A stretch of DNA of 64,000 nucleotides. Origin: Fimbriimonadaceae bacterium. Lineage in GTDB: Bacteria > Armatimonadota > Fimbriimonadia > Fimbriimonadales > Fimbriimonadaceae. The notes under the pieces are model-generated. The model did not search any database. It was not told the origin of the DNA and saw only the letters and a program-made list of their open reading frames with translations. The translations under genes were made by a program, and so were the position numbers. Location: assembly GCA_019187105.1 (NCBI GenBank), contig JABAQM010000001.1, positions 248,001-312,000 of the forward strand. The letters are read 5' to 3'. Numbering within the stretch: the stretch's first letter is position 1; each line of letters begins with the position of its first letter. Below, in pieces: positions 1 through 64,000 of this stretch.

Positions 1-134
1 GGATCGTCGGCAGCGGTGTTGATCCGCAAGCCCGAGCTGAGGCGCTGGGTAGTTCCGGCCATCATGCCCTCCGTGACACTCAGGTTGCGGAGTGCCGTCA
101 TCGCAGGGATATTTGTGTTGATTCGGAAGCTCAA
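1..134 (-). CDS. fliC: Flagellin, N-terminal fragment (cut by window edge)
   Basis: Reading leftwards from a TTG at 134-132, 44 codons run off the window. They contain FRINTNIPAM, ALRNLS and QRLSSGLRINTAADD, which is the conserved D0/D1 start of bacterial flagellin, the filament subunit exported through the flagellar type III apparatus. GGAGAG lies about 7 nt before the TTG and acts as a ribosome site. A near-consensus sigma-28 promoter sits upstream at 185-211. No ATG is usable in this frame near the start, so the TTG start rests on homology and the ribosome site. The family identity is clear even from this short stretch; the C-terminal part is not in view. Confidence 0.88.
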   Translation of the reverse strand, partial: MSFRINTNIPAMTALRNLSVTEGMMAGTTQRLSSGLRINTAADD

Positions 135-184
135 ATTGGTCTCTCCAATGGATAGGCAGGCATTCTTACGCCTACTAGGTGAAA

Positions 185-211
185 TGATCGGCAACCTGTG
201 GAATAACTTTA
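185..211 (-). promoter_or_regulatory. Sigma-28 (FliA/SigD) type flagellar promoter
   Basis: On the minus strand TAAAGTTA (211-204), an 11-nt spacer and GCCGATCA (192-185) match the known sigma-28 consensus TAAAGTTT-N11-GCCGATAA at 14 of 16 positions with exact spacing. It points at the flagellin start about 50 nt downstream, as expected for a late flagellar gene. Confidence 0.85.
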
Positions 212-238
212 GGTTTTGCGGAGTGTCAAAATCTGGAA

Positions 239-1714
239 GTGAAGCCAGGCTGGGATTCCGACTTCGATCGGCCAAAAGAGGAATGCGGCGTCGTCGGCAT
301 CTATGCCGGGGGTTCTGAGGCAGCCCGCCTCGCATTCTTCGCATTGTTCGCCCTCCAGCATCGCGGGCAGGAGTCAGCCGGGATTGCCGTTAGCGATGGC
401 CACCAGGTCGTCATGCACCGGGACATGGGGCTGGTCAGCCAAGTCTTCGACGAGGAGATTCTCTCGACGCTTCCGGGACATCTGTCGGTTGGGCATACGC
501 GGTACAGCACGACGGGCGCATCGGTGCTGCGCAACGCGCAGCCCGTCTTTTGCCAGAGCCTGGTCGGTGAGATTGCGGTCGCCCATAATGGCAACCTCAT
601 CAATTCGAGGGAGCTTCGCGATCAAATGGTCGCGGATGGCGAGCATTTCGACGGCACCAGCGACAGCGAGATCATCGCGCGCCTCCTGGTGCGCTACATG
701 GCGGCGGGACCGGAACACGCGGTAGCGATGGCCATGCGCCAGATTCGCGGGGCATACAGCGTCACGGTACTCACGCCGACGATGCTGATCGGGTTCCGGG
801 ATCCCAACGGCGTGCGGCCGCTCGTCGTCGGCACGCTACCTGACGGCTATATCCTGGCGAGCGAGAGCTGTGCCTTTGGTCCCGTCGCCGCCACCGAGAT
901 TCGGGAGCTTGAGCCAGGCGAGATGGCGATTATCGATGACAAGGGCCTTCGATTCGCTCAAGGCGCGCCGCCTGAGCGCCCCTCGATGTGTCTGTTCGAG
1001 TTCATTTACTTCGCTCGACCCGATTCGAGGATGTATGGCACTTCCCTTTACGCCGCCCGTGAGCGCATGGGCGAGCAATTGGCCGAAGAGCATCCCGTGG
1101 AGGCGGATATCGTGGTTCCGGTTCCGGACAGCGGGATACCAGCCGCTTTGGGTTATTCTCGCCGCAGTGGCATTCCCTATCGGGAGGGGATGACCAAGAG
1201 CCGTTACATCCACCGAACCTTTATCCAGCCGGACCAGCGAATGCGGGAAATGGGTGTTCGGATGAAGCTGACGCCATTGGCGGATCACATCAGCGGCCAG
1301 CGAATCGTCCTAGTCGACGATTCCATCGTCCGTGCCACCACCACCCGCCAGATCGTCAAGCTTCTGTTCGACACCGGCGCCAAGGAAGTCCATGTTAGAA
1401 TCACGGCTCCGCCCATTCGCTTCCCATGCTTTTACGGCATCGACATGGCGAGCAAGGGCGAACTGGCGGCGGCGATCATGTCGGTCGATCAGATTCGGGA
1501 CCATGTCGGCGCGACGAGCCTCGGCTATCTCTCGATCGAGGGCGCTACCCAAGCGGTGCGGCAAGACGGCAAGGGCTTCTGCCTGGCGTGCTTCAACGGC
1601 GACTACCCGATCACCGTCCCGGATCAGCTGTCGAAGCTTGCGTTCGAGGAAGTTGGCCAGATTGGCGAGATGGCGACGGTGGCGACGGGCCAGCTCAAGC
1701 TCATCGAGTTCTAG
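239..1714 (+). CDS. purF: Amidophosphoribosyltransferase (first step of purine synthesis)
   Basis: It transfers the glutamine amide nitrogen to PRPP to give 5-phosphoribosylamine. The N-terminal class II glutaminase begins at Cys16 (EECGVVGIY), so a short propeptide must be removed as in Bacillus-type PurF. The C-terminal phosphoribosyltransferase has the PRPP loop IVLVDDSIVR near residue 360. Four cysteines at the positions used for a 4Fe-4S cluster are present (MCLFEF, FPCFYG and the CLAC pair), indicating the oxygen-sensitive iron-sulfur type. The 491 aa length is normal. It starts with GTG, and CAAAAT lies 6 nt upstream as a possible weak -10. It converges with the Nudix gene, with only 3 nt between stops. 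Confidence 0.96.
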   Translation: MKPGWDSDFDRPKEECGVVGIYAGGSEAARLAFFALFALQHRGQESAGIAVSDGHQVVMHRDMGLVSQVFDEEILSTLPGHLSVGHTRYSTTGASVLRNAQPVFCQSLVGEIAVAHNGNLINSRELRDQMVADGEHFDGTSDSEIIARLLVRYMAAGPEHAVAMAMRQIRGAYSVTVLTPTMLIGFRDPNGVRPLVVGTLPDGYILASESCAFGPVAATEIRELEPGEMAIIDDKGLRFAQGAPPERPSMCLFEFIYFARPDSRMYGTSLYAARERMGEQLAEEHPVEADIVVPVPDSGIPAALGYSRRSGIPYREGMTKSRYIHRTFIQPDQRMREMGVRMKLTPLADHISGQRIVLVDDSIVRATTTRQIVKLLFDTGAKEVHVRITAPPIRFPCFYGIDMASKGELAAAIMSVDQIRDHVGATSLGYLSIEGATQAVRQDGKGFCLACFNGDYPITVPDQLSKLAFEEVGQIGEMATVATGQLKLIEF

Positions 1715-1717
1715 GAA

Positions 1718-2215
1718 CTATTGCCAGTCTGGGTGCGCGCGCACGGCGGCATCCCGCCGATCAAGAACCTCTCGTGAGTGGCAGAACACTTCGTGGGTTA
1801 GATCGTTCCACAAGTGGTAGATGTCGGGCAGCTCTTCCAGGGTGACCAACCGTCGGCCACGAGACTCAAAATCCGGATTCATTTCGACAAGCTTCAGCAC
1901 GCGGGCTACGTACACGTCTGCCCACCGGACTTCGCGACGCTCGGTGATTCGGTAGCAGCCGATGTATTGCATCTCGCTGAGGATGGCGCCGGCTTCTTCT
2001 TGCGCTTCCCGGAGGGCCGCTTCCCACGAGGATTCATGGGGCTCCACCCGGCCCGAAGGAATGCACCACCCGCGGTCCTCGATGTCGCAGATCAGGATCT
2101 TGTCCTGGTACCACGGGAAGACCAGGGCAGCAAAGGATCGGAGCGGCGCCCGAAACGGGGCCGGATGAAACTCCAGCGACTGTCGCCCATATCTTCCTGA
2201 AGAAAAACGCTTCAT
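1718..2215 (-). CDS. Nudix hydrolase
   Basis: A 165 aa protein with an intact Nudix box: G-x5-E-x7-REAQEEAG, beginning GRVEPHE around residue 56. This loop coordinates Mg2+ for hydrolysis of a nucleoside diphosphate linked to another moiety. The substrate cannot be told from sequence; WYQDKILICDIEDRGWCIPSG resembles general NTP/8-oxo-dGTP type members. Its ATG overlaps the stop of lepB (ATGA, 2212-2215), so the two are probably translationally coupled. Confidence 0.85.
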   Translation of the reverse strand: MKRFSSGRYGRQSLEFHPAPFRAPLRSFAALVFPWYQDKILICDIEDRGWCIPSGRVEPHESSWEAALREAQEEAGAILSEMQYIGCYRITERREVRWADVYVARVLKLVEMNPDFESRGRRLVTLEELPDIYHLWNDLTHEVFCHSREVLDRRDAAVRAHPDWQ

Positions 2216-2658
2216 CGAATGACAATAACTTTGCCTACTACTCTATCGGCATCGATTGGCCCATAATTCCGGCTGTCCTCGGAAACCAGCAGGTTATCGC
2301 CAAGGACATAGTAGTGTCCTTCCGGAACAATGAACTCCCCGTCGGCCAGCTGATGGTCATAGGGAACGAACTTAAGATTCACCTTCTCGCCAGGCATCCG
2401 ATACACCCGCTTAATCCAGTATTCGTTGGGTTCGTCGCCCTCGATGACCACGACGTCGTTGCGACGAATATCCCCTACTAACCAGTACGCCTTGGTGATA
2501 AGCACGCGATCACCGTTCTTGAAGATGGGCAGCATGGAGTCGCCCTTGACCTCGATCGTCTTGAAGTTGACGAAGAAGAAAACGGCGCCGCACAGCACGA
2601 GCAGCAGCAAGATGCCAAATCCCCTGAATAGCCGCCTCTTCGTCGTTCCGCTCGACAT
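2212..2658 (-). CDS. lepB: Signal peptidase I
   Basis: A membrane protease that removes signal peptides from exported proteins. One N-terminal membrane segment (LLLVLCGAVFFFVNF) is followed by the S26 catalytic core: nucleophile Ser in VKGDSMLP, general base Lys in YWIKRVYRMPG, and the structural GDN..SEDSRNYG box. At 148 aa it is short, as in Gram-positive-like enzymes. ATG 2658 is preferred; an in-frame TTG at 2709 would add 17 basic residues without a better ribosome site. The Nudix gene is coupled downstream. Confidence 0.93.
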   Translation of the reverse strand: MSSGTTKRRLFRGFGILLLLVLCGAVFFFVNFKTIEVKGDSMLPIFKNGDRVLITKAYWLVGDIRRNDVVVIEGDEPNEYWIKRVYRMPGEKVNLKFVPYDHQLADGEFIVPEGHYYVLGDNLLVSEDSRNYGPIDADRVVGKVIVIR

Positions 2659-2725
2659 TCTTGGAAATCCCCGTCCCCGCCGCCTGGCATAACCGGCGGT
2701 TATACTCAAGGATCAGCACGCCCTT

Positions 2726-3265
2726 GTGGTTGATTGTAGTCCCATGATGTCCCTAACTGCAGGTCTGGCCGTCGCTAGTTCGCCGCTGCTGACGGTTGCG
2801 GTGGTTGCGGCTGCAGCCGGACTCGTTGTGGCCGTCGTGCTTGGCGTCCAACTGCACGCCCTGCGGCGGCGCTTCCGGACGCTGCTCGACGGTGCAAGGG
2901 GTGAAAATCTGGAACGGATGCTGATCGAACACGCGGACCAACGAGTTCAATTCGATAGCAGGCTGGAAAAGCTCGAAAGGCAGTCGACAAACTTGGATCG
3001 GCGCGTCAAGTCGAGCGTACGGTATGTCGGTCTGGTTCGGTTCGACGCGTTCCCCGATGTCGGAGGCAGGCAGAGCTTCGCCTTAGCGGTTTACGACGAA
3101 GAAGGAAACGGGGTCGTGGTCTCCAGCTTGGTCGGACGAACGGATAGTCGAGTTTACGGCAAGCCATTGGTTGCCGGGGATTCCGAGCATACGCTGTCGG
3201 CGGAGGAACAGCAAGCGATCGAACAAGCGGCGTACCGGCATTCCCGGGAAAAGCTGACCCTATGA
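2726..3265 (+). CDS. DUF4446 family membrane-anchored protein
   Basis: One N-terminal membrane helix (SPLLTVAVVAAAAGLVVAVVLG) is followed by a coiled-coil-like stretch and the conserved DUF4446 domain (SSVRYVGLVRFDAFPDVGG, SFALAVYD, NGVVVSS). The family's function is unknown; it recurs as a small membrane protein in many Gram-positive-like genomes. The start is uncertain: GTG 2726, or ATG 2744/2747. A TATACT at 2701-2706 may be its -10. The stop overlaps the next ATG (ATGA, 3262-3265), so it is cotranslated with the sigma factor. Confidence 0.8.
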   Translation: MVDCSPMMSLTAGLAVASSPLLTVAVVAAAAGLVVAVVLGVQLHALRRRFRTLLDGARGENLERMLIEHADQRVQFDSRLEKLERQSTNLDRRVKSSVRYVGLVRFDAFPDVGGRQSFALAVYDEEGNGVVVSSLVGRTDSRVYGKPLVAGDSEHTLSAEEQQAIEQAAYRHSREKLTL

Positions 3266-3855
3266 GCGCCGGGCAAGACGATCAGCTGCTGATCAGCCGC
3301 TGTCAGCAGGGGGACCGGGGCGCATTTGACGACCTGATTTCCAAACATGAACAACGGGCCTACCAGTTCGCCTATCGCTTGACAAACAACACGGACGAAG
3401 CCTCCGACATCGTGGCCGACGCCTTCATTCGCGTTTACAATGCCCTTCCCAACTTCCGGGGGCAGAGCGCCTTCACGACGTGGCTTTATCGGATTCTAAC
3501 CAACTGCTATCTGGATTACCGGAAGCGCGATCGTGGACGGCATCATGCCAGTCTAGAAACCAACCTGCAGACCGAGCACGGCGAAGTCGAGCGGCAAGTC
3601 GAGGATCTTGGAGACGGGCCGGCTGAGCTTGCCGAGCGGGATGCTCGAGAACTGGCCGTTCAGCGGGCGCTGAGAAAACTGCCTGAGTACCAGAGGGCGA
3701 TGCTCGTGATGTACCACGTCGAACAGCTTTCTTACGAGGAGATTGCAGACGTACAAGACTTGCCGATCGGGACGGTCAAATCCCGCCTCAACCGGGCTCG
3801 CCTGTCCCTTCGAGAGTTATTGGCCAAAGATGAGGAACTCTTTGTTATCGATTAA
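3262..3855 (+). CDS. ECF-type RNA polymerase sigma factor
   Basis: A 197 aa sigma-70 family member holding only regions 2 and 4. Region 2 is at about residues 25-92 (AYQFAYRLTNNTDEASDIV, FTTWLYRILTN). Region 4 is at about 135-190 (LPEYQRAMLVMYHVEQLSYEEIA, GTVKSRLNRAR). It redirects RNA polymerase to its own promoter set, typically for envelope or stress functions. It overlaps DUF4446 by ATGA and lies 19 nt before a membrane anti-sigma candidate, the usual operon partner. Confidence 0.93.
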   Translation: MSAGQDDQLLISRCQQGDRGAFDDLISKHEQRAYQFAYRLTNNTDEASDIVADAFIRVYNALPNFRGQSAFTTWLYRILTNCYLDYRKRDRGRHHASLETNLQTEHGEVERQVEDLGDGPAELAERDARELAVQRALRKLPEYQRAMLVMYHVEQLSYEEIADVQDLPIGTVKSRLNRARLSLRELLAKDEELFVID

Positions 3856-3874
3856 TGTCAAATAAACGAATCGT

Positions 3875-4705
3875 ATGACCCCGAACAAAGCACGAGAACT
3901 GTTTTCAGCGCACCTCGAAGGCGAACTGTCTGGCGAGCGCCGAAATCAATTCGAGGCGAAACTTGCCTCGGATGCCGAGTTGCGTCGGGAGTTCATGTTC
4001 TTCAAGGACGCTATCGCCAGCCTGGAGACCAGCCGGAACCAAAGCATCGAAATCCCGGCCGATTTGCACGAACGCATCTCGCGGGTCGTGGACCGGCATA
4101 TTTACGAGACCAAGCAACGCCACATTCACGTACCGTGGTGGCGCCGGCTGACGCTCGTGGCCACCGCAGCCACGGCGATCGTGGGTGCGATCATCGCGTT
4201 CAAATCGGGTGGAGAGACCTTCGGAGCCGACCCCACGGGCCTCAGCGGTGGCGGAACCGGCCAGTTCGAACTCGTCCACCGCGGCGACGCATGGTTTGCA
4301 ACTTATCGATCGGTTGGCAAAGAGAATTTCGCGATCATGGAGTCGGCGACCGGCAAGGCTCTCTATCAAGCTGAGCTGAACGACAGGAAGGTCGAAAGCG
4401 AGCTTGCGAATCCACATGAGACCCCAGGCCTGGTCACGGTTCGGATGGGCGCCACCAAGGTGGTCTATGTTGCCATTCCTGGCACGGCCCGCCAAACGGA
4501 GCGAACCGGAAAGGGGACGCTATTGGATCTCGCCAAGGCCGTTTCCGGTTTTTATGGCCTACCCGTCGAGGTCAGGACGAACAAGACCCAGGACGAAGTC
4601 GAATGGGACTTTAAGAATGCTGACCCCGTTTCGGCCATCTCAACCAGCCTGGTGAAGACAACCCTCGGCGGAGTTCGCCAGGGCGAGACGATCATTATCG
4701 AGTAA
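3875..4705 (+). CDS. Probable transmembrane anti-sigma factor
   Basis: A 276 aa protein. The cytoplasmic N-terminus (ARELFSAHLEGELSGERRNQFEAKLASD) resembles an anti-sigma domain without the zinc HxxxCxxC motif. One membrane helix (TLVATAATAIVGAIIAF, near residue 100) leads to an extracytoplasmic domain of about 160 aa. The ending, DPVSAISTSLVKTTLGG, recalls secretin/STN-type small domains. Its function is inferred from position directly after the ECF sigma gene and from topology. It converges on the acyl-CoA dehydrogenase with 7 nt between genes. Confidence 0.72.
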   Translation: MTPNKARELFSAHLEGELSGERRNQFEAKLASDAELRREFMFFKDAIASLETSRNQSIEIPADLHERISRVVDRHIYETKQRHIHVPWWRRLTLVATAATAIVGAIIAFKSGGETFGADPTGLSGGGTGQFELVHRGDAWFATYRSVGKENFAIMESATGKALYQAELNDRKVESELANPHETPGLVTVRMGATKVVYVAIPGTARQTERTGKGTLLDLAKAVSGFYGLPVEVRTNKTQDEVEWDFKNADPVSAISTSLVKTTLGGVRQGETIIIE

Positions 4706-4712
4706 ATCTCGT

Positions 4713-6299
4713 CTAGAGCGGGCCACCCTTGGCATACAGGGCATCCGAGATTTCGTCCACATTCGAGCGGGCGGCCGGAAGGGTCACACTCTCACCCGTC
4801 GCCTCTTGATAAGCGGCGGCAGCCCGAGGGTTGGTGATCTGGATGAATCGATCCAACAGCATTTGATGGCCCGATCGCTTTGCCCTTGCCCTGACCGACT
4901 GGTCGGCATAATGGAGAAGCACGAGGTCGCTCAAAGCTCCCAGCTGATTTTGGTGCAGCCGCTTAACGTCGAGTCCAACCTTTTGAATCGTGCGGCCAAG
5001 AAGCTCGCCAATAAAGCTCGACTCCTCGACCTTTGGACCAAGTTTTCCCTCTTGAATTCGACGCAGAATCCGGTCGCCGATGAACACCCGGTTGATCTCG
5101 TTTGTGCCCTCATAGATTCGGCTGACCCGGCAATCCCGATAGATACGGGCGATCGGAAACTCCTCGGTGAATCCGTAGCCTCCGTAGCACTGGAACGCCT
5201 CGTCGACAATCTGCGCCTCCGCTTCGGTCGCAAACACCTTGCAGGCTGAACACTCCACTGAGAATTCCTCCGCGGCGGTTTTGTTACCCTCTACGGTTCC
5301 GCCAAACTCCGCAAACGCTTCGTCGATGAGCGCGCCGGTTCGGTAGATAACCGCCTCGGAGGCATAGAAAAGCGTTGCCATGTCTGCGAATTTCTTGCGA
5401 ACGAGCCCAAATTCGGAGATGGGGGTGCTGAATTGCCTTCGATCCTTTGCGTAGGCGATCGCCTGAACCATCGCCTCTCTCGCCGGGCCGATCGACATGG
5501 ATGCCAGCTTGAAGCGCCCGAGGTTCAACGCATTGAAAGCCACGTGATGCCCCTTCCCTTCTTCGTAGAGAAGATTCTCAAGGGGGATCTCCGCATTTTC
5601 AAGCACGACGCGTGCCGTCGACGAGCCTTTGAGGCCAACCTTGTGCTCTTCGCGCGAGATCGAAATGCCGGGAAAGTCTCTTTCCACAAGGAACGCAGAC
5701 ACCTTCTCCCCGCCTACCTTAGCCATAACGAGGAACTGCTCGGCCCACTTGGCGTTCGATATCCACATCTTCGTGCCGTTCAGGACCCATTTGCTTCCGC
5801 GCTGCTCGGCGCGTGCCGCCATTCCCAAGGCGTCGGTGCCGCTGTTTGGTTCGCTAAGCGCGTAGGCTCCTATCACGGCGCCAGTGGCCAGCGGCGGCAG
5901 GTACTTTTTCTTCTGCTCCTCGTTTCCAAAGAGCGCCAGGCCCACTTGGCTGATTCCACTGGTGACACCGATCGTGACGCTGAAGGAGGCATTGAGGCTC
6001 AAAAACTCAAGGATCCGGGCGGCCAGGTTTTTACCCAAGCCAAGTCCACCGTAAGGTTCCGGCGAGTCGATGCCGCAAAACCCCAGTTCTCCGGCTTTTC
6101 GGATCAGGGCCGGCATCAGGCCTTCCTCCTGGGCGTCAATTCGATCCTGAATCGGCATGACTTCCTTCCGCATGAATTGCTCCGCTGAAGCGATCATGAG
6201 TTCTTCATCGCCGACGAAGTCTTCGGGGGTGAATGTGCGTTCGGGAACCGAATTGAGAAAGGAGCCGCCTTTGGCCTGCGCTACCGCGTTGTGAGCCAT
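4713..6299 (-). CDS. Acyl-CoA dehydrogenase with long C-terminal extension
   Basis: An FAD enzyme forming the alpha,beta double bond in acyl-CoA, the first step of beta-oxidation. The N-terminal helical, central beta (SEPNSGTDA, WISNAKWAEQF) and C-terminal helical (YGGYGFTEEFPIARIYRD) domains are intact. The motif IYEGTNEINR surrounds the usual catalytic region. About 130 extra residues follow, as in Bacillus FadE-like enzymes. ATG 6299 is chosen over GTG 6305; TATCCT at 6314-6309 sits 9 nt before it. There is no thiolase or hydratase neighbour here, so the chain-length preference is unknown. Confidence 0.9.
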   Translation of the reverse strand: MAHNAVAQAKGGSFLNSVPERTFTPEDFVGDEELMIASAEQFMRKEVMPIQDRIDAQEEGLMPALIRKAGELGFCGIDSPEPYGGLGLGKNLAARILEFLSLNASFSVTIGVTSGISQVGLALFGNEEQKKKYLPPLATGAVIGAYALSEPNSGTDALGMAARAEQRGSKWVLNGTKMWISNAKWAEQFLVMAKVGGEKVSAFLVERDFPGISISREEHKVGLKGSSTARVVLENAEIPLENLLYEEGKGHHVAFNALNLGRFKLASMSIGPAREAMVQAIAYAKDRRQFSTPISEFGLVRKKFADMATLFYASEAVIYRTGALIDEAFAEFGGTVEGNKTAAEEFSVECSACKVFATEAEAQIVDEAFQCYGGYGFTEEFPIARIYRDCRVSRIYEGTNEINRVFIGDRILRRIQEGKLGPKVEESSFIGELLGRTIQKVGLDVKRLHQNQLGALSDLVLLHYADQSVRARAKRSGHQMLLDRFIQITNPRAAAAYQEATGESVTLPAARSNVDEISDALYAKGGPL

Positions 6300-6333
6300 C
6301 TCCACGAGAGGATACTTCCCGTTCGCATTGCCG

Positions 6334-6339
6334 TAGAAT
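6334..6339 (+). promoter_or_regulatory. -10 element TAGAAT, leaderless start
   Basis: TAGAAT lies 7 nt before ATG 6347 and there is no Shine-Dalgarno. Transcription would begin at or within a base or two of the start codon. Confidence 0.6.
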
Positions 6340-6346
6340 CGAAGAT

Positions 6347-7147
6347 ATGGGATTCCTTACTTCGATATGGCTTTCGGGCCTGACAATGTGGCTGGCGCCG
6401 CCGCAACTTCTGACGATGGATGCCGCAGAGCGCGAAGAAATCCGAATCGTTCAGGAAGCCGAACAGCGGATCGCCAAAGCGAAAGGCATTCCTGCCCACA
6501 AGGTCACCAACGCTGATATCCTGGCCGACCCTGCGGTCGTTGCCCTCGACCTGCAGGCAGATCGTCGGCCCGACATCATCCGCCGCTACAGCCAAATTGA
6601 CCTCGACGCATTGCCTCCCCTTCTGTCGACGGAGGGCTTCGAGCCGGTATCTGCCAATCCAGACCAGATTCCGGAGTGGACCGTCCTGGATGCGACAAGT
6701 CGGCCCCCCAAACCCATTAGCTTGCGGGTTTTCGCGGAGATGAAGCTCAACGTGTACAGTATCGAGTTTGAGCGGAAGATGCCGTTGCCACCGCCCGATC
6801 CTAGCAAGCCGGTGGTCCAACTGCCCGAGCCGGTTATCGTGAAACAGCTGTACGGACCGATTCTGGAAAGCCACTGGAAGGACGTCATCGAGGGCGCTGA
6901 AAAGAGCGGCACCAAGATCACGGTGAAGGCGGTGTATCCGATTAAGGTGTACCGAAAGGGCGACCAACTCCTAGCCGTCGCGGAGGGAGGTTGCCGGTTT
7001 CCGCATCGCTTCAGCGCCCAGCCGTCATCGTTCTATCGCATTCCGTACACGGATTACCTTGCGATCGCCACGAGCCAGCGTACACCTGAAGCCTTGCGGT
7101 TTCCGCGAATGGGTCGAATTCAGTTTGCGGTTTCGGTAGATAAGTAG
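6347..7147 (+). CDS. Uncharacterised exported protein
   Basis: A 266 aa protein with no family I recognise. The first 20 residues (MGFLTSIWLSGLTMWLAPP) look like a weak signal peptide or anchor. A charged helical stretch follows (AEREEIRIVQEAEQRIAKAKG), then a mixed domain with a Pro-rich linker (MPLPPPDPSKPVVQLPEPVIV, split here as MPLPPPDPSKP and VVQLPEPVIV). The C-terminus is beta-rich (ITVKAVYPIKVYRKGDQLLAVAEGG, part). Its -10 is 7 nt from ATG. It is divergent from the acyl-CoA dehydrogenase and 19 nt before ilvE, which has its own -10. Confidence 0.7.
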   Translation: MGFLTSIWLSGLTMWLAPPQLLTMDAAEREEIRIVQEAEQRIAKAKGIPAHKVTNADILADPAVVALDLQADRRPDIIRRYSQIDLDALPPLLSTEGFEPVSANPDQIPEWTVLDATSRPPKPISLRVFAEMKLNVYSIEFERKMPLPPPDPSKPVVQLPEPVIVKQLYGPILESHWKDVIEGAEKSGTKITVKAVYPIKVYRKGDQLLAVAEGGCRFPHRFSAQPSSFYRIPYTDYLAIATSQRTPEALRFPRMGRIQFAVSVDK

Positions 7148-7154
7148 GGTCGGA

Positions 7155-7160
7155 TACAAT
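7155..7160 (+). promoter_or_regulatory. -10 element TACAAT, leaderless start of ilvE
   Basis: TACAAT ends 6 nt before ATG 7167, inside the 19-nt gap after the preceding stop. No ribosome site is present. Confidence 0.6.
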
Positions 7161-7166
7161 GCAACC

Positions 7167-8063
7167 ATGGCAAAGCTCGTTTGGCTGAATGGCCAGGTCA
7201 TGCCGCTTGAAACCGCGGTCACCAGTGTTGCGGACCACGCCCACCTTTATGGCGATGGGTTGTTTGAGGGTATCCGGATCTACGGCCGGCGGATTTTCAA
7301 GCTAGACGAGCATCTCGAACGCCTATACCATGGCATCTCCTTCCTCGGTTTTGAAATGAGAATGGGAATCGAAGAGCTGCGAGAGATCGTGCTGGATGTC
7401 TGCCGACAGGCCGACATCTCCGATGGATACATTCGGCTGAATGTCACCCGTGGCACCGGACTTGGGCTGGATCCCAAAAACATCAATCGCGAGCCTAACG
7501 TCATGGTGATGATCTCTACGCTCGCGCTGTATTCGCCGGAGATGTATGACCGGGGCTTGGATGTCGTCACTTCCTCGATCAGAGTGATTCCTCCGGATGC
7601 CCTCGATCCACGAGTCAAGTGCATCGGTCGCTATGCTTCCAACATTCTGGCCAAGCAAGAAGCCAACAGAAAGGGTGCGGGAGAAGGCCTCCTCCTCAAC
7701 AGCCAGGGTTACTTGGCAGAGTGTACGGGGGACAACCTGTTTCTCATCCAAAACGGCCAGATCCGGACCCCCCATCCGGCGTGCGGCATCCTTGCGGGCA
7801 TCACCCGAAATACGGTGATCGAATTGGCCCGAGGAGAGGGAATTCGGGTAACCGAGGACTTCCTCACGATGTTCGACATCTATTCGGCCGAAGAAGCCTT
7901 CCTGACGGGCACGGCCGCTGAAGTGATTCCGATGGTGTCGCTGGATGGAAATCCGATCGGAAACGGCAAGCCGGGACCGCTTACCCGCCAGATCATGAAG
8001 CTGTTCCGAGAAAGCACCACTTCTGGCGTTCCATTCGATCAAGCACAGGCCATTGCGGTCTGA
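7167..8063 (+). CDS. ilvE: Branched-chain amino acid aminotransferase (class IV)
   Basis: A PLP enzyme of fold type IV that interconverts Leu/Ile/Val with their 2-oxo acids. The 298 aa protein shows the family signature VKCIGRYASNILAKQEA, with the Schiff-base Lys in VKC, then GEGLLLN and ECTGDNLFLI, and TGTAAEVIPMVSLDG near the C-terminus. The N-terminal HLYGDGLFEGIRIYGRRIF is typical of BCAT; D-amino acid transaminase is a related alternative. A small zinc-ribbon gene begins inside its last codons. Confidence 0.9.
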   Translation: MAKLVWLNGQVMPLETAVTSVADHAHLYGDGLFEGIRIYGRRIFKLDEHLERLYHGISFLGFEMRMGIEELREIVLDVCRQADISDGYIRLNVTRGTGLGLDPKNINREPNVMVMISTLALYSPEMYDRGLDVVTSSIRVIPPDALDPRVKCIGRYASNILAKQEANRKGAGEGLLLNSQGYLAECTGDNLFLIQNGQIRTPHPACGILAGITRNTVIELARGEGIRVTEDFLTMFDIYSAEEAFLTGTAAEVIPMVSLDGNPIGNGKPGPLTRQIMKLFRESTTSGVPFDQAQAIAV

Positions 8064-8277
8064 GCGGGTCGAATCGACAGGCGTTTCCCGCTTCGTTCGG
8101 GGATTGTGGGCCACACACCGGGTAGGCGAACTTTGCCCATTTTGCGGCACGACTCAGGCTGAGTTCAGCGCAACCCGGCTCTACGGCTGCCCGCTGTGCG
8201 TCGACGTCTTCGAGACTGAACGTGCCAATCCCCGTCCCCGAACGTCCCTTCTGATAAGGCTGCTCCCAGCCGATTAG
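8053..8277 (+). CDS. Small McsA-like zinc-ribbon protein
   Basis: A 74 aa frame starting at TTG 8053, overlapping the ilvE end by 11 nt. It contains CPFCGTTQAEF-x6-GCPLCVDVF, a CxxC...CxxC ribbon whose spacing and context match the second zinc finger of McsA (the McsB activator) and the UvrB/UvrC-interacting protein family. The UVR motif and first finger of full-length McsA are absent. The start codon is uncertain, but the motif is too specific to be chance. Its role is unknown; metal-dependent protein binding is the cautious inference. Confidence 0.65.
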   Translation: MRSERVESTGVSRFVRGLWATHRVGELCPFCGTTQAEFSATRLYGCPLCVDVFETERANPRPRTSLLIRLLPAD

Positions 8278-8278
8278 G

Positions 8279-8284
8279 TAACTT
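8279..8284 (+). promoter_or_regulatory. Possible -10 TAACTT
   Basis: TAACTT lies 5 nt before ATG 8290 and 8 nt before the second in-frame ATG 8293, consistent with a leaderless start at ATG 8293. Confidence 0.4.
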
Positions 8285-8289
8285 AGCTA

Positions 8290-9105
8290 ATGATGCGAAC
8301 ACGGATGTCCGTCGCCTGGCGCGTTTTTGCGCTGGTTTCCCTCGTCATTGCGACTGGCTGCGGCGGCGGAACAATCACCGATATCGGCGATGCCGACAAA
8401 CCGGGACCCCACGTCTTGTTTTTCAATGTCTCGCCGGACGCCGGACCGTTGGATTTCTATCTCGATGAGACGCGGTACGCGGCTTCGGTTGGGTATGTGA
8501 CCGGGTTGACGGGCTTACAGCAGTTCGTCGACGTTCCGTTCTTGGATGACGAAAACGGCACGTACGACATCGGCGCTCGACCGGAGGGCGGCGGTGAGGA
8601 CACCGAGCTCGACCTGGTTGCTCAGGCCCTTGCCCGCGACTCAAACATCTTCGTTACAGCTTTTGGAAAGGTCCTGATCGACGAGACCGATCCGAGCGAC
8701 AACGACAAGATCTTTCAGGTCCTTGTCACGAGCCTCACGCTGACGCGGCCAAACGGCAACAAGGCGCGCATTATTGCTTTTAACGGCTTCATCCGCTCCC
8801 AGTCGAACATCAACGTGAATATGTCGATCCAGACACCGGGTGATAACCCGCAGTTCAAGGTGACGGACGTCGCCTTTGGCTCGTTCAAGGAGGCCATTGT
8901 GGACTCGGGTACGTTCACGTACCAGCTTCGGCGGGCGGATGTCGACGACAGCGTGATCTACGCCGAAAAGGTCATTGACCTCGCTCCGGGCGGAACCTAT
9001 GTCGTCTTCATGAGCGGCATTGAAAAGGCGAACGTCGGCGACCCGCCGACCGCAACCGATCCAGCGATTACGTTCGTCGAGATCCCTTCTCGAACCGACC
9101 AGTAA
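8290..9105 (+). CDS. DUF4397 lipoprotein
   Basis: A 271 aa exported lipoprotein: a basic start, hydrophobic core (VFALVSLVIA) and lipobox ending at Cys24 (IATGCGGG). The mature part begins with the DUF4397 motif (VLFFNVSPDAGPLDFYLD, ASVGYVTGLTGLQQF), a beta-sandwich repeat common in surface lipoproteins. Two such units may be present, the second starting near ARIIAFNGF. The family function is unknown; adhesion or envelope structure is usually guessed. It converges on the trans-sulfuration gene with 8 nt between. Confidence 0.82.
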   Translation: MMRTRMSVAWRVFALVSLVIATGCGGGTITDIGDADKPGPHVLFFNVSPDAGPLDFYLDETRYAASVGYVTGLTGLQQFVDVPFLDDENGTYDIGARPEGGGEDTELDLVAQALARDSNIFVTAFGKVLIDETDPSDNDKIFQVLVTSLTLTRPNGNKARIIAFNGFIRSQSNINVNMSIQTPGDNPQFKVTDVAFGSFKEAIVDSGTFTYQLRRADVDDSVIYAEKVIDLAPGGTYVVFMSGIEKANVGDPPTATDPAITFVEIPSRTDQ

Positions 9106-9113
9106 GGGCCGGT

Positions 9114-10295
9114 CTACGCGAGAGCGGCAACGGCGGTTGCGGGGCTCGCCGACGACACCTTGGCGAGGGCCTGCTCCAGGTCCGCAATGATATCCTTGAT
9201 GTCCTCGATGCCCACGCTGAGCCGCAGCATAGTGTCGGGGATTCCCCGCTCTGCCCGCTCCTCATCGGTCATTGTCGCATGCGACATGAGCGGCGGATAT
9301 CCAATCAAGGACTCGACGCCGCCCAAGCTCTCGGCGAGGAGGAAGATTCGGGTTGCCTCGGCGACCCGCCGCGCATCGGCGGCACTTCCCCTCACCTCGA
9401 ACGAGACCATCCCCCCAAAGCCCCTCATTTGCTTTTTGGCAACCCCATGATCCGGGTGTGATTCAAGACCCGGATAATGGACTTTCGCCACAGCTGGGTG
9501 ACTCTCCAGATATTCTGCGACCGCCTGGGCATTCTGGCAATGCCTCTCCATGCGAATCTGCAGGGTTTTGAGTCCGCGGACGCTCAGCCAGGTGTCGAGC
9601 GGCGATGGCACTGCGCCAACCATTTTGTTCCACTCATAGATGTGCAGCGCAAGATCAGGATCGTTGGTCACGACAGCGCCGCCGATCACGTCGCTATGTC
9701 CGCTGACGTACTTCGTGGTGGAATGAACCACCAGATCGACTCCCAGTTCCAGCGGATTTTGCAGGGCTGGTGACGCGAATGTGTTGTCGAACACCGTAAT
9801 CAGCCCGTGGCGCTTTGCAATCTCGACGATCGCGGCAATGTCGCACACCCGAAGATTCGGGTTTGTGGGCGATTCGAAGATAATCAGCTTGGAGTTCGGC
9901 TGGATGGCGGCTTCGATGCTGGCAAGGTCCCTTGCGTCGAACTCGGTACACGTCACACCCTGCTTCGGCAGCAGCTTGTGGGCGAGCCGATAGGTACCGC
10001 CATAGATGTCCGAAGCCATCAGGAGGTGGTCGCCCTGCTGAAGGAGCGAGAGCGTCGCCGTAATCGCCGCCATGCCACTCGCGAATGCCGTGCAGTAGTT
10101 ACCATTCTCGAGCGAGGCAAGCGCTTGTTCGAGGGAAATCCGGTTGGGATTCGTGCAGCGAGTGTAATCGATCGCTGGGATATGATCGAGGTCTTCCCAG
10201 GCGAAAGTAGCCGACTGCCAGATGGGATTGACGACGGCGCGATTATCGCAATCCGGATCTTGTCCGACTCGAATCGCCTTGGTTGCGAACTCCAT
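9114..10295 (-). CDS. Cystathionine gamma-synthase/lyase family enzyme
   Basis: A PLP enzyme of the Cys/Met metabolism family (393 aa from ATG 10295). The Schiff-base Lys is in HSTTKYVSGHSDVIGG; PLP-phosphate contacts are in ASGMAAI, and YTRCTNPNR matches the family's YTR.xNPT segment. The end ESLIGYPPLMSHATM is typical of CGS/CGL/methionine gamma-lyase; the exact reaction cannot be separated by eye. A GTG at 10325 would extend it, but TAGAAT 8 nt before ATG 10295 favours the shorter form. It is divergent from the PP2C gene across an AT-rich spacer with a palindrome. Confidence 0.9.
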   Translation of the reverse strand: MEFATKAIRVGQDPDCDNRAVVNPIWQSATFAWEDLDHIPAIDYTRCTNPNRISLEQALASLENGNYCTAFASGMAAITATLSLLQQGDHLLMASDIYGGTYRLAHKLLPKQGVTCTEFDARDLASIEAAIQPNSKLIIFESPTNPNLRVCDIAAIVEIAKRHGLITVFDNTFASPALQNPLELGVDLVVHSTTKYVSGHSDVIGGAVVTNDPDLALHIYEWNKMVGAVPSPLDTWLSVRGLKTLQIRMERHCQNAQAVAEYLESHPAVAKVHYPGLESHPDHGVAKKQMRGFGGMVSFEVRGSAADARRVAEATRIFLLAESLGGVESLIGYPPLMSHATMTDEERAERGIPDTMLRLSVGIEDIKDIIADLEQALAKVSSASPATAVAALA

Positions 10296-10303
10296 ACCAT
10301 AAT

Positions 10304-10309
10304 ATTCTA
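10304..10309 (-). promoter_or_regulatory. -10 element TAGAAT of the trans-sulfuration gene
   Basis: Minus-strand TAGAAT (10309-10304) ends 8 nt before ATG 10295, with no ribosome site between. Confidence 0.55.
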
Positions 10310-10368
10310 GCCGAGGCCGCCTCACTAGCCCTCAGATTATTAGGCATATTAGGATAATACGGATATTC

Positions 10369-10387
10369 TAACTAATACTGTTAGTTA
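10369..10387 (+). promoter_or_regulatory. Palindrome in divergent promoter region (operator candidate)
   Basis: TAACTAA-TACTG-TTAGTTA is a perfect 7-bp inverted repeat with a 5-nt spacer. It sits in an unusually AT-rich spacer (about 10316-10390) between the two divergent starts, near a direct repeat of ATTAGG (TATTAGG-CATATTAGG). This suits a dimeric repressor or activator acting on one or both genes. Confidence 0.5.
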
Positions 10388-10432
10388 CCATGCCCTCTGG
10401 AGACTAATAAACCCAGGTTGCGGCTGACCACG

Positions 10433-10438
10433 TATACT
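10433..10438 (+). promoter_or_regulatory. -10 element TATACT before PP2C gene
   Basis: TATACT ends 11 nt before GTG 10450, which would give a leader of only a few nucleotides. Confidence 0.45.
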
Positions 10439-10449
10439 AGCCTCGACCC

Positions 10450-11292
10450 GTGGAAGAGATTACGGCTGAGTTCCTCACCGACGAGCTTCACGAGCCGATC
10501 ACGCTCGACTGGATGCCGCGGATCACCGTTGGCGCGAAGACCGACCTTGGCCGCGTTCGAGAAAACAACGAGGACAAGTTCGAGTTCTACATCCCGGACG
10601 ACAACGCTATGCTGGCCAAGCGCGGCATCATTGGCGTCGTGTGTGACGGCATGGGTGGCCATGCTGCCGGACAAATCGCGAGCGAGCTTGCCTGCAAGAC
10701 GTTTCTCGAGGTCTATCTGCAACACCCGTCGGACGACCCTGCGGCGGCCGGTCGATCGGCGATCGTTGCGGCGAACCGGTTCGTTCTCGACGTGGCTCGT
10801 GCGGTGCCGGCTCGACGGGGGATGGGGACCACCCTCAGTGCGATCATGCTCATCCAGAATCGCCTGCTGCTGGTCCACGTCGGCGACAGCAGAGTGTATC
10901 GATTCCGAAGCGGTGAGCTAACTCAGCTCTCGAATGACCACACGTGGGTCGAGGATGTCGTTCGGTTTGGGATCCTGCCCCGTGAGGAAGCCGAGCAGCA
11001 TGCCAATCGCCACATGCTCAGTCGCGCCGTCGGCACCGAGCCGGACGTGCCAAGCGACATTGAGTGGTTCGATCTGCAGCGAGGCGACCGCTACCTCCTT
11101 TGCTCGGACGGTATTGTCAACTTCGTCAGCGACCCCGAAATAGCTGCCGTGCTCGAGGTGGAGTCGCCGAGTGGCGCCGCCTGGAAGCTGGTTCAGATGG
11201 CTCTTGCGGGCGGAGGCAACGACAACGCGACCGCCCTCGTGTTTCGTGTCGACGACGTTGTTAGCGTCGCCGACGAGCAAGAAGCGCGGTAA
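10450..11292 (+). CDS. PP2C-family protein Ser/Thr phosphatase
   Basis: A 280 aa soluble, metal-dependent phosphatase, a Stp/PrpC-like partner of Hanks-type kinases. The metal-binding motifs are all present: TDLGRVRENNEDKF near residue 31, VCDGMGGHAAG near 72, GDSRVYRFRSGELTQLSNDHTW, LCSDGIVNFVSD and GGNDNATALVF. No kinase gene is adjacent. It starts with GTG just after a TATACT -10. Its 3' end overlaps the convergent PEP-CTERM gene by 32 bp. Confidence 0.93.
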   Translation: MEEITAEFLTDELHEPITLDWMPRITVGAKTDLGRVRENNEDKFEFYIPDDNAMLAKRGIIGVVCDGMGGHAAGQIASELACKTFLEVYLQHPSDDPAAAGRSAIVAANRFVLDVARAVPARRGMGTTLSAIMLIQNRLLLVHVGDSRVYRFRSGELTQLSNDHTWVEDVVRFGILPREEAEQHANRHMLSRAVGTEPDVPSDIEWFDLQRGDRYLLCSDGIVNFVSDPEIAAVLEVESPSGAAWKLVQMALAGGGNDNATALVFRVDDVVSVADEQEAR

Positions 11293-12043
11293 AGGCGACT
11301 CCCACAGCCACCATAGTTGCAGGCTCTGGAACCAGATGAGCCGATGTCAGGGTGACATTGTCGCCGTTCCAGATCAAGCGGTTTAGGAACGTGCCATTCG
11401 GTTGCAGGCCTTGCGGTGCACTGCCGACGGTACCGAGCCATGTCAGGCTGGAAAGGTCGATCGGGAACGGATTGGTGAGCAGAGGGCTTGACAAGTCGCC
11501 TCGAAGGTCGAGATCGTGATGAAGTCCGGTGACCGGGTTGTAGCCCAAGGCTGCACCGAGAAAGTTAGCGTTCGAGACCCAGAGTGGCGCGTGATCGGTG
11601 CCGAACCACAACCCACCACCGACCTTGGCGAAGTTGAGTGCGATGTTTCTAACCAGCAGGTCTTCCGGGTTGCCGACAAACCAGTTGGCAAAGTTGCCGT
11701 ATGATCTCGCATCGAAAACCACTGACTGGCGGGTACGGTGCCACTTCCCCAGGGCGATCGCATCGTCCTCGTTAACAAAGAGGCCCTGTTCGGTGATGTC
11801 GTACACCCAAACTTGGTCGAATTCCGCTTCACCGAGCTTTTGGGCGAGCTGCCCGGGTTGACCACCATCGATCCATGTCACCTGCATTCCGGCAAAGACC
11901 AGTGACTGGCGCAGGTGGTCCACGTTCTCATCGCCCGTGAAACCCGCGCTATACGCAATCGCTAGCACTTTGTTGGAGCCGGCTAATGCCGTAGCTCCCA
12001 TGAGCGCCGCCCAAGCGCCCAATAGCACCCTGAATATTCTCAT
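11261..12043 (-). CDS. PEP-CTERM sorting-signal secreted protein
   Basis: A 260 aa protein with an N-terminal signal peptide (ending near TALAGSNK), a middle domain of unknown type with DENVDHLRQSLVFAG and VVFDARSYGNFANWF, and a C-terminal PEP-CTERM tripartite signal: VPEPATM, hydrophobic helix, RRRR. Such proteins are cleaved and anchored or released by an exosortase, which is not in this window. GGGAG lies 8 nt before the ATG, and TAAACT (12104-12099, minus) is a plausible -10. The domain resembles DUF4350/GATase-like secreted proteins only loosely. Confidence 0.82.
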   Translation of the reverse strand: MRIFRVLLGAWAALMGATALAGSNKVLAIAYSAGFTGDENVDHLRQSLVFAGMQVTWIDGGQPGQLAQKLGEAEFDQVWVYDITEQGLFVNEDDAIALGKWHRTRQSVVFDARSYGNFANWFVGNPEDLLVRNIALNFAKVGGGLWFGTDHAPLWVSNANFLGAALGYNPVTGLHHDLDLRGDLSSPLLTNPFPIDLSSLTWLGTVGSAPQGLQPNGTFLNRLIWNGDNVTLTSAHLVPEPATMVAVGVAFTALLARRRR

Positions 12044-12173
12044 CCTCTCGACTCCCTTCAGCCACCGGCACGCTGCCCAGTTGGCAACCGCCCTCCTAAG
12101 TTTACAGTGGATTCAACAAAATCGGAAGGGGAATCTTCGATATGGCAACCGAATTTTTTGGAAATTCAAGAAT

Positions 12174-13016
12174 TCAGTCGACAACTTCGACGTCGACGGG
12201 CCGTACCAAGCCGATTTCCGCACCGCGCCGGAGCAGGAGCCGGATCGCCCGGACGCCTTCGTCGCCCATATCCACCGTCCGGTCGTTGACATACATGCCG
12301 ACAAACTCATCGCTCGTGGAAGCGTCCATCCCGCGGGCGAACTGGAGGGCGTAGTCCAGAGCCTTTGACCGGTTGCCGAGCCCGGCGGAGATGCTTTCCC
12401 GCATGCACCGGCTAACGTCCATTACGATTTCGGCGCCCAAGTCCTTCCTGACGACGTTCACGCCGAGCGGCAACGGCAAGCCCGTGGATTCCTTCCACCA
12501 CCGGCCAAGGTCTTCCACCAGGACCATGCCCTCGCGCTGGTAGGTCAGTTGGCCCTCATGGATGATGAGGCCCGCGCGGTATTTGCCTGCGGCGACTTCC
12601 TCAAGAATCCGATCGAACGGAACGACCTCGAAGTTTGGCTTCGAATCCGGACCGAATCGTTCGGCAAAGTAGATCGAAAGAGCCAGAAAGGCAGAAGTCA
12701 ACTTGCCGGGAACGGCGATCTTGGTCGACTTCAGCTCCTCATCGGTCAGCTCCGACTGGGCAATGATCATGGGACCATAGCCATCCCCGAAGGAGCCGCC
12801 GTGTCTGAGGAGGGCATATTTGTCAGCCACATAGGCGAACGCATGAACGGAAACCGCGCTGGATTCGAGCTTGCCTTCCATCGCCCACTCGTTGAGGGTC
12901 TGGATGTCCTTCAGGATGTGCTCGAACTCGTGGTCGGATTTCACTTCTCCAGAGGCCAAGCCCCAAAACATGAATGCGTCGTCGGAGTCGGGCGAATGCC
13001 CCAATCGAATCTTCAT
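12174..13016 (-). CDS. mqnD: 1,4-dihydroxy-6-naphthoate synthase (futalosine menaquinone pathway)
   Basis: MqnD converts cyclic dehypoxanthine futalosine to 1,4-dihydroxy-6-naphthoate in the futalosine route to menaquinone. The 280 aa protein has a periplasmic-binding-protein-like fold with family motifs LGHSPDSDDAFMFWGL at the start, GGSFGDGYGP, KIAVPGKLTSAF and the diagnostic GLIIHEGQLTYQ, with its His as the likely catalytic base. The frame extends 61 residues upstream without homology, so ATG 13016 is chosen. The other mqn genes are not adjacent. Confidence 0.9.
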   Translation of the reverse strand: MKIRLGHSPDSDDAFMFWGLASGEVKSDHEFEHILKDIQTLNEWAMEGKLESSAVSVHAFAYVADKYALLRHGGSFGDGYGPMIIAQSELTDEELKSTKIAVPGKLTSAFLALSIYFAERFGPDSKPNFEVVPFDRILEEVAAGKYRAGLIIHEGQLTYQREGMVLVEDLGRWWKESTGLPLPLGVNVVRKDLGAEIVMDVSRCMRESISAGLGNRSKALDYALQFARGMDASTSDEFVGMYVNDRTVDMGDEGVRAIRLLLRRGAEIGLVRPVDVEVVD

Positions 13017-13056
13017 CGGCTTCGTTGAGGGTACCAGCACCGCTCGAACCCAACAA

Positions 13057-13086
13057 AAATGCGACCCCGGATCGAGGGTCGCATTT
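13057..13086 (-). terminator. Rho-independent terminator after the RDPKTG gene
   Basis: Perfect 11-bp stem (AAATGCGACCC / GGGTCGCATTT) with an 8-nt loop. Read on the minus strand it is followed by a T-rich run (TTTTTGTT), 15 nt past the stop of the upstream gene. Confidence 0.85.
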
Positions 13087-13101
13087 CTGAGTGTCGGACG
13101 G

Positions 13102-13551
13102 TTACTTCTTGACTTCGGTCTTCTTGATGAACTTGCCGGTCTTGGGATCTCGCGGCGGCAGGGGCTTGCTGGCGCCTGACTTGGCTTTGGGCGGATCAAC
13201 CTTGACGAAGCGGCCGGTCTTGGGATCGCGGGCCGGCATGGTCTTGGTTTCGACCTTTACGAAGCGGCCTGTTTTCGGGTCTCGGGGCGGGAGCGCCTTT
13301 CCAGGCACGATCTTGACGGTTTCCGACTTAACGAATCGCCCCGTCTTGGGATCGCGAACCTGGACTCTTTTGCCCGGCGCCACAACCTTTGGCTCGACTT
13401 TAATGAACTTTCCGGTTTTCGGATCCCGCGCCTGGATTTTCTTCCCTTCCGCCGACTTGGACGATGGGACCTGGGCAGGGGCAGATTGAAAGGCAAACGA
13501 TGAAACGAATAGGGCGAAAACGGAGATGACCCACAGCAGACGAAGCTTCAT
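13102..13551 (-). CDS. Exported protein with five RDPKTG[KR]F[IV]K repeats
   Basis: A 149 aa, strongly basic protein. A signal peptide (LLWVISVFALFVSSFAFQ) is followed by five copies of a ten-residue motif, RDPKTG[KR]F[IV]K, at about residues 42, 66, 90, 108 and 134. They are separated by Pro/Lys/Val-rich linkers of 8-16 residues. It has no globular domain and no cysteine. ATG 13551 has AGGAG 5 nt upstream; GTG 13557 is the alternative. It has its own promoter and a strong terminator, so it is a single-gene unit. The motif resembles short DNA- or polyanion-binding basic repeats, but its function is unknown. Confidence 0.85.
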   Translation of the reverse strand: MKLRLLWVISVFALFVSSFAFQSAPAQVPSSKSAEGKKIQARDPKTGKFIKVEPKVVAPGKRVQVRDPKTGRFVKSETVKIVPGKALPPRDPKTGRFVKVETKTMPARDPKTGRFVKVDPPKAKSGASKPLPPRDPKTGKFIKKTEVKK

Positions 13552-13564
13552 ATTCACTCCTGAT

Positions 13565-13580
13565 ACGGCGATTTTGCCGT
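13565..13580 (-). promoter_or_regulatory. 5' leader hairpin before the RDPKTG gene
   Basis: ACGGC-AAAATC-GCCGT on the minus strand forms a 5-bp stem predicted to sit at the very 5' end of the transcript, just upstream of AGGAG. It may stabilise the mRNA. Confidence 0.4.
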
Positions 13581-13585
13581 TCTTT

Positions 13586-13614
13586 AGTTTACGACACCTT
13601 TACGGGCAATCCAA
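13586..13614 (-). promoter_or_regulatory. Promoter TTGGAT-17-TAAACT of the RDPKTG gene
   Basis: Minus strand: -35 TTGGAT (13614-13609), a 17-nt spacer and -10 TAAACT (13591-13586). The predicted start near 13579 gives a leader of about 28 nt. Confidence 0.55.
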
Positions 13615-13619
13615 AGCCG

Positions 13620-13821
13620 CCCGTTCCGTCGCTTGTCCGCGGATACCGCCCGAGGGTACGCTATGAGGATGTTCCTCAGCGAGCGAGTCTTCGCTTGGTA
13701 CGCTGAAGTGCCCTGGTTCCGTATCTAGGGGTCCGCCTTATTACTCGCGGATCCATTCCATCGTCGTTGCGCCTCTTTCCAAGGCGCCATTGAATTTTCG
13801 ACCGATAGGAACCTCAGGACT
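13620..13821 (+). other. Gene-free, hairpin-rich leader region before rocD
   Basis: No credible ORF. It holds TGAGGA-TGT-TCCTCA (13664-13678), an adjacent AGCGA...TCGCT pair, and two copies of GGTACGCT (13655-13662 and 13697-13704). I recognise no known riboswitch; a structured leader is possible. Confidence 0.35.
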
Positions 13822-15075
13822 ATGAAGAACCCGATTTTAAATGCCGTCGCTGCGATCAGCGACGAGCAAGCGATTTCCATTACGGAGCAGTACGGCACCC
13901 ACAATTACCACCCACTCCACGTTAACCTCGTCCGGGCGAAGGACTGTTACGCCTATGACGGTGACGGCAAGGAGTACATCGACTGCATCGGCTGCTACAG
14001 TGCGGTTGCGAATGGCCACTTAAGCGAATTTGTGGTCGAAACGCTGAAGGCGCAGCTTGAGAAGATCACTTTGGTCTCCCGGGCGGTTTACACCTCGGAG
14101 CTGGCTGCCTTCTTAAAGGCCCTCTGCGAGTACACCGACACCGACATGGCCTGCCCCATGAACACGGGAGCCGAAGCAATCGAGACCGCGATCAAGCTGG
14201 CACGCAAATGGGCTTACACGGTGAAGGGCGTCCCCAAAGACAAAGCCGAGATCATCGTGGGCGAGCAGAACTTCCACGGCCGAACTACAACCATCGTTGG
14301 CTTCAGCAGCGAACCTGGATACAAAGAGGGCTTTGGCCCCTTTACTCCCGGATTTGAGATGGTCCCGTTTGGCGATCTCGCCGCCCTCGAAGCGAGAATT
14401 ACGGCTAATACGGCTGCGGTGCTTCTGGAGCCGATTCAGGCCGAAGGCGGCATTATCTTCCCGCCCGCGGGATACATGGCCGGCCTCCGCGAACTGTGCA
14501 CGCGCCATAACGTGCTCCTCATCTGGGACGAGATCCAAACCGGCTTCTGCCGGACGGGCAAGAAGTTCGCCTGGCAACATGAAAGCGCCGAACCGGACAT
14601 GATGTGCCTTGGAAAGGCGCTTGGCGGCGGTGTATTCCCGGTTTCGGCAGTGGTCGGAAAGCGAGACGTGATGGAAGTCTTCAAGCCCGGCGACCACGGC
14701 AGCACCTTCGGTGGGAATCCGCTGGGTTGCGTCGTCGCGATGGCCGCACTGCAGGAAATGGATTCAGAGCGACTCGCGGAGCGAAGTCAGCGGATGGGCG
14801 ACCGCCTGATCGCCGGCCTGCGGGACTTGAACTTCCCGTTCATCGAGGACATTCGCGGACGCGGACTCTTGGTCGGACTGGAAGTCGCCGAAGGAATCGA
14901 TACGGTTCGACTCGCCGAAGCATTCATCGAGAACGGCATCCTCACCAAGGAAACTCGCAGCCGGACATTCCGCTTCGCGCCCCCGCTCACCATTGACGAG
15001 AAGTTGATCGACGACATCGTAACCCGAACTCAGCGGGCCCTCGAAGTGGTCGCGCCGGCCGCAGCGGTAGCTTAA
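13822..15075 (+). CDS. rocD: Ornithine aminotransferase
   Basis: A class III PLP aminotransferase that converts ornithine plus 2-oxoglutarate to glutamate semialdehyde (arginine catabolism/proline link). The 417 aa protein has MNTGAEAIETAIKLARKWAY, QNFHGRTTTIVGFS, the metal/PLP aspartate in LLIWDEIQTGFCRTGK, Schiff-base Lys in CLGKALGGGVFPVSAV, and HGSTFGGNPLGC. The ITEQYGTHNYHPLHVNLVRA opening is characteristic of RocD rather than acetylornithine aminotransferase. It shares a TTAA double stop with the convergent M48 gene. Confidence 0.93.
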   Translation: MKNPILNAVAAISDEQAISITEQYGTHNYHPLHVNLVRAKDCYAYDGDGKEYIDCIGCYSAVANGHLSEFVVETLKAQLEKITLVSRAVYTSELAAFLKALCEYTDTDMACPMNTGAEAIETAIKLARKWAYTVKGVPKDKAEIIVGEQNFHGRTTTIVGFSSEPGYKEGFGPFTPGFEMVPFGDLAALEARITANTAAVLLEPIQAEGGIIFPPAGYMAGLRELCTRHNVLLIWDEIQTGFCRTGKKFAWQHESAEPDMMCLGKALGGGVFPVSAVVGKRDVMEVFKPGDHGSTFGGNPLGCVVAMAALQEMDSERLAERSQRMGDRLIAGLRDLNFPFIEDIRGRGLLVGLEVAEGIDTVRLAEAFIENGILTKETRSRTFRFAPPLTIDEKLIDDIVTRTQRALEVVAPAAAVA

Positions 15076-15854
15076 TTGAATCGAAGGGGCCGTACCGGTG
15101 GGTAGGTGCGGCCTGATTTCCTCATCATTTCGCGCGTCCGAGAGATCCGGTTGGAGTCGCCAGGGTGGGTGCTGATCCACTCTGGTCCCTCGCCCTTCCC
15201 TTTTTGGGACTGGAACAACTGGAAGACTTCGACGAGTCCTTCCGGATTGAATCCGGCCCTTTCCATCAGCTCGAATCCGCCGGAGTCGGCCTGATTCTCG
15301 TGATGTCGGGAGTGCGGCAGAGCGAAACCGAGGGTATCGACAAGACCGGCTAGGTTGGTCACGGTTCGGTTGGCCCGAGTGAGTCCGAGGATTGCGATTC
15401 CAAACAGCTGCCGCTTTTGGGCATCTCGAACCGCATAGGCCCAATGCTCTCGGAAAACGTGCTGCATCTCGTGGCCGAGGATTCCCGCAACCGCGTCTTC
15501 GGTTTTCAGCTTGTCGAGCAATCCAGTGTAGAAAAACATCGGTCCGCCCGGAAAAGCAAAGGCGTTGATCTCTTTGCTATCGATGACGTCGATCGAGAAC
15601 TTCCAGGGTTCCTTCTGCTGCTGGGGCGTGAAGGCTCCCTTCAGCCGATTGAAGATGGACCGGACTTCCCGCACGCGTGGATCAGAATCTGGGAGAATCC
15701 GGTTCTTCTTGCGAACTTCAGCCGCAGCCTCTTGGCCGAGCCTAACCTGTTCGTTCTTCCCTGGCTTAAACGGGTCGTCAAGCGCACGCGCATAGCAGAG
15801 GGTTGCTCCTAAGCTAACGGCGGCGACTATAGCCGGTAACCGCATCTGATTCAT
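15072..15854 (-). CDS. Exported M48-family zinc metallopeptidase
   Basis: A 260 aa protein with a signal peptide (IVAAVSLGATLCYA). The zinc site is HEMQH in GILGHEMQHVFREHW (near residue 145), and the third ligand is Glu in HHENQADSGGFELM. FAFPGGPMFFYTGLLDKL is the conserved M48 segment before the active site. It resembles periplasmic BepA/Oma1-like proteases that degrade misfolded outer-membrane proteins, but lacks a TPR domain. Four bases overlap with the rocD stop. Confidence 0.9.
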   Translation of the reverse strand: MNQMRLPAIVAAVSLGATLCYARALDDPFKPGKNEQVRLGQEAAAEVRKKNRILPDSDPRVREVRSIFNRLKGAFTPQQQKEPWKFSIDVIDSKEINAFAFPGGPMFFYTGLLDKLKTEDAVAGILGHEMQHVFREHWAYAVRDAQKRQLFGIAILGLTRANRTVTNLAGLVDTLGFALPHSRHHENQADSGGFELMERAGFNPEGLVEVFQLFQSQKGKGEGPEWISTHPGDSNRISRTREMMRKSGRTYPPVRPLRFN

Positions 15855-15967
15855 GTAATTAGAGACGGGAAACGGCGGATAGCCGTTCCTATCGGAACCT
15901 GGTGCGGATTGACAAAAGGGCGCCCCCGGGCCAGCCGGCCGGGGGCGATGAAGGGCAGATATCTCGT

Positions 15968-16684
15968 CTATTGCAAGCCGTGATCCACAAGGCGGCTAAG
16001 ATTGCCGGTAAGTGCCTCTCCGAACTCCAATACCGGTATGTGACACCAGGCTATCGGCGCCGGGTCCGCAAAAACCGATTTCGGATTGACAAGCGGTGGC
16101 CCTGCGGGAATGCTCGCCTGGACGAGGACGGCCGATTCGGTCAGGCGCAATGCAACTCCGCAAATCTTGGCGCCGGTGTCGGTTCGAACTACATCGTTCG
16201 GGGACGCCGTGGCGAAGCAGTCCGCGCTGCGTCCGGGCTGCTTGGAGAATGGAGTGTGTTCGGCGAGGTCGGCAGGGATGCCCACTTCGACCAACGCCCG
16301 CCGAATGGGTTCGATGATGCGTCGGTAGACCGACCGAACCGAACGGCCGAGTGCCATCGGATTCTCGTTGGGCTCAGCGAGCAACCGAAGTGGGCACGCC
16401 AGGCCCAGGGTGATATCGTGACCATGAAGCACAGCCCGGCCCCCTGTTGGCCGCATGACCGTAGGCGTCGCCTGATTTGGGAGCAAGTCTCGCGCCGGAT
16501 CCTGAGACATGCCCAGGCTGATCCACGGCCCGTTCCACGTATAAACGCGGGCTCCCAACCGATCATGCTTGAGCAGCTCGGCGTCCCTTTCCATGTTCGC
16601 GAAGCCATCGACTTCGGCCTCGAACGGAACTTGCAGCGTAAACGAGGAATGCTGAATTGAACTTCTGGCCACGCTTGTCGTCAT
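15968..16684 (-). CDS. Lipoate/biotin protein ligase-like protein
   Basis: About 239 aa of the LplA/LipM/BirA superfamily. It has WNGPWISLGMSQDP, the substrate loop RPTGGRAVLHGHDITLGLA, and DTGAKICGVALR with the conserved Lys that binds the acyl-adenylate. It probably transfers lipoyl or octanoyl groups to carrier proteins. No C-terminal accessory domain is present. The start is unclear: ATG 16684 is chosen, and a TTG at 16723 would add 13 residues. The 113-bp gap to the M48 gene holds nothing I recognise. Confidence 0.82.
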   Translation of the reverse strand: MTTSVARSSIQHSSFTLQVPFEAEVDGFANMERDAELLKHDRLGARVYTWNGPWISLGMSQDPARDLLPNQATPTVMRPTGGRAVLHGHDITLGLACPLRLLAEPNENPMALGRSVRSVYRRIIEPIRRALVEVGIPADLAEHTPFSKQPGRSADCFATASPNDVVRTDTGAKICGVALRLTESAVLVQASIPAGPPLVNPKSVFADPAPIAWCHIPVLEFGEALTGNLSRLVDHGLQ

Positions 16685-16747
16685 TCTCAGCGTACCAAAT
16701 GCCGGTGTGGTGCCAACGGGCAACGCATCGCAGGGAGGGAGTCAACG

Positions 16748-17218
16748 ATGAAGAACATTTTTCGAGTTTTGACAGTCGCTGCCGTAGCTATGTCGCTTAC
16801 GGCCGTCGGATTTGCCCAGACCCCTGGTCCTAAGGGCAACAAGCAGGGCTTCCAGGGCAAGGGTCCTGGAGGAAAGGGCTTCGGTGGTCGCATGCGCGGC
16901 ATGAGCAAGGAGTTTCTCGCCAAGCTCAATTTGACTGCAGACCAGCAGAAGAAGGTCGAGGCGCTTGAAAAGTCGACCCAGTCCAAGGTTCAGGCGATTA
17001 TGAACACGGACGGCGATCGAGAAAGCAAGATGAAGAAGATGCGCGAGGTCATGCAAGGCCATCGCGACGCCATGGGCAAGATTCTGACGAAGCAGCAGCA
17101 GGAGCAGATGAAGAAGATGATGGCGGAAGCTCGTGCTAAGCGCCAGAAGGACGGCAAGGGTCCGGACGGCAAGGGCGGCAAGCCGACGTTAAACAAGAAA
17201 CCCGGCGGCGGCCGCTAG
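16748..17218 (+). CDS. Spy/CpxP-like basic periplasmic protein
   Basis: A 156 aa exported protein: signal peptide (VLTVAAVAMSLTAVGFAQ), a Gly/Lys-rich segment, then a Met/Gln/Lys-rich helical region containing LNLTADQQKKVEAL, which matches the LTxxQ motif of Spy/CpxP envelope chaperones. The tail is again Gly/Lys-rich. GGGAGG precedes the ATG by 8 nt, and a strong terminator follows. Its role as a periplasmic stress chaperone is an inference from the motif and composition. Confidence 0.75.
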   Translation: MKNIFRVLTVAAVAMSLTAVGFAQTPGPKGNKQGFQGKGPGGKGFGGRMRGMSKEFLAKLNLTADQQKKVEALEKSTQSKVQAIMNTDGDRESKMKKMREVMQGHRDAMGKILTKQQQEQMKKMMAEARAKRQKDGKGPDGKGGKPTLNKKPGGGR

Positions 17219-17260
17219 TTTAAGCGTTCTAAGGTTTAGGTCCTCCCCCTAGGGCCAACC

Positions 17261-17300
17261 AGCGGTGCGGAATTTCCAAGCTCCCCGCACCGCTTTTTTT
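17261..17300 (+). terminator. Rho-independent terminator after the Spy-like gene
   Basis: Ten-bp perfect stem AGCGGTGCGG / CCGCACCGCT with a 14-nt loop, followed by seven T. Confidence 0.9.
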
Positions 17301-17307
17301 CATCAGG

Positions 17308-17323
17308 TGTGATCTATATCACA
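17308..17323 (+). promoter_or_regulatory. CRP/FNR-family binding palindrome
   Basis: TGTGATCTATATCACA is an exact TGTGA-N6-TCACA site, the consensus of cAMP-receptor-type regulators. It lies directly after a terminator and about 45 nt before the start of the next gene, where it could activate or repress it. No CRP gene is in view. Confidence 0.65.
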
Positions 17324-17368
17324 GAGTGACTACTCCGGCGCAGCCACTCTAGAGCGGAGGTGGTAGGG

Positions 17369-17779
17369 TTGCAATCAATTGTAGAGGGTCGCAGACTCGT
17401 TCCCCAGGCTCCGGCAAGTCTCTTGCAGGCTACGCTGACGTTTGACACACGGTCCGTCGGCAAGTGTAGCGACATGGAAGTCTCGGTTACCCTGTCCAAT
17501 CGTGACAACGTCGCGTTCTGCGTGGGTTCGGTCGGCAGCGATCAGGAGTGGCCGGAAATGTCGACGGTGTCGATTTCGATTCCGATTCACGAAACGGTCG
17601 ACTGGGATACGTGCTCAAAGGGTTCCGTGCTCATTCGGGCCGCAAGGAACCACCCCATCGCCTGGGGGTTCCACTTGACGCTCTTCCTCGAGTTCGAGAA
17701 TGGCGCTTGGTGGCAGGTGAGTTGGCAGGACGCCTCGTTGGAAGGCGACGTTCCCGCGTTTCGCGGCACTTGGAACTAG
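17369..17779 (+). CDS. Uncharacterised protein
   Basis: About 136 aa, cytosolic by appearance and rich in beta strands and Trp (IPIHETVDWDTCSKGS, GAWWQVSWQDASLEGD). I recognise no family. TTG 17369 is chosen because GGAGG lies 8 nt upstream; GTG 17360 is in frame but overlaps that site. A CRP-type palindrome lies upstream. Its stop shares a CTAG with the convergent ATL gene. The protein resembles the product at 21697 in size and style (short beta-rich, W/F-rich), but I see no clear alignment. Confidence 0.65.
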   Translation: MQSIVEGRRLVPQAPASLLQATLTFDTRSVGKCSDMEVSVTLSNRDNVAFCVGSVGSDQEWPEMSTVSISIPIHETVDWDTCSKGSVLIRAARNHPIAWGFHLTLFLEFENGAWWQVSWQDASLEGDVPAFRGTWN

Positions 17780-18093
17780 GAGTTCTCTCCTGCAAACCAA
17801 AAAAACGAGGCTGGAATGCGGTCTTCGACCATGGCCACGCCTTCGTCTGCCAACAGTTGCCGCTGGTCGGCTCCGAATTCGGGCCCGCGCTTGTCCAGAG
17901 GCAATCTCCCATCGGCTCCGACGACTCGCCACCAAGGCGCATCGAGCGAGGCGGAGCGGATCATCCGTCCCACGAGCAGCCCGCTGAGCGGGCGTTCCAG
18001 CATGCGTCCGATCTCGCCGTAGTTTGCCACCCTGCCCGGCGGAATCCGGCGGATTGCCGATTCCAGTTCTTCGAGGCGATTGCGGAAGGCCAC
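17776..18093 (-). CDS. Alkyltransferase-like (ATL) protein
   Basis: A 105 aa MGMT-fold DNA-binding domain: IPPGRVANYGEIGRML is the helix-turn-helix entry and PWWRVVGADGRLP replaces the PCHR active site, so the alkyl-acceptor Cys is Trp. ATL proteins bind O6-alkylguanine without repairing it and hand the lesion to nucleotide excision repair. It starts with GTG 18093; TAGTGT lies 6 nt upstream. It is divergent from mfd, itself an excision-repair recruiter, with overlapping -10 elements. It is distinct from the catalytically competent Ada protein at 51540. Confidence 0.88.
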   Translation of the reverse strand: MAFRNRLEELESAIRRIPPGRVANYGEIGRMLERPLSGLLVGRMIRSASLDAPWWRVVGADGRLPLDKRGPEFGADQRQLLADEGVAMVEDRIPASFFWFAGENS

Positions 18094-18098
18094 GGCGG

Positions 18099-18105
18099 TA
18101 CACTA
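18099..18105. promoter_or_regulatory. Shared bidirectional -10 (TACACTA) for ATL and mfd
   Basis: The 7-mer reads TACACT on the plus strand, 8 nt before GTG 18113 (mfd), and TAGTGT on the minus strand, 6 nt before GTG 18093 (ATL). A TANNNTA core therefore offers a -10 to polymerase in both directions. Confidence 0.6.
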
Positions 18106-18112
18106 CCTCCTT

Positions 18113-21100
18113 GTGCGCATAGCCCAATGGGTGAGCGGACTTTCCACTCTCCCCGCGCTCGAATCGGTATTTTCCGCTCAACCGGCTCCAATTCTGTGGC
18201 AGAGGACTGCCCACGAAGCAATGCCGGTGCTTGTTGCTGCCCGCTACGTTCGCGAGAAGGCGAAGTGCCTGGTCGTTACCCCCAATCACGACCGTGCGCT
18301 GGCGTGGCAGGCGAAGTTAGGCATTTGCGGCATTCCCGATAACGAGGTTCGTTTTCTTCCGAGTGGAATCTCCTCTTTATTCGAAGATTCACCGCCCGAA
18401 AATCTCGCCCTTAGCGATCGCATTGGCGCGCTTCGCTTCCTGGCCGAGGAATCTCCCGGAATAGTTCTTGCGACCGCTCCGAGTGCGCTTGAAAGGACGT
18501 TGCCTGCGGACGTTCTCGCCGAGTCGTTCGTTGAGATCCATCCGAATCAGTCGATAGATCTTCGCCAGCTAAACCGATCGATGCGCGCACTGGGCTATGA
18601 GCGAACTGAACCCGTTCGCGTGCCCGGACAGTTCAGCTTGCGAGGTGGCATTCTCGATATCTTCCCGATCGGTCGTGAGCTGCCGGTTCGCATCGAGCTG
18701 TTCGACGACCTCGTGGAGAGCATGAGGGAGTTCGACCCGCTTTCGCAGCGGTCGATCGGGAACGCCTTGTCCATTCGACTTTCTCCAACCCGTGAAACGC
18801 TCCTACCGGAAGACCTCAGTCACCAGATTGATTTGGTGGAGCGCGCGCTGCATGTCGAGGCCGCCGACCTCGCCGAGGTTGCCTCGTCGCACCTTCGGGA
18901 TCTCATCCAGTCGGACCTGGAATCGCTGGCCGCCCGAAATTTCTTCGATCGCCTCGACCTGTACCGGCCCCTGATCTATCCCGAATCGGGATGTGCCATC
19001 GATCTTCTGCCCGATACCGGCTGGTTGATTCTCGATGAGCCGACCGAGCTCGACACGGTGGCTGCCCGTGCCGAAGAAGAGCTTGGTTCCGCCTTGGAAT
19101 CTCGGGCTCGGCGGGGCGAAATTCTCCACAGCACCGCGTTTGACTTCATGCTTCCCCCTGAGCGTTTCGGTCAAACCCAGCAAACCATCCTCATGTCGGC
19201 GGTGGACGGCATGCCCAGTTGGAGCAGCCCCGAGACGAAGGTTGCGCTCGAAGCGGAATCCCTACAAGGCTATCGCGGTCGGTCAGAGGCTCTGACCCAG
19301 TCGCTAAGGAACTGGCTGGAAGCCAATTTGCAGGTGATCGTTGCCACCGACCAACCTTCACGAGCTAAGGCGGTCCTCTCGCAAGTCGAGCTCTTCCCTG
19401 CCGACACGCTCGACGACGGCAACAAGTTCGTTCAGGTGCTTGGCAATCTCGCCGGTGGATTTGTGGCGCCGGAACTCGGCTTCGCCTTGATCACGGACCA
19501 CGAGCTCTTCGGTGTGGGCCGCTTGAAGCTGCCCCAAAAGCGCTTCAGCGAAGGTGCTCCGATCGCCACGGTTCTGGACCTAAAGGATGGCGACTATATC
19601 GTTCACATCAACTTCGGGATCGGTCGTTTCCGAGGACTCGTGACCCGAGAGATCGAGGGAGTCCAGAAAGAGTTTCTCGCGATCGAATACGCTCCGCCCG
19701 ACAAGCTCTTTGTCCCTGCCGACCAGCTGGACCGGGTGCAGAAGTACCTGAACCCGGCGGAGGTCCCACCCAAGCTCAACCGGCTAACGGGTGGTGATTG
19801 GCGGAAATCGGTGGGAAAAGCGCGCGAGGAGGCCCGTGAGTTTGCCCGGGAGCTCATCCGCCTCTACGCAAAGCGCATGCAAGTCACCCGGGCGCCCTAT
19901 GGGCCAGACACGCCATGGCAGGCAGAAATGGAATCCACCTTCCCATGGGTCGAGACTCCTGCCCAGCTTCGCGCCATCAACGAGGCCAAAGCCGATCTCA
20001 AACTGGCTTTCCCGATGGATCGCTTGGTTTGTGGCGACGTTGGATTTGGCAAAACCGAGGTTGCGATCCGAGCTGCATTCAAGGTGGCTCAGTCCGGGCG
20101 GCAAGTCGCCATGCTGTGCCCAACGACCATCTTGTCCGAACAGCACTTCCGCAGCTTCACCGAACGGCTGGCGCCCTTCCCAACGCGGCTGGAGCTGCTG
20201 AACCGATTCCGCACCACTGCCGAGCGGACTGACATCCTGCGGCGACTGGAAGCCGGCGAGATCGACATTATCATCGGTACCCATGCCCTCCTCAGCCAGA
20301 CCGTTAAGTTTCATGAGCTGGGACTCGTGATCATCGATGAAGAGCAGCGGTTCGGGGTCAAGCAAAAGGAGGCGCTGAAGCACCTCCGAACGAGCGTCGA
20401 CATCCTTAGCATGTCGGCCACGCCGATACCTCGCACGCTGAGCATGGCGCTGATGGATATCCGGCAGCTCTCACTCATCAACGATCCTCCGCCAGGACGC
20501 CTGCCGGTTCGGACGTTCGTCCGGCCATTCGCCAAAGAGGTGGTGCGCGAGGCGATCCTGAGGGAGCTTGCGCGGGGAGGCCAGGTTTATTACGTCTACA
20601 ACCGCGTCGAAGGGATCTTCCACATCGCCGAGGCGCTGAGGAAGCTCGTCCCGCAAGCTCGCATCGGTGTCGGCCACGGCCAAATGTCGGAGAAAGATCT
20701 TGAGCCGGTCATGATCGCGTTCATCAAGGGCGAGATCGATATCCTTCTGAGCACGACAATCGTCGAGAACGGCCTTGATATTCCCAACGCGAACACCTTG
20801 ATCGTGGAGAACGCGGAGCGGATGGGCCTTTCGCAGCTGTATCAGCTTCGCGGACGAGTCGGGCGATCCGACCGCCAGGCATACGCTTACCTGCTGTACC
20901 AGCATGGGCGCGAACTCAACGACACGGCACTGCAAAGACTGCAAGCCCTGGCCGAGTTTTCGACACTGGGATCTGGCTACTCGCTGGCCTTCCGCGACTT
21001 GCAGATTCGCGGCGCCGGGGAGTTGCTCGGAAGCAAGCAGCACGGTGCGATGGCCAATGTCGGGTACGAGCTCTTCACGCAGCTCATCCAACAGGAGGTC

Positions 21101-21646
21101 CAATTCCTTAAGGCGCATGCGGATGGCGCACCGGATGCTGCCGGCGATGCCAAGGATCCCCTCGCCGGACTTGCCCCACTGCCGGCTTTCGACCTACCGA
21201 TCAGCGCGTTCATCCCAGACACCTACATTCGCGAGCAAGCGCAGCGGCTGTACTACTACAAGGCGCTCATGTCAGCGAGGATGGCCGATGAACTGGGTGA
21301 GGTTCGGGCCGAGCTGGTGGACCGATATGGCCGGCTGCCCCAGGAAGCTGAGCGAGCCTTTGCGGTGATGCACCTTCGAATCCGCGGACGGGACGTCGGA
21401 ATCGAGAAGCTCGACGGAACCGGCGGACGCCTAGCCGTGACGTTTCGTGAAAACGCGGGTCTTCCCCCGCGTGTGATCTCCCTGCTTGCCAGATCGAACC
21501 AAAAGGCGTTTCTCAACCGCGATACGTACGTCTGGCCCTATGCCGGAAGCGCCCTCGACGCAACCGAAGCGATGATCGAAGCAATCGAGGCGGCCTTCCA
21601 TGACATGGAAGAACAGCGGGCGCTTGCCGCAAGCTTGCAGGAGTGA
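18113..21646 (+). CDS. mfd: Transcription-repair coupling factor
   Basis: A DNA translocase that displaces RNA polymerase stalled at lesions and recruits UvrA. About 1177 aa. The N-terminal UvrB-like module (residues about 1-330) carries RGGILDIFPIGRELPVRIELF; the RNAP-interacting domain is at about 480-560 (GDYIVHINFGIGRFRGL). Helicase domains follow: Walker A GDVGFGKTEVAIR near 641, DEEQRFG near 741, and SATPIPRTLSMALM. LQIRGAGELLGSKQHG and the C-terminal TRCF domain complete it. The frame opens at TTG 18080; GTG 18113 is preferred because of the -10 8 nt upstream. Confidence 0.96.
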   Translation: MRIAQWVSGLSTLPALESVFSAQPAPILWQRTAHEAMPVLVAARYVREKAKCLVVTPNHDRALAWQAKLGICGIPDNEVRFLPSGISSLFEDSPPENLALSDRIGALRFLAEESPGIVLATAPSALERTLPADVLAESFVEIHPNQSIDLRQLNRSMRALGYERTEPVRVPGQFSLRGGILDIFPIGRELPVRIELFDDLVESMREFDPLSQRSIGNALSIRLSPTRETLLPEDLSHQIDLVERALHVEAADLAEVASSHLRDLIQSDLESLAARNFFDRLDLYRPLIYPESGCAIDLLPDTGWLILDEPTELDTVAARAEEELGSALESRARRGEILHSTAFDFMLPPERFGQTQQTILMSAVDGMPSWSSPETKVALEAESLQGYRGRSEALTQSLRNWLEANLQVIVATDQPSRAKAVLSQVELFPADTLDDGNKFVQVLGNLAGGFVAPELGFALITDHELFGVGRLKLPQKRFSEGAPIATVLDLKDGDYIVHINFGIGRFRGLVTREIEGVQKEFLAIEYAPPDKLFVPADQLDRVQKYLNPAEVPPKLNRLTGGDWRKSVGKAREEAREFARELIRLYAKRMQVTRAPYGPDTPWQAEMESTFPWVETPAQLRAINEAKADLKLAFPMDRLVCGDVGFGKTEVAIRAAFKVAQSGRQVAMLCPTTILSEQHFRSFTERLAPFPTRLELLNRFRTTAERTDILRRLEAGEIDIIIGTHALLSQTVKFHELGLVIIDEEQRFGVKQKEALKHLRTSVDILSMSATPIPRTLSMALMDIRQLSLINDPPPGRLPVRTFVRPFAKEVVREAILRELARGGQVYYVYNRVEGIFHIAEALRKLVPQARIGVGHGQMSEKDLEPVMIAFIKGEIDILLSTTIVENGLDIPNANTLIVENAERMGLSQLYQLRGRVGRSDRQAYAYLLYQHGRELNDTALQRLQALAEFSTLGSGYSLAFRDLQIRGAGELLGSKQHGAMANVGYELFTQLIQQEVQFLKAHADGAPDAAGDAKDPLAGLAPLPAFDLPISAFIPDTYIREQAQRLYYYKALMSARMADELGEVRAELVDRYGRLPQEAERAFAVMHLRIRGRDVGIEKLDGTGGRLAVTFRENAGLPPRVISLLARSNQKAFLNRDTYVWPYAGSALDATEAMIEAIEAAFHDMEEQRALAASLQE

Positions 21647-21684
21647 GCGACGGATAGGAGCCCTCGACTTCGCAATGGGGGGAC

Positions 21685-21690
21685 TAAACT
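21685..21690 (+). promoter_or_regulatory. -10 element TAAACT, leaderless start
   Basis: TAAACT ends 6 nt before ATG 21697 with no ribosome site. Confidence 0.6.
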
Positions 21691-21696
21691 GGACAC

Positions 21697-22152
21697 ATGG
21701 AACTGTCGCGCACCCTGGACCTGTGGTCTGGCCATCAGAAGGTTGTTGGCAACGTGGAGATGGCGATCTCTCCAACTGAATGCAAACTCACCCTCAACCA
21801 CAAGAACCACGCCGCGCCGGTGATCGGCAGGTTCGGGCTGGATGGCATTCGCGCGCAAGCTGAGCTGTGGCGGGAACCGCTGGAAATGGCGCTGGACATT
21901 CTGGATCGCGGGCTGGAGTTTCGCGTCGTGGATTGGTCCTGCATGGCGATGCGAGGAACACGCGACTTCGAATTGGGAGTGTCCCTTCGCACCTTCGGTA
22001 AAGACGCGGATTGGCGCCAAGTCCGGATCGGAACCAGTATGGGAGACGTCGGGGTCTTTTCGATCGAAGGTCTCGCCAAGACCGACGAGCTGCGGTCGTT
22101 CGCCGAGGGCTGCCTTGCGCTCCTCCCCGTGCCCAAGGAAACACCCGAGTAA
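21697..22152 (+). CDS. Uncharacterised 151 aa protein
   Basis: A soluble beta-rich protein with alternating strands (GNVEMAISPTECKLTLNHKN, FRVVDWSCMAMRGTRDFELG) and a helical tail (KTDELRSFAEGCLALLPVP). It has no signal peptide, membrane segment or recognised motif. It lies 50 nt after mfd but has its own leaderless-type -10. A role in repair is not supported by anything in the sequence. Confidence 0.65.
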   Translation: MELSRTLDLWSGHQKVVGNVEMAISPTECKLTLNHKNHAAPVIGRFGLDGIRAQAELWREPLEMALDILDRGLEFRVVDWSCMAMRGTRDFELGVSLRTFGKDADWRQVRIGTSMGDVGVFSIEGLAKTDELRSFAEGCLALLPVPKETPE

Positions 22153-22209
22153 GCACCGATTTCGCAGCTCGTGTCCTCGAACTTTTGGACGCTTGAATCG
22201 CGCCTAGCT

Positions 22210-22230
22210 AACGTACACTGAATGTACGTT
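22210..22230 (+). promoter_or_regulatory. 21-bp palindrome overlapping a -10 (operator candidate)
   Basis: Arms AACGTACA and TGTACGTT are perfect inverted repeats around a CTGAA spacer. TACACT (22214-22219) inside it could be the -10 of the large secreted-protein gene, with TTGAAT (22193-22198) upstream, so a bound dimer would block the promoter. Confidence 0.5.
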
Positions 22231-22271
22231 CGGCCCTAGGGCTGATGTTTTTGAAAGACGGAGGACAATTC

Positions 22272-25200
22272 ATGATTACTTGGATGGCATGGGCCGCCCT
22301 GGCCACGGGCGCCGACCTGCATGCGCTCCCGGACTTTCGCCGCGTTGACGAGCTTATCGTCGGCCGCGAATCCCGAGCTCGCATCGAGGGTCGCGCAAAC
22401 TGCTACGACTTCTCTTCCCAATACAACGTTGCTCTGGCCGAGGGCCGAAACGGGGATTTTGCGTTGGCATGGGAGAGCCGACGCCAAAACAAGGGCCTTT
22501 CGGGCGTCTATTGGCGGTCGTTTGACCGAAACGGAGAGCCGCTAAGCGCCGAACAGCGCACGACGCAAACGACCGATTTTCCGCAGGAGACCCCTTCGAT
22601 CGCGTATTCCGGCAAGGACTTTAGAGTCTCTTATTCAGCCCGAAACCGCGACCAGGAGCCGCAAACCGTACATCTGCATGACGCACGGCCAGACGGCCCC
22701 GTAAAGGGCCACAAGTCCAACCCGTTGGTTGTCTCCAACGGTGACGGCCGGTCAGCGATGGTCTGGCTCGGCGAGGTCGGCCACTTACAGACCCGGGTGT
22801 TCGCCCGTCTCGTGGATAAGGAGGGCAAGTTCGTCAAGGCGCCTTTTATGGTCCAGGCTAAAGGCGAAATCGCAAGCCAGCCGACGGTCGATGCAACCGA
22901 GAACGGATTTGTCGTCGCATGGCAGACGTACGATGCCAAAAGGAAGCCTGCAGGACTTTATGCGCGGCACTTCGACTGGAACGGCAAACCACTGACACCC
23001 GCGACCAAGGTTGCCGGAGCCGATGCGATCGAACCATCCATCGACGCCAATGGTGACCGGCTTGCGATTGGCTGGGTTCGTTCATTGCCTAACGGCAAGT
23101 TCGAGGCTCAGGCCGCTCGCTATGACCTCAGTCTACGTCGACAGGGGACCGCGATCCGCGTTGCGGGTCAGCCGGGCGACCAGAATGCAACCGCCGTCGC
23201 ACTCGATAAGAATGGCTCCCTGGCCGTTGTTTGGAATCATCGCACAGTGCTCGACACGGATCTGTTCGCTCAGGTGTTCGATGCTCAGAATCGCCCCGAA
23301 GGTCGTGCCTTTCGAGTTACTCGCGAATCAAAGGGCATGCAAGCAATGTCCGATTCGAGCGGCACAAAGCGCATTGCCATCGACAACGGCTGGCTGCTCG
23401 TGGCGTGGAACGGTAACGCCAACTTAGGCGATCCGACGTCCGCAAACTTTACTCGCATCGCACTCGACGACACGGTCACACTCGATCAATCCGTGGTGGC
23501 GGAGATCAATCGCGCAACGGACAGACTTCCGAAGCCGGCTGCATTCAAGGGCATTCCCCAGCTTGTGGTCGACATGGCCGTCACAACTAACACCGCTGAC
23601 CCGCACGATCCTCCGATCAGCGATTACAAGAACGTTAAGCACCCATGGGATGTCGAGGTTCCGATGGCGAACGGCGGATTCAACGCTTACAGCCAAACGA
23701 GCTTCACTCCGCCCGATATCAATCTTTCCGTTGGTCCTGAGTGGATCGTGGTAACGGTGAACGACGGGATCGGCTTCTATAAGAAGGACGGCACCCAGAC
23801 CTACACCAACAACATGCGGCAAACCAACGGCTTTTGGGGCCAGCTTGCCGCATCCGACAACTTCATCTACGACCCGGAAACGTTCTACGATCGTATTTCC
23901 GGCCGCTTCTTCGTTATGGCGACACAAGGCGCCGGCACTAGCTCGAACTCGGCCGCTCTTGTTGGCGTGTCCGACGACGGCAATCCCAACGGAACGTGGT
24001 ACCTCTACCGGTTCCTGACTACTGGACTGGCCGGCAACTTCTTCGACTCACCAAACTTTGGCGTCGACCACAACGTTCTGTATGTGACGGGCGACGGCTT
24101 TGGCCTCGGGTCCAACTATCCGGTGTATTGCATAGAGAAGGCACCGCTTCTTTCGGGCCAAAACCCATCGATTATCAAGTCGACCACGTTGACAACTTCC
24201 ACGCAAAGCGCCGGCATTCCGCAGGTCCAAGACAGCGCGAACAGCCGGTTCTACATGATCGAGCATAAGGAGGCCGGTACCAACACCAGTGTCGATGTCA
24301 TCGCATTGAAGGATCCGCTTGTGAATCCGACGTTCCAGCGGTTTACGCTGACGGTTCCGAGCTACGGGCCGCCTGGAGACATGCCACAGCAAGGATCCAG
24401 TTCTCGTGTCGAGAGCTTCGACGCACGGCTGTGGAGCACGAAGTGGCGCAATAACCATCTTTGGGCTACCCACCACGTCAACTCTTCACGCACGGTGGGC
24501 CGCTGGTATCAGATCGACCTCAATGGCTGGCCGACTTCGGGCAATAACCCGATTCTCGTTCAGTCCGGCAATGCAGATCCGGGTGGCTCGATCTGGATCA
24601 CTTTCCCTGCGATCGCGGTGGACGACGCCAACAACATGGCGGTTGCCTATGCTCGAGGCGCCACTACCGAGTTCTACTCGGGCGGCCACGCCTTCCGGCG
24701 GTCAACCGACGCGCTTGGAACCATCGGCAACTACACGATCGACAAGACGTCGACCGGATCCTATACGGCCGGTCGTTGGGGCGACTATAGCGGCTGCGAC
24801 TCCGACCCGGCCTACCCGGGCTTGATGTGGGGCGCAACCGAATGGGCCGAAGGCGGCAGTTGGCGCGTCTGGGTTCAACCGTTCTACGTCACCAATCAGC
24901 TGTGGCCGCTCGCATTCACGACGATCCGGGGCTCGGTTCAATCCGGGGACGTGAAGTCCCTCATCGGAGATGACGGCAACAACCTCGTCCACCGAAGCAC
25001 GATCCGGCTGAACAGCAACGACCCCTTTATCAGCGTCGAGCTGGCAACGGCTACGTTCAATCGCGGGCAGGCTTCAGCGAACGTTGTCTTCAACTACAAC
25101 GTGGACCAGGCCGGCTTCCGGCTGGAAACGGATCTGTTCGACCACTCCGCGAACCAGTGGATCAACATCGATTCGCGAGTGGCGAGCACCAGTGACACAA

Positions 25201-25349
25201 CGATCACTCTTCCCGTGGCGAACCCGACAAACTATGTCCGAAGCACCGATGGCCGCATCATGGCGCGCTACCGCGTGGTCGCAAACGGTCCGGTAGCCAC
25301 GTCCACGGTTCGAATCTTCGTCGACCGCTGGGCCTGGGTCGAGAACTAG
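22272..25349 (+). CDS. Large secreted protein with propeller-like repeats
   Basis: About 1025 aa from ATG 22272, which has GGAGG 7 nt upstream. A short hydrophobic start (MITWMAWAALATGADL) serves as the export signal. Residues about 30-390 contain repeated FALAWESR, VYWRSFDRNGEPLS, FVVAWQTYDAK and ARHFDWNGKPL units, like blades of a beta-propeller. The second half has ISGRFFVMATQ, GVSDDGNPNGTWYLYRF and WGDYSGCDSDPAYPGLMWG, a pattern I have seen in secreted proteins of unknown role. It has no catalytic motif and is followed by a strong terminator. Confidence 0.78.
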   Translation: MITWMAWAALATGADLHALPDFRRVDELIVGRESRARIEGRANCYDFSSQYNVALAEGRNGDFALAWESRRQNKGLSGVYWRSFDRNGEPLSAEQRTTQTTDFPQETPSIAYSGKDFRVSYSARNRDQEPQTVHLHDARPDGPVKGHKSNPLVVSNGDGRSAMVWLGEVGHLQTRVFARLVDKEGKFVKAPFMVQAKGEIASQPTVDATENGFVVAWQTYDAKRKPAGLYARHFDWNGKPLTPATKVAGADAIEPSIDANGDRLAIGWVRSLPNGKFEAQAARYDLSLRRQGTAIRVAGQPGDQNATAVALDKNGSLAVVWNHRTVLDTDLFAQVFDAQNRPEGRAFRVTRESKGMQAMSDSSGTKRIAIDNGWLLVAWNGNANLGDPTSANFTRIALDDTVTLDQSVVAEINRATDRLPKPAAFKGIPQLVVDMAVTTNTADPHDPPISDYKNVKHPWDVEVPMANGGFNAYSQTSFTPPDINLSVGPEWIVVTVNDGIGFYKKDGTQTYTNNMRQTNGFWGQLAASDNFIYDPETFYDRISGRFFVMATQGAGTSSNSAALVGVSDDGNPNGTWYLYRFLTTGLAGNFFDSPNFGVDHNVLYVTGDGFGLGSNYPVYCIEKAPLLSGQNPSIIKSTTLTTSTQSAGIPQVQDSANSRFYMIEHKEAGTNTSVDVIALKDPLVNPTFQRFTLTVPSYGPPGDMPQQGSSSRVESFDARLWSTKWRNNHLWATHHVNSSRTVGRWYQIDLNGWPTSGNNPILVQSGNADPGGSIWITFPAIAVDDANNMAVAYARGATTEFYSGGHAFRRSTDALGTIGNYTIDKTSTGSYTAGRWGDYSGCDSDPAYPGLMWGATEWAEGGSWRVWVQPFYVTNQLWPLAFTTIRGSVQSGDVKSLIGDDGNNLVHRSTIRLNSNDPFISVELATATFNRGQASANVVFNYNVDQAGFRLETDLFDHSANQWINIDSRVASTSDTTITLPVANPTNYVRSTDGRIMARYRVVANGPVATSTVRIFVDRWAWVEN

Positions 25350-25363
25350 ACCGCAAGTCAGCC

Positions 25364-25397
25364 GGCCCCCGCTGCGACCGCGGCGGGGGCCTTTTTT
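25364..25397 (+). terminator. Rho-independent terminator
   Basis: Nine-bp GC stem GGCCCCCGC / GCGGGGGCC with a 10-nt loop, then six T, 15 nt after the stop of the secreted-protein gene. Confidence 0.92.
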
Positions 25398-25519
25398 ATG
25401 TTCCACATCACGGGCGCCATTCTGGTTTCGATGGTGGATCGCTATATTGGCCTTATCGGACATTCTCGCAGTTTTACAGGTACGAGAGGTCGCTCGAAGC
25501 GGAAAATTCCGTTCAGGTA

Positions 25520-26017
25520 ATGCGTCTTCGCGACCTCTTTACTTTGTCTGTTCCTCGTTCCACTAGCCGTCGGCGCCGCCGGGGCGCCTTCCTTATCGAC
25601 ATGGTTGTGGCCCTGTTCTTGGTGGTGCTCGCTGCCCTGTCCGTCTTGAGCCTGCAGCCCGTACTGCAGCGCGGTGAGGTCATCAGCGATCACTAAAGCA
25701 AGGCTTCGCAAATGGTGATGCGCTTGCTTGAGCATATGCAGATGCTCTCCGTGGACAACTTCGAAGGTCCCACGTTGGAGGCTCTGAACCTAATCGACGA
25801 TGGCGATGGCGAGCCGCCCTACAGCTTCACGCACATTCCGCTGGACGAAGCTTCTCGCTATAGCCCCGCCCAAGTGCTGCGAAACGCGAAGGGTTTGGTT
25901 GATTTCGACGTCCTTGCCGATGGGAGCGTTATGGTTACCGCCTCGCTTTCGTACACGAGCGCATCCGGAAAGGAACAGACTATCCAGTCTGGAACCGTAG
26001 TGGGGGCTTTTCGATGA
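25520..26017 (+). pseudogene. Prepilin-like gene interrupted by in-frame TAA
   Basis: From ATG 25520 the frame encodes a basic leader (RRRRRG), the prepilin cleavage site G^AFLID with an acidic residue at position 5, and a hydrophobic helix (MVVALFLVVLAALSVL). TAA at 25694-25696 (codon 59) stops it. The same frame then continues without a break from codon 60 to 26017, giving 165 codons. The downstream part (from MVMRLLEHMQML) could be made by re-initiation at ATG 25712. A single base change explains it. The stop overlaps the next gene's ATG (ATGA), so the operon layout is intact. Confidence 0.75.
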
Positions 26018-26589
26018 GAGTGCGCCGCAGGTCTGGTTACACGTTGGTCGAGTTGGTCGTGGGGATGTCCATCCTTGCCCTGGTGATGCTGGGGACCATG
26101 TCCATCTATGTACTTGGCGTGAGGTCGTTCAATCGCGTCGATACGGATCTCAAGATTGCCCAAGACAATGCGATCGGCGTTCGAAAGGTCACCGAAGCAC
26201 TGCGCGAAGCCGTATCAATCCAGATATCGCTTGGTGGCAACTCCATTACCTACTTCCTGCCGAAGTTATCGGACGAGGAAGACGAAACCACTGGCGAATA
26301 CGAGTACGTGGAGCCGATCGTGTCAGACGGCATCGCTCGAACGTTTTCGGTTACGTCGAGTGGCAAGTTAGTCGATTCCGAAACCGGCAGGGTGCTCATT
26401 CGCGATTTATACGCCAAGGACCCAGATCCAAAGTCGAGTCAATACAACAAGCTGTATGCACCGTTCTCGCTGACTACGATTGGGTCCCGCAGAGCGGTTA
26501 CGGTCAACTTCATTACGCGGGCCGAAGCGGGCGCGTCGGAACGCTATAAGCGCATGAAAAGCACGGTGATCATTCGAAACAGCCCATGA
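26014..26589 (+). CDS. Prepilin-type N-terminal cleavage/methylation protein (pseudopilin)
   Basis: A 191 aa protein with a class III signal: basic leader RVRRRSG, then YTLVELVVGMSILALVMLG, with Glu at position 5 after the cleaved Gly. This is read by a prepilin peptidase and assembled into type IV pilus or type II secretion pseudopili. The C-terminal globular domain is unassigned. It overlaps both neighbours by ATGA (26014-26017 and 26586-26589), so the three genes form one translational unit. No assembly ATPase or peptidase is nearby. Confidence 0.87.
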   Translation: MRVRRRSGYTLVELVVGMSILALVMLGTMSIYVLGVRSFNRVDTDLKIAQDNAIGVRKVTEALREAVSIQISLGGNSITYFLPKLSDEEDETTGEYEYVEPIVSDGIARTFSVTSSGKLVDSETGRVLIRDLYAKDPDPKSSQYNKLYAPFSLTTIGSRRAVTVNFITRAEAGASERYKRMKSTVIIRNSP

Positions 26590-28235
26590 GAAAATTTTCC
26601 AAGCGCCAAGGCATGACATCCCTGATCGTCCTGCTGTTCATGTTCGTGATGCTGCTCTTCCTGCTCGGTGCCGCGTCATACGCCGCGCATTCGATGCGAC
26701 GGTCGTCCCGGGATCGCACCGAAGTCCAGGCCTTTCAGGTCGCCCAATCGGTCCTCGAGTACCAAGCCGCCCTAAGCTACGCTCAAGCCAAGGCAGACTA
26801 CGGCATCTTCAAGGCTGCTTCTGAGGATCATTCCCAGGTAGCAGGGTCCATCTCTCCGGGAGCAACCGGCACTGCCGTCGTGCTTCCCGTAACGTCTGAT
26901 CCGACTCGGGCATGGGTTACGTCGACGGCAACCTACGCGGGGAAGACACGCAGCCTGCGAACGCTGCTTTCGACCAAGGACGTATCCATCTGGAACAACG
27001 CGATTTTCGCAGGTACGGGGGCATCTGGTCAATCCATTAACGGAAATGTCGACATTCGCGGTTCCGTTCACATTCTCGGGGATGGAGAGCCATACTCCGA
27101 CCTGAACGGCAACGGTGTTTGGGACGACCAAGAATCCTATACAGATGCCAATGGAAACGGCGTTTGGGACCCGGGCGAGAAGTTCATCGACGAAAATGCA
27201 GACGGCGTATGGAACTCTGCGGAGCCGTATAACGACACCAACAAAAACGGCTATTACGACCCGCCTTTAACGACAACCGACCTTAGCAGCGATATGTCGG
27301 GTACCGCGCATATTGGTAACAACTATTACAACATGCCAGCGACCCTCAAGGGACTCGTACCTCCTCCACCGCAGGTCAACGGCAAGGAGTCGCTGTCCAC
27401 AGAAGTTCGTGTCAAGCACGGGAAGGTCGCTCTCAGCGGTTCGGCGACCATTGGAGAAACCGATCCCGACGGGAGTTCGAAGGGAGCGGTCGATGGCGTC
27501 TTTGTCAACGACGGCTGGGGAGGCAACAAAGGTGCAACCAACGTAACGAGCGACAATGGCACGGACAATGCCTATGATCTCGGACACCTTGATGTCGGCT
27601 TCCCGATCATCGACGGTATCGGGGCCGAAGAATATGTCGACAAGAATGGCGTGACTTGGCCGTCGCTAAAGAACTACTACGATAACAATGCACTCGTAGT
27701 GCCGATCACTAAGATTACGAACAAGACCGACAACTTCTCTTACACGGATGCAAAGGGTAATTCGATAACCTACACGAAGAAGTCTGGTGCGAATCCTGCA
27801 AAGCTCGTCATCAACGGAGTTGTAAAAATTAACGGCAACCTATTGATCGACGACCTCGATGAGCTGCGCTACACGGGGCGTGGCACCATTTATACGAGTG
27901 GAAACCTACAGGTTGGAAACAATCTGCTACCGCTCGCCGGAAAGAAGTTTCCGACCGACACCGCCCTTGGCCTTGTCGCGGGAGGCAACATGGGCCTTGC
28001 GACCGGACCAGGAGACTCCCAACTTTCCCTCGCGGGAGCCTTTTACGCCATGGGCACGATCCAGAGCGCCAAGCAAAATCAGATAGCAGGCACCTTTGTG
28101 GCGAACTTCTTCGACATGGGAAAGAACGTCCCCAACATCTACCAGGTCCCGACGTTGCGCTATAACATGCCTCCGGCGATGCCCGGTGACGAACCGATCG
28201 TAACTCTACGCGTCCGTTCCTGGCGCACCCGTTAA
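26586..28235 (+). CDS. PilX-like pilus-associated protein with tandem EF-hand-like loops
   Basis: A 549 aa protein with an N-terminal membrane helix (LIVLLFMFVMLLFLLGAAS) like PilX-type minor pilins, but without a Glu-5 prepilin site. Residues about 166-226 hold four 15-residue repeats (DLNGNGVWDDQE, DANGNGVWDPGE, DENADGVWNSAE, DTNKNGYYDP) that fit the DxNxNGxxDxxE calcium loop of EF-hands/dockerins. A right-handed beta-helix-like C-terminus follows (LVINGVVKINGNLLIDDL). It is the third gene of the pilin-type operon; calcium binding is an inference from the loop residues. Confidence 0.8.
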   Translation: MRKFSKRQGMTSLIVLLFMFVMLLFLLGAASYAAHSMRRSSRDRTEVQAFQVAQSVLEYQAALSYAQAKADYGIFKAASEDHSQVAGSISPGATGTAVVLPVTSDPTRAWVTSTATYAGKTRSLRTLLSTKDVSIWNNAIFAGTGASGQSINGNVDIRGSVHILGDGEPYSDLNGNGVWDDQESYTDANGNGVWDPGEKFIDENADGVWNSAEPYNDTNKNGYYDPPLTTTDLSSDMSGTAHIGNNYYNMPATLKGLVPPPPQVNGKESLSTEVRVKHGKVALSGSATIGETDPDGSSKGAVDGVFVNDGWGGNKGATNVTSDNGTDNAYDLGHLDVGFPIIDGIGAEEYVDKNGVTWPSLKNYYDNNALVVPITKITNKTDNFSYTDAKGNSITYTKKSGANPAKLVINGVVKINGNLLIDDLDELRYTGRGTIYTSGNLQVGNNLLPLAGKKFPTDTALGLVAGGNMGLATGPGDSQLSLAGAFYAMGTIQSAKQNQIAGTFVANFFDMGKNVPNIYQVPTLRYNMPPAMPGDEPIVTLRVRSWRTR

Positions 28236-28258
28236 CGCCGAACCGCCATCCCGCCAGA

Positions 28259-28264
28259 TAAACT
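28259..28264 (+). promoter_or_regulatory. -10 element TAAACT, leaderless start
   Basis: TAAACT ends 6 nt before ATG 28271; the 35-nt gap after the pilin operon has no ribosome site. Confidence 0.6.
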
Positions 28265-28270
28265 GGTGCG

Positions 28271-29362
28271 ATGGCGGATACCATCGTCGGCGTTTCCCCA
28301 GACATCGGCAAGGCTTGGACTCTGCCGAGTCGTTATTATTGCGACCCGATCCTTCATTCAGTCGTGATCGAAAGCGCGTTCACGCGTAGCTGGCAGTTCG
28401 TTGGCGATACGGACATGGTGAAGGTTCCGGGACAGGTACATCCGACCACCATGCTTGAGGGATCTCTGGACGAGCCGATCCTCCTAACACGGGACATGCA
28501 GGACCAGCTTCACTGCGTGTCGAACGTGTGTACCCACCGAGGGAACCTGGTCTGCGAGGGGGGCGGAAACGAGCGCTTTCTCCGTTGCCGCTACCATGGT
28601 CGTCGCTTTGGCTTGGACGGGAAATTCATGAACATGCCGGAGTTCGACGGTGTCGAAGACTTCCCCGCTGACTCGGACAATCTGGCCAAGGTGCCTTTTA
28701 GCTTGTTTGGCAAATGGATCATGGCGTCCGTCGACCCGATTGCCTCACTGGAGACCTACCTGAAGCCGATGATGGATCGAGTGGGATGGCTGCCCCTTGA
28801 GCAGTTCCACCACGAACCGACGCGGAGCCGTGACTACCTCGTCCAGGCCAATTGGGCGCTTTATTGCGACAACTATCTCGAGGGATTCCACATCCCGTTC
28901 ATCCATGCCGGGCTCAACGACCTGCTCGATTACGAGAACTATGATCTTGAGCTGTACGATTACGGGATCCTGCAAATCGGTACCGCCAAGGGCGCTGAGG
29001 CGACCTTCAATCTGCCGTCGGGATCGCCGGATCACGGCAAGAACATTGCCGCGTACTACTATTGGTTTTTCCCCAATACGATGTTCAACTTCTATCCGTG
29101 GGGCTGTTCGATCAATGTCCTCCAACCCCTTGCTGTCGATCGCACGAAGGTTTCTTTCATCTGCTATGTGTGGGATGAGTCCAAATTGGGGTTGGGAGCG
29201 GGAGCTGCCCTCGACCGGGTCGAGCGGGAAGATGAAGCTATCGTCGAACTGACGCAGAGGGGGGTCAAATCTCGGTTTTACGACCGGGGTCGCTACTCCG
29301 TCAAGCGCGAGAACGGCACCCACCACTTCCACCGGATGCTGGAACGGTTCGTCAATGGTTAG
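28271..29362 (+). CDS. Rieske aromatic-ring-hydroxylating-type oxygenase, alpha subunit
   Basis: A 363 aa protein. The Rieske 2Fe-2S ligands are CTHRG...(16 aa)...CRYHG at about residues 91-112. The mononuclear iron site is DNYLEGFHIPFIH near 205, giving the His-His pair. The SRPBCC catalytic domain ends HFHRML. It resembles choline monooxygenase and CntA-like enzymes more than naphthalene dioxygenase. A reductase partner is not adjacent, and the substrate is unknown. The next gene overlaps by 8 nt. Confidence 0.9.
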   Translation: MADTIVGVSPDIGKAWTLPSRYYCDPILHSVVIESAFTRSWQFVGDTDMVKVPGQVHPTTMLEGSLDEPILLTRDMQDQLHCVSNVCTHRGNLVCEGGGNERFLRCRYHGRRFGLDGKFMNMPEFDGVEDFPADSDNLAKVPFSLFGKWIMASVDPIASLETYLKPMMDRVGWLPLEQFHHEPTRSRDYLVQANWALYCDNYLEGFHIPFIHAGLNDLLDYENYDLELYDYGILQIGTAKGAEATFNLPSGSPDHGKNIAAYYYWFFPNTMFNFYPWGCSINVLQPLAVDRTKVSFICYVWDESKLGLGAGAALDRVEREDEAIVELTQRGVKSRFYDRGRYSVKRENGTHHFHRMLERFVNG

Positions 29363-30086
29363 AGTCTTTCTCGCAGCAATCGCGCTCATGTCGCTTGGCG
29401 CTTGCAGCGCCCCCAAGGATGGAGCGGAATCACCTTCCTCACGGTCGGTCGTCCTGCGGCTGAAGGGAAACCCTGGCGACTCGTACGGGTACAAGGTGGA
29501 TCTGAACCTTGAGCTTAAGGTGGAAAATGAGGAGAAGGGCACGCCGAAAGGCCCCCACACCATGAAGCTGGCCGCTGATTTCGTCTCCAAGCTGGAGAAG
29601 ACGGAAGGCGATGTCACGCATTGGACGATCACGAACGAAAAGTCAATGGCCAGCGGGACCGGTTTGTTGGAGCGGCAGGCCGTCGAGATTGCCAAGAACC
29701 AAAGCAACCGAGTCGTAAAGAAGAGCTACGACGCTCTCGGCCGGCCCTCGGGGCCGAACGCCTCGGTCGATGACAATCCCTTCGAAGTGTCCTATCCGGA
29801 AGGAGCGGTTAAGCCGGGCTCGGTTTGGAGCGGCAAAATCAGGTTCAACGGCATCGACGTTGTCACAAACTATCGACTCGTGAAGTTCGACAAGGTCGAC
29901 GGGACAGACGCTGCTCAGATCGACATCCAGTTCGTCGGCTCTGAGACGGCCAAGGTTCTCGAGCCCCTGGAGCTTTGGGTCGATGTCGCTACCGGAAGGC
30001 CGCTAAAGGGCCACGGGAAGATCCAAACGCAGCTTCAGCCAGGCGTCAACCTGATTTCCGTTGTGGAGATGAGCCGGGTGTCCTAA
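29355..30086 (+). CDS. Uncharacterised lipoprotein
   Basis: A 243 aa protein with a lipoprotein signal: short hydrophobic core AAIALM, then lipobox LGAC at Cys17. The mature part is beta-rich with repeated Lys/Val strands (VVLRLKGNPGDSYGYKVDL, WSGKIRFNGIDVVTNYRLV) and resembles DUF6263-type lipoproteins, though I cannot confirm that. Its ATG lies within the Rieske gene's last codons, and its stop abuts the next ATG (TAAATG), so the three are probably one operon. Confidence 0.75.
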   Translation: MVRVFLAAIALMSLGACSAPKDGAESPSSRSVVLRLKGNPGDSYGYKVDLNLELKVENEEKGTPKGPHTMKLAADFVSKLEKTEGDVTHWTITNEKSMASGTGLLERQAVEIAKNQSNRVVKKSYDALGRPSGPNASVDDNPFEVSYPEGAVKPGSVWSGKIRFNGIDVVTNYRLVKFDKVDGTDAAQIDIQFVGSETAKVLEPLELWVDVATGRPLKGHGKIQTQLQPGVNLISVVEMSRVS

Positions 30087-30812
30087 ATGGTTGCAACTTC
30101 CGATCTAGAAGTTGCCACCGACGTTTTTGTTCAGGCTTTCTGCAAGGGGCGCAGCCGCACCTATCCCTATGTTTCGCGGCGGCACGAGGGGCTGTGGATT
30201 ATGGAAGACAATCCACCGCGCAAGAAGCCGCGCAAGACGGAGGTCATCTCGTGTGGTCTGAGCCCTGACCAAACGCTTGCGGCGCTGCATTCCGCTGCAG
30301 TCAGCTGGCATTTCCTGTGTGCGATCGAGCCGAACGATGGAGACCACGACGCCATCCGGGCCGCTTACAAGGACGCGGGCTATCGACTGTTGGCGACCCA
30401 GTGGATGTTCGTCCACGATCTACACTCGATTCCAGAGCTCCAAAGCGATCCTCCTGCCCGATTGGTGTCGAGCAACAAGGAATGGCAGACCATCCCCCAG
30501 CGGGCAAAACAGCCCCGGCGGTTGACCCCCGGCAACCGTCTCTTTGGCATCTGGGATGACGTGATCGATTACGGCTGGGTCGAGTCAGTGCCGATCGGGA
30601 AGCACGCCTGGGTGTCCGGGCTTCACGTTCACATCGATTGTCGAGGGCAGGGTCGTGGCGCTGCCCTGATGAGCCAGATGCTCCTGGGCGACCGCGAAGC
30701 TGGGACGAAGTCGAGCGTGTTGATCGCGAGCACGGCTGGCGCACGCCTGTATCCGCATCTGGGGTATCGCCAGATCGGCGTGCTGCATATGATGTGCCCC
30801 AAGGCTCGTTAG
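30087..30812 (+). CDS. GNAT-family N-acetyltransferase
   Basis: A 241 aa protein with a C-terminal GNAT core: strand-loop motif A is CRGQGRGAALMSQML near residue 188, which binds the acetyl-CoA pyrophosphate, and motif B is ASTAGARLYPHLGYRQIG. The N-terminal half is longer than usual and has no separate recognised domain. Its ATG directly follows the lipoprotein stop. The substrate is unknown. It converges on tkt with a 2-nt gap. Confidence 0.82.
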   Translation: MVATSDLEVATDVFVQAFCKGRSRTYPYVSRRHEGLWIMEDNPPRKKPRKTEVISCGLSPDQTLAALHSAAVSWHFLCAIEPNDGDHDAIRAAYKDAGYRLLATQWMFVHDLHSIPELQSDPPARLVSSNKEWQTIPQRAKQPRRLTPGNRLFGIWDDVIDYGWVESVPIGKHAWVSGLHVHIDCRGQGRGAALMSQMLLGDREAGTKSSVLIASTAGARLYPHLGYRQIGVLHMMCPKAR

Positions 30813-30814
30813 CG

Positions 30815-32779
30815 CTAGGCTCTGCCGAGGAGACCTTTTGCGACGTTCGCCACATTCTCCGGAGTAAAGCCAAACTCCTTCATCACGACCGGCCCAGGAG
30901 CCGATGCCCCGAAATGGTCGATGCCCACATGAGCCTGGGCGTACCGCGACCAGCCTAGGGTCACCCCTGCTTCAACGCTTACGGTCGGCATCTCCGGATT
31001 GAGAACGCCAGCACGGTAATCAGCGGTCTGCCGCTCGAATAGGAACCAGCTCGGCATGCTCACGACGCGGGCCGCCATCCCTTGCTCGGTGAGCAGATCT
31101 TTGGCGGCGAGGGCAAGGGAGACCTCGCTTCCGGTTGCGACGAGGCAGATCTGAGGTAACGGGGAATCGGCCAACACGTAGGCTCCGCTCCGCGCCGGAT
31201 GATTGGGTATGTCGGCGGACGTAATGATCGGCAAGTTCTGCCTGCTCGTCACGATCAAGCTGGGACCGTCGTGATGTTCGAGAGCCAGCATCCAGCAGGC
31301 GGAAACTTCGTTGCCATCTGCGGGACGCATGACATTCAGGCCCGGAATCGCGCGGAGGCTCATGATCTGCTCGATTGGCTGATGGGTTGGGCCGTCTTCT
31401 CCGAGCCCGATCGAATCGTGCGAGAAGACAAAGATCGTGGGGCACTCCATCAGCGATGCCAGGCGGATAGAAGGCCGGCAGTAATCGCTGAAGATCAGAA
31501 AGGTGCCGCCGTAGCCCCGCGTCGCTCCATGAAGCGTCAGGCCGTTTGCCGCCGCCATCATGGCATGCTCCCGTACCCCGAACATCAGCGTACGTCCTTC
31601 CGGAGACGATGACTGAAAGACCGGGCAATCGCGGATCACGGTGAAGACATTTTCGGAGAGATCGGCGCTACCGCCCATCAGGCCGGTATGCACAGCGGCC
31701 GCCACTTGGAGTGCCTTTCCACTTGCGACTCGGGTACTGACCGGCTCGGTGAACGTCGGCAGCTTGGCAGCCCACCCCTCGGGCAGCTCGCCCAGAAGCC
31801 GGTCCAGATCAGGGTCGGCAAGGTCGCGAACGGACTTCTCCCATGCTGCTTCCAGCACTTCACCCACCGCGACGGCTCGCCGATAAAAGTCCACCACCTC
31901 TTGCTCGACGTAAAACGGCGTGTCCGGCAAATCCAGAGCTTGCTTGGTCAAGCGGACTTCTTCCTCGCCCAGCGGAGAGCCATGGGACTTTTCCGAGCCT
32001 GCCTTGTTCGGACTGCCGAACCCAATGACCGTACGCGCGAGAATGAGGGACGGTCGATCTTCGACGGCTTTTGCATCCGACAGTGCACGGTCCACCGCTT
32101 CCATATCCATGCCGTCGATTCGAATCGTGTGCCAGCCGAGCGCCTCGAACTTCGCCTGGGTGTCTTCGGTAAACGCAAGGCTGGTCGAACCGTCGATCGT
32201 GATGCCGTTGTCATCGTAGAGGGCGATAAGCTTTCCCAGCCCAAGGTGACCGGCGAGGGAGGCGGCTTCCTGGCAAATCCCTTCCATGAGGTCCCCGTCG
32301 CTACAGAGGACATAGGTGTAGTGGTCGAAAATGGGCAGTCCGGGCCGGTTAAACCGCTCGCCAAGGTTTGCCTGTGCAATCGCCATTCCGACAGCGGTAG
32401 CAAATCCCTGTCCGAGTGGCCCGGTCGCCATCTCCACTCCCGGCGTCAAGACGTTTTCAGGGTGGCCGGGCGTTTTACTACCGAACTGCCTGAAGTTCTT
32501 GATCTCCTCCATCGACAGGTCGTAGCCGGTCAGATGGAGCAGCGCATAAAGCAGCATCGAGCCGTGTCCGGCGCTCAGGATGAACCGGTCACGATTGACC
32601 CACTTCGGATTCCTAGGGTTATGGCGCAGGTGCCGGGTCCACAGAACGTGAGCCATCGGCGCTGCGCCAAGAGGCAAACCGGGGTGTCCGGAATTGGCCT
32701 TTTGAACCGCATCGATCGCCAGGCCGCGAACGACATTGACGCAGCGAACGTCCAGGGAGGTGGAGGTTGTCACGGGCAC
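30815..32779 (-). CDS. tkt: Transketolase
   Basis: A thiamine-diphosphate enzyme of the non-oxidative pentose phosphate pathway that moves two-carbon ketol units. About 654 aa. [20 protein letters not shown] starts the core, [13 protein letters not shown] and [20 protein letters not shown] contain the ThDP/metal motif, [14 protein letters not shown] carries the cofactor-activating Glu, and [17 protein letters not shown] holds the substrate loop. GTG 32779 is chosen because TACATT lies 7 nt upstream; the open frame runs on to 32860 and would clash with the divergent gene. Confidence 0.95.
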
Positions 32780-32786
32780 GCCAGGG

Positions 32787-32792
32787 AATGTA
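32787..32792 (-). promoter_or_regulatory. -10 element TACATT, leaderless start of tkt
   Basis: Minus-strand TACATT (32792-32787) ends 7 nt before GTG 32779; no ribosome site is present. Confidence 0.5.
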
Positions 32793-32822
32793 CCCGGCGG
32801 GGGGTAGGCTCGGTCATAGTCG

Positions 32823-35120
32823 ATGGTTCTCGCCTTTACACTTTTTCTCGCCCAGGCCACGCAGTCTGTTTCGACACCGTGGTCCGTAAATACGAATCAC
32901 GCACTCATTTGGGACGGCAAGCCGCACCTTCCGGTCGGCGTTCGCCTCTCGTACCAAGAGGATGGAATTCGCGGGGCCAAATCGGCCGGCATTACCGATC
33001 TGTGGATAGACGGGGCGGTTGATATCCCTTCGGTCCAAGCTGCTCGCAAGCTGCTCGACGCCGAGGGTCTGAGATACATCTATGCGTTCGATCATCGGCT
33101 TCCGTCGGCGACAGGATTCGCCGTCGAACCGGAATCCTATCGGCTCGGGCCGGTTCAGGGAAAGGTCGAATTCAGCAGCAGCTTGCCGGGAGCAAGGCGC
33201 GCGTTGGTCGCCCTGGCAGATATGCGCACGGGCGACCCCGTGAAAACTGCCCTGGTTCCGGTTACGGATGGCCAATTGTCGGTGACCATGGTCGCTCCCG
33301 ATGACCTCGAATATGTGCTGCTCGTTTTCCCTGAACTCGTGGACGGCGGCATGCCCGACCTCTGGGATGGCCTCGACCGGCATCGCGACCACCTTCTCAA
33401 GGTTTCCGAGAGCTTGAAGGGATCGGCGGGTTTACGAGGTATTGCCAACCCCCTCGGACGGATCGTCGAGTTCCCAAGTTTCGAGACGAGGTTCACCCCA
33501 ACCGGCGATGCAGCGCGCGTCGAATTCGAAGCCTATTTACGAGCAAAGTACAGGACATTGGACTCGGCCCTCCGGTCGTGGGCAATCACCGGTGTCGACT
33601 TCTCATCGTTTTCGGAGCTCGTTAAACTCGTCCCTCTTTGGTCGGGAACGCGCGGAATCTCGCAGTTCCTGCATGCCGAGAATGGACAGCTCTATAAGGC
33701 CACCAGCAGGCAGTCGACCTACTGGAATGACCTTGGCGCCTTTGTTCGAAACACCGCGCATCGTCGTGCCGCTCGCATGGCGGCTCTCCTGAAGGCTGAG
33801 CTTGGCGTTCCCGTCCTCCAAGAATGGTGCGGCTGGGACGGACCACGATCCATGCCCAATGGCATTTCGGGCGTCGGGTGGCCTCTGGTTGGAACGAGCC
33901 CGGTCGAGTGGTATCGCGCTTCAGGCCCCGGTGCCGGCGCGGCCCTGCGCGCGAGTGAGGCTTGGAGCGTCGCCTCCGACATTCGGGTGCCGGTGGATCA
34001 GCTGTCGGCAGCGCTCGATGAAGCGGCATCGCTCGGCGCGCGAGCCTGGTTCGTTTCCATCAAGAAGCCGGAAGAGCTTGCCGCAATCGCGACCCAGGCC
34101 AAGCGGCTTTCATCGGACGCTAGCTACTCGGAGTGGAAGCCCACACCGGTCTTCTTTCCTGAATCGGCAACCAATCCCGCGTCAACCTCCCGCGTCGTCG
34201 GCGGGCTGTGGTGGCTACCCGACAACATCGCCGGAACGCGCCTCGATCTAGGGAATCTCTGGAGTGGCTATCGCATCGATATCCCTGGCGCTTCGACCGT
34301 CATCTTGTGGTCCGGCCAAACCAACCGCCGGGTGAAATTCCGTTCCGCCGAACCGAAGGCGATTACGGTTCGTAACCTCGACGGCAGCGAGCCACGAATG
34401 AAGATCGTCAAGGGCGGTTTCGAGATCGACCTTGGCGCTGGACCGGTGGAAATCAAGACGCCCGGTCCGGTTCCAATTCCGGAAGAAGCAATTGCGGAAA
34501 CCGTAACCGAAATCCAAGCCATGATCCGACGGATCGAAGACCGAGCCGGCCTTGCCGACCAGGAGCGCTACGTCATGCAGGAAATCCTGCCCGCTATCGA
34601 TCGGAGTCCGGCCGAGGGCCTTGCCACCCTCCGCCAGCAGCTTCGTCGCATTCAGGCTAGCATCAGCTACTGGATCTGGGTTGAAGCGGAAACCACTAAC
34701 ACCCACAATTTCAGCAACGCGGTTGTCGATTCGGGCATGTCCAATGGGCGCGGAATTGCGGTGCGATGCCTGCTGGAGCCGCTTGGCGGGGTGTTCTCGG
34801 CGAGCTACTCGATCTCCCCGCGGCGGATTGGCAAACACGATGTCTGGGTGGCGGCAAGGGTGCAGCCGAGCGATCTCGCCAAGATAACCGTGATGATCGC
34901 CGGACTTCGGCTGAAGGCCACCGAGCCGCCGGTCAGCTTCTATGGCAAGGGCTTTGCCTGGTATCGCTTCGGCGAAGTGGAGCTACCCCGCGAGACGATG
35001 ACGGTCACCGTGACAGCAGAGGGCAAGCGTGGCTTGGAGATGGCCCTGGATGCGCTGGTGTTATCACCGAGCGGCTTTCGTCCAAACGGGCTTGCGCTAC
35101 CTTCCGTCGACAACGATTAG
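32823..35120 (+). CDS. Large exported protein, carbohydrate-active type suspected
   Basis: A 765 aa protein with a short signal ([14 protein letters not shown]). It opens [15 protein letters not shown], like the entry of GH42/GH2-type TIM-barrel glycosidases, and has [12 protein letters not shown] and [10 protein letters not shown] further on. A C-terminal beta-sandwich (about 620-750) begins [19 protein letters not shown], which resembles carbohydrate-binding modules that open with an EAE motif. I see no secure catalytic Glu pair, so enzymatic function is a guess. It converges on the ABC ATPase with a 4-nt gap. Confidence 0.7.
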
Positions 35121-35124
35121 GCGG

Positions 35125-36285
35125 TCAGCGGATCGCGACTTCGGTTTCTCGATCAAAAATGTGGATCCGTTCGATGTCGATAACAAACTCTGCGCATTGA
35201 CCGGCTTCGATCCCCGATTCCGGGTCAAGCGTTGCAATGAGCGGGTGCCCACCTTCGGCGACCAGGTACACCGTGTCCTCGGATCCTAGCCGTTCCAGCA
35301 CATCGACCTTGGCTCCAAAGTGATTCCCAGTTGTGGATTGGATCGGGCACTTCGGACCCGCCGCGTATATCGATTCGGGACGAATCCCGAACGTTACGGC
35401 ATGGCCTTCGAGTTTCCGTGCGGCATGCCCTGCGGGCACCGCAAACTTCATCGATCCAAGGTCGACCATCCCGTCGACGACTGTTCCATCGATGAAGTTC
35501 ATCGGCGGCGCGCCGATGAATCCGGCGACAAATTTGTTGGCCGGTTGGTTGTATACGACTGCCGGCTCATCGCACTGCTGAAGGACGCCGTTCGACATCA
35601 CCGCTATCCGCTGCCCCATAGTCATCGCCTCGACCTGATCATGAGTGACATAGATGGTCGTGATGCCGAGTTCCCGGTGAAGTCGGATCAGTTCAGCTCG
35701 CGTTTGGATTCTCAGCTTTGCGTCGAGGTTGCTGAGCGGCTCGTCCATGAGGAAGACCTTTGGCTTCCGTACAATTGCGCGACCCAATGCCACGCGTTGG
35801 CGCTGACCACCGGAGAGCTCCTTAGGCCGACGTTCCAATAGATGGCCGATGCCGAGCATATCGGCGGTTTGGCGCACACGGTCGTCGATGCTCTGGCGGA
35901 TCTTGCGCGCCTCATCGATGTGCGAGAGCTGCCAGAAGAAGCTCTTGAGCTCGCGAAGTCGGAGTCCGAACGCAATGTTGTCGTAAACGGACATGTGCGG
36001 ATAGAGCGCATAGTTCTGGAAAACCATCGCGATATCGCGGTCCTTCGGAGGGACGTCGTTGACCCGGCGGTCGCCGATGTTGATATCGCCGCTCGTCGCC
36101 TCCTCAAGGCCGGCAACCATCCGAAGTGCGGTGGTCTTTCCACACCCGGAAGGCCCGACCAGAACCATGAACTCCCGATCGCGAATGGCGAGGTCCAAGT
36201 CGTCGACGGCCTTTATGTCCTTTCCGAAGATCTTTGTTACTTTCTGTAGGGTGACGCCGGCCGAGCGCTCTCTCTCAACGACCAT
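35125..36285 (-). CDS. MalK/UgpC/MsmX-type ABC transporter ATPase
   Basis: The ATP-binding subunit of carbohydrate importers, 387 aa. Walker A is GPSGCGKTTA near residue 37, signature LSGGQRQR, Walker B VFLMDEPLSNLD and switch His TIYVTHDQVEAMT. A C-terminal TOBE/OB regulatory domain (TFGIRPESIYA, VDVLERLGSEDTVYL) is present. No permease or binding-protein genes are adjacent, so it probably energises several importers, as MsmX does. It is a leaderless-type start: TATAAT lies 7 nt before ATG 36285. Confidence 0.94.
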   Translation of the reverse strand: MVVERERSAGVTLQKVTKIFGKDIKAVDDLDLAIRDREFMVLVGPSGCGKTTALRMVAGLEEATSGDINIGDRRVNDVPPKDRDIAMVFQNYALYPHMSVYDNIAFGLRLRELKSFFWQLSHIDEARKIRQSIDDRVRQTADMLGIGHLLERRPKELSGGQRQRVALGRAIVRKPKVFLMDEPLSNLDAKLRIQTRAELIRLHRELGITTIYVTHDQVEAMTMGQRIAVMSNGVLQQCDEPAVVYNQPANKFVAGFIGAPPMNFIDGTVVDGMVDLGSMKFAVPAGHAARKLEGHAVTFGIRPESIYAAGPKCPIQSTTGNHFGAKVDVLERLGSEDTVYLVAEGGHPLIATLDPESGIEAGQCAEFVIDIERIHIFDRETEVAIR

Positions 36286-36292
36286 AGGACGG

Positions 36293-36318
36293 ATTATAAC
36301 CCTCGCTTGAACCAAGCG
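36293..36318 (-). promoter_or_regulatory. Promoter TATAAT plus CGCTTG/CAAGCG palindrome
   Basis: Minus-strand consensus TATAAT (36298-36293) is 7 nt before the start. A palindrome CGCTTG-AAC-CAAGCG (36304-36318) ends 6 bp upstream, a good position for a LacI-like operator or an activator site in place of a -35. Confidence 0.55.
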
Positions 36319-36342
36319 TTGCATCCATGGGCATTCGGCAGG

Positions 36343-37041
36343 TCAAGCGGTAGGGGTTGCGCCCAAAATGATGTCGAATCGTGCCGATAGCTCTCCGATT
36401 TTGGAACCGACAACCGGCTGGAATTTCGCCACGACCAAGTCCCGCTCGGCCTGGGTACGAAGGCTATTGATAACCCCGTCTCGCGCAAGCATCGGGTGTC
36501 CATCGACGTGGCACTGCGTGGTGAGGAGCTCGCGATCGCCTTTCTTGACCTTGATGTGAATATGGGGCGTCCGGCCCGGATACGGAACCGGTTTAATCGT
36601 GCGGAACCGGTATTGCCCATCGCTGCCGGTTTCGAAGCGACCGAAGCCCTGGAAGTGAGGATCGCGATTGCCGGCATTGGCACTGCCGCGATGCAGATAA
36701 ACGCCGTGGTGATCGACCTGCCAGATCTCCACGGTAATGCCTTTTAACGGCGTTCCCTTAAGATCCGTTACTTTTCCGCTCAGATGGGTGACCTCGCCCA
36801 GCGCCTGGTCGCCCTTGCCAATCACGAGCAGGTCGTTATCCCGGTCCAGGGGGAGTCGATCAGGATAGAACGGCCCTTCGGTTAGCGAAGGCGTCTTTTG
36901 CAGTTCCTCTCCCATAAACCCTGATTCCAATAGCCGCAGGTGTTCTTCCGAAAAGGCCGCAAGCACCGGGAAAGAAATCAGTCCGGCAGCCAAGCTGCTA
37001 AGAAACCGGCGACGAGAGAACTCAGAAGCGTAGTGCTCCAT
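36343..37041 (-). CDS. Tat-exported intradiol ring-cleavage dioxygenase-like protein
   Basis: A 232 aa protein. The N-terminus is a twin-arginine signal (SRRRFLSSLAAGLISFPVLA). The domain has TEGPFYPDRLPLDRDND, EIWQVDHHGVYLHRG and VPYPGRTPHIHIKVKKG, supplying the Tyr-Tyr-His-His ligands of the Fe(III) site in protocatechuate/catechol intradiol dioxygenases. The single, exported subunit suggests a secreted or periplasmic enzyme acting on aromatic compounds; the substrate is unknown. CATACT 7 nt before ATG may be its -10. Confidence 0.88.
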   Translation of the reverse strand: MEHYASEFSRRRFLSSLAAGLISFPVLAAFSEEHLRLLESGFMGEELQKTPSLTEGPFYPDRLPLDRDNDLLVIGKGDQALGEVTHLSGKVTDLKGTPLKGITVEIWQVDHHGVYLHRGSANAGNRDPHFQGFGRFETGSDGQYRFRTIKPVPYPGRTPHIHIKVKKGDRELLTTQCHVDGHPMLARDGVINSLRTQAERDLVVAKFQPVVGSKIGELSARFDIILGATPTA

Positions 37042-37235
37042 AAGACGCAGTATGCCAACTTTGGCTCAGAAGTTCCTGGGTTGGACCGTTCTTTGTTTCG
37101 CGGCCACCGTGAAACCAGTTGGGCACAGGACCGCATCCGACTTGCGCAAAACTGGCCAATTCAGCGTGTCGTTCTTATCGGTGTGTATGGCGTCTCGGGC
37201 ATTTCCAAGAGGTACAAGATTCTTGGAGGCACCAC

Positions 37236-37490
37236 ATGACTTTCCTGATCACGCTTCAGCAAGATCGCGAAGGCGGATATTTAGCCCAGTGCCCCGCCGT
37301 TCCCGGAATCGAGGGACGAGGCGCAACGCTTGACGAGGCGGAGTACCACATTTTCGAAGCGCTCAATGAACGCTTGGGAGACATTGTCTCAGCGGGCTGG
37401 CACCCACAAGTCATCATCCGGGAGATTGAGCTCCCCTTTGGCATCGAACAAGGGGCGCTTTTGTCAGGGGAAGCGGACCTGATGGCTTGA
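37236..37490 (+). CDS. HicB-like (type II toxin-antitoxin family) protein
   Basis: An 84 aa protein that is almost entirely a HicB N-terminal domain: ITLQQDREGGYLAQCPAVPGIEGRGATLDEAEYHI, given here in two parts, ITLQQDREGGYLAQCPAVPG and IEGRGATLDEAEYHI. It lacks the C-terminal DNA-binding helix of a full antitoxin. GGAGG lies 6 nt before ATG 37236. No HicA toxin is recognisable on either side, so this is either a solitary HicB-like protein or a pair remnant. Confidence 0.8.
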   Translation: MTFLITLQQDREGGYLAQCPAVPGIEGRGATLDEAEYHIFEALNERLGDIVSAGWHPQVIIREIELPFGIEQGALLSGEADLMA

Positions 37491-37796
37491 TCCAGACGGC
37501 TTCGTCTGCTCAGTCAGAACTCGCCAGTTGTATGAGCTGTGTAAGAGGCCGGGGGGTCACTGTATCAAAGGCGCAAAATACCCGTTTCCGTTCTTCTAGA
37601 GAGTTTGTTTTGCAACTTGCCCCACGGTATCCTCCACTGAAGTGTGCGCGGGCCGCTCCCGCTTTAAGACAGATCATTTGCCTACGATTAGCGCAGTGCA
37701 AAACGGACGACGACGTCACCGCAAGCGGGTTGGCGGTATTCCGACACCGTGCGACACCAAGGTTGCCGGCGCCGCCCTCTCACCCAACATGACGGC
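37491..37796 (+). other. Gene-free stretch before the histidine kinase
   Basis: 306 bp with no convincing ORF. A weak promoter, TTGTTT (37605-37610) with a 17-nt spacer and TATCCT (37628-37633), may serve the kinase with a long leader. A closer CAACAT lies 6 nt before ATG 37797. Confidence 0.35.
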
Positions 37797-40700
37797 ATGG
37801 ACTTAAACGACCACGGACCGATGGACGAGGCCCTCTTGGAACAGCGGACCCAGCTCCGGGTCATCACCGATTCCAGCCCCGCACTGATCTCCTATTTGGA
37901 CTCAGATCTGCGGTATCGGTTCGTAAATCGCCGGTACGAGAACTGGTTCGGGATAACGAGGGACGAAATCGTCGGCAAGCCAATGGAAGAAGTTCTCGGG
38001 TCCGAGGCGGTGACCGTGCTCAAGCCTCACATCGAGGCCGTCTTGCGAGGCGAGACGGTTCACTTCGAATCGCTCGTGCCCTACCAAGCGTCCGGTGAGA
38101 AATGGATCGACGCCCAATACGTTCCCGATGTCGGAGCGGACGGCAAGGTGCGTGGCTTCTTCGTGTTCGTCATCGACATCACCGCCAGAAAACTGGCGGA
38201 AGCGCGGGAGCTTGATTTAGCCAATGAAGCGTTAGCCACGAAGGCCAAGTTCGAAGCCATTTTCAATCAGTCGGAGATCTTCGCCGCGATTTTGGACCTC
38301 AACGGGAACGTCGTGGAGGTCAACGACCTCGCGGTGGAGTCGTGCGGCTTCACGAAGGATGAAGTCCTCGGTAAGCCGTTCTGGCAAACCCCATGGTGGC
38401 GCGAATCAGCGGAGGTCCAGAGCCAGATCCGTGCCGCCGTCGAGACCGCGCTCGGTGGTGGGGTGTACCACAAAGTCCTTCCCTACTGGCGAAAAGACGG
38501 CACCGAACACCAGTTCGAATTCGCCCTTCATCCGATCCGTGATCACGCAGGAAAGGTCATCTTCCTTCATCCAACGGGCGTTGACATTACCGAGCGCATG
38601 CTGGCAGAGGCACGGGTCCACGGCCAGATGCAGACCCTTGAGATCATTCACCACGTCGGAACGGCGCTGGCCGGTGAACTGGACTTGGAAAAACTGCTTC
38701 AAGCGGTCACCGACGCGGGGCGCGAGATTAGCGGCGCCGCGTTTGGCGCCTTTTTCTACAATGTCGAAGCCGATGGTGAAAGCTATCGCCTTTACACCAT
38801 TTCGGGAGCGCCCAGAGAGGCCTTCTCAAAGTTCACGCAGCCACGGGCCACCGACCTGTTTGGGCCAACCTTTAGGGGCGAGGCAATCGTCCGGCTGCCG
38901 GATGTGTTGGAGGATCCCCGATACGGCAAGAACCCTCCCTTCCACGGAATCCCTGAGGGCCACTTGGCGGTTCGGAGCTATTTGGCCGTACCTGTAAAGT
39001 CGAGATCCGGAGAGGTAATCGGGGGCCTATTCTTCGGTCACCCCGAACCCAACGTCTTCACGCAGCAGACCGAGATCATCTTGCACGCCATTGCCGCGCA
39101 AGCTGCGGTCGCGATCGATAACGCGAGGCTGTATGGCGAGGCGCAAGCAGAGATCGAGGAACGCCGCCGAGCCGTTCATGCCCTACGGGAAAGCGAAGCC
39201 ACGTTCCGAGCCATGTTCAGCGTCAGCAGCGTCGGAAAAGTCCAGTTCGATCCGATTTCGGGACGATTCTTGCGGGTTAACAATGCGATGTGCCAATACC
39301 TCGGCTATACCGAGGAAGAGCTTCTAAAAATGACCCACAAGGAGGTTAGCCATCCCGACGACCGAATCCGGGATGAGGACACGCTTAACCAGCTTTTCCA
39401 GGGCAACATCCCTTCCTATGAAACCGAAAAGCGCTACCTCCGCAAAGATGGCGGCGTCGTGTGGGCTCATTTGACCGTTAACGTCATCCGAGACGAGCAG
39501 GAACGGCCATGGCGCTATACCGCGATCATCCAGGACATCTCTGAACGCCGCAAGACCGAAGAGACCCTGCAGGAGAGCGAGCGACGCCTCAGAACGCTTG
39601 TTTCCAACCTGCCGGGCATGGCGTATCGGTGCCGAAATGACAAGCGGCGAAGCATGGAGTTCATCAGCGAGCGGGTGATCGACATGACCGGTTACCAAAA
39701 GTCGGAGTACGAGTCAAACGAGCGCTCCTGGATGGAATCGACCCACCCTGACGATGTCGAAGAGGTGTCAAAGGGCCTCCAGGAAGCCCTTGAGGACCAC
39801 CGGCCCTACCAACTTGAGTACCGCATTATCAATCGTGACGGGAACGTTCATTGGGTTTACGAAAAGGGTGAAGGGGTCTATAGCGAGTCTGGTCATGTCG
39901 TAGCGCTTGAAGGTTTCGTCCTCGATATCTCTGAAAGAAAGTCGGTCGAGGCGGAACGTGAACGGCTCTTGGAAAGTGAGCAGCTCGCCCGTACCGAGGC
40001 CGAGCGTGCCAGCCGACTTAAGGATGAGTTCCTCGCCCTTCTCAGCCATGAATTGCGGACGCCGCTAAATGCCATCCTCGGTTGGTCGCAGCTGCTGAAT
40101 CGCCCCGAACTAAGGCGAGACCAAGACGCACTTGAGGAAGGCGTCCAATCGATTGCTCGGAGCGCCGAGATCCAGGCGCAGCTCATCGATGATCTCCTCG
40201 ATATGAGCCGTATCCTCTCCGACAAGGTTCACCTCAAGGTCGAGCCGGTCAACTTGCAGGAAGTCATCCGTTCGGCCATTGCGACGGTTAAACCATCGGC
40301 CGATGCAAAGGGCGTCGTCATCGAGCAGGACACTTCGCTGGTATTGGGCTCGGTTCTCGCAGGAGATCCGGCCAGGCTACAGCAAATCGTTTGGAATCTT
40401 CTCTCAAATGCGGTCAAGTTTTCGTCTTCAGGCGGCGTGGTCAAAATTATCTTGCGGCGCGTGGAGAACACCGTGGAGATCGTGGTCGAAGACAGCGGCC
40501 GTGGCATCAAACCGCAGTTCCTGGACCATGTTTTCGATCGCTTTCGTCAGGCTGACAGCTCCACAACGCGCACCCACGGCGGACTGGGTCTTGGCTTGGC
40601 GATAGTCAAGAGTCTCGTCGAGCTGCACGGTGGAACCGTCACGGCGCAAAGCGAAGGCGAAGGAAGAGGAGCCACCTTCACGGTTTCGCTACCGTTGCAG

Positions 40701-41174
40701 GCAACCAGCAGCATCGATCGTCCGTTTAGGGCCAGCAAGGGTCCGAAAGCTGTCGAACTGGCAGGAACAAGAGTGCTTATCATTGATGATGAACCCCATT
40801 CCCTCGCTTACGAGAGGCGGGTTATGGAGGAATGCGGCGCTTCCGTGAGTACGGCATCGTCCGTGGACCAAGCATTCCGGATCCTCGATTCAGCCAAATT
40901 CGACGTGTTGATTTGCGATATCGGGATGCCGGGGCGAGACGGCTACGACTTCATTAGAACCTTTCGAATGGGACAATCGGCATCACGCTCCGCGCCGGTT
41001 ATCGCCCTAACTGCTTTTGCCAGGCCAGAAGACCGTGATCGCGCGGAAGCCGAAGGTTTCGACCTGCATGCAGCAAAGCCCGTCGAGCCCGAGGCTCTTC
41101 GGCAAATCGTTGCCGGCCTGCTTGCACAAGCCAAGAAGGGCACGCCCGACCTGGTCGCTCCCGAGCAGGGGTGA
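37797..41174 (+). CDS. Hybrid sensor histidine kinase with PAS, GAF and receiver domains
   Basis: About 1125 aa with no membrane segment, so cytosolic. Order: PAS (about 15-125), PAS (150-265), GAF (275-445), PAS (465-585), PAS (595-715), HisKA with phospho-His in [13 protein letters not shown] near 749, and HATPase_c with [15 protein letters not shown] and [13 protein letters not shown] near 927. A C-terminal receiver follows: DDEPHS near 995, phospho-acceptor Asp in [13 protein letters not shown] near 1040, Lys in [10 protein letters not shown]. It has no output domain, so a phosphotransfer partner is implied. ATG 37797 is chosen; the frame opens at 37749. Confidence 0.93.
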
Positions 41175-41177
41175 CAG

Positions 41178-42341
41178 CTAGCGGATCGGACCCGGACCGG
41201 CATGGGCACCGAACTTTTTGGCTGGACTGCCTGTTTGGACGCGGAAATCCAGTTTGTCCGGATCGCTTAGCTGGGGGTCAAGTCCGTACTGTCCATCTCT
41301 TTCGGCGGTGGGCAATTGCGGCCGGCTATGAGACGGTCGGTCCATGCAGTACCAGAAATTGCGCTCGAAGGTGAATGTCTCAGGCTGGGTACCTGGACCA
41401 ATGTTGACTCCACCTGCTGCCCATTGATCCGACCTGAAGATGACAAGGTTGTCGGTGAAGCGACCCCGTTGCGAAGGCAGGAAACCGGTGGACGTGGTCT
41501 CCTGCAGGATGCGCATAGCCCACTGCTTGGGAACGTAGATCGTGTTGAAATCCACGTGGGCTCCGGTTACGCCGACGAAGGCGATCGGCGCCGTCCCACC
41601 GACGAAGGTGCACCCCGTGACACGCAGATCGCGAGCCTCGTAACGGCCCTTGGCCGGCATCATGCTGATCGGCGGCCGGAAGTACGGCTCCCCCGTGCTG
41701 CCTCCCAAGTTCACGCCACGTTCGCCGTAGTCGTGGAAGAGGGAGCCCTGAATCACGATCTCGCTTGAGCCACCCTTGGCCTGAACCCCAGATGAGCCCC
41801 CTTTCCGGAAAGTGCAGCCTTCGATGCGACCGCGGTGACAGCCCACCATATCGATGGCCGAGCCGCCCCATCGCTGGACCGTACAGTTGCGTACGACAAA
41901 GTCGTCAAGGCCCGAGAGCTTGATGCCGTCGTTGTTTCCAGCCGGCATATCGGAAACTTGAATGTTGGCAAGCACCACGTGATGAGAGGGAGTCTCCAGG
42001 GTTCCGCCATCGTCGATGTTCAGGCCGTTGTGCTGGGGGTTGACGATTTGGATGTCGCGCAGCTCGACGTGACTGATATCGCTGAGATGAATCGCGCTTC
42101 CACCGCCGCTGAACTTAGGAGGTCGCTTTGGGTCGCCGCCAGCAATCACGATGGGTTGGCCGGGCTTGCCGGCCAGATTTTGGAACGAGATCCCACCCCG
42201 ATAGCTGCCGGGCTCGATCAGGATGCGATCGCCGGGCTTTGCCGCCACGACAGCCTGCCGGAGCTCGTTGTCGTTCCGGACCCTTACATCAGTTCCACTG
42301 ACCGGAGAGAGGCAGAGCGCAACCAACGCAGCGACGACCAT
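41178..42341 (-). CDS. Exported right-handed parallel beta-helix protein
   Basis: A 387 aa protein with a signal peptide (VVAALVALCLSPVSG). NELRQAVVAAKPGDRILIEPGSYRG opens a pectate-lyase-like beta-helix (given in part), followed by coil repeats such as HVELRDIQIVNPQHNGLNID, DFVVRNCTVQRWGGSAIDM and RIEGCTFRKGGSSGVQAKGG. Such folds are polysaccharide lyases, epimerases or structural surface proteins; no catalytic set is obvious. Start ATG 42341 has TAACCT 6 nt upstream. Confidence 0.83.
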   Translation of the reverse strand: MVVAALVALCLSPVSGTDVRVRNDNELRQAVVAAKPGDRILIEPGSYRGGISFQNLAGKPGQPIVIAGGDPKRPPKFSGGGSAIHLSDISHVELRDIQIVNPQHNGLNIDDGGTLETPSHHVVLANIQVSDMPAGNNDGIKLSGLDDFVVRNCTVQRWGGSAIDMVGCHRGRIEGCTFRKGGSSGVQAKGGSSEIVIQGSLFHDYGERGVNLGGSTGEPYFRPPISMMPAKGRYEARDLRVTGCTFVGGTAPIAFVGVTGAHVDFNTIYVPKQWAMRILQETTSTGFLPSQRGRFTDNLVIFRSDQWAAGGVNIGPGTQPETFTFERNFWYCMDRPSHSRPQLPTAERDGQYGLDPQLSDPDKLDFRVQTGSPAKKFGAHAGPGPIR

Positions 42342-42347
42342 GTGGGC

Positions 42348-42353
42348 AGGTTA
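42348..42353 (-). promoter_or_regulatory. -10 element TAACCT, leaderless start
   Basis: Minus-strand TAACCT (42353-42348) ends 6 nt before ATG 42341, in the 16-nt gap after the CoA-transferase stop. Confidence 0.55.
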
Positions 42354-42357
42354 CCTA

Positions 42358-43653
42358 TCAGGCAAGCGTGCCAAACCTAGCGTGAGCTTCCCGTTCGAGC
42401 GTCTCACGATGGTCGGGATGTGCGATCGCCACCATCGCCTTAGCCCGCTGCCGAAGATTCTTGCCATGCAGATTGGCGGCACCGTACTCCGTCACCACCC
42501 AGTGGACGTGCGCCCTGGTCGTCACGACACCGGCCCCCGGCTTGAGCATCGGAACGATTCGGGACTCGCCCCTCGACGTCGCGGAAGGGAGGGCGATAAT
42601 CGGTTTTCCGCCTTCCGACTGCGAGGCGCCGCGAATGAAATCCATTTGTCCGCCGACGCCGGAGTAAATGTCGCACCCGATCGAGTCCGCGCAGACCTGG
42701 CCGGTGATGTCGACCTCGATAGCGCTGTTGATCGCGGTGACCTTAGGGTTTCGGCGGATGACGCTGGTGTCGTTCACATAGCCGATGTCAAGCATCGCGA
42801 CCAGGGGATTGTCATCGACGAACTCGTATAGCTTGCTCGTCCCCAGCACGAATCCAGCGACGATCTTGCCGGGGTGAACCCGCTTGAGCCTGCCGTTCAC
42901 CACCCCGCGCTCGACAAGTTCGATGAGGCCGTCCGAGAACATTTCGGTATGTACGCCAAGATCCCGATGGCTCATTAGCGATTGAAGAACCGCATTCGGA
43001 ATAGCGCCGATTCCCATTTGAATCGTCGCCCCGTCCTCGACGAGGTTGGCGCAGTTCACGCCAATCTTCGATTCGATTTCGCTGGGCGGATGGGCCGCTA
43101 TATCGGGCAACGGCTCGTGGTGCTCCACCAGGGCGTGGATGTTATCGACGTGGATTAGACCGTCGCCGTGCGTGCGTGGCATGTGCCGGTTCACCTGGGC
43201 GATGACATGTTTCGCGGCGAGCACCGCACTCTTGGTTGCCTCGACGGACACGCCAAGAGAGCAGAAGCCATGACGGTCCGGTGGGGAAACTTGAATCAGG
43301 GCGGCGTCGATTGGCATCGCCCCACTGCGGAACAGGGCAGGAACTTCGCTAAGGAAGATCGGCACATAATCCGCCCTTCCCTGCTGCACCGCCTTACGGA
43401 CATTGGGTCCGACAAAGAGGGCGTTGACACGGAAGCTGTCGCCCATCTCCGGCGATGCGTAGGCGGCATTGCCCTCCGTGTGGAGATGGACAATCTCCAC
43501 CCCCCGGAGCTCCGGGCTTCTGGCGACGAGGGCACGGACCAGCTCTTGGGGTGCAGCGGCCATGCCGTGGATGAAGACGCGGTTGTGGCTTTCGATCCGC
43601 TGGACCGCGGCCTCGGGTGAACAGAGTGACATTCTCTGCCCATAAGTAAACAC
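42358..43653 (-). CDS. Acetyl-CoA hydrolase/4-hydroxybutyrate CoA-transferase family
   Basis: A 431 aa cytosolic family I CoA-transferase. The N-terminal domain has VQRIESHNRVFIHGMAAAPQELV and the C-terminal one GIGAIPNAVLQSLMSHRDLGVHTEMFSDG, followed by the family Gly-rich segment GVGGQMDFIRGASQSEGGK. Such enzymes move CoA between acetate and butyrate-type acids or hydrolyse acetyl-CoA; which of these applies cannot be told here. GTG 43653 has GAGG 8 nt upstream; ATG 43632 is the alternative. A -35/-10 promoter lies upstream. Confidence 0.9.
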   Translation of the reverse strand: MFTYGQRMSLCSPEAAVQRIESHNRVFIHGMAAAPQELVRALVARSPELRGVEIVHLHTEGNAAYASPEMGDSFRVNALFVGPNVRKAVQQGRADYVPIFLSEVPALFRSGAMPIDAALIQVSPPDRHGFCSLGVSVEATKSAVLAAKHVIAQVNRHMPRTHGDGLIHVDNIHALVEHHEPLPDIAAHPPSEIESKIGVNCANLVEDGATIQMGIGAIPNAVLQSLMSHRDLGVHTEMFSDGLIELVERGVVNGRLKRVHPGKIVAGFVLGTSKLYEFVDDNPLVAMLDIGYVNDTSVIRRNPKVTAINSAIEVDITGQVCADSIGCDIYSGVGGQMDFIRGASQSEGGKPIIALPSATSRGESRIVPMLKPGAGVVTTRAHVHWVVTEYGAANLHGKNLRQRAKAMVAIAHPDHRETLEREAHARFGTLA

Positions 43654-43695
43654 TGAACCGACCTCACTAGGAAGCGAGGGGGAAAAAAAAGGCTC

Positions 43696-43724
43696 CTGTT
43701 AGAGGGGGCCGATAAGTTTGTCAA
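43696..43724 (-). promoter_or_regulatory. Promoter TTGACA-17-TAACAG for the CoA-transferase
   Basis: Minus-strand consensus -35 TTGACA (43724-43719), a 17-nt spacer and TAACAG (43701-43696). The start near 43689 gives a leader of about 35 nt that includes a T8-C5 run. Confidence 0.55.
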
Positions 43725-44077
43725 TGTTTTTTGACGAGGTTTCTTGTTAATTCGCGGCCAGTGTACAACGGATCGGAGCCCAACTGACCGGGAATGATGC
43801 CAGTTATCGCCACCAAGCTAACTTCGACCTCGGGAACGTCTATGCCCGAGAGGCCGAGCACATAAAAAGCCCCCCGTGGGGGCGAGGGGGGCTGGGGATC
43901 AAGACCTAGTGTCTCGAGGGATTGGAGTTGGGAGATTCTACGTAATGCTAAACGTCCACGAGCGCTTGCGATTCCGGGTTACAGCAGCGTTCATGCGGCT
44001 CCGGTGGAATTCCTTACGGACCCTTTACCAAAAGGGCTCGCCTATCGCCTACCAGTGATGATCTGGTGAGGTGACGA
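43725..44077. other. Gene-free region with a terminator
   Basis: About 350 bp between the CoA-transferase promoter and the GH172 stop. Apart from the terminator at 43864-43893 and a weak ACCAG/CTGGT hairpin near 44050, I see nothing functional. There is no tRNA. A 37-codon frame at 43945-44058 lacks convincing support. Confidence 0.4.
43864..43893 (-). terminator. Rho-independent terminator after GH172 gene
   Basis: Eight-bp stem AGCCCCCC / GGGGGGCT; on the minus strand it is followed by TTTTTATG. It lies about 185 nt past the stop of the upstream gene. Confidence 0.7.
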
Positions 44078-45688
44078 TTAGCCGTACAGTTTGGGATCCG
44101 TCTTCCAGTCCTTGGCCTTGTCGTGGCCCATGGACTTTACGCGCGGACGGCGCTCACGAAGTCTCACCGATTCGATGCCAATTAGGTTGCCATCGGACTT
44201 TGAATTCTTGCCGACACCCTCAAGCCGCAGCCGGTGCACCCCAGGTTCGGGCCAGAAGTCGAGCAGGTGGATTTCCTCGACCGCGATCGTCGGCGAGTAG
44301 AAGTCGACCGGAGCGCCCAGCTTCACGCCGTCCAAAGAGATTTGGTAACGGCCGAAGTCATACGATTTGGTCGCCTTAAGGACCAGGCGCAATGGCTCCT
44401 TCTCCCTCACCTCGAACTCGACCTCGAGCCAGGCATCCTGTTCCGATTCAGGCTTGAAAAGGAGCTGGGGCCCATCGTGTTCAGGCAGGACCTGATGGAC
44501 CACCTCGCCTGCCCCCCGATGCTGTTCGGTTATGGCGTCCTTGGCAACCACGGTCATCCGTTCGATGTTCGGAAGCTTCCTCTCGGCGCCGCCAGGTGCC
44601 CTTGCCGCGAACGTCGGTTTGCCGGTCTGGTACCAGAAGGCGACGGAGGCAAAGTCGTCCTCACGCTCATTCCAGCTCATCGCCTTGTAATCCGGGTTCT
44701 CATCCGGCGAGATCCAGCCAAAGTGCTCGAAGGCGACCTTTATCGATTTTCTGAAAACGATAGGATCGGCGATGTGCCACCGGTAGGCGCTCGTGTGGCC
44801 GCCGACGATCCCCCACTGATCGAAACAGGGGACGCCGAAATAGGGGGTGCTTGTCGTTTTAAGCCCCCAAGCGCTGAGGAAGTAGTCTTCGGTGCCCGTT
44901 CCCCAGATGCTGGGCTCGGCCTCACCATCGATGGTGATCTTTTCATCCCCTTCGCCAAACCAGCTTGGGGACCGGGTCCGAACACCGAGAACGGCGCCCA
45001 CGAAATGTCCCTTCCCTTGCGTTTCCAGAACCACATAGTCCTTGCCACTGGTCACCGGATACTCCTGGCGGTATTGGGCATAGAAGTAGGGCGTATCGGC
45101 GGGAAGCTTATCGAGCTCGATCCAGTCGATGTTGTAATAGAGCAAGTTGACGTTCTTGGTGCCCTGGTTGATGATTTCGATCCTCGCCGACTTTCGGAAC
45201 GGCATCTGCCAGAAGCAGTTGTAGGAGTCGGCATCTTCTACGACCACCGGTATCGACCGGACTTCCCGTCGCTTTCCAAAACAGTTGGCGAAGAAGTCGC
45301 CGAGCGGAGCCTCGACGGCCGGTCTGGGGTCCCCGTCCCAATAGATCCGAAGGAGCATGTCCTGATGGTCGGCGGATCCATCCTTGGCCCATGCCTGGGG
45401 CTCGGGTCCCAGAAAGGTGAACCACATATGGGTGATCATCCCCGGACCCTTGGTGTCCATCACCACATGGGTTGCTCCTGGCGCCACGCGGAAGTTATCC
45501 CAATTGCTGGTCTCGGTCAGGTCGCCGACCGGCTTGCCGAAGACATGCCGCTTGCCGTCTGGGCCCAGCCGGTGCGTACTCGACTCACGGCGGCTCCGGC
45601 CCTGCATGGGTCGTACGAGCTGACTGAGTCCCGACCCATCCTGCAAGTGACCAGAGGCGATGACAACAGCGGCGACTAAGATGGACAC
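44078..45688 (-). CDS. DUF2961/GH172-family secreted protein
   Basis: A 536 aa protein with a signal-like start (ILVAAVVIASGHL). The DUF2961 core includes RESSTHRLGPDGKRH, GPGMITHMWFTFLG, DFFANCFGK, GEAEPSIWGTGTEDYF and WGIVGGHTSAYRWHI. This family was named GH172 after bifidobacterial alpha-D-fructofuranosidase/arabinofuranosidase enzymes. The Glu residues near GEAEPS and GTGTEDYF fall in the likely active site. An extra C-terminal beta-sandwich (about 400-530) follows. GTG 45688 has TAGAAT 6 nt upstream. Confidence 0.9.
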   Translation of the reverse strand: MSILVAAVVIASGHLQDGSGLSQLVRPMQGRSRRESSTHRLGPDGKRHVFGKPVGDLTETSNWDNFRVAPGATHVVMDTKGPGMITHMWFTFLGPEPQAWAKDGSADHQDMLLRIYWDGDPRPAVEAPLGDFFANCFGKRREVRSIPVVVEDADSYNCFWQMPFRKSARIEIINQGTKNVNLLYYNIDWIELDKLPADTPYFYAQYRQEYPVTSGKDYVVLETQGKGHFVGAVLGVRTRSPSWFGEGDEKITIDGEAEPSIWGTGTEDYFLSAWGLKTTSTPYFGVPCFDQWGIVGGHTSAYRWHIADPIVFRKSIKVAFEHFGWISPDENPDYKAMSWNEREDDFASVAFWYQTGKPTFAARAPGGAERKLPNIERMTVVAKDAITEQHRGAGEVVHQVLPEHDGPQLLFKPESEQDAWLEVEFEVREKEPLRLVLKATKSYDFGRYQISLDGVKLGAPVDFYSPTIAVEEIHLLDFWPEPGVHRLRLEGVGKNSKSDGNLIGIESVRLRERRPRVKSMGHDKAKDWKTDPKLYG

Positions 45689-45694
45689 GCCGCG

Positions 45695-45700
45695 ATTCTA
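45695..45700 (-). promoter_or_regulatory. -10 element TAGAAT, leaderless start of the GH172 gene
   Basis: Minus-strand TAGAAT (45700-45695) ends 6 nt before GTG 45688, inside the 24-nt gap after the DoxX stop. Confidence 0.6.
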
Positions 45701-45712
45701 CCGAGGCCGGCG

Positions 45713-46147
45713 TTATGGCATCCTTCTTCGTCCAAACATGGCATCGAGGCTCCACGGACCGGCTCCCATCGCGCAGATGTGGAGGCATGCAAAGCAGAGC
45801 ATGACCGCAGGGGTGCCTTGGTTCTGGCCCGGCCACGTTCCTTGTGGCTGGTGGAACTGAAAATAGGCAACTGCCATCATTCCTGAGAGGATGAACGCGA
45901 CCGGCCGGGTAAAGAGCCCGACCATAAGGAGGGCGCCGCCGATCACCTCGATCCAGCCACCTACCCAGGTTTGCGACCACGGTTCAAGCACCCTGCCGGC
46001 AGGCATGCCGCCAAGCCAGCCAAAGTGCTTCATCGCACCCGCCTGGAACAGAATGAGGCCACTGACAATGCGGAGGAGGGTTAAGGTTATCGCCTTGGCT
46101 CCATCCCAACGTGTGCGACCTTCGTCCATCAACTGCTGGGTGTCCAT
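45713..46147 (-). CDS. DoxX-family membrane protein
   Basis: A 144 aa protein with four membrane helices: LTLLRIVSGLILFQAGAMKHFG, WIEVIGGALLMVGLFTRPVAFIL (given in part), MMAVAYFQFHQ and a C-terminal one. The family's R-x2-G-x3-FxxG-x2-K opening is recognisable. DoxX relatives are subunits of quinol oxidases or redox-linked membrane complexes. It may be cotranscribed with GH172 downstream, although that gene has its own -10. Confidence 0.82.
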   Translation of the reverse strand: MDTQQLMDEGRTRWDGAKAITLTLLRIVSGLILFQAGAMKHFGWLGGMPAGRVLEPWSQTWVGGWIEVIGGALLMVGLFTRPVAFILSGMMAVAYFQFHQPQGTWPGQNQGTPAVMLCFACLHICAMGAGPWSLDAMFGRRRMP

Positions 46148-46216
46148 ATAGATGGTTACGACCGAAAGCGCAATCGCCGCTCCCTAACGGGTCCAGCCAT
46201 CAGGATCAGTGGTGGG

Positions 46217-46900
46217 TCAGGTGGCACTCGCTGTCGCGCGAGCCTTAAGAAAGTTGCGCCAATCCCAACCGTCGGGGTCGTCGCACTGGCGCAGAGCAGG
46301 CTCCGCGAAGACGCGCATCGATATGGAATCCAGCATTTCCTGAACTTCGCCTGATTCTACAAACTGCTCGTCGCTGTAGGCCTTCGTCGTATTGCATTTC
46401 GCGCACACGGCGCGCAGATTGATCGGTCGGTTTCACCCGCTGCCGGGATGATCGACGGTAACCGCCGAAGCCCCGCATTCCTGACACCGACCAGCTTCTC
46501 GAGCGATAACTTGCCTGATCACCCGGTCCGGGATTAGCGGCATCCGGCGAGGAAAGCCACCGCCGAGCAGATGCCACAGCTTTTGACCGAGGGCGGCTTG
46601 CTTATCTGGATCGTCTAACGCCTTCGTTGCCAGCGCCGAGCGGAACTGTCTGATGAAGGCCGCCATTTCACGGCATGCCGTCCCGCAGTAGGGACTCCGA
46701 AGATCGCCACAGGGTCGGCCACAGTTTGGGCAGGCATCCGGCCCGGAAAGCGGATGAGCGACTTGAGCCAATGGATTTCGGGTTAGCAGCTTCAAAACAC
46801 CGCGAGTCTGCTCCTCGATTTCCGAGCTCTGGGAGAGACGCGAGAACAGACGATCGAGATCCAACCATCCGTTTTTCACGCTCTCATCCATTGTCTGCAT
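46217..46900 (-). pseudogene. HNH endonuclease-like gene interrupted by in-frame TGA
   Basis: The frame from ATG 46900 encodes a zinc-ribbon segment (CPNCGRPCG, SPYCGTACREM), a helical part, and the start of an HNH domain: CQECGASAVTVDHPGSG. TGA at 46433-46435 follows, then the same frame resumes NRPINLRAVCAKCNTTKAY, the Asn and second CxxC of the same HNH domain, ending at 46217. A GGA-to-TGA change of one base explains it, since HNH proteins usually carry Gly here. Without readthrough the nuclease lacks its second half. Confidence 0.78.
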
Positions 46901-47029
46901 TCAGCGCCAGGCCACCCATTCCTATTTTGGACGACTCACGGCGACCCGACGACCTGATCGTCATACGCGAAATATGCAAAGGGCGTCAAGCTGCATTTCA
47001 TTTATTAACTTCGATGCACGTTCTTTTGA

Positions 47030-47047
47030 TTAACCAAAGGAGGTTAA
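47030..47047 (+). promoter_or_regulatory. Hairpin overlapping a ribosome site
   Basis: TTAACC-AAAGGA-GGTTAA is a perfect 6-bp stem; its loop and 3' arm contain the AGGAGG that drives the DUF1328 gene, so folding would partly hide the ribosome site. Confidence 0.4.
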
Positions 47048-47051
47048 AACC

Positions 47052-47216
47052 ATGCTCAGTTGGGCTGCAACTTTCTTCGTCATCGCGATAGTGGCATTGA
47101 TTTTCGGCTTCACGGGAGTGGCCGGCCTCTCGATGCAGATCGCGTGGCTTTTGTTTATTCTGTTTCTCGTCTTTGCGCTCTTTGCATTCATTGCCGGACG
47201 CCGGCCCATTGCCTAG
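47052..47216 (+). CDS. DUF1328 small membrane protein
   Basis: A 54 aa protein: two membrane helices (AATFFVIAIVALIFGFTG and IAWLLFILFLVFALFAFIAG) joined by GVAGLSMQ and ending GRRPIA. This matches the YtjA-like DUF1328 family (opening MLxWA, small Gly-rich hinge), found widely, with unknown function and often linked to stress. AAGGAGG lies 8 nt before the ATG. The gene stands alone between the HNH remnant and the lyase gene. Confidence 0.85.
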   Translation: MLSWAATFFVIAIVALIFGFTGVAGLSMQIAWLLFILFLVFALFAFIAGRRPIA

Positions 47217-47266
47217 AGCGGCAGGAAACTAGATCCGTCCCGTCGTGGACCTTAGGTTTTGCACGA

Positions 47267-47336
47267 TAGCGACCTTCAAGGGTTCCGCAGCCAAGCCCAT
47301 TAGAGGAGAGGCAAGCGCGGCATCCTGAGGTCGCTA
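47267..47336 (+). repeat. 9-bp inverted repeat with 52-nt spacer
   Basis: TAGCGACCT (47267-47275) and AGGTCGCTA (47328-47336) are exact inverted copies. They lie between the DUF1328 stop and the lyase stop, so they may form a long stem-loop at the 3' ends of the two transcripts. Confidence 0.4.
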
Positions 47337-47353
47337 ATTGTCGTTCAAGGGTC

Positions 47354-50364
<3,011 letters not shown>

Positions 50365-50372
50365 CGCTGCCG

Positions 50373-50378
50373 ATCATA
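50373..50378 (-). promoter_or_regulatory. -10 element TATGAT, leaderless start
   Basis: Minus-strand TATGAT (50378-50373) ends 8 nt before ATG 50364. Confidence 0.5.
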
Positions 50379-50483
50379 CTCAGATTCCAAACAGCAGGCG
50401 ATCTGTTTAAAGTTTCGGAACCCTAAGGCGAGTCGGTTCGGGTATGAATCCGTACGCCGGCACGGCCGGAAGGAGAATTGAGA

Positions 50484-50873
50484 ATGGATGAACATGCAGT
50501 CGCGGTTGGCCGGACTTTTCCATGGCACGAGGTCTACACCTCAAACGTCCAGGGCACGATCGATTTCTACATGAAGAGCCTCGGCTGGGAAACCGAGTCG
50601 ATGGACATGGGCCAAGGCCCCTATCACATGCTGAAGGCAAACGGCATGTCGGTTTGTGGTGTCTTCGATTCCGCCCAAGCGGGTGGCGCGCCTCCCCATT
50701 GGGCGACCTACATCGGAGTCGACAATCTCGACGATCGGCTCGGCAAGTGCACCGCCAACGGTGCTACCGTCGTGGTCGAGAAGATGCACATTCCTTCGGT
50801 TGGTTGGATGGCGATGATCGCCGATCCCTTCGGCGCCCACGTCTGGCTTTACCAACCCGAGCCACAGGTCTAG
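50484..50873 (+). CDS. VOC-family (glyoxalase/bleomycin-resistance fold) protein
   Basis: A 129 aa protein made of two beta-alpha-beta-beta-beta modules: WHEVYTSNVQGTIDFYMKSLGW and ATYIGVDNLDDRLGKCTANG, ending DPFGAHVWLYQP (first motif in part). Members bind a metal at the module interface and catalyse varied reactions or sequester ligands. ATG 50484 has AGGAG 8 nt upstream. Its stop shares CTAG with the convergent GNAT gene. Confidence 0.85.
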   Translation: MDEHAVAVGRTFPWHEVYTSNVQGTIDFYMKSLGWETESMDMGQGPYHMLKANGMSVCGVFDSAQAGGAPPHWATYIGVDNLDDRLGKCTANGATVVVEKMHIPSVGWMAMIADPFGAHVWLYQPEPQV

Positions 50874-51478
50874 TCCAAACGTCGTAGGCCACAGTTGGGG
50901 CGAGGACGATAGGCATTAAATTGACTTGCGACCTCCCCCAACCGCCCCATCAGAGCGGACAGGTCCCGCCAGATGTACACCTGATCCCAGTAGTCCTTCC
51001 CTGCCACCCTGCAGACGATCTGCGAGCCCAGCTCCGCTTCAAGGGCCAGATAGAAGGCGCGCGCGGAAAGATTCTCGGTAAACGCGCAGCAGCACATGGC
51101 GTCGTAGCCGAGGTCGATCGCCTGGCGCGTACAGCAATGGACGAGGGCTCGTCCCAAGCCTTTGCCTTGGGCCTCGGGACGAACGTAGAGGGCCTTTAGC
51201 TCCGCCATTTCTTCGTAACCCGTCTCGTCGCAAGTGGTGACAAAAACCGTGCCCAAGATCCTCTCGCCCTGTCCGGCGACGAAGGTTGGAATGCCATCCG
51301 CACGGCACCGCCGAACCCGCTCCGCCCACCGGTTAAGGTCGAGGTCGGCCAAGAACTCAGCCGGCAGAATATGGCGGTAGGCGTCGCGCCAAGCCTCTGC
51401 GGTGACCTCCGCGATCTCGTACTCGTCGCCCACCCGAGCCGTGTCCAGCCAATACGCGGTCCTGTCGTTCATCGACAT
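50870..51478 (-). CDS. GNAT-family N-acetyltransferase
   Basis: A 202 aa cytosolic acetyltransferase. YEIAEVTAEAWRDAYRHILP opens the domain, LKALYVRPEAQGKGLGRALV is the acetyl-CoA binding motif near residue 90, and CAFTENLSARAFYLALEAEL is motif B. The GKGLG loop is intact. The substrate is unknown. It is divergent from ada; the 61 nt between the starts hold no clear promoter. Confidence 0.88.
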   Translation of the reverse strand: MSMNDRTAYWLDTARVGDEYEIAEVTAEAWRDAYRHILPAEFLADLDLNRWAERVRRCRADGIPTFVAGQGERILGTVFVTTCDETGYEEMAELKALYVRPEAQGKGLGRALVHCCTRQAIDLGYDAMCCCAFTENLSARAFYLALEAELGSQIVCRVAGKDYWDQVYIWRDLSALMGRLGEVASQFNAYRPRPNCGLRRLD

Positions 51479-51539
51479 TCAATGTCCACGCCTGTTTTTC
51501 GGTGGTACGTTCATTCTGATCTTTGGTACCCGTATTGGA

Positions 51540-52601
51540 ATGAGCGCATTGCCTCCCATCGATGAAATGGAAGCGGCCAGACTTCGCCGCGATCCCGCCT
51601 ACGATGGCATCTTTTTTGTCTGCGTCAGAACCACGGGAATCTTTTGCCGTCCGAACTGTCCGGCTCGCAGTCCCCTCGCCAAGAACGTCGAATACTTCGC
51701 CACCGCTGCAGAAGCCCTGTTTGCCGGCTACCGTCCGTGCAAACGGTGTCGGCCAATGGCGATCCAGAACCAGCCGGAGTGGGCCACTGCGCTCATCGCC
51801 GACGTGGAAGCGAACCCTGCCGCTCGAATCAAAGAGGGCGACTTGCGCGGTCGTGGCGTGGATCCCGCCACGGTCCGTCGGCACTTCCTGAAGCACTACG
51901 GCATGACCTTTCAAGCGTACTGCCGGGCCCGGCGACTAGCCGTCGCTTTCACAAGCATCAAGTCGGGAGCCATGGTGGACGATGCCGTGCTGGACAGCGG
52001 ATACGACTCCCACAGTGGCTTTCGAGATGCGTTCCTGAAAACGTTCGGCATTGCTCCCGGCAGAAGCAACGGCCGGGACTGTGTGTTTGTGGCCTGGGTA
52101 CCCAGCCCGCTCGGTCCCCTTGTGGCGGGAGCGACGGAGGAAGGGATCTGCCTCCTCGAGTTCACCGATCGGCGGATGCTGGAGGCACAGTTTCAGACCG
52201 TGCGACGGCATTTCAAGGTTCCGGTCGTCCCAGGATCCCATCCCCACCTCGAACAACTCAAGCGAGAACTCGCGGCGTATTTCGAGGGCAAGCTGCAGCG
52301 GTTCACGGTTCCCCTCGTGTTTCCTGGCTCCCCGTTTCAGCGCCGGGTATGGGAGGAGTTGCTAAAGGTCCCCTATGGCGAGACGCGCTCGTATCAGGAC
52401 CTGGCTGGGGCCATCGGTTCCGTGGCGGCGGTGCGGGCGGTCGGCCGCGCCAACGGCATGAACCGCATCGGGATCATCATTCCTTGCCACCGGATCGTGA
52501 ACAAAAACGGCGAGCTCGGCGGCTATGGCGGGGGCCTCCGAAGGAAGCAGTACCTGCTCGACCTTGAGCGGGCCAACGCTATGGTTGAAGCGGCGTGTTA
52601 A
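51540..52601 (+). CDS. ada: Ada: methylphosphotriester sensor, AraC regulator and O6-alkylguanine transferase
   Basis: A 353 aa three-part protein. The N-terminal Ada zinc domain carries FCRPNCPAR and CKRCRPM, four Cys including the methyl acceptor. A central AraC-type helix-turn-helix (about 90-175) has VRRHFLKHYGMTFQAYCRARRL and SGYDSHSGFRDAF (given in part). The C-terminal methyltransferase has the active site IIPCHRIV near residue 320. When methylated it activates its own regulon. ATG 51540 is chosen; the open frame upstream has no homology. Confidence 0.94.
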   Translation: MSALPPIDEMEAARLRRDPAYDGIFFVCVRTTGIFCRPNCPARSPLAKNVEYFATAAEALFAGYRPCKRCRPMAIQNQPEWATALIADVEANPAARIKEGDLRGRGVDPATVRRHFLKHYGMTFQAYCRARRLAVAFTSIKSGAMVDDAVLDSGYDSHSGFRDAFLKTFGIAPGRSNGRDCVFVAWVPSPLGPLVAGATEEGICLLEFTDRRMLEAQFQTVRRHFKVPVVPGSHPHLEQLKRELAAYFEGKLQRFTVPLVFPGSPFQRRVWEELLKVPYGETRSYQDLAGAIGSVAAVRAVGRANGMNRIGIIIPCHRIVNKNGELGGYGGGLRRKQYLLDLERANAMVEAAC

Positions 52602-52634
52602 TCATCGTGACCGTTTGATGCTCCTCGAAGCCCG

Positions 52635-52907
52635 TCAGGGTTGGCGACGCGAAGGAGAGCCGCCTGGTGGGTTGCGTTTACTTCGGCAAGCTAGAAATGA
52701 CACGAGAAAAGTAAACATGAAGGCTGTTGGGGCGATGCCGCCCAAAGCTTCCAGGGCGATCCTCCGATTCTGTTTTGACATCCGCCACATAGGTGTCCCA
52801 CCGGGATTCGCTACCCACATTGCGGTAAGGACCGCTGTGACAGTGACCGCGATTAACAGGCTCCTTACGAAGCAGGAAGTTCTTCGCCCTTTCGCTGGCT
52901 CACTCAT
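52635..52907 (-). CDS. Small membrane protein, unknown
   Basis: A 90 aa protein with two predicted helices (SLLIAVTVTAVLTAMWV and GIAPTAFMFTFLVSFLA) and basic ends. It has no recognised family. ATG 52907 is chosen; GTG 52937 is in frame but overlaps the upstream gene. With the next gene it forms a two-gene unit on the minus strand with lower GC content than its surroundings. Confidence 0.5.
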   Translation of the reverse strand: MSEPAKGRRTSCFVRSLLIAVTVTAVLTAMWVANPGGTPMWRMSKQNRRIALEALGGIAPTAFMFTFLVSFLACRSKRNPPGGSPSRRQP

Positions 52908-52923
52908 AGAGAAGTCCCATGGA

Positions 52924-53502
52924 CTATCTCGAACCACGGATTCGAGCCACCTTTGTCAGACCCAGGCCAATGCTGGAACCCAAGGCAAACAACCCAAAGT
53001 GTATAGCAATAGATCCAGTACCGAACGCGCGTGAATTGAACGCGGCAATCCAGAACAACTCCAATAGCGCGCACAGTCCCAGGAACGCCAGTCCAACTAC
53101 CGCATGGGTGAACATAATCCCTATCCAATTGCCTTCACTACTTTTGGGTACCAGCAAGCGAGGTTTCAATAAGGCATGTAGCACCCCTTGCACCAATCCT
53201 ACACCTGCGCTGAGTATAAGCCCAAAGTAGGAGGTGGATCGAGCTCCGATCCAAAGAGTCGCCACCGTTAGTAACAAGCCGACTGTTGTTCTTACGATCC
53301 TAACGGCCAAGTTGCAGCTGTTATGCAGGGGAGCGCCCACTGCACACTCCTTCACAGAACTTCTCGCAGTCGAAGCATGCACAATCCGCGCGACTTGCAT
53401 CGCTTCCGGCACGTCCTCCTCTGGCCGCTTCGACACGGCTATCGGCGGGTGGCCGCACCCTTTCTCCTTTCCAGATCGGGTGGCAAGCATCGGGATGTGC
53501 AC
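52924..53502 (-). CDS. Membrane protein, unknown
   Basis: Up to 192 aa. Residues about 65-190 contain four membrane helices (TTVGLLLTVATLWIGA, GLILSAGVGLVQGVLHALL, IMFTHAVVGLAFLGLCALL, IAIHFGLFALGSSIGLGL). The first 65 residues are polar, Cys-containing and less credible; ATG 53400 is a possible start. The base composition is AT-richer than the flanks, which may signal acquisition. I recognise no family. Confidence 0.5.
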   Translation of the reverse strand: MHIPMLATRSGKEKGCGHPPIAVSKRPEEDVPEAMQVARIVHASTARSSVKECAVGAPLHNSCNLAVRIVRTTVGLLLTVATLWIGARSTSYFGLILSAGVGLVQGVLHALLKPRLLVPKSSEGNWIGIMFTHAVVGLAFLGLCALLELFWIAAFNSRAFGTGSIAIHFGLFALGSSIGLGLTKVARIRGSR

Positions 53503-53602
53503 TTAGGCTACTCCCCAAGAACCCATTTACCCGATGCATGTTTCACGTTCCCACTATACGGCGAAGTCAACCCTTTCATCCTTCAACTGCCGACCGCTGC
53601 GC

Positions 53603-56600
53603 CTACCGTTTTATCTTTTTGATCGTGCTCTTGTCCGGATAGGCTGGCTTTTTGATTCCAGGCTTGGGCTGTTTTTCCAAGAGCTTCATCGCCTCGGCCA
53701 CTGCCCTTTCCAATTGTGGATCATGGCCTTTTCGCCATTGAGCGGGGTCGAAGTCAACTTCAATGTCGGGATCGACGCCATAGTTCTCCACGTCCCACGT
53801 TCCGTTCGGGTTGTAGAAGGCAATGTTTGGAGCCGTGACCCACCCGCCGTCGATGAGGGTCGGAAAGTGGAGTATTCCAACCAGGCCACCCCACGTGCGA
53901 TACCCCACTACCGGACCCACCTTTGCTTTCTTAAAGTGCCAGGGGAAGTAGTCACCACCTGAACCGGCATATTGGTTTATGATCATCACTTTGGGGCCGT
54001 AGATTTGACTCAGAGGCGAAGCGAAATCCTTGCCGTATCGGGAGGTCCACATCGACATCAGCGGACGTTGCATGTTGTCGACCATAAAATCATCGACCTG
54101 ACCGCCATGGTTGAATCTCTCGTCAACAATGAGACCCTCCTTGCCGACTTGGGCATAGAAGTATCTATTGAAGTTCGTCCAGCCTCCCACGTTAGTGTCG
54201 GGGATGTGCATGTAACCGAGTCGACCACCGCTTAGTTTCGCCACCGTCCGCCGATTGTCCTCGCGCCAAGCCAAAAGGCGTAAACCGCCTTCGTCCGCTA
54301 CCGGCACAACGGTCACCTCGCGCGAGTCCTTCCCGTCGGTGCTTGGGCCCACCTTGATCCGGACTTGCTTGCCCGCCCTGGCCTCCAGTCGCTGGTGCAA
54401 GTTATGGTTCGACCTCAGTTCTTGACCATCGATAGCGAGCAAGTATTCACCCGCCTTCACATTGACGCCTGGCTGCGTGAGCGGCGCCCGGAGGTTGGGA
54501 TTCCAGTTCTCGCCGTTGTAGACGCGTGCGAAGCGATATCGACCGTTTTCAAGGCTGTAGTCGGCCCCTAGCAGGCCGCCCGGCACACCTTCGACACCCG
54601 GCATGTCGCCTCCCCCGACGAACATGTGGCCGATGCAGAGCTCTCCGAGCATGTCCTCAAAGAGATAACTAAGGTCTGCGCGACTCCTGATGTTTGCGAC
54701 GAACGGCTCGTATCGCTTCTCCATTTCAGCTAGGTTGATCCCGTGATAGTTCGGTGCATAAAGGAAGTCGCGCTGGATGCGCCATGCCTCATGGAACATC
54801 TGCTTCCACTCTTTCATCGGTTCGACCAGCGTCCGCATGCCGCTTGTGTTGAGGGTGCCTTGCCCTGGAGCAATGGGAGCCGCAGTTGCGGCGAGCTGCC
54901 AAGATGCCCCGTTGTTAAGCAAGACCTTGTCTCCACTCGGCGTGAAGGTAGCTCCAAAGAAGCCTGACGCCAACGGCGTTAACGACTTGTCGACTAGCGA
55001 GAACTTCGACAGGGTCGCCCTCGGCGGAATCACAAAGCTCGTGATAGCGGGGAGTTCTACGGTGAAAACGCTGTCGGTCGGACCTCCTATTAGCCCGGCG
55101 TAGTTTCTCGCTGGAATAGGGAGTGCCAGAATGCGCTGATCAAGACCCTCGAGATCGATCCGGAACTCTTCCTTCTTCACCTCGGTCTTCGCCGGGCTAG
55201 TCGCCTTCTCGTCGTCACTCTCGGGGGCCAGCGGAGAAGGGAGATTGTTTCGGAGAACGACACAGTACACGCTGGCCTGCGTGTTTGAGTTTCGATAACT
55301 GCTGAGGTCTAACCACGCCGCAGACGGGCCGCTGTTGGTACTGGCAGTAAAGTAGAGGTACTTGCCACTACCGTCGAAGACAGGGCTCCGAGCGTCGCTC
55401 ATGCCGTCAGTGATTTGCGTCGCTTTACCGGACTCAAGGCCATAGAGGAACACGGCACTGATGTGGCTGTCCAGATCCCGGCAATACGTAAGCCACTTAC
55501 TGTCGGACGACCAGGTCGCGGTCAAGAGGTAGGTCGGGTTCTCGTACGGGTTTGTGTCAACAAGTGTGCTTTTCTTGGACTTGAGATCGAGGTACCAAAG
55601 GTTATGCATATTGTCGGTGTAGCAAATCTTTTGGCTGTCCGGTGACCATACGAGATTGTAGTAGTAGCAATTGCCTTCCAAGTCGTAAGTCGTCTTTTCG
55701 TCCTTTCCGACCACGTTTTGTACAACCGCTTTGTACTCGCCCCCAGAGTCGCTCAAGTAAGCCACCGACTGTCCGTCGGGCGACCAGGCCGGGTCGCGCT
55801 CGCATACGTCGCTTGTTTGGGTTAGATTTCGTGCGTCGCCCTTGCTCGCGGGAACCGTCCAGATGTCCCCCCGGGCTGCAAAGACAGCCCTAACGCCGCT
55901 GGGAGATAGGCCGGCCGACAAGATCAGCTTGGATGCGTCCTTGTACTGGGGACGAGCCTCCGGAAACTCACCACTGATCTGGATGTTCACCTTACTGACT
56001 GCTCCAGACTGCAGGTCGTACAGCTTGATCTCGCCGAACTGTTCGATTGCGATCGCATTCGAGCCAGCCGACGCAGACTTCATCTCGAAGCCGTCATTAC
56101 GAATGCACTCTGCAACCCGATTGGACTTCGTATCATAGCTAAAGAGCGTCGTCGGCCCGTTACGGTCAGATAGGAAGTACACCTTGTCGCCGACCCACAT
56201 CGGGTAACTGTCGTTTGAGTTGTCACGGGGTATTTCTTTGACCTTCGAATCGGACAGGTCTGCGATCCACACTTTCGAGGTTTGTCCGCCTCGATATCGC
56301 TTCCATGCGTTTTGCCACTGGATCCCTGGGTTGTAGGCCAGCTTCGCGCCGTCCGGAGAGTAGGACGACTGGGAGCCACTCGGCAACGGCAGCATGGTTG
56401 GCATCCCGCCATCCATCGAGACGCTCCACAGCTGAGGCAGATCAACCGTCATCGCTGCCGAACTGATGAAAGTAACGGACTTGCCATCGGGCGACCAACC
56501 GGTCGCATGATCTGGGCCGGGATGAAACGTCAGTCGCTTCGGCTCGCCGCCTTCCGCAGGCATGACATAAACGTCCGAGTTACCGGAGTATTGGCCGGTG

Positions 56601-56815
56601 AAAGTGATCATCGTCCCGTCTGGGCTGAAGAACGGGTCCAATTCGGCGCCGGGCGAGGTTGTCAGGCGGATCGCACTGCCCCCCTTGCGGGTAACCGACC
56701 ACAGATCGCCGGCGAACGAGAAGACGATGTGCGTCTGGTTCACGGTCGGGTGGCGTAACATCATTGGCCCCGTCAAGGGCAAGAGTGGGGTAGCAAGTAG
56801 CAAGGCAACCAACAT
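53603..56815 (-). CDS. Tricorn-type protease
   Basis: About 1070 aa. An exported or periplasmic form is suggested by the start MLVALLLATPLLPLTGPM. The N-terminal beta-propellers (about 20-600) have repeated WSPDGKSVTF, WSPDGQSVAYLSDSGG and WSPDSQKICY blades; then come a PDZ domain (about 770-860) and a S41-like catalytic domain with the serine in QYAGSGGDYFPWHF near 950. Tricorn degrades oligopeptides downstream of larger proteases. ATG 56815 is preferred to 56884, because CATAAT lies 6 nt before it. Confidence 0.92.
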   Translation of the reverse strand: MLVALLLATPLLPLTGPMMLRHPTVNQTHIVFSFAGDLWSVTRKGGSAIRLTTSPGAELDPFFSPDGTMITFTGQYSGNSDVYVMPAEGGEPKRLTFHPGPDHATGWSPDGKSVTFISSAAMTVDLPQLWSVSMDGGMPTMLPLPSGSQSSYSPDGAKLAYNPGIQWQNAWKRYRGGQTSKVWIADLSDSKVKEIPRDNSNDSYPMWVGDKVYFLSDRNGPTTLFSYDTKSNRVAECIRNDGFEMKSASAGSNAIAIEQFGEIKLYDLQSGAVSKVNIQISGEFPEARPQYKDASKLILSAGLSPSGVRAVFAARGDIWTVPASKGDARNLTQTSDVCERDPAWSPDGQSVAYLSDSGGEYKAVVQNVVGKDEKTTYDLEGNCYYYNLVWSPDSQKICYTDNMHNLWYLDLKSKKSTLVDTNPYENPTYLLTATWSSDSKWLTYCRDLDSHISAVFLYGLESGKATQITDGMSDARSPVFDGSGKYLYFTASTNSGPSAAWLDLSSYRNSNTQASVYCVVLRNNLPSPLAPESDDEKATSPAKTEVKKEEFRIDLEGLDQRILALPIPARNYAGLIGGPTDSVFTVELPAITSFVIPPRATLSKFSLVDKSLTPLASGFFGATFTPSGDKVLLNNGASWQLAATAAPIAPGQGTLNTSGMRTLVEPMKEWKQMFHEAWRIQRDFLYAPNYHGINLAEMEKRYEPFVANIRSRADLSYLFEDMLGELCIGHMFVGGGDMPGVEGVPGGLLGADYSLENGRYRFARVYNGENWNPNLRAPLTQPGVNVKAGEYLLAIDGQELRSNHNLHQRLEARAGKQVRIKVGPSTDGKDSREVTVVPVADEGGLRLLAWREDNRRTVAKLSGGRLGYMHIPDTNVGGWTNFNRYFYAQVGKEGLIVDERFNHGGQVDDFMVDNMQRPLMSMWTSRYGKDFASPLSQIYGPKVMIINQYAGSGGDYFPWHFKKAKVGPVVGYRTWGGLVGILHFPTLIDGGWVTAPNIAFYNPNGTWDVENYGVDPDIEVDFDPAQWRKGHDPQLERAVAEAMKLLEKQPKPGIKKPAYPDKSTIKKIKR

Positions 56816-56821
56816 ATCGCG

Positions 56822-56827
56822 ATTATG
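56822..56827 (-). promoter_or_regulatory. -10-like CATAAT before the tricorn gene
   Basis: Minus-strand CATAAT (56827-56822) ends 6 nt before ATG 56815; it differs from TATAAT only at the first base. Confidence 0.45.
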
Positions 56828-56846
56828 TGCTGGAGCGACATGGTAA

Positions 56847-57737
56847 GTGTCATCCTTGGTCAAGGTGTTCATCCTTGGCCTCATCGCGGCAGCCGTCTTC
56901 CTCTATCTCGCGCTGCTGACCCTGATTATCCGCTTTAGCCTGAGCCCGAAGCGGCTTCCCTACTTTATCTCGCCGGGCATGATGGGCCTGCCTCAGCGGG
57001 ATGTGGAGCTGCGGACCCAGGACGGCGTGAACCTGCGCGCCTGGTGGTCCCAGCATCCCGAGCCAAAGGGGGTGGTGCTGCTAACCCACGGCTACATCAT
57101 GAACCGCAGCGAAATGTCGCCGGTCGGAGCGTGGTTCTTCGGCCGCGGGTATAGCATGTTGGCGCTGGACTTCCGCGCGCATGGGCGAAGCGGCGGCAAC
57201 CGCACGACGCTGGGTTACATCGAGCGGTTCGACGTTCTAGCCGCCGTCGAGTGGATTCGGCAGGAATGCCCGGGCCTGCCGCTGGTGGTGGTGGGATCGA
57301 GCATGGGAGCGGCGGCCGCGGCGATGGCGATGGGCTACGAGAACGCGCCGATCGACGCGCTCGTGCTCGACAGCGCGTACAGCCGGTTGGACTACGCAAT
57401 CCTCGGTTGGTGGCGCTTCTTGGGTGGCAAGACCCTGGAAACGATGCTCTATCCCTCTGTCTGGATCGGTGGGCTGATCATGCCGTTCAAGCTGCGTGAA
57501 GCTGACGTCGCCAATGCGCTCGCGATGCGGCCGGAAACGCCGACACTGATCTTGCATGGAGATTGCGACGACCTCGCCACGCCCAGCGAAGCCAAACGCA
57601 ATCAGGAGGCAGCGGCAAACGGCACGCTCGTCTGGTTCGATCGCTGCGGCCACTCGGAAGGGCGCATGATCCATCCCGAGCGCTACTTCGGCGCCCTGGG
57701 CGAGTTTCTGAAGCAGCACGGGCTTCCGGTCGGCTAG
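56847..57737 (+). CDS. Membrane-anchored alpha/beta-hydrolase
   Basis: A 296 aa protein with one N-terminal helix (VFILGLIAAAVFLYLALLTL) and a serine-hydrolase domain. It has HGYIMNRSEMSP (oxyanion), nucleophile GSSMGAAAAAMAMG near residue 150, acid Asp in LHGDCDDLATP and His in RCGHSEGRM. It resembles the YfhR/BEM46 group of membrane hydrolases. It starts with GTG and is divergent from the tricorn gene, 31 nt away. Confidence 0.85.
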   Translation: MSSLVKVFILGLIAAAVFLYLALLTLIIRFSLSPKRLPYFISPGMMGLPQRDVELRTQDGVNLRAWWSQHPEPKGVVLLTHGYIMNRSEMSPVGAWFFGRGYSMLALDFRAHGRSGGNRTTLGYIERFDVLAAVEWIRQECPGLPLVVVGSSMGAAAAAMAMGYENAPIDALVLDSAYSRLDYAILGWWRFLGGKTLETMLYPSVWIGGLIMPFKLREADVANALAMRPETPTLILHGDCDDLATPSEAKRNQEAAANGTLVWFDRCGHSEGRMIHPERYFGALGEFLKQHGLPVG

Positions 57738-57794
57738 CGCCGACCGTACGGCCACCTAATGATAAACCCGCTTAACTGCAGTCGTTGCCCGTGC

Positions 57795-57800
57795 CACAAT
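57795..57800 (+). promoter_or_regulatory. -10-like CACAAT before purC
   Basis: CACAAT ends 7 nt before ATG 57808; there is no ribosome site. It is a weaker match than the TANNNT elements. Confidence 0.35.
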
Positions 57801-57807
57801 CGGGTTG

Positions 57808-58701
57808 ATGGCAGCCATGCTTGATCCTGCCCTGCACCATCTTGGAACGCCCCGGCGCGGCAAGGTACGGGATGTGTTCGATCTCGGAGACAGCCTCTTA
57901 ATGGTGGCGAGCGACCGGATCAGCGCCTTTGACGTCGTCATGGCCAACGGCATCCCCGACAAGGGCAAAGTGCTGAACCAGCTCAGCAATTTTTGGTTCG
58001 AACGCCTGAGCTCAGTTTGCCCCAACCACCTGATCGAGACCGAGGACGCAGCTATCGCCCACCGCCTCGGCATCGATTCTCCCGAGCTTAAGGGTCGCAG
58101 CGTGATCGTTCGCAAGACCGAACCGCTTGCGATTGAGTGCGTGGCGCGCCGCTACATCGCGGGCTCGCTCTATAAGGCGTATCTGGCCGGTGAAACCAAG
58201 GCGCTCGACCTGAACCTGCCGGACGGGATGATCGACGGCTCCGAACTACCGGAAACCATCTTTACCCCTGCAACGAAGGCTCAGACAGGGCATGACGAGA
58301 ACATCTCCTTCCGGCACGCTGCCGATATCGTCGGGATGGAGACGGCAGTGGCGGTTCGCGATTGGACGCTTCGGCTCTTCACTCAGGCTTCGATCCACGC
58401 GGCGAGCTGCGGCCTGATTCTCGCCGATACCAAGTTTGAATTCGGCATCACCGACGACGGCTTGGTTTGGATCGATGAAGCCCTGACGCCTGACAGTTCG
58501 CGCTATTGGGAGACTTCCGGATACGCGCCCGGCAAGCCTCAGCCGAGTTTCGACAAGCAGTTCGTACGCGACTATCTGGAATCGATCGGATGGGACAAGC
58601 GCCCGCCGGGGCCGACCTTACCTAGCGAAATCGTCCAGCGGACCCGAGAAAAATACTTCGAGGCGTTCCGCCGCCTCACGGGTAAGGACGTCGCCGTCTA
58701 G
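57808..58701 (+). CDS. purC: SAICAR synthase
   Basis: It ligates aspartate to CAIR using ATP in purine synthesis. The 297 aa protein has GKVRDVFDLGDSLLMVASDRIS at the ATP site (in part), VRKTEPLAIECVARRYIAGS, and TPATKAQTGHDENISF near residue 155, and ends with the conserved WIDEALTPDSSRYWE. It is of the longer PurC type (about 300 aa) seen in yeast and some bacteria. waaA follows immediately: TAG then GTG with no gap. Confidence 0.95.
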   Translation: MAAMLDPALHHLGTPRRGKVRDVFDLGDSLLMVASDRISAFDVVMANGIPDKGKVLNQLSNFWFERLSSVCPNHLIETEDAAIAHRLGIDSPELKGRSVIVRKTEPLAIECVARRYIAGSLYKAYLAGETKALDLNLPDGMIDGSELPETIFTPATKAQTGHDENISFRHAADIVGMETAVAVRDWTLRLFTQASIHAASCGLILADTKFEFGITDDGLVWIDEALTPDSSRYWETSGYAPGKPQPSFDKQFVRDYLESIGWDKRPPGPTLPSEIVQRTREKYFEAFRRLTGKDVAV

Positions 58702-59937
58702 GTGTATTGGCTTTACAACTTCGCTATGACGCTAACGGCGCCGTTTTGGGTGCCGTGGATGCTATGGCGGACTTCACGCCGCAAGGAGCAGCCCAATTGG
58801 CCGGAACGGATGGGCAACTACAGCATCAAACCGCGCAAGGACGGCATGCGGATCTGGGTCCACGCGGTATCGGTCGGCGAAGTGATCGCGGCGCTGCCGA
58901 TTCTCAAGGGATTGAAGGAACGGCTGCCGGAGCATGAAGTCGTGCTGAGCGTGACGACCTCGAGCGGACACCAGACGGCCACAGACCGAGCGGCGGAATG
59001 GGTTCACCAAGTCGTGTACTTCCCGGTCGATACACCCTACTATCAGCTTCGCGCGATGCTCGCCGTCCGGCCGAAGGTGGTTGCGATCATGGAGACCGAA
59101 CTATGGTTTAACTTCCTCTGGGCGGCAAAGGAGATCAAGGCGACCACCTTGCTGATCAATGGCCGGATCAGTGACCGCAGCTATCCACGGTCCCGGCGCC
59201 TGAAGTTCTTCTACCGGCCCCTCCTGGCCATGCTGGACCGCGCCCTTATGCAGACCGAAACCGATCGTTTGCGGATTCAAGAGCTAGGGGCACAAGAGGC
59301 TGATGTTTTCGGCAATGCCAAGTTCGATGAGGCTCTGCCAGAGCCGGATTCGGTCGATTGGATCGAGACATTGGGCTTAGAGCGAGACGTCCCTGTCGTC
59401 GTCATCGGATCCACTCGTGGGGAAGCCGAAGAGTCGTTTCTGCTGGAAGCGCTTCCGGAGGGCGTCCAGATCGTCCATGCGCCCAGGCACTTGGAGCGTT
59501 CTGATGCCCTTGAGCAGGCCTATCTGCGCCGGTTTGGCCGGTGCTCGCGGCGATCGCGTGGCGAAAAGGGATCGCCCATGATTCTCGACACGTACGGCGA
59601 GCTGTCGCGGGTGTACTCGGTTGCGGACCTGGTCATTGTCGGCGGGGGGTTCGACGATCTTGGTGGACAGAACATCCTCCAGCCGCTGGCTCATGGCAAG
59701 CCGGTGCTGCACGGCGTCCACATGCAGAACTTTGCCGCGGTCGCCGAAGCAGCGATCAAGGCAGGGGCGTCGATCGCCTGTTCTTCTCCCGGGGAGCTCC
59801 GGACCAATCTCGCGGATCTGCTCACGGACGCTGCTCGGAGGGCGGCGATGGGTTCAGCTGCCGAACGGCTTATTCACGACAACTCCGGCGCGGCTGCGCG
59901 CTATGTTGATGCGATCGTCGAGGCTGCGCAGCGCTAG
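58702..59937 (+). CDS. waaA: Kdo transferase (lipid A 3-deoxy-D-manno-octulosonate transferase)
   Basis: It adds Kdo from CMP-Kdo to lipid IVA at the inner membrane. The 411 aa protein has an N-terminal hydrophobic anchor (LTAPFWVPWMLW), the GT30 motif WVHAVSVGEVIAALPIL with the catalytic Glu, ETELWFNFLWAAKE, LINGRISDRSYPRSRRLKFF (in part) and GGGFDDLGGQNILQPLAHGKPV. Its presence implies LPS and a diderm envelope. It starts at GTG directly after purC and shares CTAG with the convergent J-domain gene. Confidence 0.94.
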   Translation: MYWLYNFAMTLTAPFWVPWMLWRTSRRKEQPNWPERMGNYSIKPRKDGMRIWVHAVSVGEVIAALPILKGLKERLPEHEVVLSVTTSSGHQTATDRAAEWVHQVVYFPVDTPYYQLRAMLAVRPKVVAIMETELWFNFLWAAKEIKATTLLINGRISDRSYPRSRRLKFFYRPLLAMLDRALMQTETDRLRIQELGAQEADVFGNAKFDEALPEPDSVDWIETLGLERDVPVVVIGSTRGEAEESFLLEALPEGVQIVHAPRHLERSDALEQAYLRRFGRCSRRSRGEKGSPMILDTYGELSRVYSVADLVIVGGGFDDLGGQNILQPLAHGKPVLHGVHMQNFAAVAEAAIKAGASIACSSPGELRTNLADLLTDAARRAAMGSAAERLIHDNSGAAARYVDAIVEAAQR

Positions 59938-61091
59938 TTGTTGACGCTGATGCTCCAGACTCGCAGGACCTTGTCGAGTCCGCCGGCGGCAAGCTGCTTG
60001 CCATCGGGACTGAAGGTGACCGTTGCGAGCGGAAGGTGCGACGCCTCAATGCGGCCATGGCCGACGCCATCGTAGGCGTTCCAGAGGCCGACATAGCCAT
60101 CTCGCCCTGCCGAGCCGAGCAGTCGGTTGTTCGGGTGAAAGGCAAGCGCCTCGATCGGCTTCTCGTGGCCATGCATGGCCTTGCAAAGCGACATCGTACG
60201 AAGGTTGAAGACTCGGATTGAAAGGTCGACGGCGCCCACCGCCAGCAAGCCCGTATCGTTGCTAAAGGCCAGCGAGGTAACCGTGGAACGGACATTCGAG
60301 AACGTATAGAGCTCTTCGCCGTTCTGGGCGTTCCAGAGCTTTACGGTGGCGTCGGCCGATCCGGTAGCCAAAAAGCGGCCGTCGGCGGACCATGCCACCG
60401 CGGTGACCGAGTCGCCATGCTTCGCCACCGAGAACGTGGTTTGCCCGGTGTCGCTGTTGGTCACAACCAGCGAGCGGTGAACGGTTCCGAAGGCGACGGA
60501 GCGACCGTTCGGGGAGGCCTTGAGGCAGCAGACCCACTCATAGGGAATCGATCGGAAGGTCTGAACTTCGCTGTTGTTGATCCGCCACAGCGACACCGTC
60601 GTTTCGGAACAACCTGCGGCAACGACTTTGCCATCCTCGAGAAGCTCGATCACGCTGACCACGCCGCCTTCAAGGCGAAGCTGGCCCTGAACCGACTCGT
60701 TGCTGAGATCCCACCACAGGAGCTCGTTGTCGAAAGAGCTGCTGACTAGCTGGCCTGAAGTCGGCGAGAACATCACCGAATAGATTGGCGTTTTGTGGTT
60801 GCGCAGGCGGTGCGTGAGTTTGGCTCGTATCGTCTGGGTGGAACGTTGGTCCGCCTGGTCCGGTCGCGGATCCTCGATGAGTCCGCCGTTAAGGCTGGCA
60901 TCGTACTCCATTCGCCGAACCGGATCGATAAGAGTCTCGAACGCGGCGTTGATTTTCGCCATCTGTTCGTGGGACTTGGGATCGGGATTGACGTCTGGGT
61001 GATAGGACCGCGCCAGTTTGCGATAGGCCTGACGGATTGCCTGCGGCTTCACCGTCGGCTCGACGCCCAGAATCTCGTATAGGGTTACCAA
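59934..61091 (-). CDS. J-domain/WD40 beta-propeller fusion
   Basis: A 385 aa protein. Residues 2-68 are a DnaJ domain: LYEILGVEPTVKPQAIRQAY, the HPD motif in SYHPDVNP, and INAAFETLIDPVRRMEYD. After a short linker, residues about 90-385 form seven WD40 blades (LLWWDLSNES, TVSLWRI, TVKLWNAQNGEELYTF, YVGLWNAYDG, VLRVWSIS). It lacks the G/F and zinc-finger parts of DnaJ. The J-domain should stimulate a DnaK-type Hsp70, with the propeller choosing the client. It starts at TTG 61091; CATAAT about 14 nt upstream is a possible -10. Confidence 0.9.
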   Translation of the reverse strand: MVTLYEILGVEPTVKPQAIRQAYRKLARSYHPDVNPDPKSHEQMAKINAAFETLIDPVRRMEYDASLNGGLIEDPRPDQADQRSTQTIRAKLTHRLRNHKTPIYSVMFSPTSGQLVSSSFDNELLWWDLSNESVQGQLRLEGGVVSVIELLEDGKVVAAGCSETTVSLWRINNSEVQTFRSIPYEWVCCLKASPNGRSVAFGTVHRSLVVTNSDTGQTTFSVAKHGDSVTAVAWSADGRFLATGSADATVKLWNAQNGEELYTFSNVRSTVTSLAFSNDTGLLAVGAVDLSIRVFNLRTMSLCKAMHGHEKPIEALAFHPNNRLLGSAGRDGYVGLWNAYDGVGHGRIEASHLPLATVTFSPDGKQLAAGGLDKVLRVWSISVNN

Positions 61092-61195
61092 GGTTGTCGA
61101 ACTTGATTATGAAGAGCGGCGACCCTGAAATGAAACCCTCTTTAACCAATTTGTGCTGGATTCGTTAAGGAATGCGGGGGGCTACAAGCCTAGGC

Positions 61196-61201
61196 TATTC
61201 T
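61196..61201 (+). promoter_or_regulatory. -10 element TATTCT, leaderless start
   Basis: TATTCT ends 7 nt before ATG 61209 with no ribosome site. Confidence 0.55.
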
Positions 61202-61208
61202 AACCTAG

Positions 61209-62258
61209 ATGCGGATTGGCGTGATCGGAGCCGGCAACATTAGCGGCATCTACCTGCAAAACCTTGCATCTTGGCCGGAAACGGCCGTTGTTGCGATCGC
61301 GGATTTGGATGAAGCGAAAGCCACGACCGTCGCTGGAAAGCATGGCATCGGGTCGATCCGGCCCGAGGACCTGCTGCTAAGGGACGATATCGACACGATC
61401 CTGAATTTGACCGTCCCCAACGCCCACTTTTCGGTCGGGCTGGCCGCGCTTCAGTCCGGAAAGGGACTGTACAGCGAAAAGCCCCTTGCGCTAACGTTGG
61501 CTGAGGGCCGCAAGCTCATGGGCGAGGCGACGTTGCGGGATCTCGAGATAGGTTGCGCGCCCGATACCGTGCTCGGTGCCGGAATCCAGACCGCCCGCAA
61601 ACTTATTGAAGGTGGGGCCGTCGGTGAGCTCGTTGGGATGCAGGGTTTCATGCTGTGCCCCGGCCACGAGGGCTGGCATCCATCGCCGGCGTTCTACTAC
61701 GAGAGGGGCGGCGGTCCGCTTTTCGATATGGGCCCCTACTATCTTTCCGCAATGTTCCACCTCGGTGGTCCGTTTGCGAAGGTCTCGGCAATGGCCCGTA
61801 CGACTCGCCTGACGCGTACGATTGCGAGCGAGCCACTCAGGGGGACCATTATCCCCGTTGAAACCCCGACCCACATCAGCGCCGAGATCCAGTTCGTGAA
61901 CGGCGCGATCGCTCACCTTGCGACGAGCTTCGACGTCCAATCTCACCAACTTCCCCACATCGAGGTTTACGGAACGGAAGGGACGATCTCGGTGCCAGAC
62001 CCGAACGGATTCGGAGGACCAGTTAAGCTGTGGAAAGCCGGCGGTGAATGGGAAGACGCCCCACTAGTTTCTGCGGACGTTTCAAACCTGCGCGGTCTTG
62101 GATTGCGGGACTGGGCCATTAACGGCGTGCCAAGAGCGAGCGGCGAAATTGGATTGCACGTCCTCGAGACCATGGAAGCGATCCTGGAATCGGCCCAAGG
62201 TGAGCGCTTTGTCGAGCTTGAGTCCCGACCGGCGCTGCCACCGATCAGGCTTGGCTGA
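61209..62258 (+). CDS. Gfo/Idh/MocA-family oxidoreductase
   Basis: A 349 aa NAD(P)-dependent dehydrogenase. The Rossmann start is RIGVIGAGNISGIYLQNLAS. SEKPLALTLAEG is the EKP motif whose Lys acts in catalysis, and the C-terminal substrate domain has GGGPLFDMGPYYLSAMFHL, with Asp as in sugar dehydrogenases. The substrate is probably a sugar or cyclitol. The 3' end overlaps the YedK gene by 14 bp. Confidence 0.92.
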   Translation: MRIGVIGAGNISGIYLQNLASWPETAVVAIADLDEAKATTVAGKHGIGSIRPEDLLLRDDIDTILNLTVPNAHFSVGLAALQSGKGLYSEKPLALTLAEGRKLMGEATLRDLEIGCAPDTVLGAGIQTARKLIEGGAVGELVGMQGFMLCPGHEGWHPSPAFYYERGGGPLFDMGPYYLSAMFHLGGPFAKVSAMARTTRLTRTIASEPLRGTIIPVETPTHISAEIQFVNGAIAHLATSFDVQSHQLPHIEVYGTEGTISVPDPNGFGGPVKLWKAGGEWEDAPLVSADVSNLRGLGLRDWAINGVPRASGEIGLHVLETMEAILESAQGERFVELESRPALPPIRLG

Positions 62259-62913
62259 AAAGGTCGTCGACCCTCTGGATGCACTCGGGGATGTCGATTC
62301 GGGGATTGCCGACGATTCGATTAACCGGATAGATCTCCATAAACTCGGCTGACGGAGTGAGAAAGGCCTGAAGCAGGTTAATGTCCTCGCATTTCGGGTC
62401 GAGCCACGCCTCGAAATCCTCCTCGAGGAGAATCACCGGCATTCGATCGTGATACTCGGCGACCTGGGCATTCGGCTCGCTGGTGACCAGGGCGCATGTG
62501 CGGCCGAATTCAGGATGGTCTTCGTAGATGCCGGCAAATGCAAAGGGCTCATCGTGGGGTCGATGAAAGAAGAATGGCTGCTTGTACTTGCCGCGGTTCT
62601 GCCACTCGAAATAGCCATCGGCGGGCACCAAGCATCGACGGCGGCGAAACGCGTGCCGGAACATGGGTTTGACGGCGATTGTCTCCGCCCTGGCGTTGAC
62701 AGGACGGCTCGTTTTCTTGAGGTCATTAACCCAGGTCGGAATCAAGCCCCAGGTAGCGGCGTCCCATTGTCGCTCGCCCTTTGGGGCGGTGACCATCGGC
62801 ACGAACTGGGTCGGGGCGATGTTGTAGCGGGGTTCGAAGTTCGGCGCGCCTTCGAGCCCAAAAAGATGGGCCAGCCCAAAACTATCCGTTCGAAGCGTGA
62901 ATCGGGCGCACAC
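62245..62913 (-). CDS. YedK/HMCES (SOS response-associated peptidase) family
   Basis: A 222 aa protein that covalently caps abasic sites in single-stranded DNA. Cys2 (MCARFTLR) is the nucleophile that forms the thiazolidine link, once Met is removed. NARAETI, CLVPADGYFEW and AEYHDRMPVIL with its active-site His are conserved. It starts with GTG 62913 and is divergent from the small gene at 62943 across only 29 nt. Confidence 0.93.
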   Translation of the reverse strand: MCARFTLRTDSFGLAHLFGLEGAPNFEPRYNIAPTQFVPMVTAPKGERQWDAATWGLIPTWVNDLKKTSRPVNARAETIAVKPMFRHAFRRRRCLVPADGYFEWQNRGKYKQPFFFHRPHDEPFAFAGIYEDHPEFGRTCALVTSEPNAQVAEYHDRMPVILLEEDFEAWLDPKCEDINLLQAFLTPSAEFMEIYPVNRIVGNPRIDIPECIQRVDDLFSQA

Positions 62914-62930
62914 GTCGAGTAGTTATGACG

Positions 62931-62936
62931 TAGGAT
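62931..62936 (+). promoter_or_regulatory. -10 element TAGGAT, leaderless start
   Basis: TAGGAT ends 6 nt before GTG 62943. It is the same arrangement as at annotated genes nearby and supports this start codon. Confidence 0.5.
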
Positions 62937-62942
62937 GGTTCG

Positions 62943-63116
62943 GTGTTGCTCAAATCCGTCATCGCAGCGGGAATCGGAGCCCTCGTGGGCTTTGGATACC
63001 ACCTCTTGATGCGCTCGATTGGTTCCAGCTGAATCAACTGCCGTCAGCCGGCGGTGCCGGTGATCGCAGGAGCGTTGCTCGGTCTCTTTGCCCTTTGGTC
63101 GTCAAACCGCGACTAG
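62943..63116 (+). CDS. Small DUF6132-like membrane protein with in-frame TGA (possible Sec)
   Basis: From GTG 62943 the frame encodes LLKSVIAAGIGALVGFGYHL (helix 1), then RSIGSS, TGA at 63030-63032 (codon 30), then INCRQPAVPVIAGALLGLFA (helix 2) and a TAG at 63114. Read as one 57-codon protein it matches my recollection of the DUF6132 pattern, helix-Cys-rich loop CPITxxP-helix GALLG. The TGA sits exactly 13 residues before GALLG, where that family has Cys, and Pro six residues later also matches. Read as selenocysteine, it gives U-I-N-C. A Cys-to-stop mutation is the alternative. Confidence 0.5.
63037..63055 (+). other. Stem-loop just after the in-frame TGA
   Basis: ACTGCCG-TCAGC-CGGCGGT forms a 7-bp stem (one G-U pair) with a 5-nt loop starting about 14 nt after the TGA. 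This is roughly where bacterial SECIS hairpins lie. The loop lacks the typical early G unless the closing pair opens. Confidence 0.35.
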
Positions 63117-63142
63117 GGCGCCCTTATCAGGTTAGATATCCC

Positions 63143-64000
63143 ATGATGCTTTCTCTCGTAGCTGCAGCAGTGTTGCAAACGGGTCCTGTCGAAGTCCCGT
63201 TTCGGATCGGCGACGATGCGATTATCGTCGACGTGAAAGTGAACGGCCGCAAGGCGTCCCTGATGTTCGACACTGGGTTCTCGGGATCGGTCGTGCTGGA
63301 TGACTCGATCAACATCGGCAAGCCGACCGGGACGATGCGGCTTCGCGACTTTGTTGGCGAGTTCACGGCCCAAACGGTGAAGATCAAGTCCCTCATGCTT
63401 GGCTCCGTCGACGTGCATTCTGAAGATATGGAAGCCGTCCAGCAGCCGATGGCGAACATGTCGCAGAGCTATAACACCCACACCGATGGCATCCTCGGCT
63501 TCGAGGCCGTTCGCAACCACGTCATCGAGATCAACTTCGAAAACAAGAAGTTCATCCTGCACCCGCGTTCGGTAGACATCAGCCAGCGCAAGCCGGATAA
63601 CCAGAGGACCTTTCTAACCAAGCTCTTGCCGATCGGCCACAACTCCATGGAAATGGAGGTCGTCGCCTCGAATGGGAAGAAAATGGTGCTGGCTCTCGAT
63701 ACCGGAAACAGCTTCTATGCGACGACGCATAAGGACGTCCTTGAGCGGATCGGCCTCTGGAGCACTGGCAAGAAGCCGGATTACATGCGGCAGGCTTGGG
63801 TGGCGTCGGGCCCCGTAGACAGCTGGTACGCGCTTATGAATGACGTGACGATCTTCGGTGTGCCGGTCAAATCGAGCACGTGGTCCATCATCGACTTACC
63901 TAGCAGTTCGGCCGAAGGTGATGGGACGGTCGGATTCGGTTTTCTCAAGAACTTCAATATCACGATCGATATCGAGCGAAGACGAGTCTGGCTGCAGAAC
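63143..64000 (+). CDS. Retropepsin-like aspartyl protease, 3' part outside window
   Basis: 286 codons from ATG 63143 (or 63146) to the window edge with no stop. It has a short signal-like start (MLSLVAAAVLQTG) and two aspartyl-protease lobes, with FDTGFSGSVV near residue 43 and LALDTGNSFYATT near 187. Each Asp-Thr-Gly could supply one catalytic Asp. GILGFEAVRNHVIEINF and GFGFLKNFNITID are the strand segments that follow in each lobe. It is probably an exported or periplasmic protease of the bacterial pepsin-retropepsin type. Confidence 0.83.
   Translation, partial: MMLSLVAAAVLQTGPVEVPFRIGDDAIIVDVKVNGRKASLMFDTGFSGSVVLDDSINIGKPTGTMRLRDFVGEFTAQTVKIKSLMLGSVDVHSEDMEAVQQPMANMSQSYNTHTDGILGFEAVRNHVIEINFENKKFILHPRSVDISQRKPDNQRTFLTKLLPIGHNSMEMEVVASNGKKMVLALDTGNSFYATTHKDVLERIGLWSTGKKPDYMRQAWVASGPVDSWYALMNDVTIFGVPVKSSTWSIIDLPSSSAEGDGTVGFGFLKNFNITIDIERRRVWLQN

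Follow-up and report, generated by a model that had tools for sequence, protein, structure and literature searches.

A probable recent nonsense mutation in a PilV-like minor pilin gene of a Fimbriimonadaceae bacterium

What is to be made of a pilin gene that carries an in-frame stop codon while the genes coupled to it downstream appear intact? The question is raised by a locus in a 64,000-nucleotide stretch (the window) of a Fimbriimonadaceae genome (GenBank assembly GCA_019187105.1, contig JABAQM010000001.1, positions 248,001 to 312,000 of the forward strand), for which a sequence-only reading had offered a fresh nonsense mutation, phase-type variation, a sequence error, or re-initiation with split products. 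Our analysis favors, with a probability of roughly 0.63, a recent nonsense mutation that would interrupt the PilV-like gene at the head of a conserved operon of three pilin genes. Most likely the stop is an ordinary recent loss-of-function mutation, or possibly a sequencing error, with no new mechanism.

The interrupted frame and its homologs

The frame lies on the forward strand. It opens at ATG 25520, runs for 58 sense codons to a TAA at 25694-25696, continues for a further 106 sense codons, and ends at a TGA (26015-26017) that forms an ATGA overlap with the ATG at 26014 of the next ORF (26014-26589). The sequence-only reading had its coordinates right. Its 165-codon pilin holds when the stop position is counted, and its figure of 107 open codons after the TAA includes the final TGA. 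The 5' part (25520-25693) encodes a 22-residue basic leader, a prepilin-type site (residues 17-27, RRRRRG|AFLID; Asp at +5), and a hydrophobic N-terminal helix whose maximal 19-residue Kyte-Doolittle mean is 2.85; the 3' part (25697-26017) encodes the C-terminal part. A coding model with three-base periodicity, trained on 464 kb from the same genome, keeps a single frame from 25464 to 26004, straight across the TAA. The coding score is weak for the part before the stop taken alone (2.3 bits) and reaches 13.7 bits after it.

Used as a query, the part after the stop has matches in 20 of 61 genomes, its own included. Upstream extension of the homologous frames takes them through the stop position with no gap and shows that they, too, have the leader, the site, and the helix. 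All 21 aligned homologs have a sense codon in the column of the stop, and position +5 is Asp in 17 of them and Glu in four. Since the homologs are open across the stop position and the coding model keeps one frame, the interrupted frame appears to be more than a chance arrangement, and the alignments identify its two halves as one PilV-like minor pilin, derived from one ancestral frame. The nearest homologs compared over the part after the stop are 60% (G004) and 56% (G088) identical to it, the latter belonging to Armatimonadetes bacterium SZAS-4, of the same family as the window genome. An order-wide search, in which the alignment of homologs served as the profile and at most 34 first-look candidates were scored per genome, listed 117 matches in 90 of 113 genomes, paralogs included. 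None of the other 116 listed matches has an in-frame stop; that of the window is the single exception. Partial matches in two genomes (G087 and G061) start past the stop position and run into contig ends, and another, in G051, covers 3-62.

The name PilV-like rests on these homologs, because the window's own frame reaches no pilin model. Among the 22 members of the alignment, 11 match the NCBIfam PilV model TIGR02523 at E ≤0.01 (best 2.7e-7) and five match Pfam N_methyl at the same threshold. The window's frame matches neither of these nor any Pfam pilin model, and its only hit is to ComGE (E 0.0035; 17.4 bits, where the cut-off is 49). A profile search of solved structures gave a best match at E 0.056; three of its seven matches, that one included, are pilins or geopilins.

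The operon around the frame

Downstream of the frame lie two further open genes on the same strand, each entered through an ATGA overlap. The second gene of the run (26014-26589, 191 aa) matches Pfam N_methyl at E 5.1e-7 and can be called PilW-like from its place and length only; the third (26586-28235, 549 aa) is called PilX-like on the same grounds, its match to PilX_N (E 0.087) being below the cut-off. Upstream, a candidate intrinsic terminator on the forward strand (25364-25397; a 12-pair stem and a run of six T) is the strongest of three terminator-like sites in the region, where 1.1 would be expected. It sits after an ORF of 1034 aa (22245-25349) and separates it from the pilin genes, which are thus probably a transcription unit of their own. 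The 1034-aa ORF is without a Pfam match at E 1.

The arrangement recurs among relatives. The PilX-like gene was found in 17 of the 61 genomes, the own genome included, and the pilV-like gene is present in all 17, so it would seem normally to accompany its operon. The two genes are near each other on a single contig in 15 of the 16 relatives and on separate contigs in the remaining one (G031). The ATGA end of the pilV-like gene is shared by 14 of the 21 homologs. On this comparative evidence, we regard the pilV-like gene as opening a three-gene pilin operon that is conserved in Armatimonadota. Some relatives show additional copies: two PilX-like genes adjoin the operon at G004:C2:352998-356753, and G050 (contig C14) has more than one PilX-like match, this genome also having two pilV-like matches.

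Age of the stop and its explanation

The rate of change of the frame was compared with that of its neighbors on a fixed tree, built from the two downstream proteins of 13 genomes (the window genome and 12 relatives; five operon-bearing genomes, G031, G040, G042, G046, and G050, were omitted as incomplete or distant, the first four having been among those compared for identity). The terminal branch of the window genome takes up 0.071 of total tree length for the pilV-like frame (0.053-0.098 in 100 bootstraps) and 0.069 for the downstream pair combined (individually, 0.062 and 0.073), so on this 13-genome tree there is no accelerated evolution of the interrupted frame. Fifteen alignment columns are common to 85% or more of the 21 homologs; the window's frame agrees with them in 13 and differs in two, and no other decay is visible in the frame. 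The lack of acceleration and the retained columns indicate that the stop is either very young or not real. Under the assumption that the gene is normally strongly constrained, with a non-synonymous/synonymous ratio near 0.1, the data allow neutral drift over at most about 5% of the terminal branch. Only rough bounds can be set on the age of the lesion, given the distance of those nearest homologs and a support of 47 for the branching of the window genome.

A recent nonsense mutation, already among the options of the sequence-only reading, emerges as the best supported of them, given that the other 116 of 117 listed matches lack a stop and that the frame shows no rate acceleration. Under this explanation, translation would stop after 58 codons, leaving the leader and 36 residues of the N-terminal helix, with the C-terminal part missing, and such a product would probably not be a working PilV-like subunit. 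The two downstream genes would remain open both because the lesion is young and because ribosomes could still enter them, whether at start sites of their own or after re-initiating at ATG 25712. That these genes are open and coupled, which had been thought odd for a long-dead first pilin, is borne out here, and intact downstream genes are what a young lesion would leave. The fully constrained look of the gene would, however, also be expected from readthrough or from a sequencing error.

The last of these, a consensus or sequencing error in the assembly over a gene that is really intact, is in our estimation unlikely, although it is the main rival. The rest of the gene looks alive, with no rate acceleration, no other lesion seen, and a coupled end, all as an erroneous base would have it. 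Yet the assembly seems to be of good quality (3.3 Mb, two contigs, completeness 99.55), and in-frame stops are found in none of 105 family matches from the same genome (46 N_methyl, 13 T2SSE, two RF-1, and 44 ABC_tran); these stop-free matches speak for good base quality and cannot decide one position. A coding scan of 464 kb flagged one other in-frame stop, a selenocysteine-like TGA common to relatives. The scan rule flagged one of 100 in-frame stops and is weak, as it recovers just 326 of 1,984 simulated stops. The same scan left 15 of 156 direct same-strand frame switches without explanation, and an earlier codon-usage scan of the 464 kb gave 83 candidates among which broken genes were not separable from same-frame neighbors.

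A constrained gene would also be preserved if the stop were read through, by programming or by a suppressor tRNA, or if it acted as a reversible on/off switch, and coding constraint is indeed kept on both sides of the TAA. A hairpin is possible from the first base after the stop, and the genome probably recodes another stop, TGA, as selenocysteine. Against this, no UUA anticodon occurs among the 45 tRNAs read by ARAGORN, all of them with standard anticodons; the tRNA-Sec anticodon, TCA, does not read TAA; the hairpin is unremarkable (z -1.58, with 12 of 200 shuffled sequences folding equally well); and TAA is present in none of the 116 other listed matches, whereas the selenocysteine-like TGA is held in 29 of 33 matches spanning its site. 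Recoding of TAA throughout the genome was rejected, as TAA ends 97 of 377 loosely scored ORFs and both release factors are present (two RF-1 family matches). Phase variation was likewise rejected, and with it the phase-type option of the sequence-only reading: the region 25200-26300 has no direct or inverted repeats of at least 14 bases, and the 100 bases around the stop (25652-25751) have no homopolymers longer than three. We judge this whole class of explanation to be very improbable.

Lastly, the frame could be a functional split pilin, made up of a helix-only pilin and a re-initiated C-terminal domain in the manner of the split PilA of Geobacter. The possible re-initiation ORF (25712-26017, forward strand, 101 aa) starts at an ATG 15 bases after the stop, and an AAGG ends eight bases before it. 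This spacing and the AAGG make re-initiation at ATG 25712 plausible, and in this way ribosomes could pass on to the coupled gene that follows. A Met stands at this position in several intact homologs also, and the ATG thus need not have arisen for re-initiation. The proposal of re-initiation with split products stands as a mechanical possibility, while its functional side goes unsupported: the product starts MVMRLLEHMQ, its maximal 19-residue hydropathy is only 1.2 (at residue 61), and by hydropathy no membrane anchor or export signal is seen at its start. The layout is similar to that in Geobacter, a helix fragment followed by a C-terminal fragment in the same operon, and fission by an inserted stop is one of the routes proposed for the Geobacter pilins (PMC5174107). 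AlphaFold2 modeling of the G088 homolog together with the C part from the window gave a single, poor model (mean pLDDT 44), in which the stop position, after 36 mature residues, falls in a break between two helices (16-47 and 53-67); this may be a tolerable place to split. In typical pilins, helix 1 continues past 36 mature residues. In Geobacter, the break is placed in a loop after the helix, GSU1496 has 61 amino acids against the 36 mature residues of the window's helix fragment, and GSU1497 has a signal peptide (PMC5174107), whereas the window's C fragment has no hydrophobic segment at its start. No split gene is found among the 116 other listed matches, the two partial matches noted above (G087 and G061) being contig ends. 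It appears very improbable that the two fragments work together. A functional split pilin is without positive support, as are programmed readthrough and phase variation. More improbable still is a gene caught at the moment of fission with both products in use, in which case the Geobacter layout would have arisen independently in a distant phylum.

Pilin content and comparison with known systems

The coding scan of 464 kb also brought a separate observation. At L122:12909-12911 on the minus strand (about G000:C1 1,332,909, where G000 is the window genome), an in-frame TGA lies within the motif NGHPMGCT*NNG in a frame of about 380 codons. Six relatives, read directly, have a TGA at the same position of the motif, and a search gave 39 matches in 23 of 61 genomes; 33 of these matches span the site, and four of the 33 are without a TGA. 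A second such gene lies in the same genome at G000:C1:1077945-1078892, and the genome has a tRNA-Sec with anticodon TCA. The TGA-bearing frames probably represent a family of selenocysteine proteins that is widespread and has a CTU motif.

The genome is rich in pilins, with 46 N_methyl matches and 13 matches to the T2SSE ATPase family (two of the 13 below the cut-off). It also holds a second run of open pilin-type ORFs at L181:869-4188 (about G000:C1 162,868-166,187), of 115, 153, 199, and 647 aa. The first two of these match N_methyl, the order and lengths of the run resemble those of the window operon, and the second ORF, which matches the pilV-like profile, is a diverged pilV-like paralog without a stop. 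This paralog may or may not compensate for the interrupted gene. In another species of Armatimonadota, Fimbriimonas ginsengisoli, 79 pseudopilin-type genes are reported (PMC4072686). Since pilin-rich genomes are known in the phylum, it would not be unexpected for one minor pilin to be lost or to vary. A fresh nonsense allele, if that is what the stop represents, matters little in itself, as one minor pilin lost or varying in one lineage. It affects a gene that all 16 PilX-like-bearing relatives keep (one search of 61 genomes, the own genome included), and it would offer a natural knock-out bearing on the dispensability of a minor-pilin operon in a pilin-rich bacterium. Were both fragments instead made and used, they would provide an independent case of pilin gene fission.

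Among known systems, the split PilA of Geobacter (GSU1496/GSU1497, or PilA-N/PilA-C) shares with the locus a helix part and a C-terminal part encoded by neighboring ORFs of one operon, although whether the two Geobacter parts form joint natural filaments is disputed (PMC9207759). The window's arrangement differs in that its C part has no signal peptide by hydropathy and its helix part is smaller, and in that none of the listed homologs is split. With PilV-type minor pilins (TIGR02523), the locus has in common the prepilin leader and site, the hydrophobic helix, and its place as the first of three coupled pilin-type genes. It departs from them in failing to match TIGR02523 and in stopping after 58 codons; as sequenced, the window member lacks a complete frame with its C-terminal domain (TAA at 25694-25696) and is a disrupted member of the group. 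Nonsense-inactivated pilin genes exist as strain-level pseudogenes, and it is these that the locus resembles with no evident difference, having, as they do, a single in-frame stop between open flanks.
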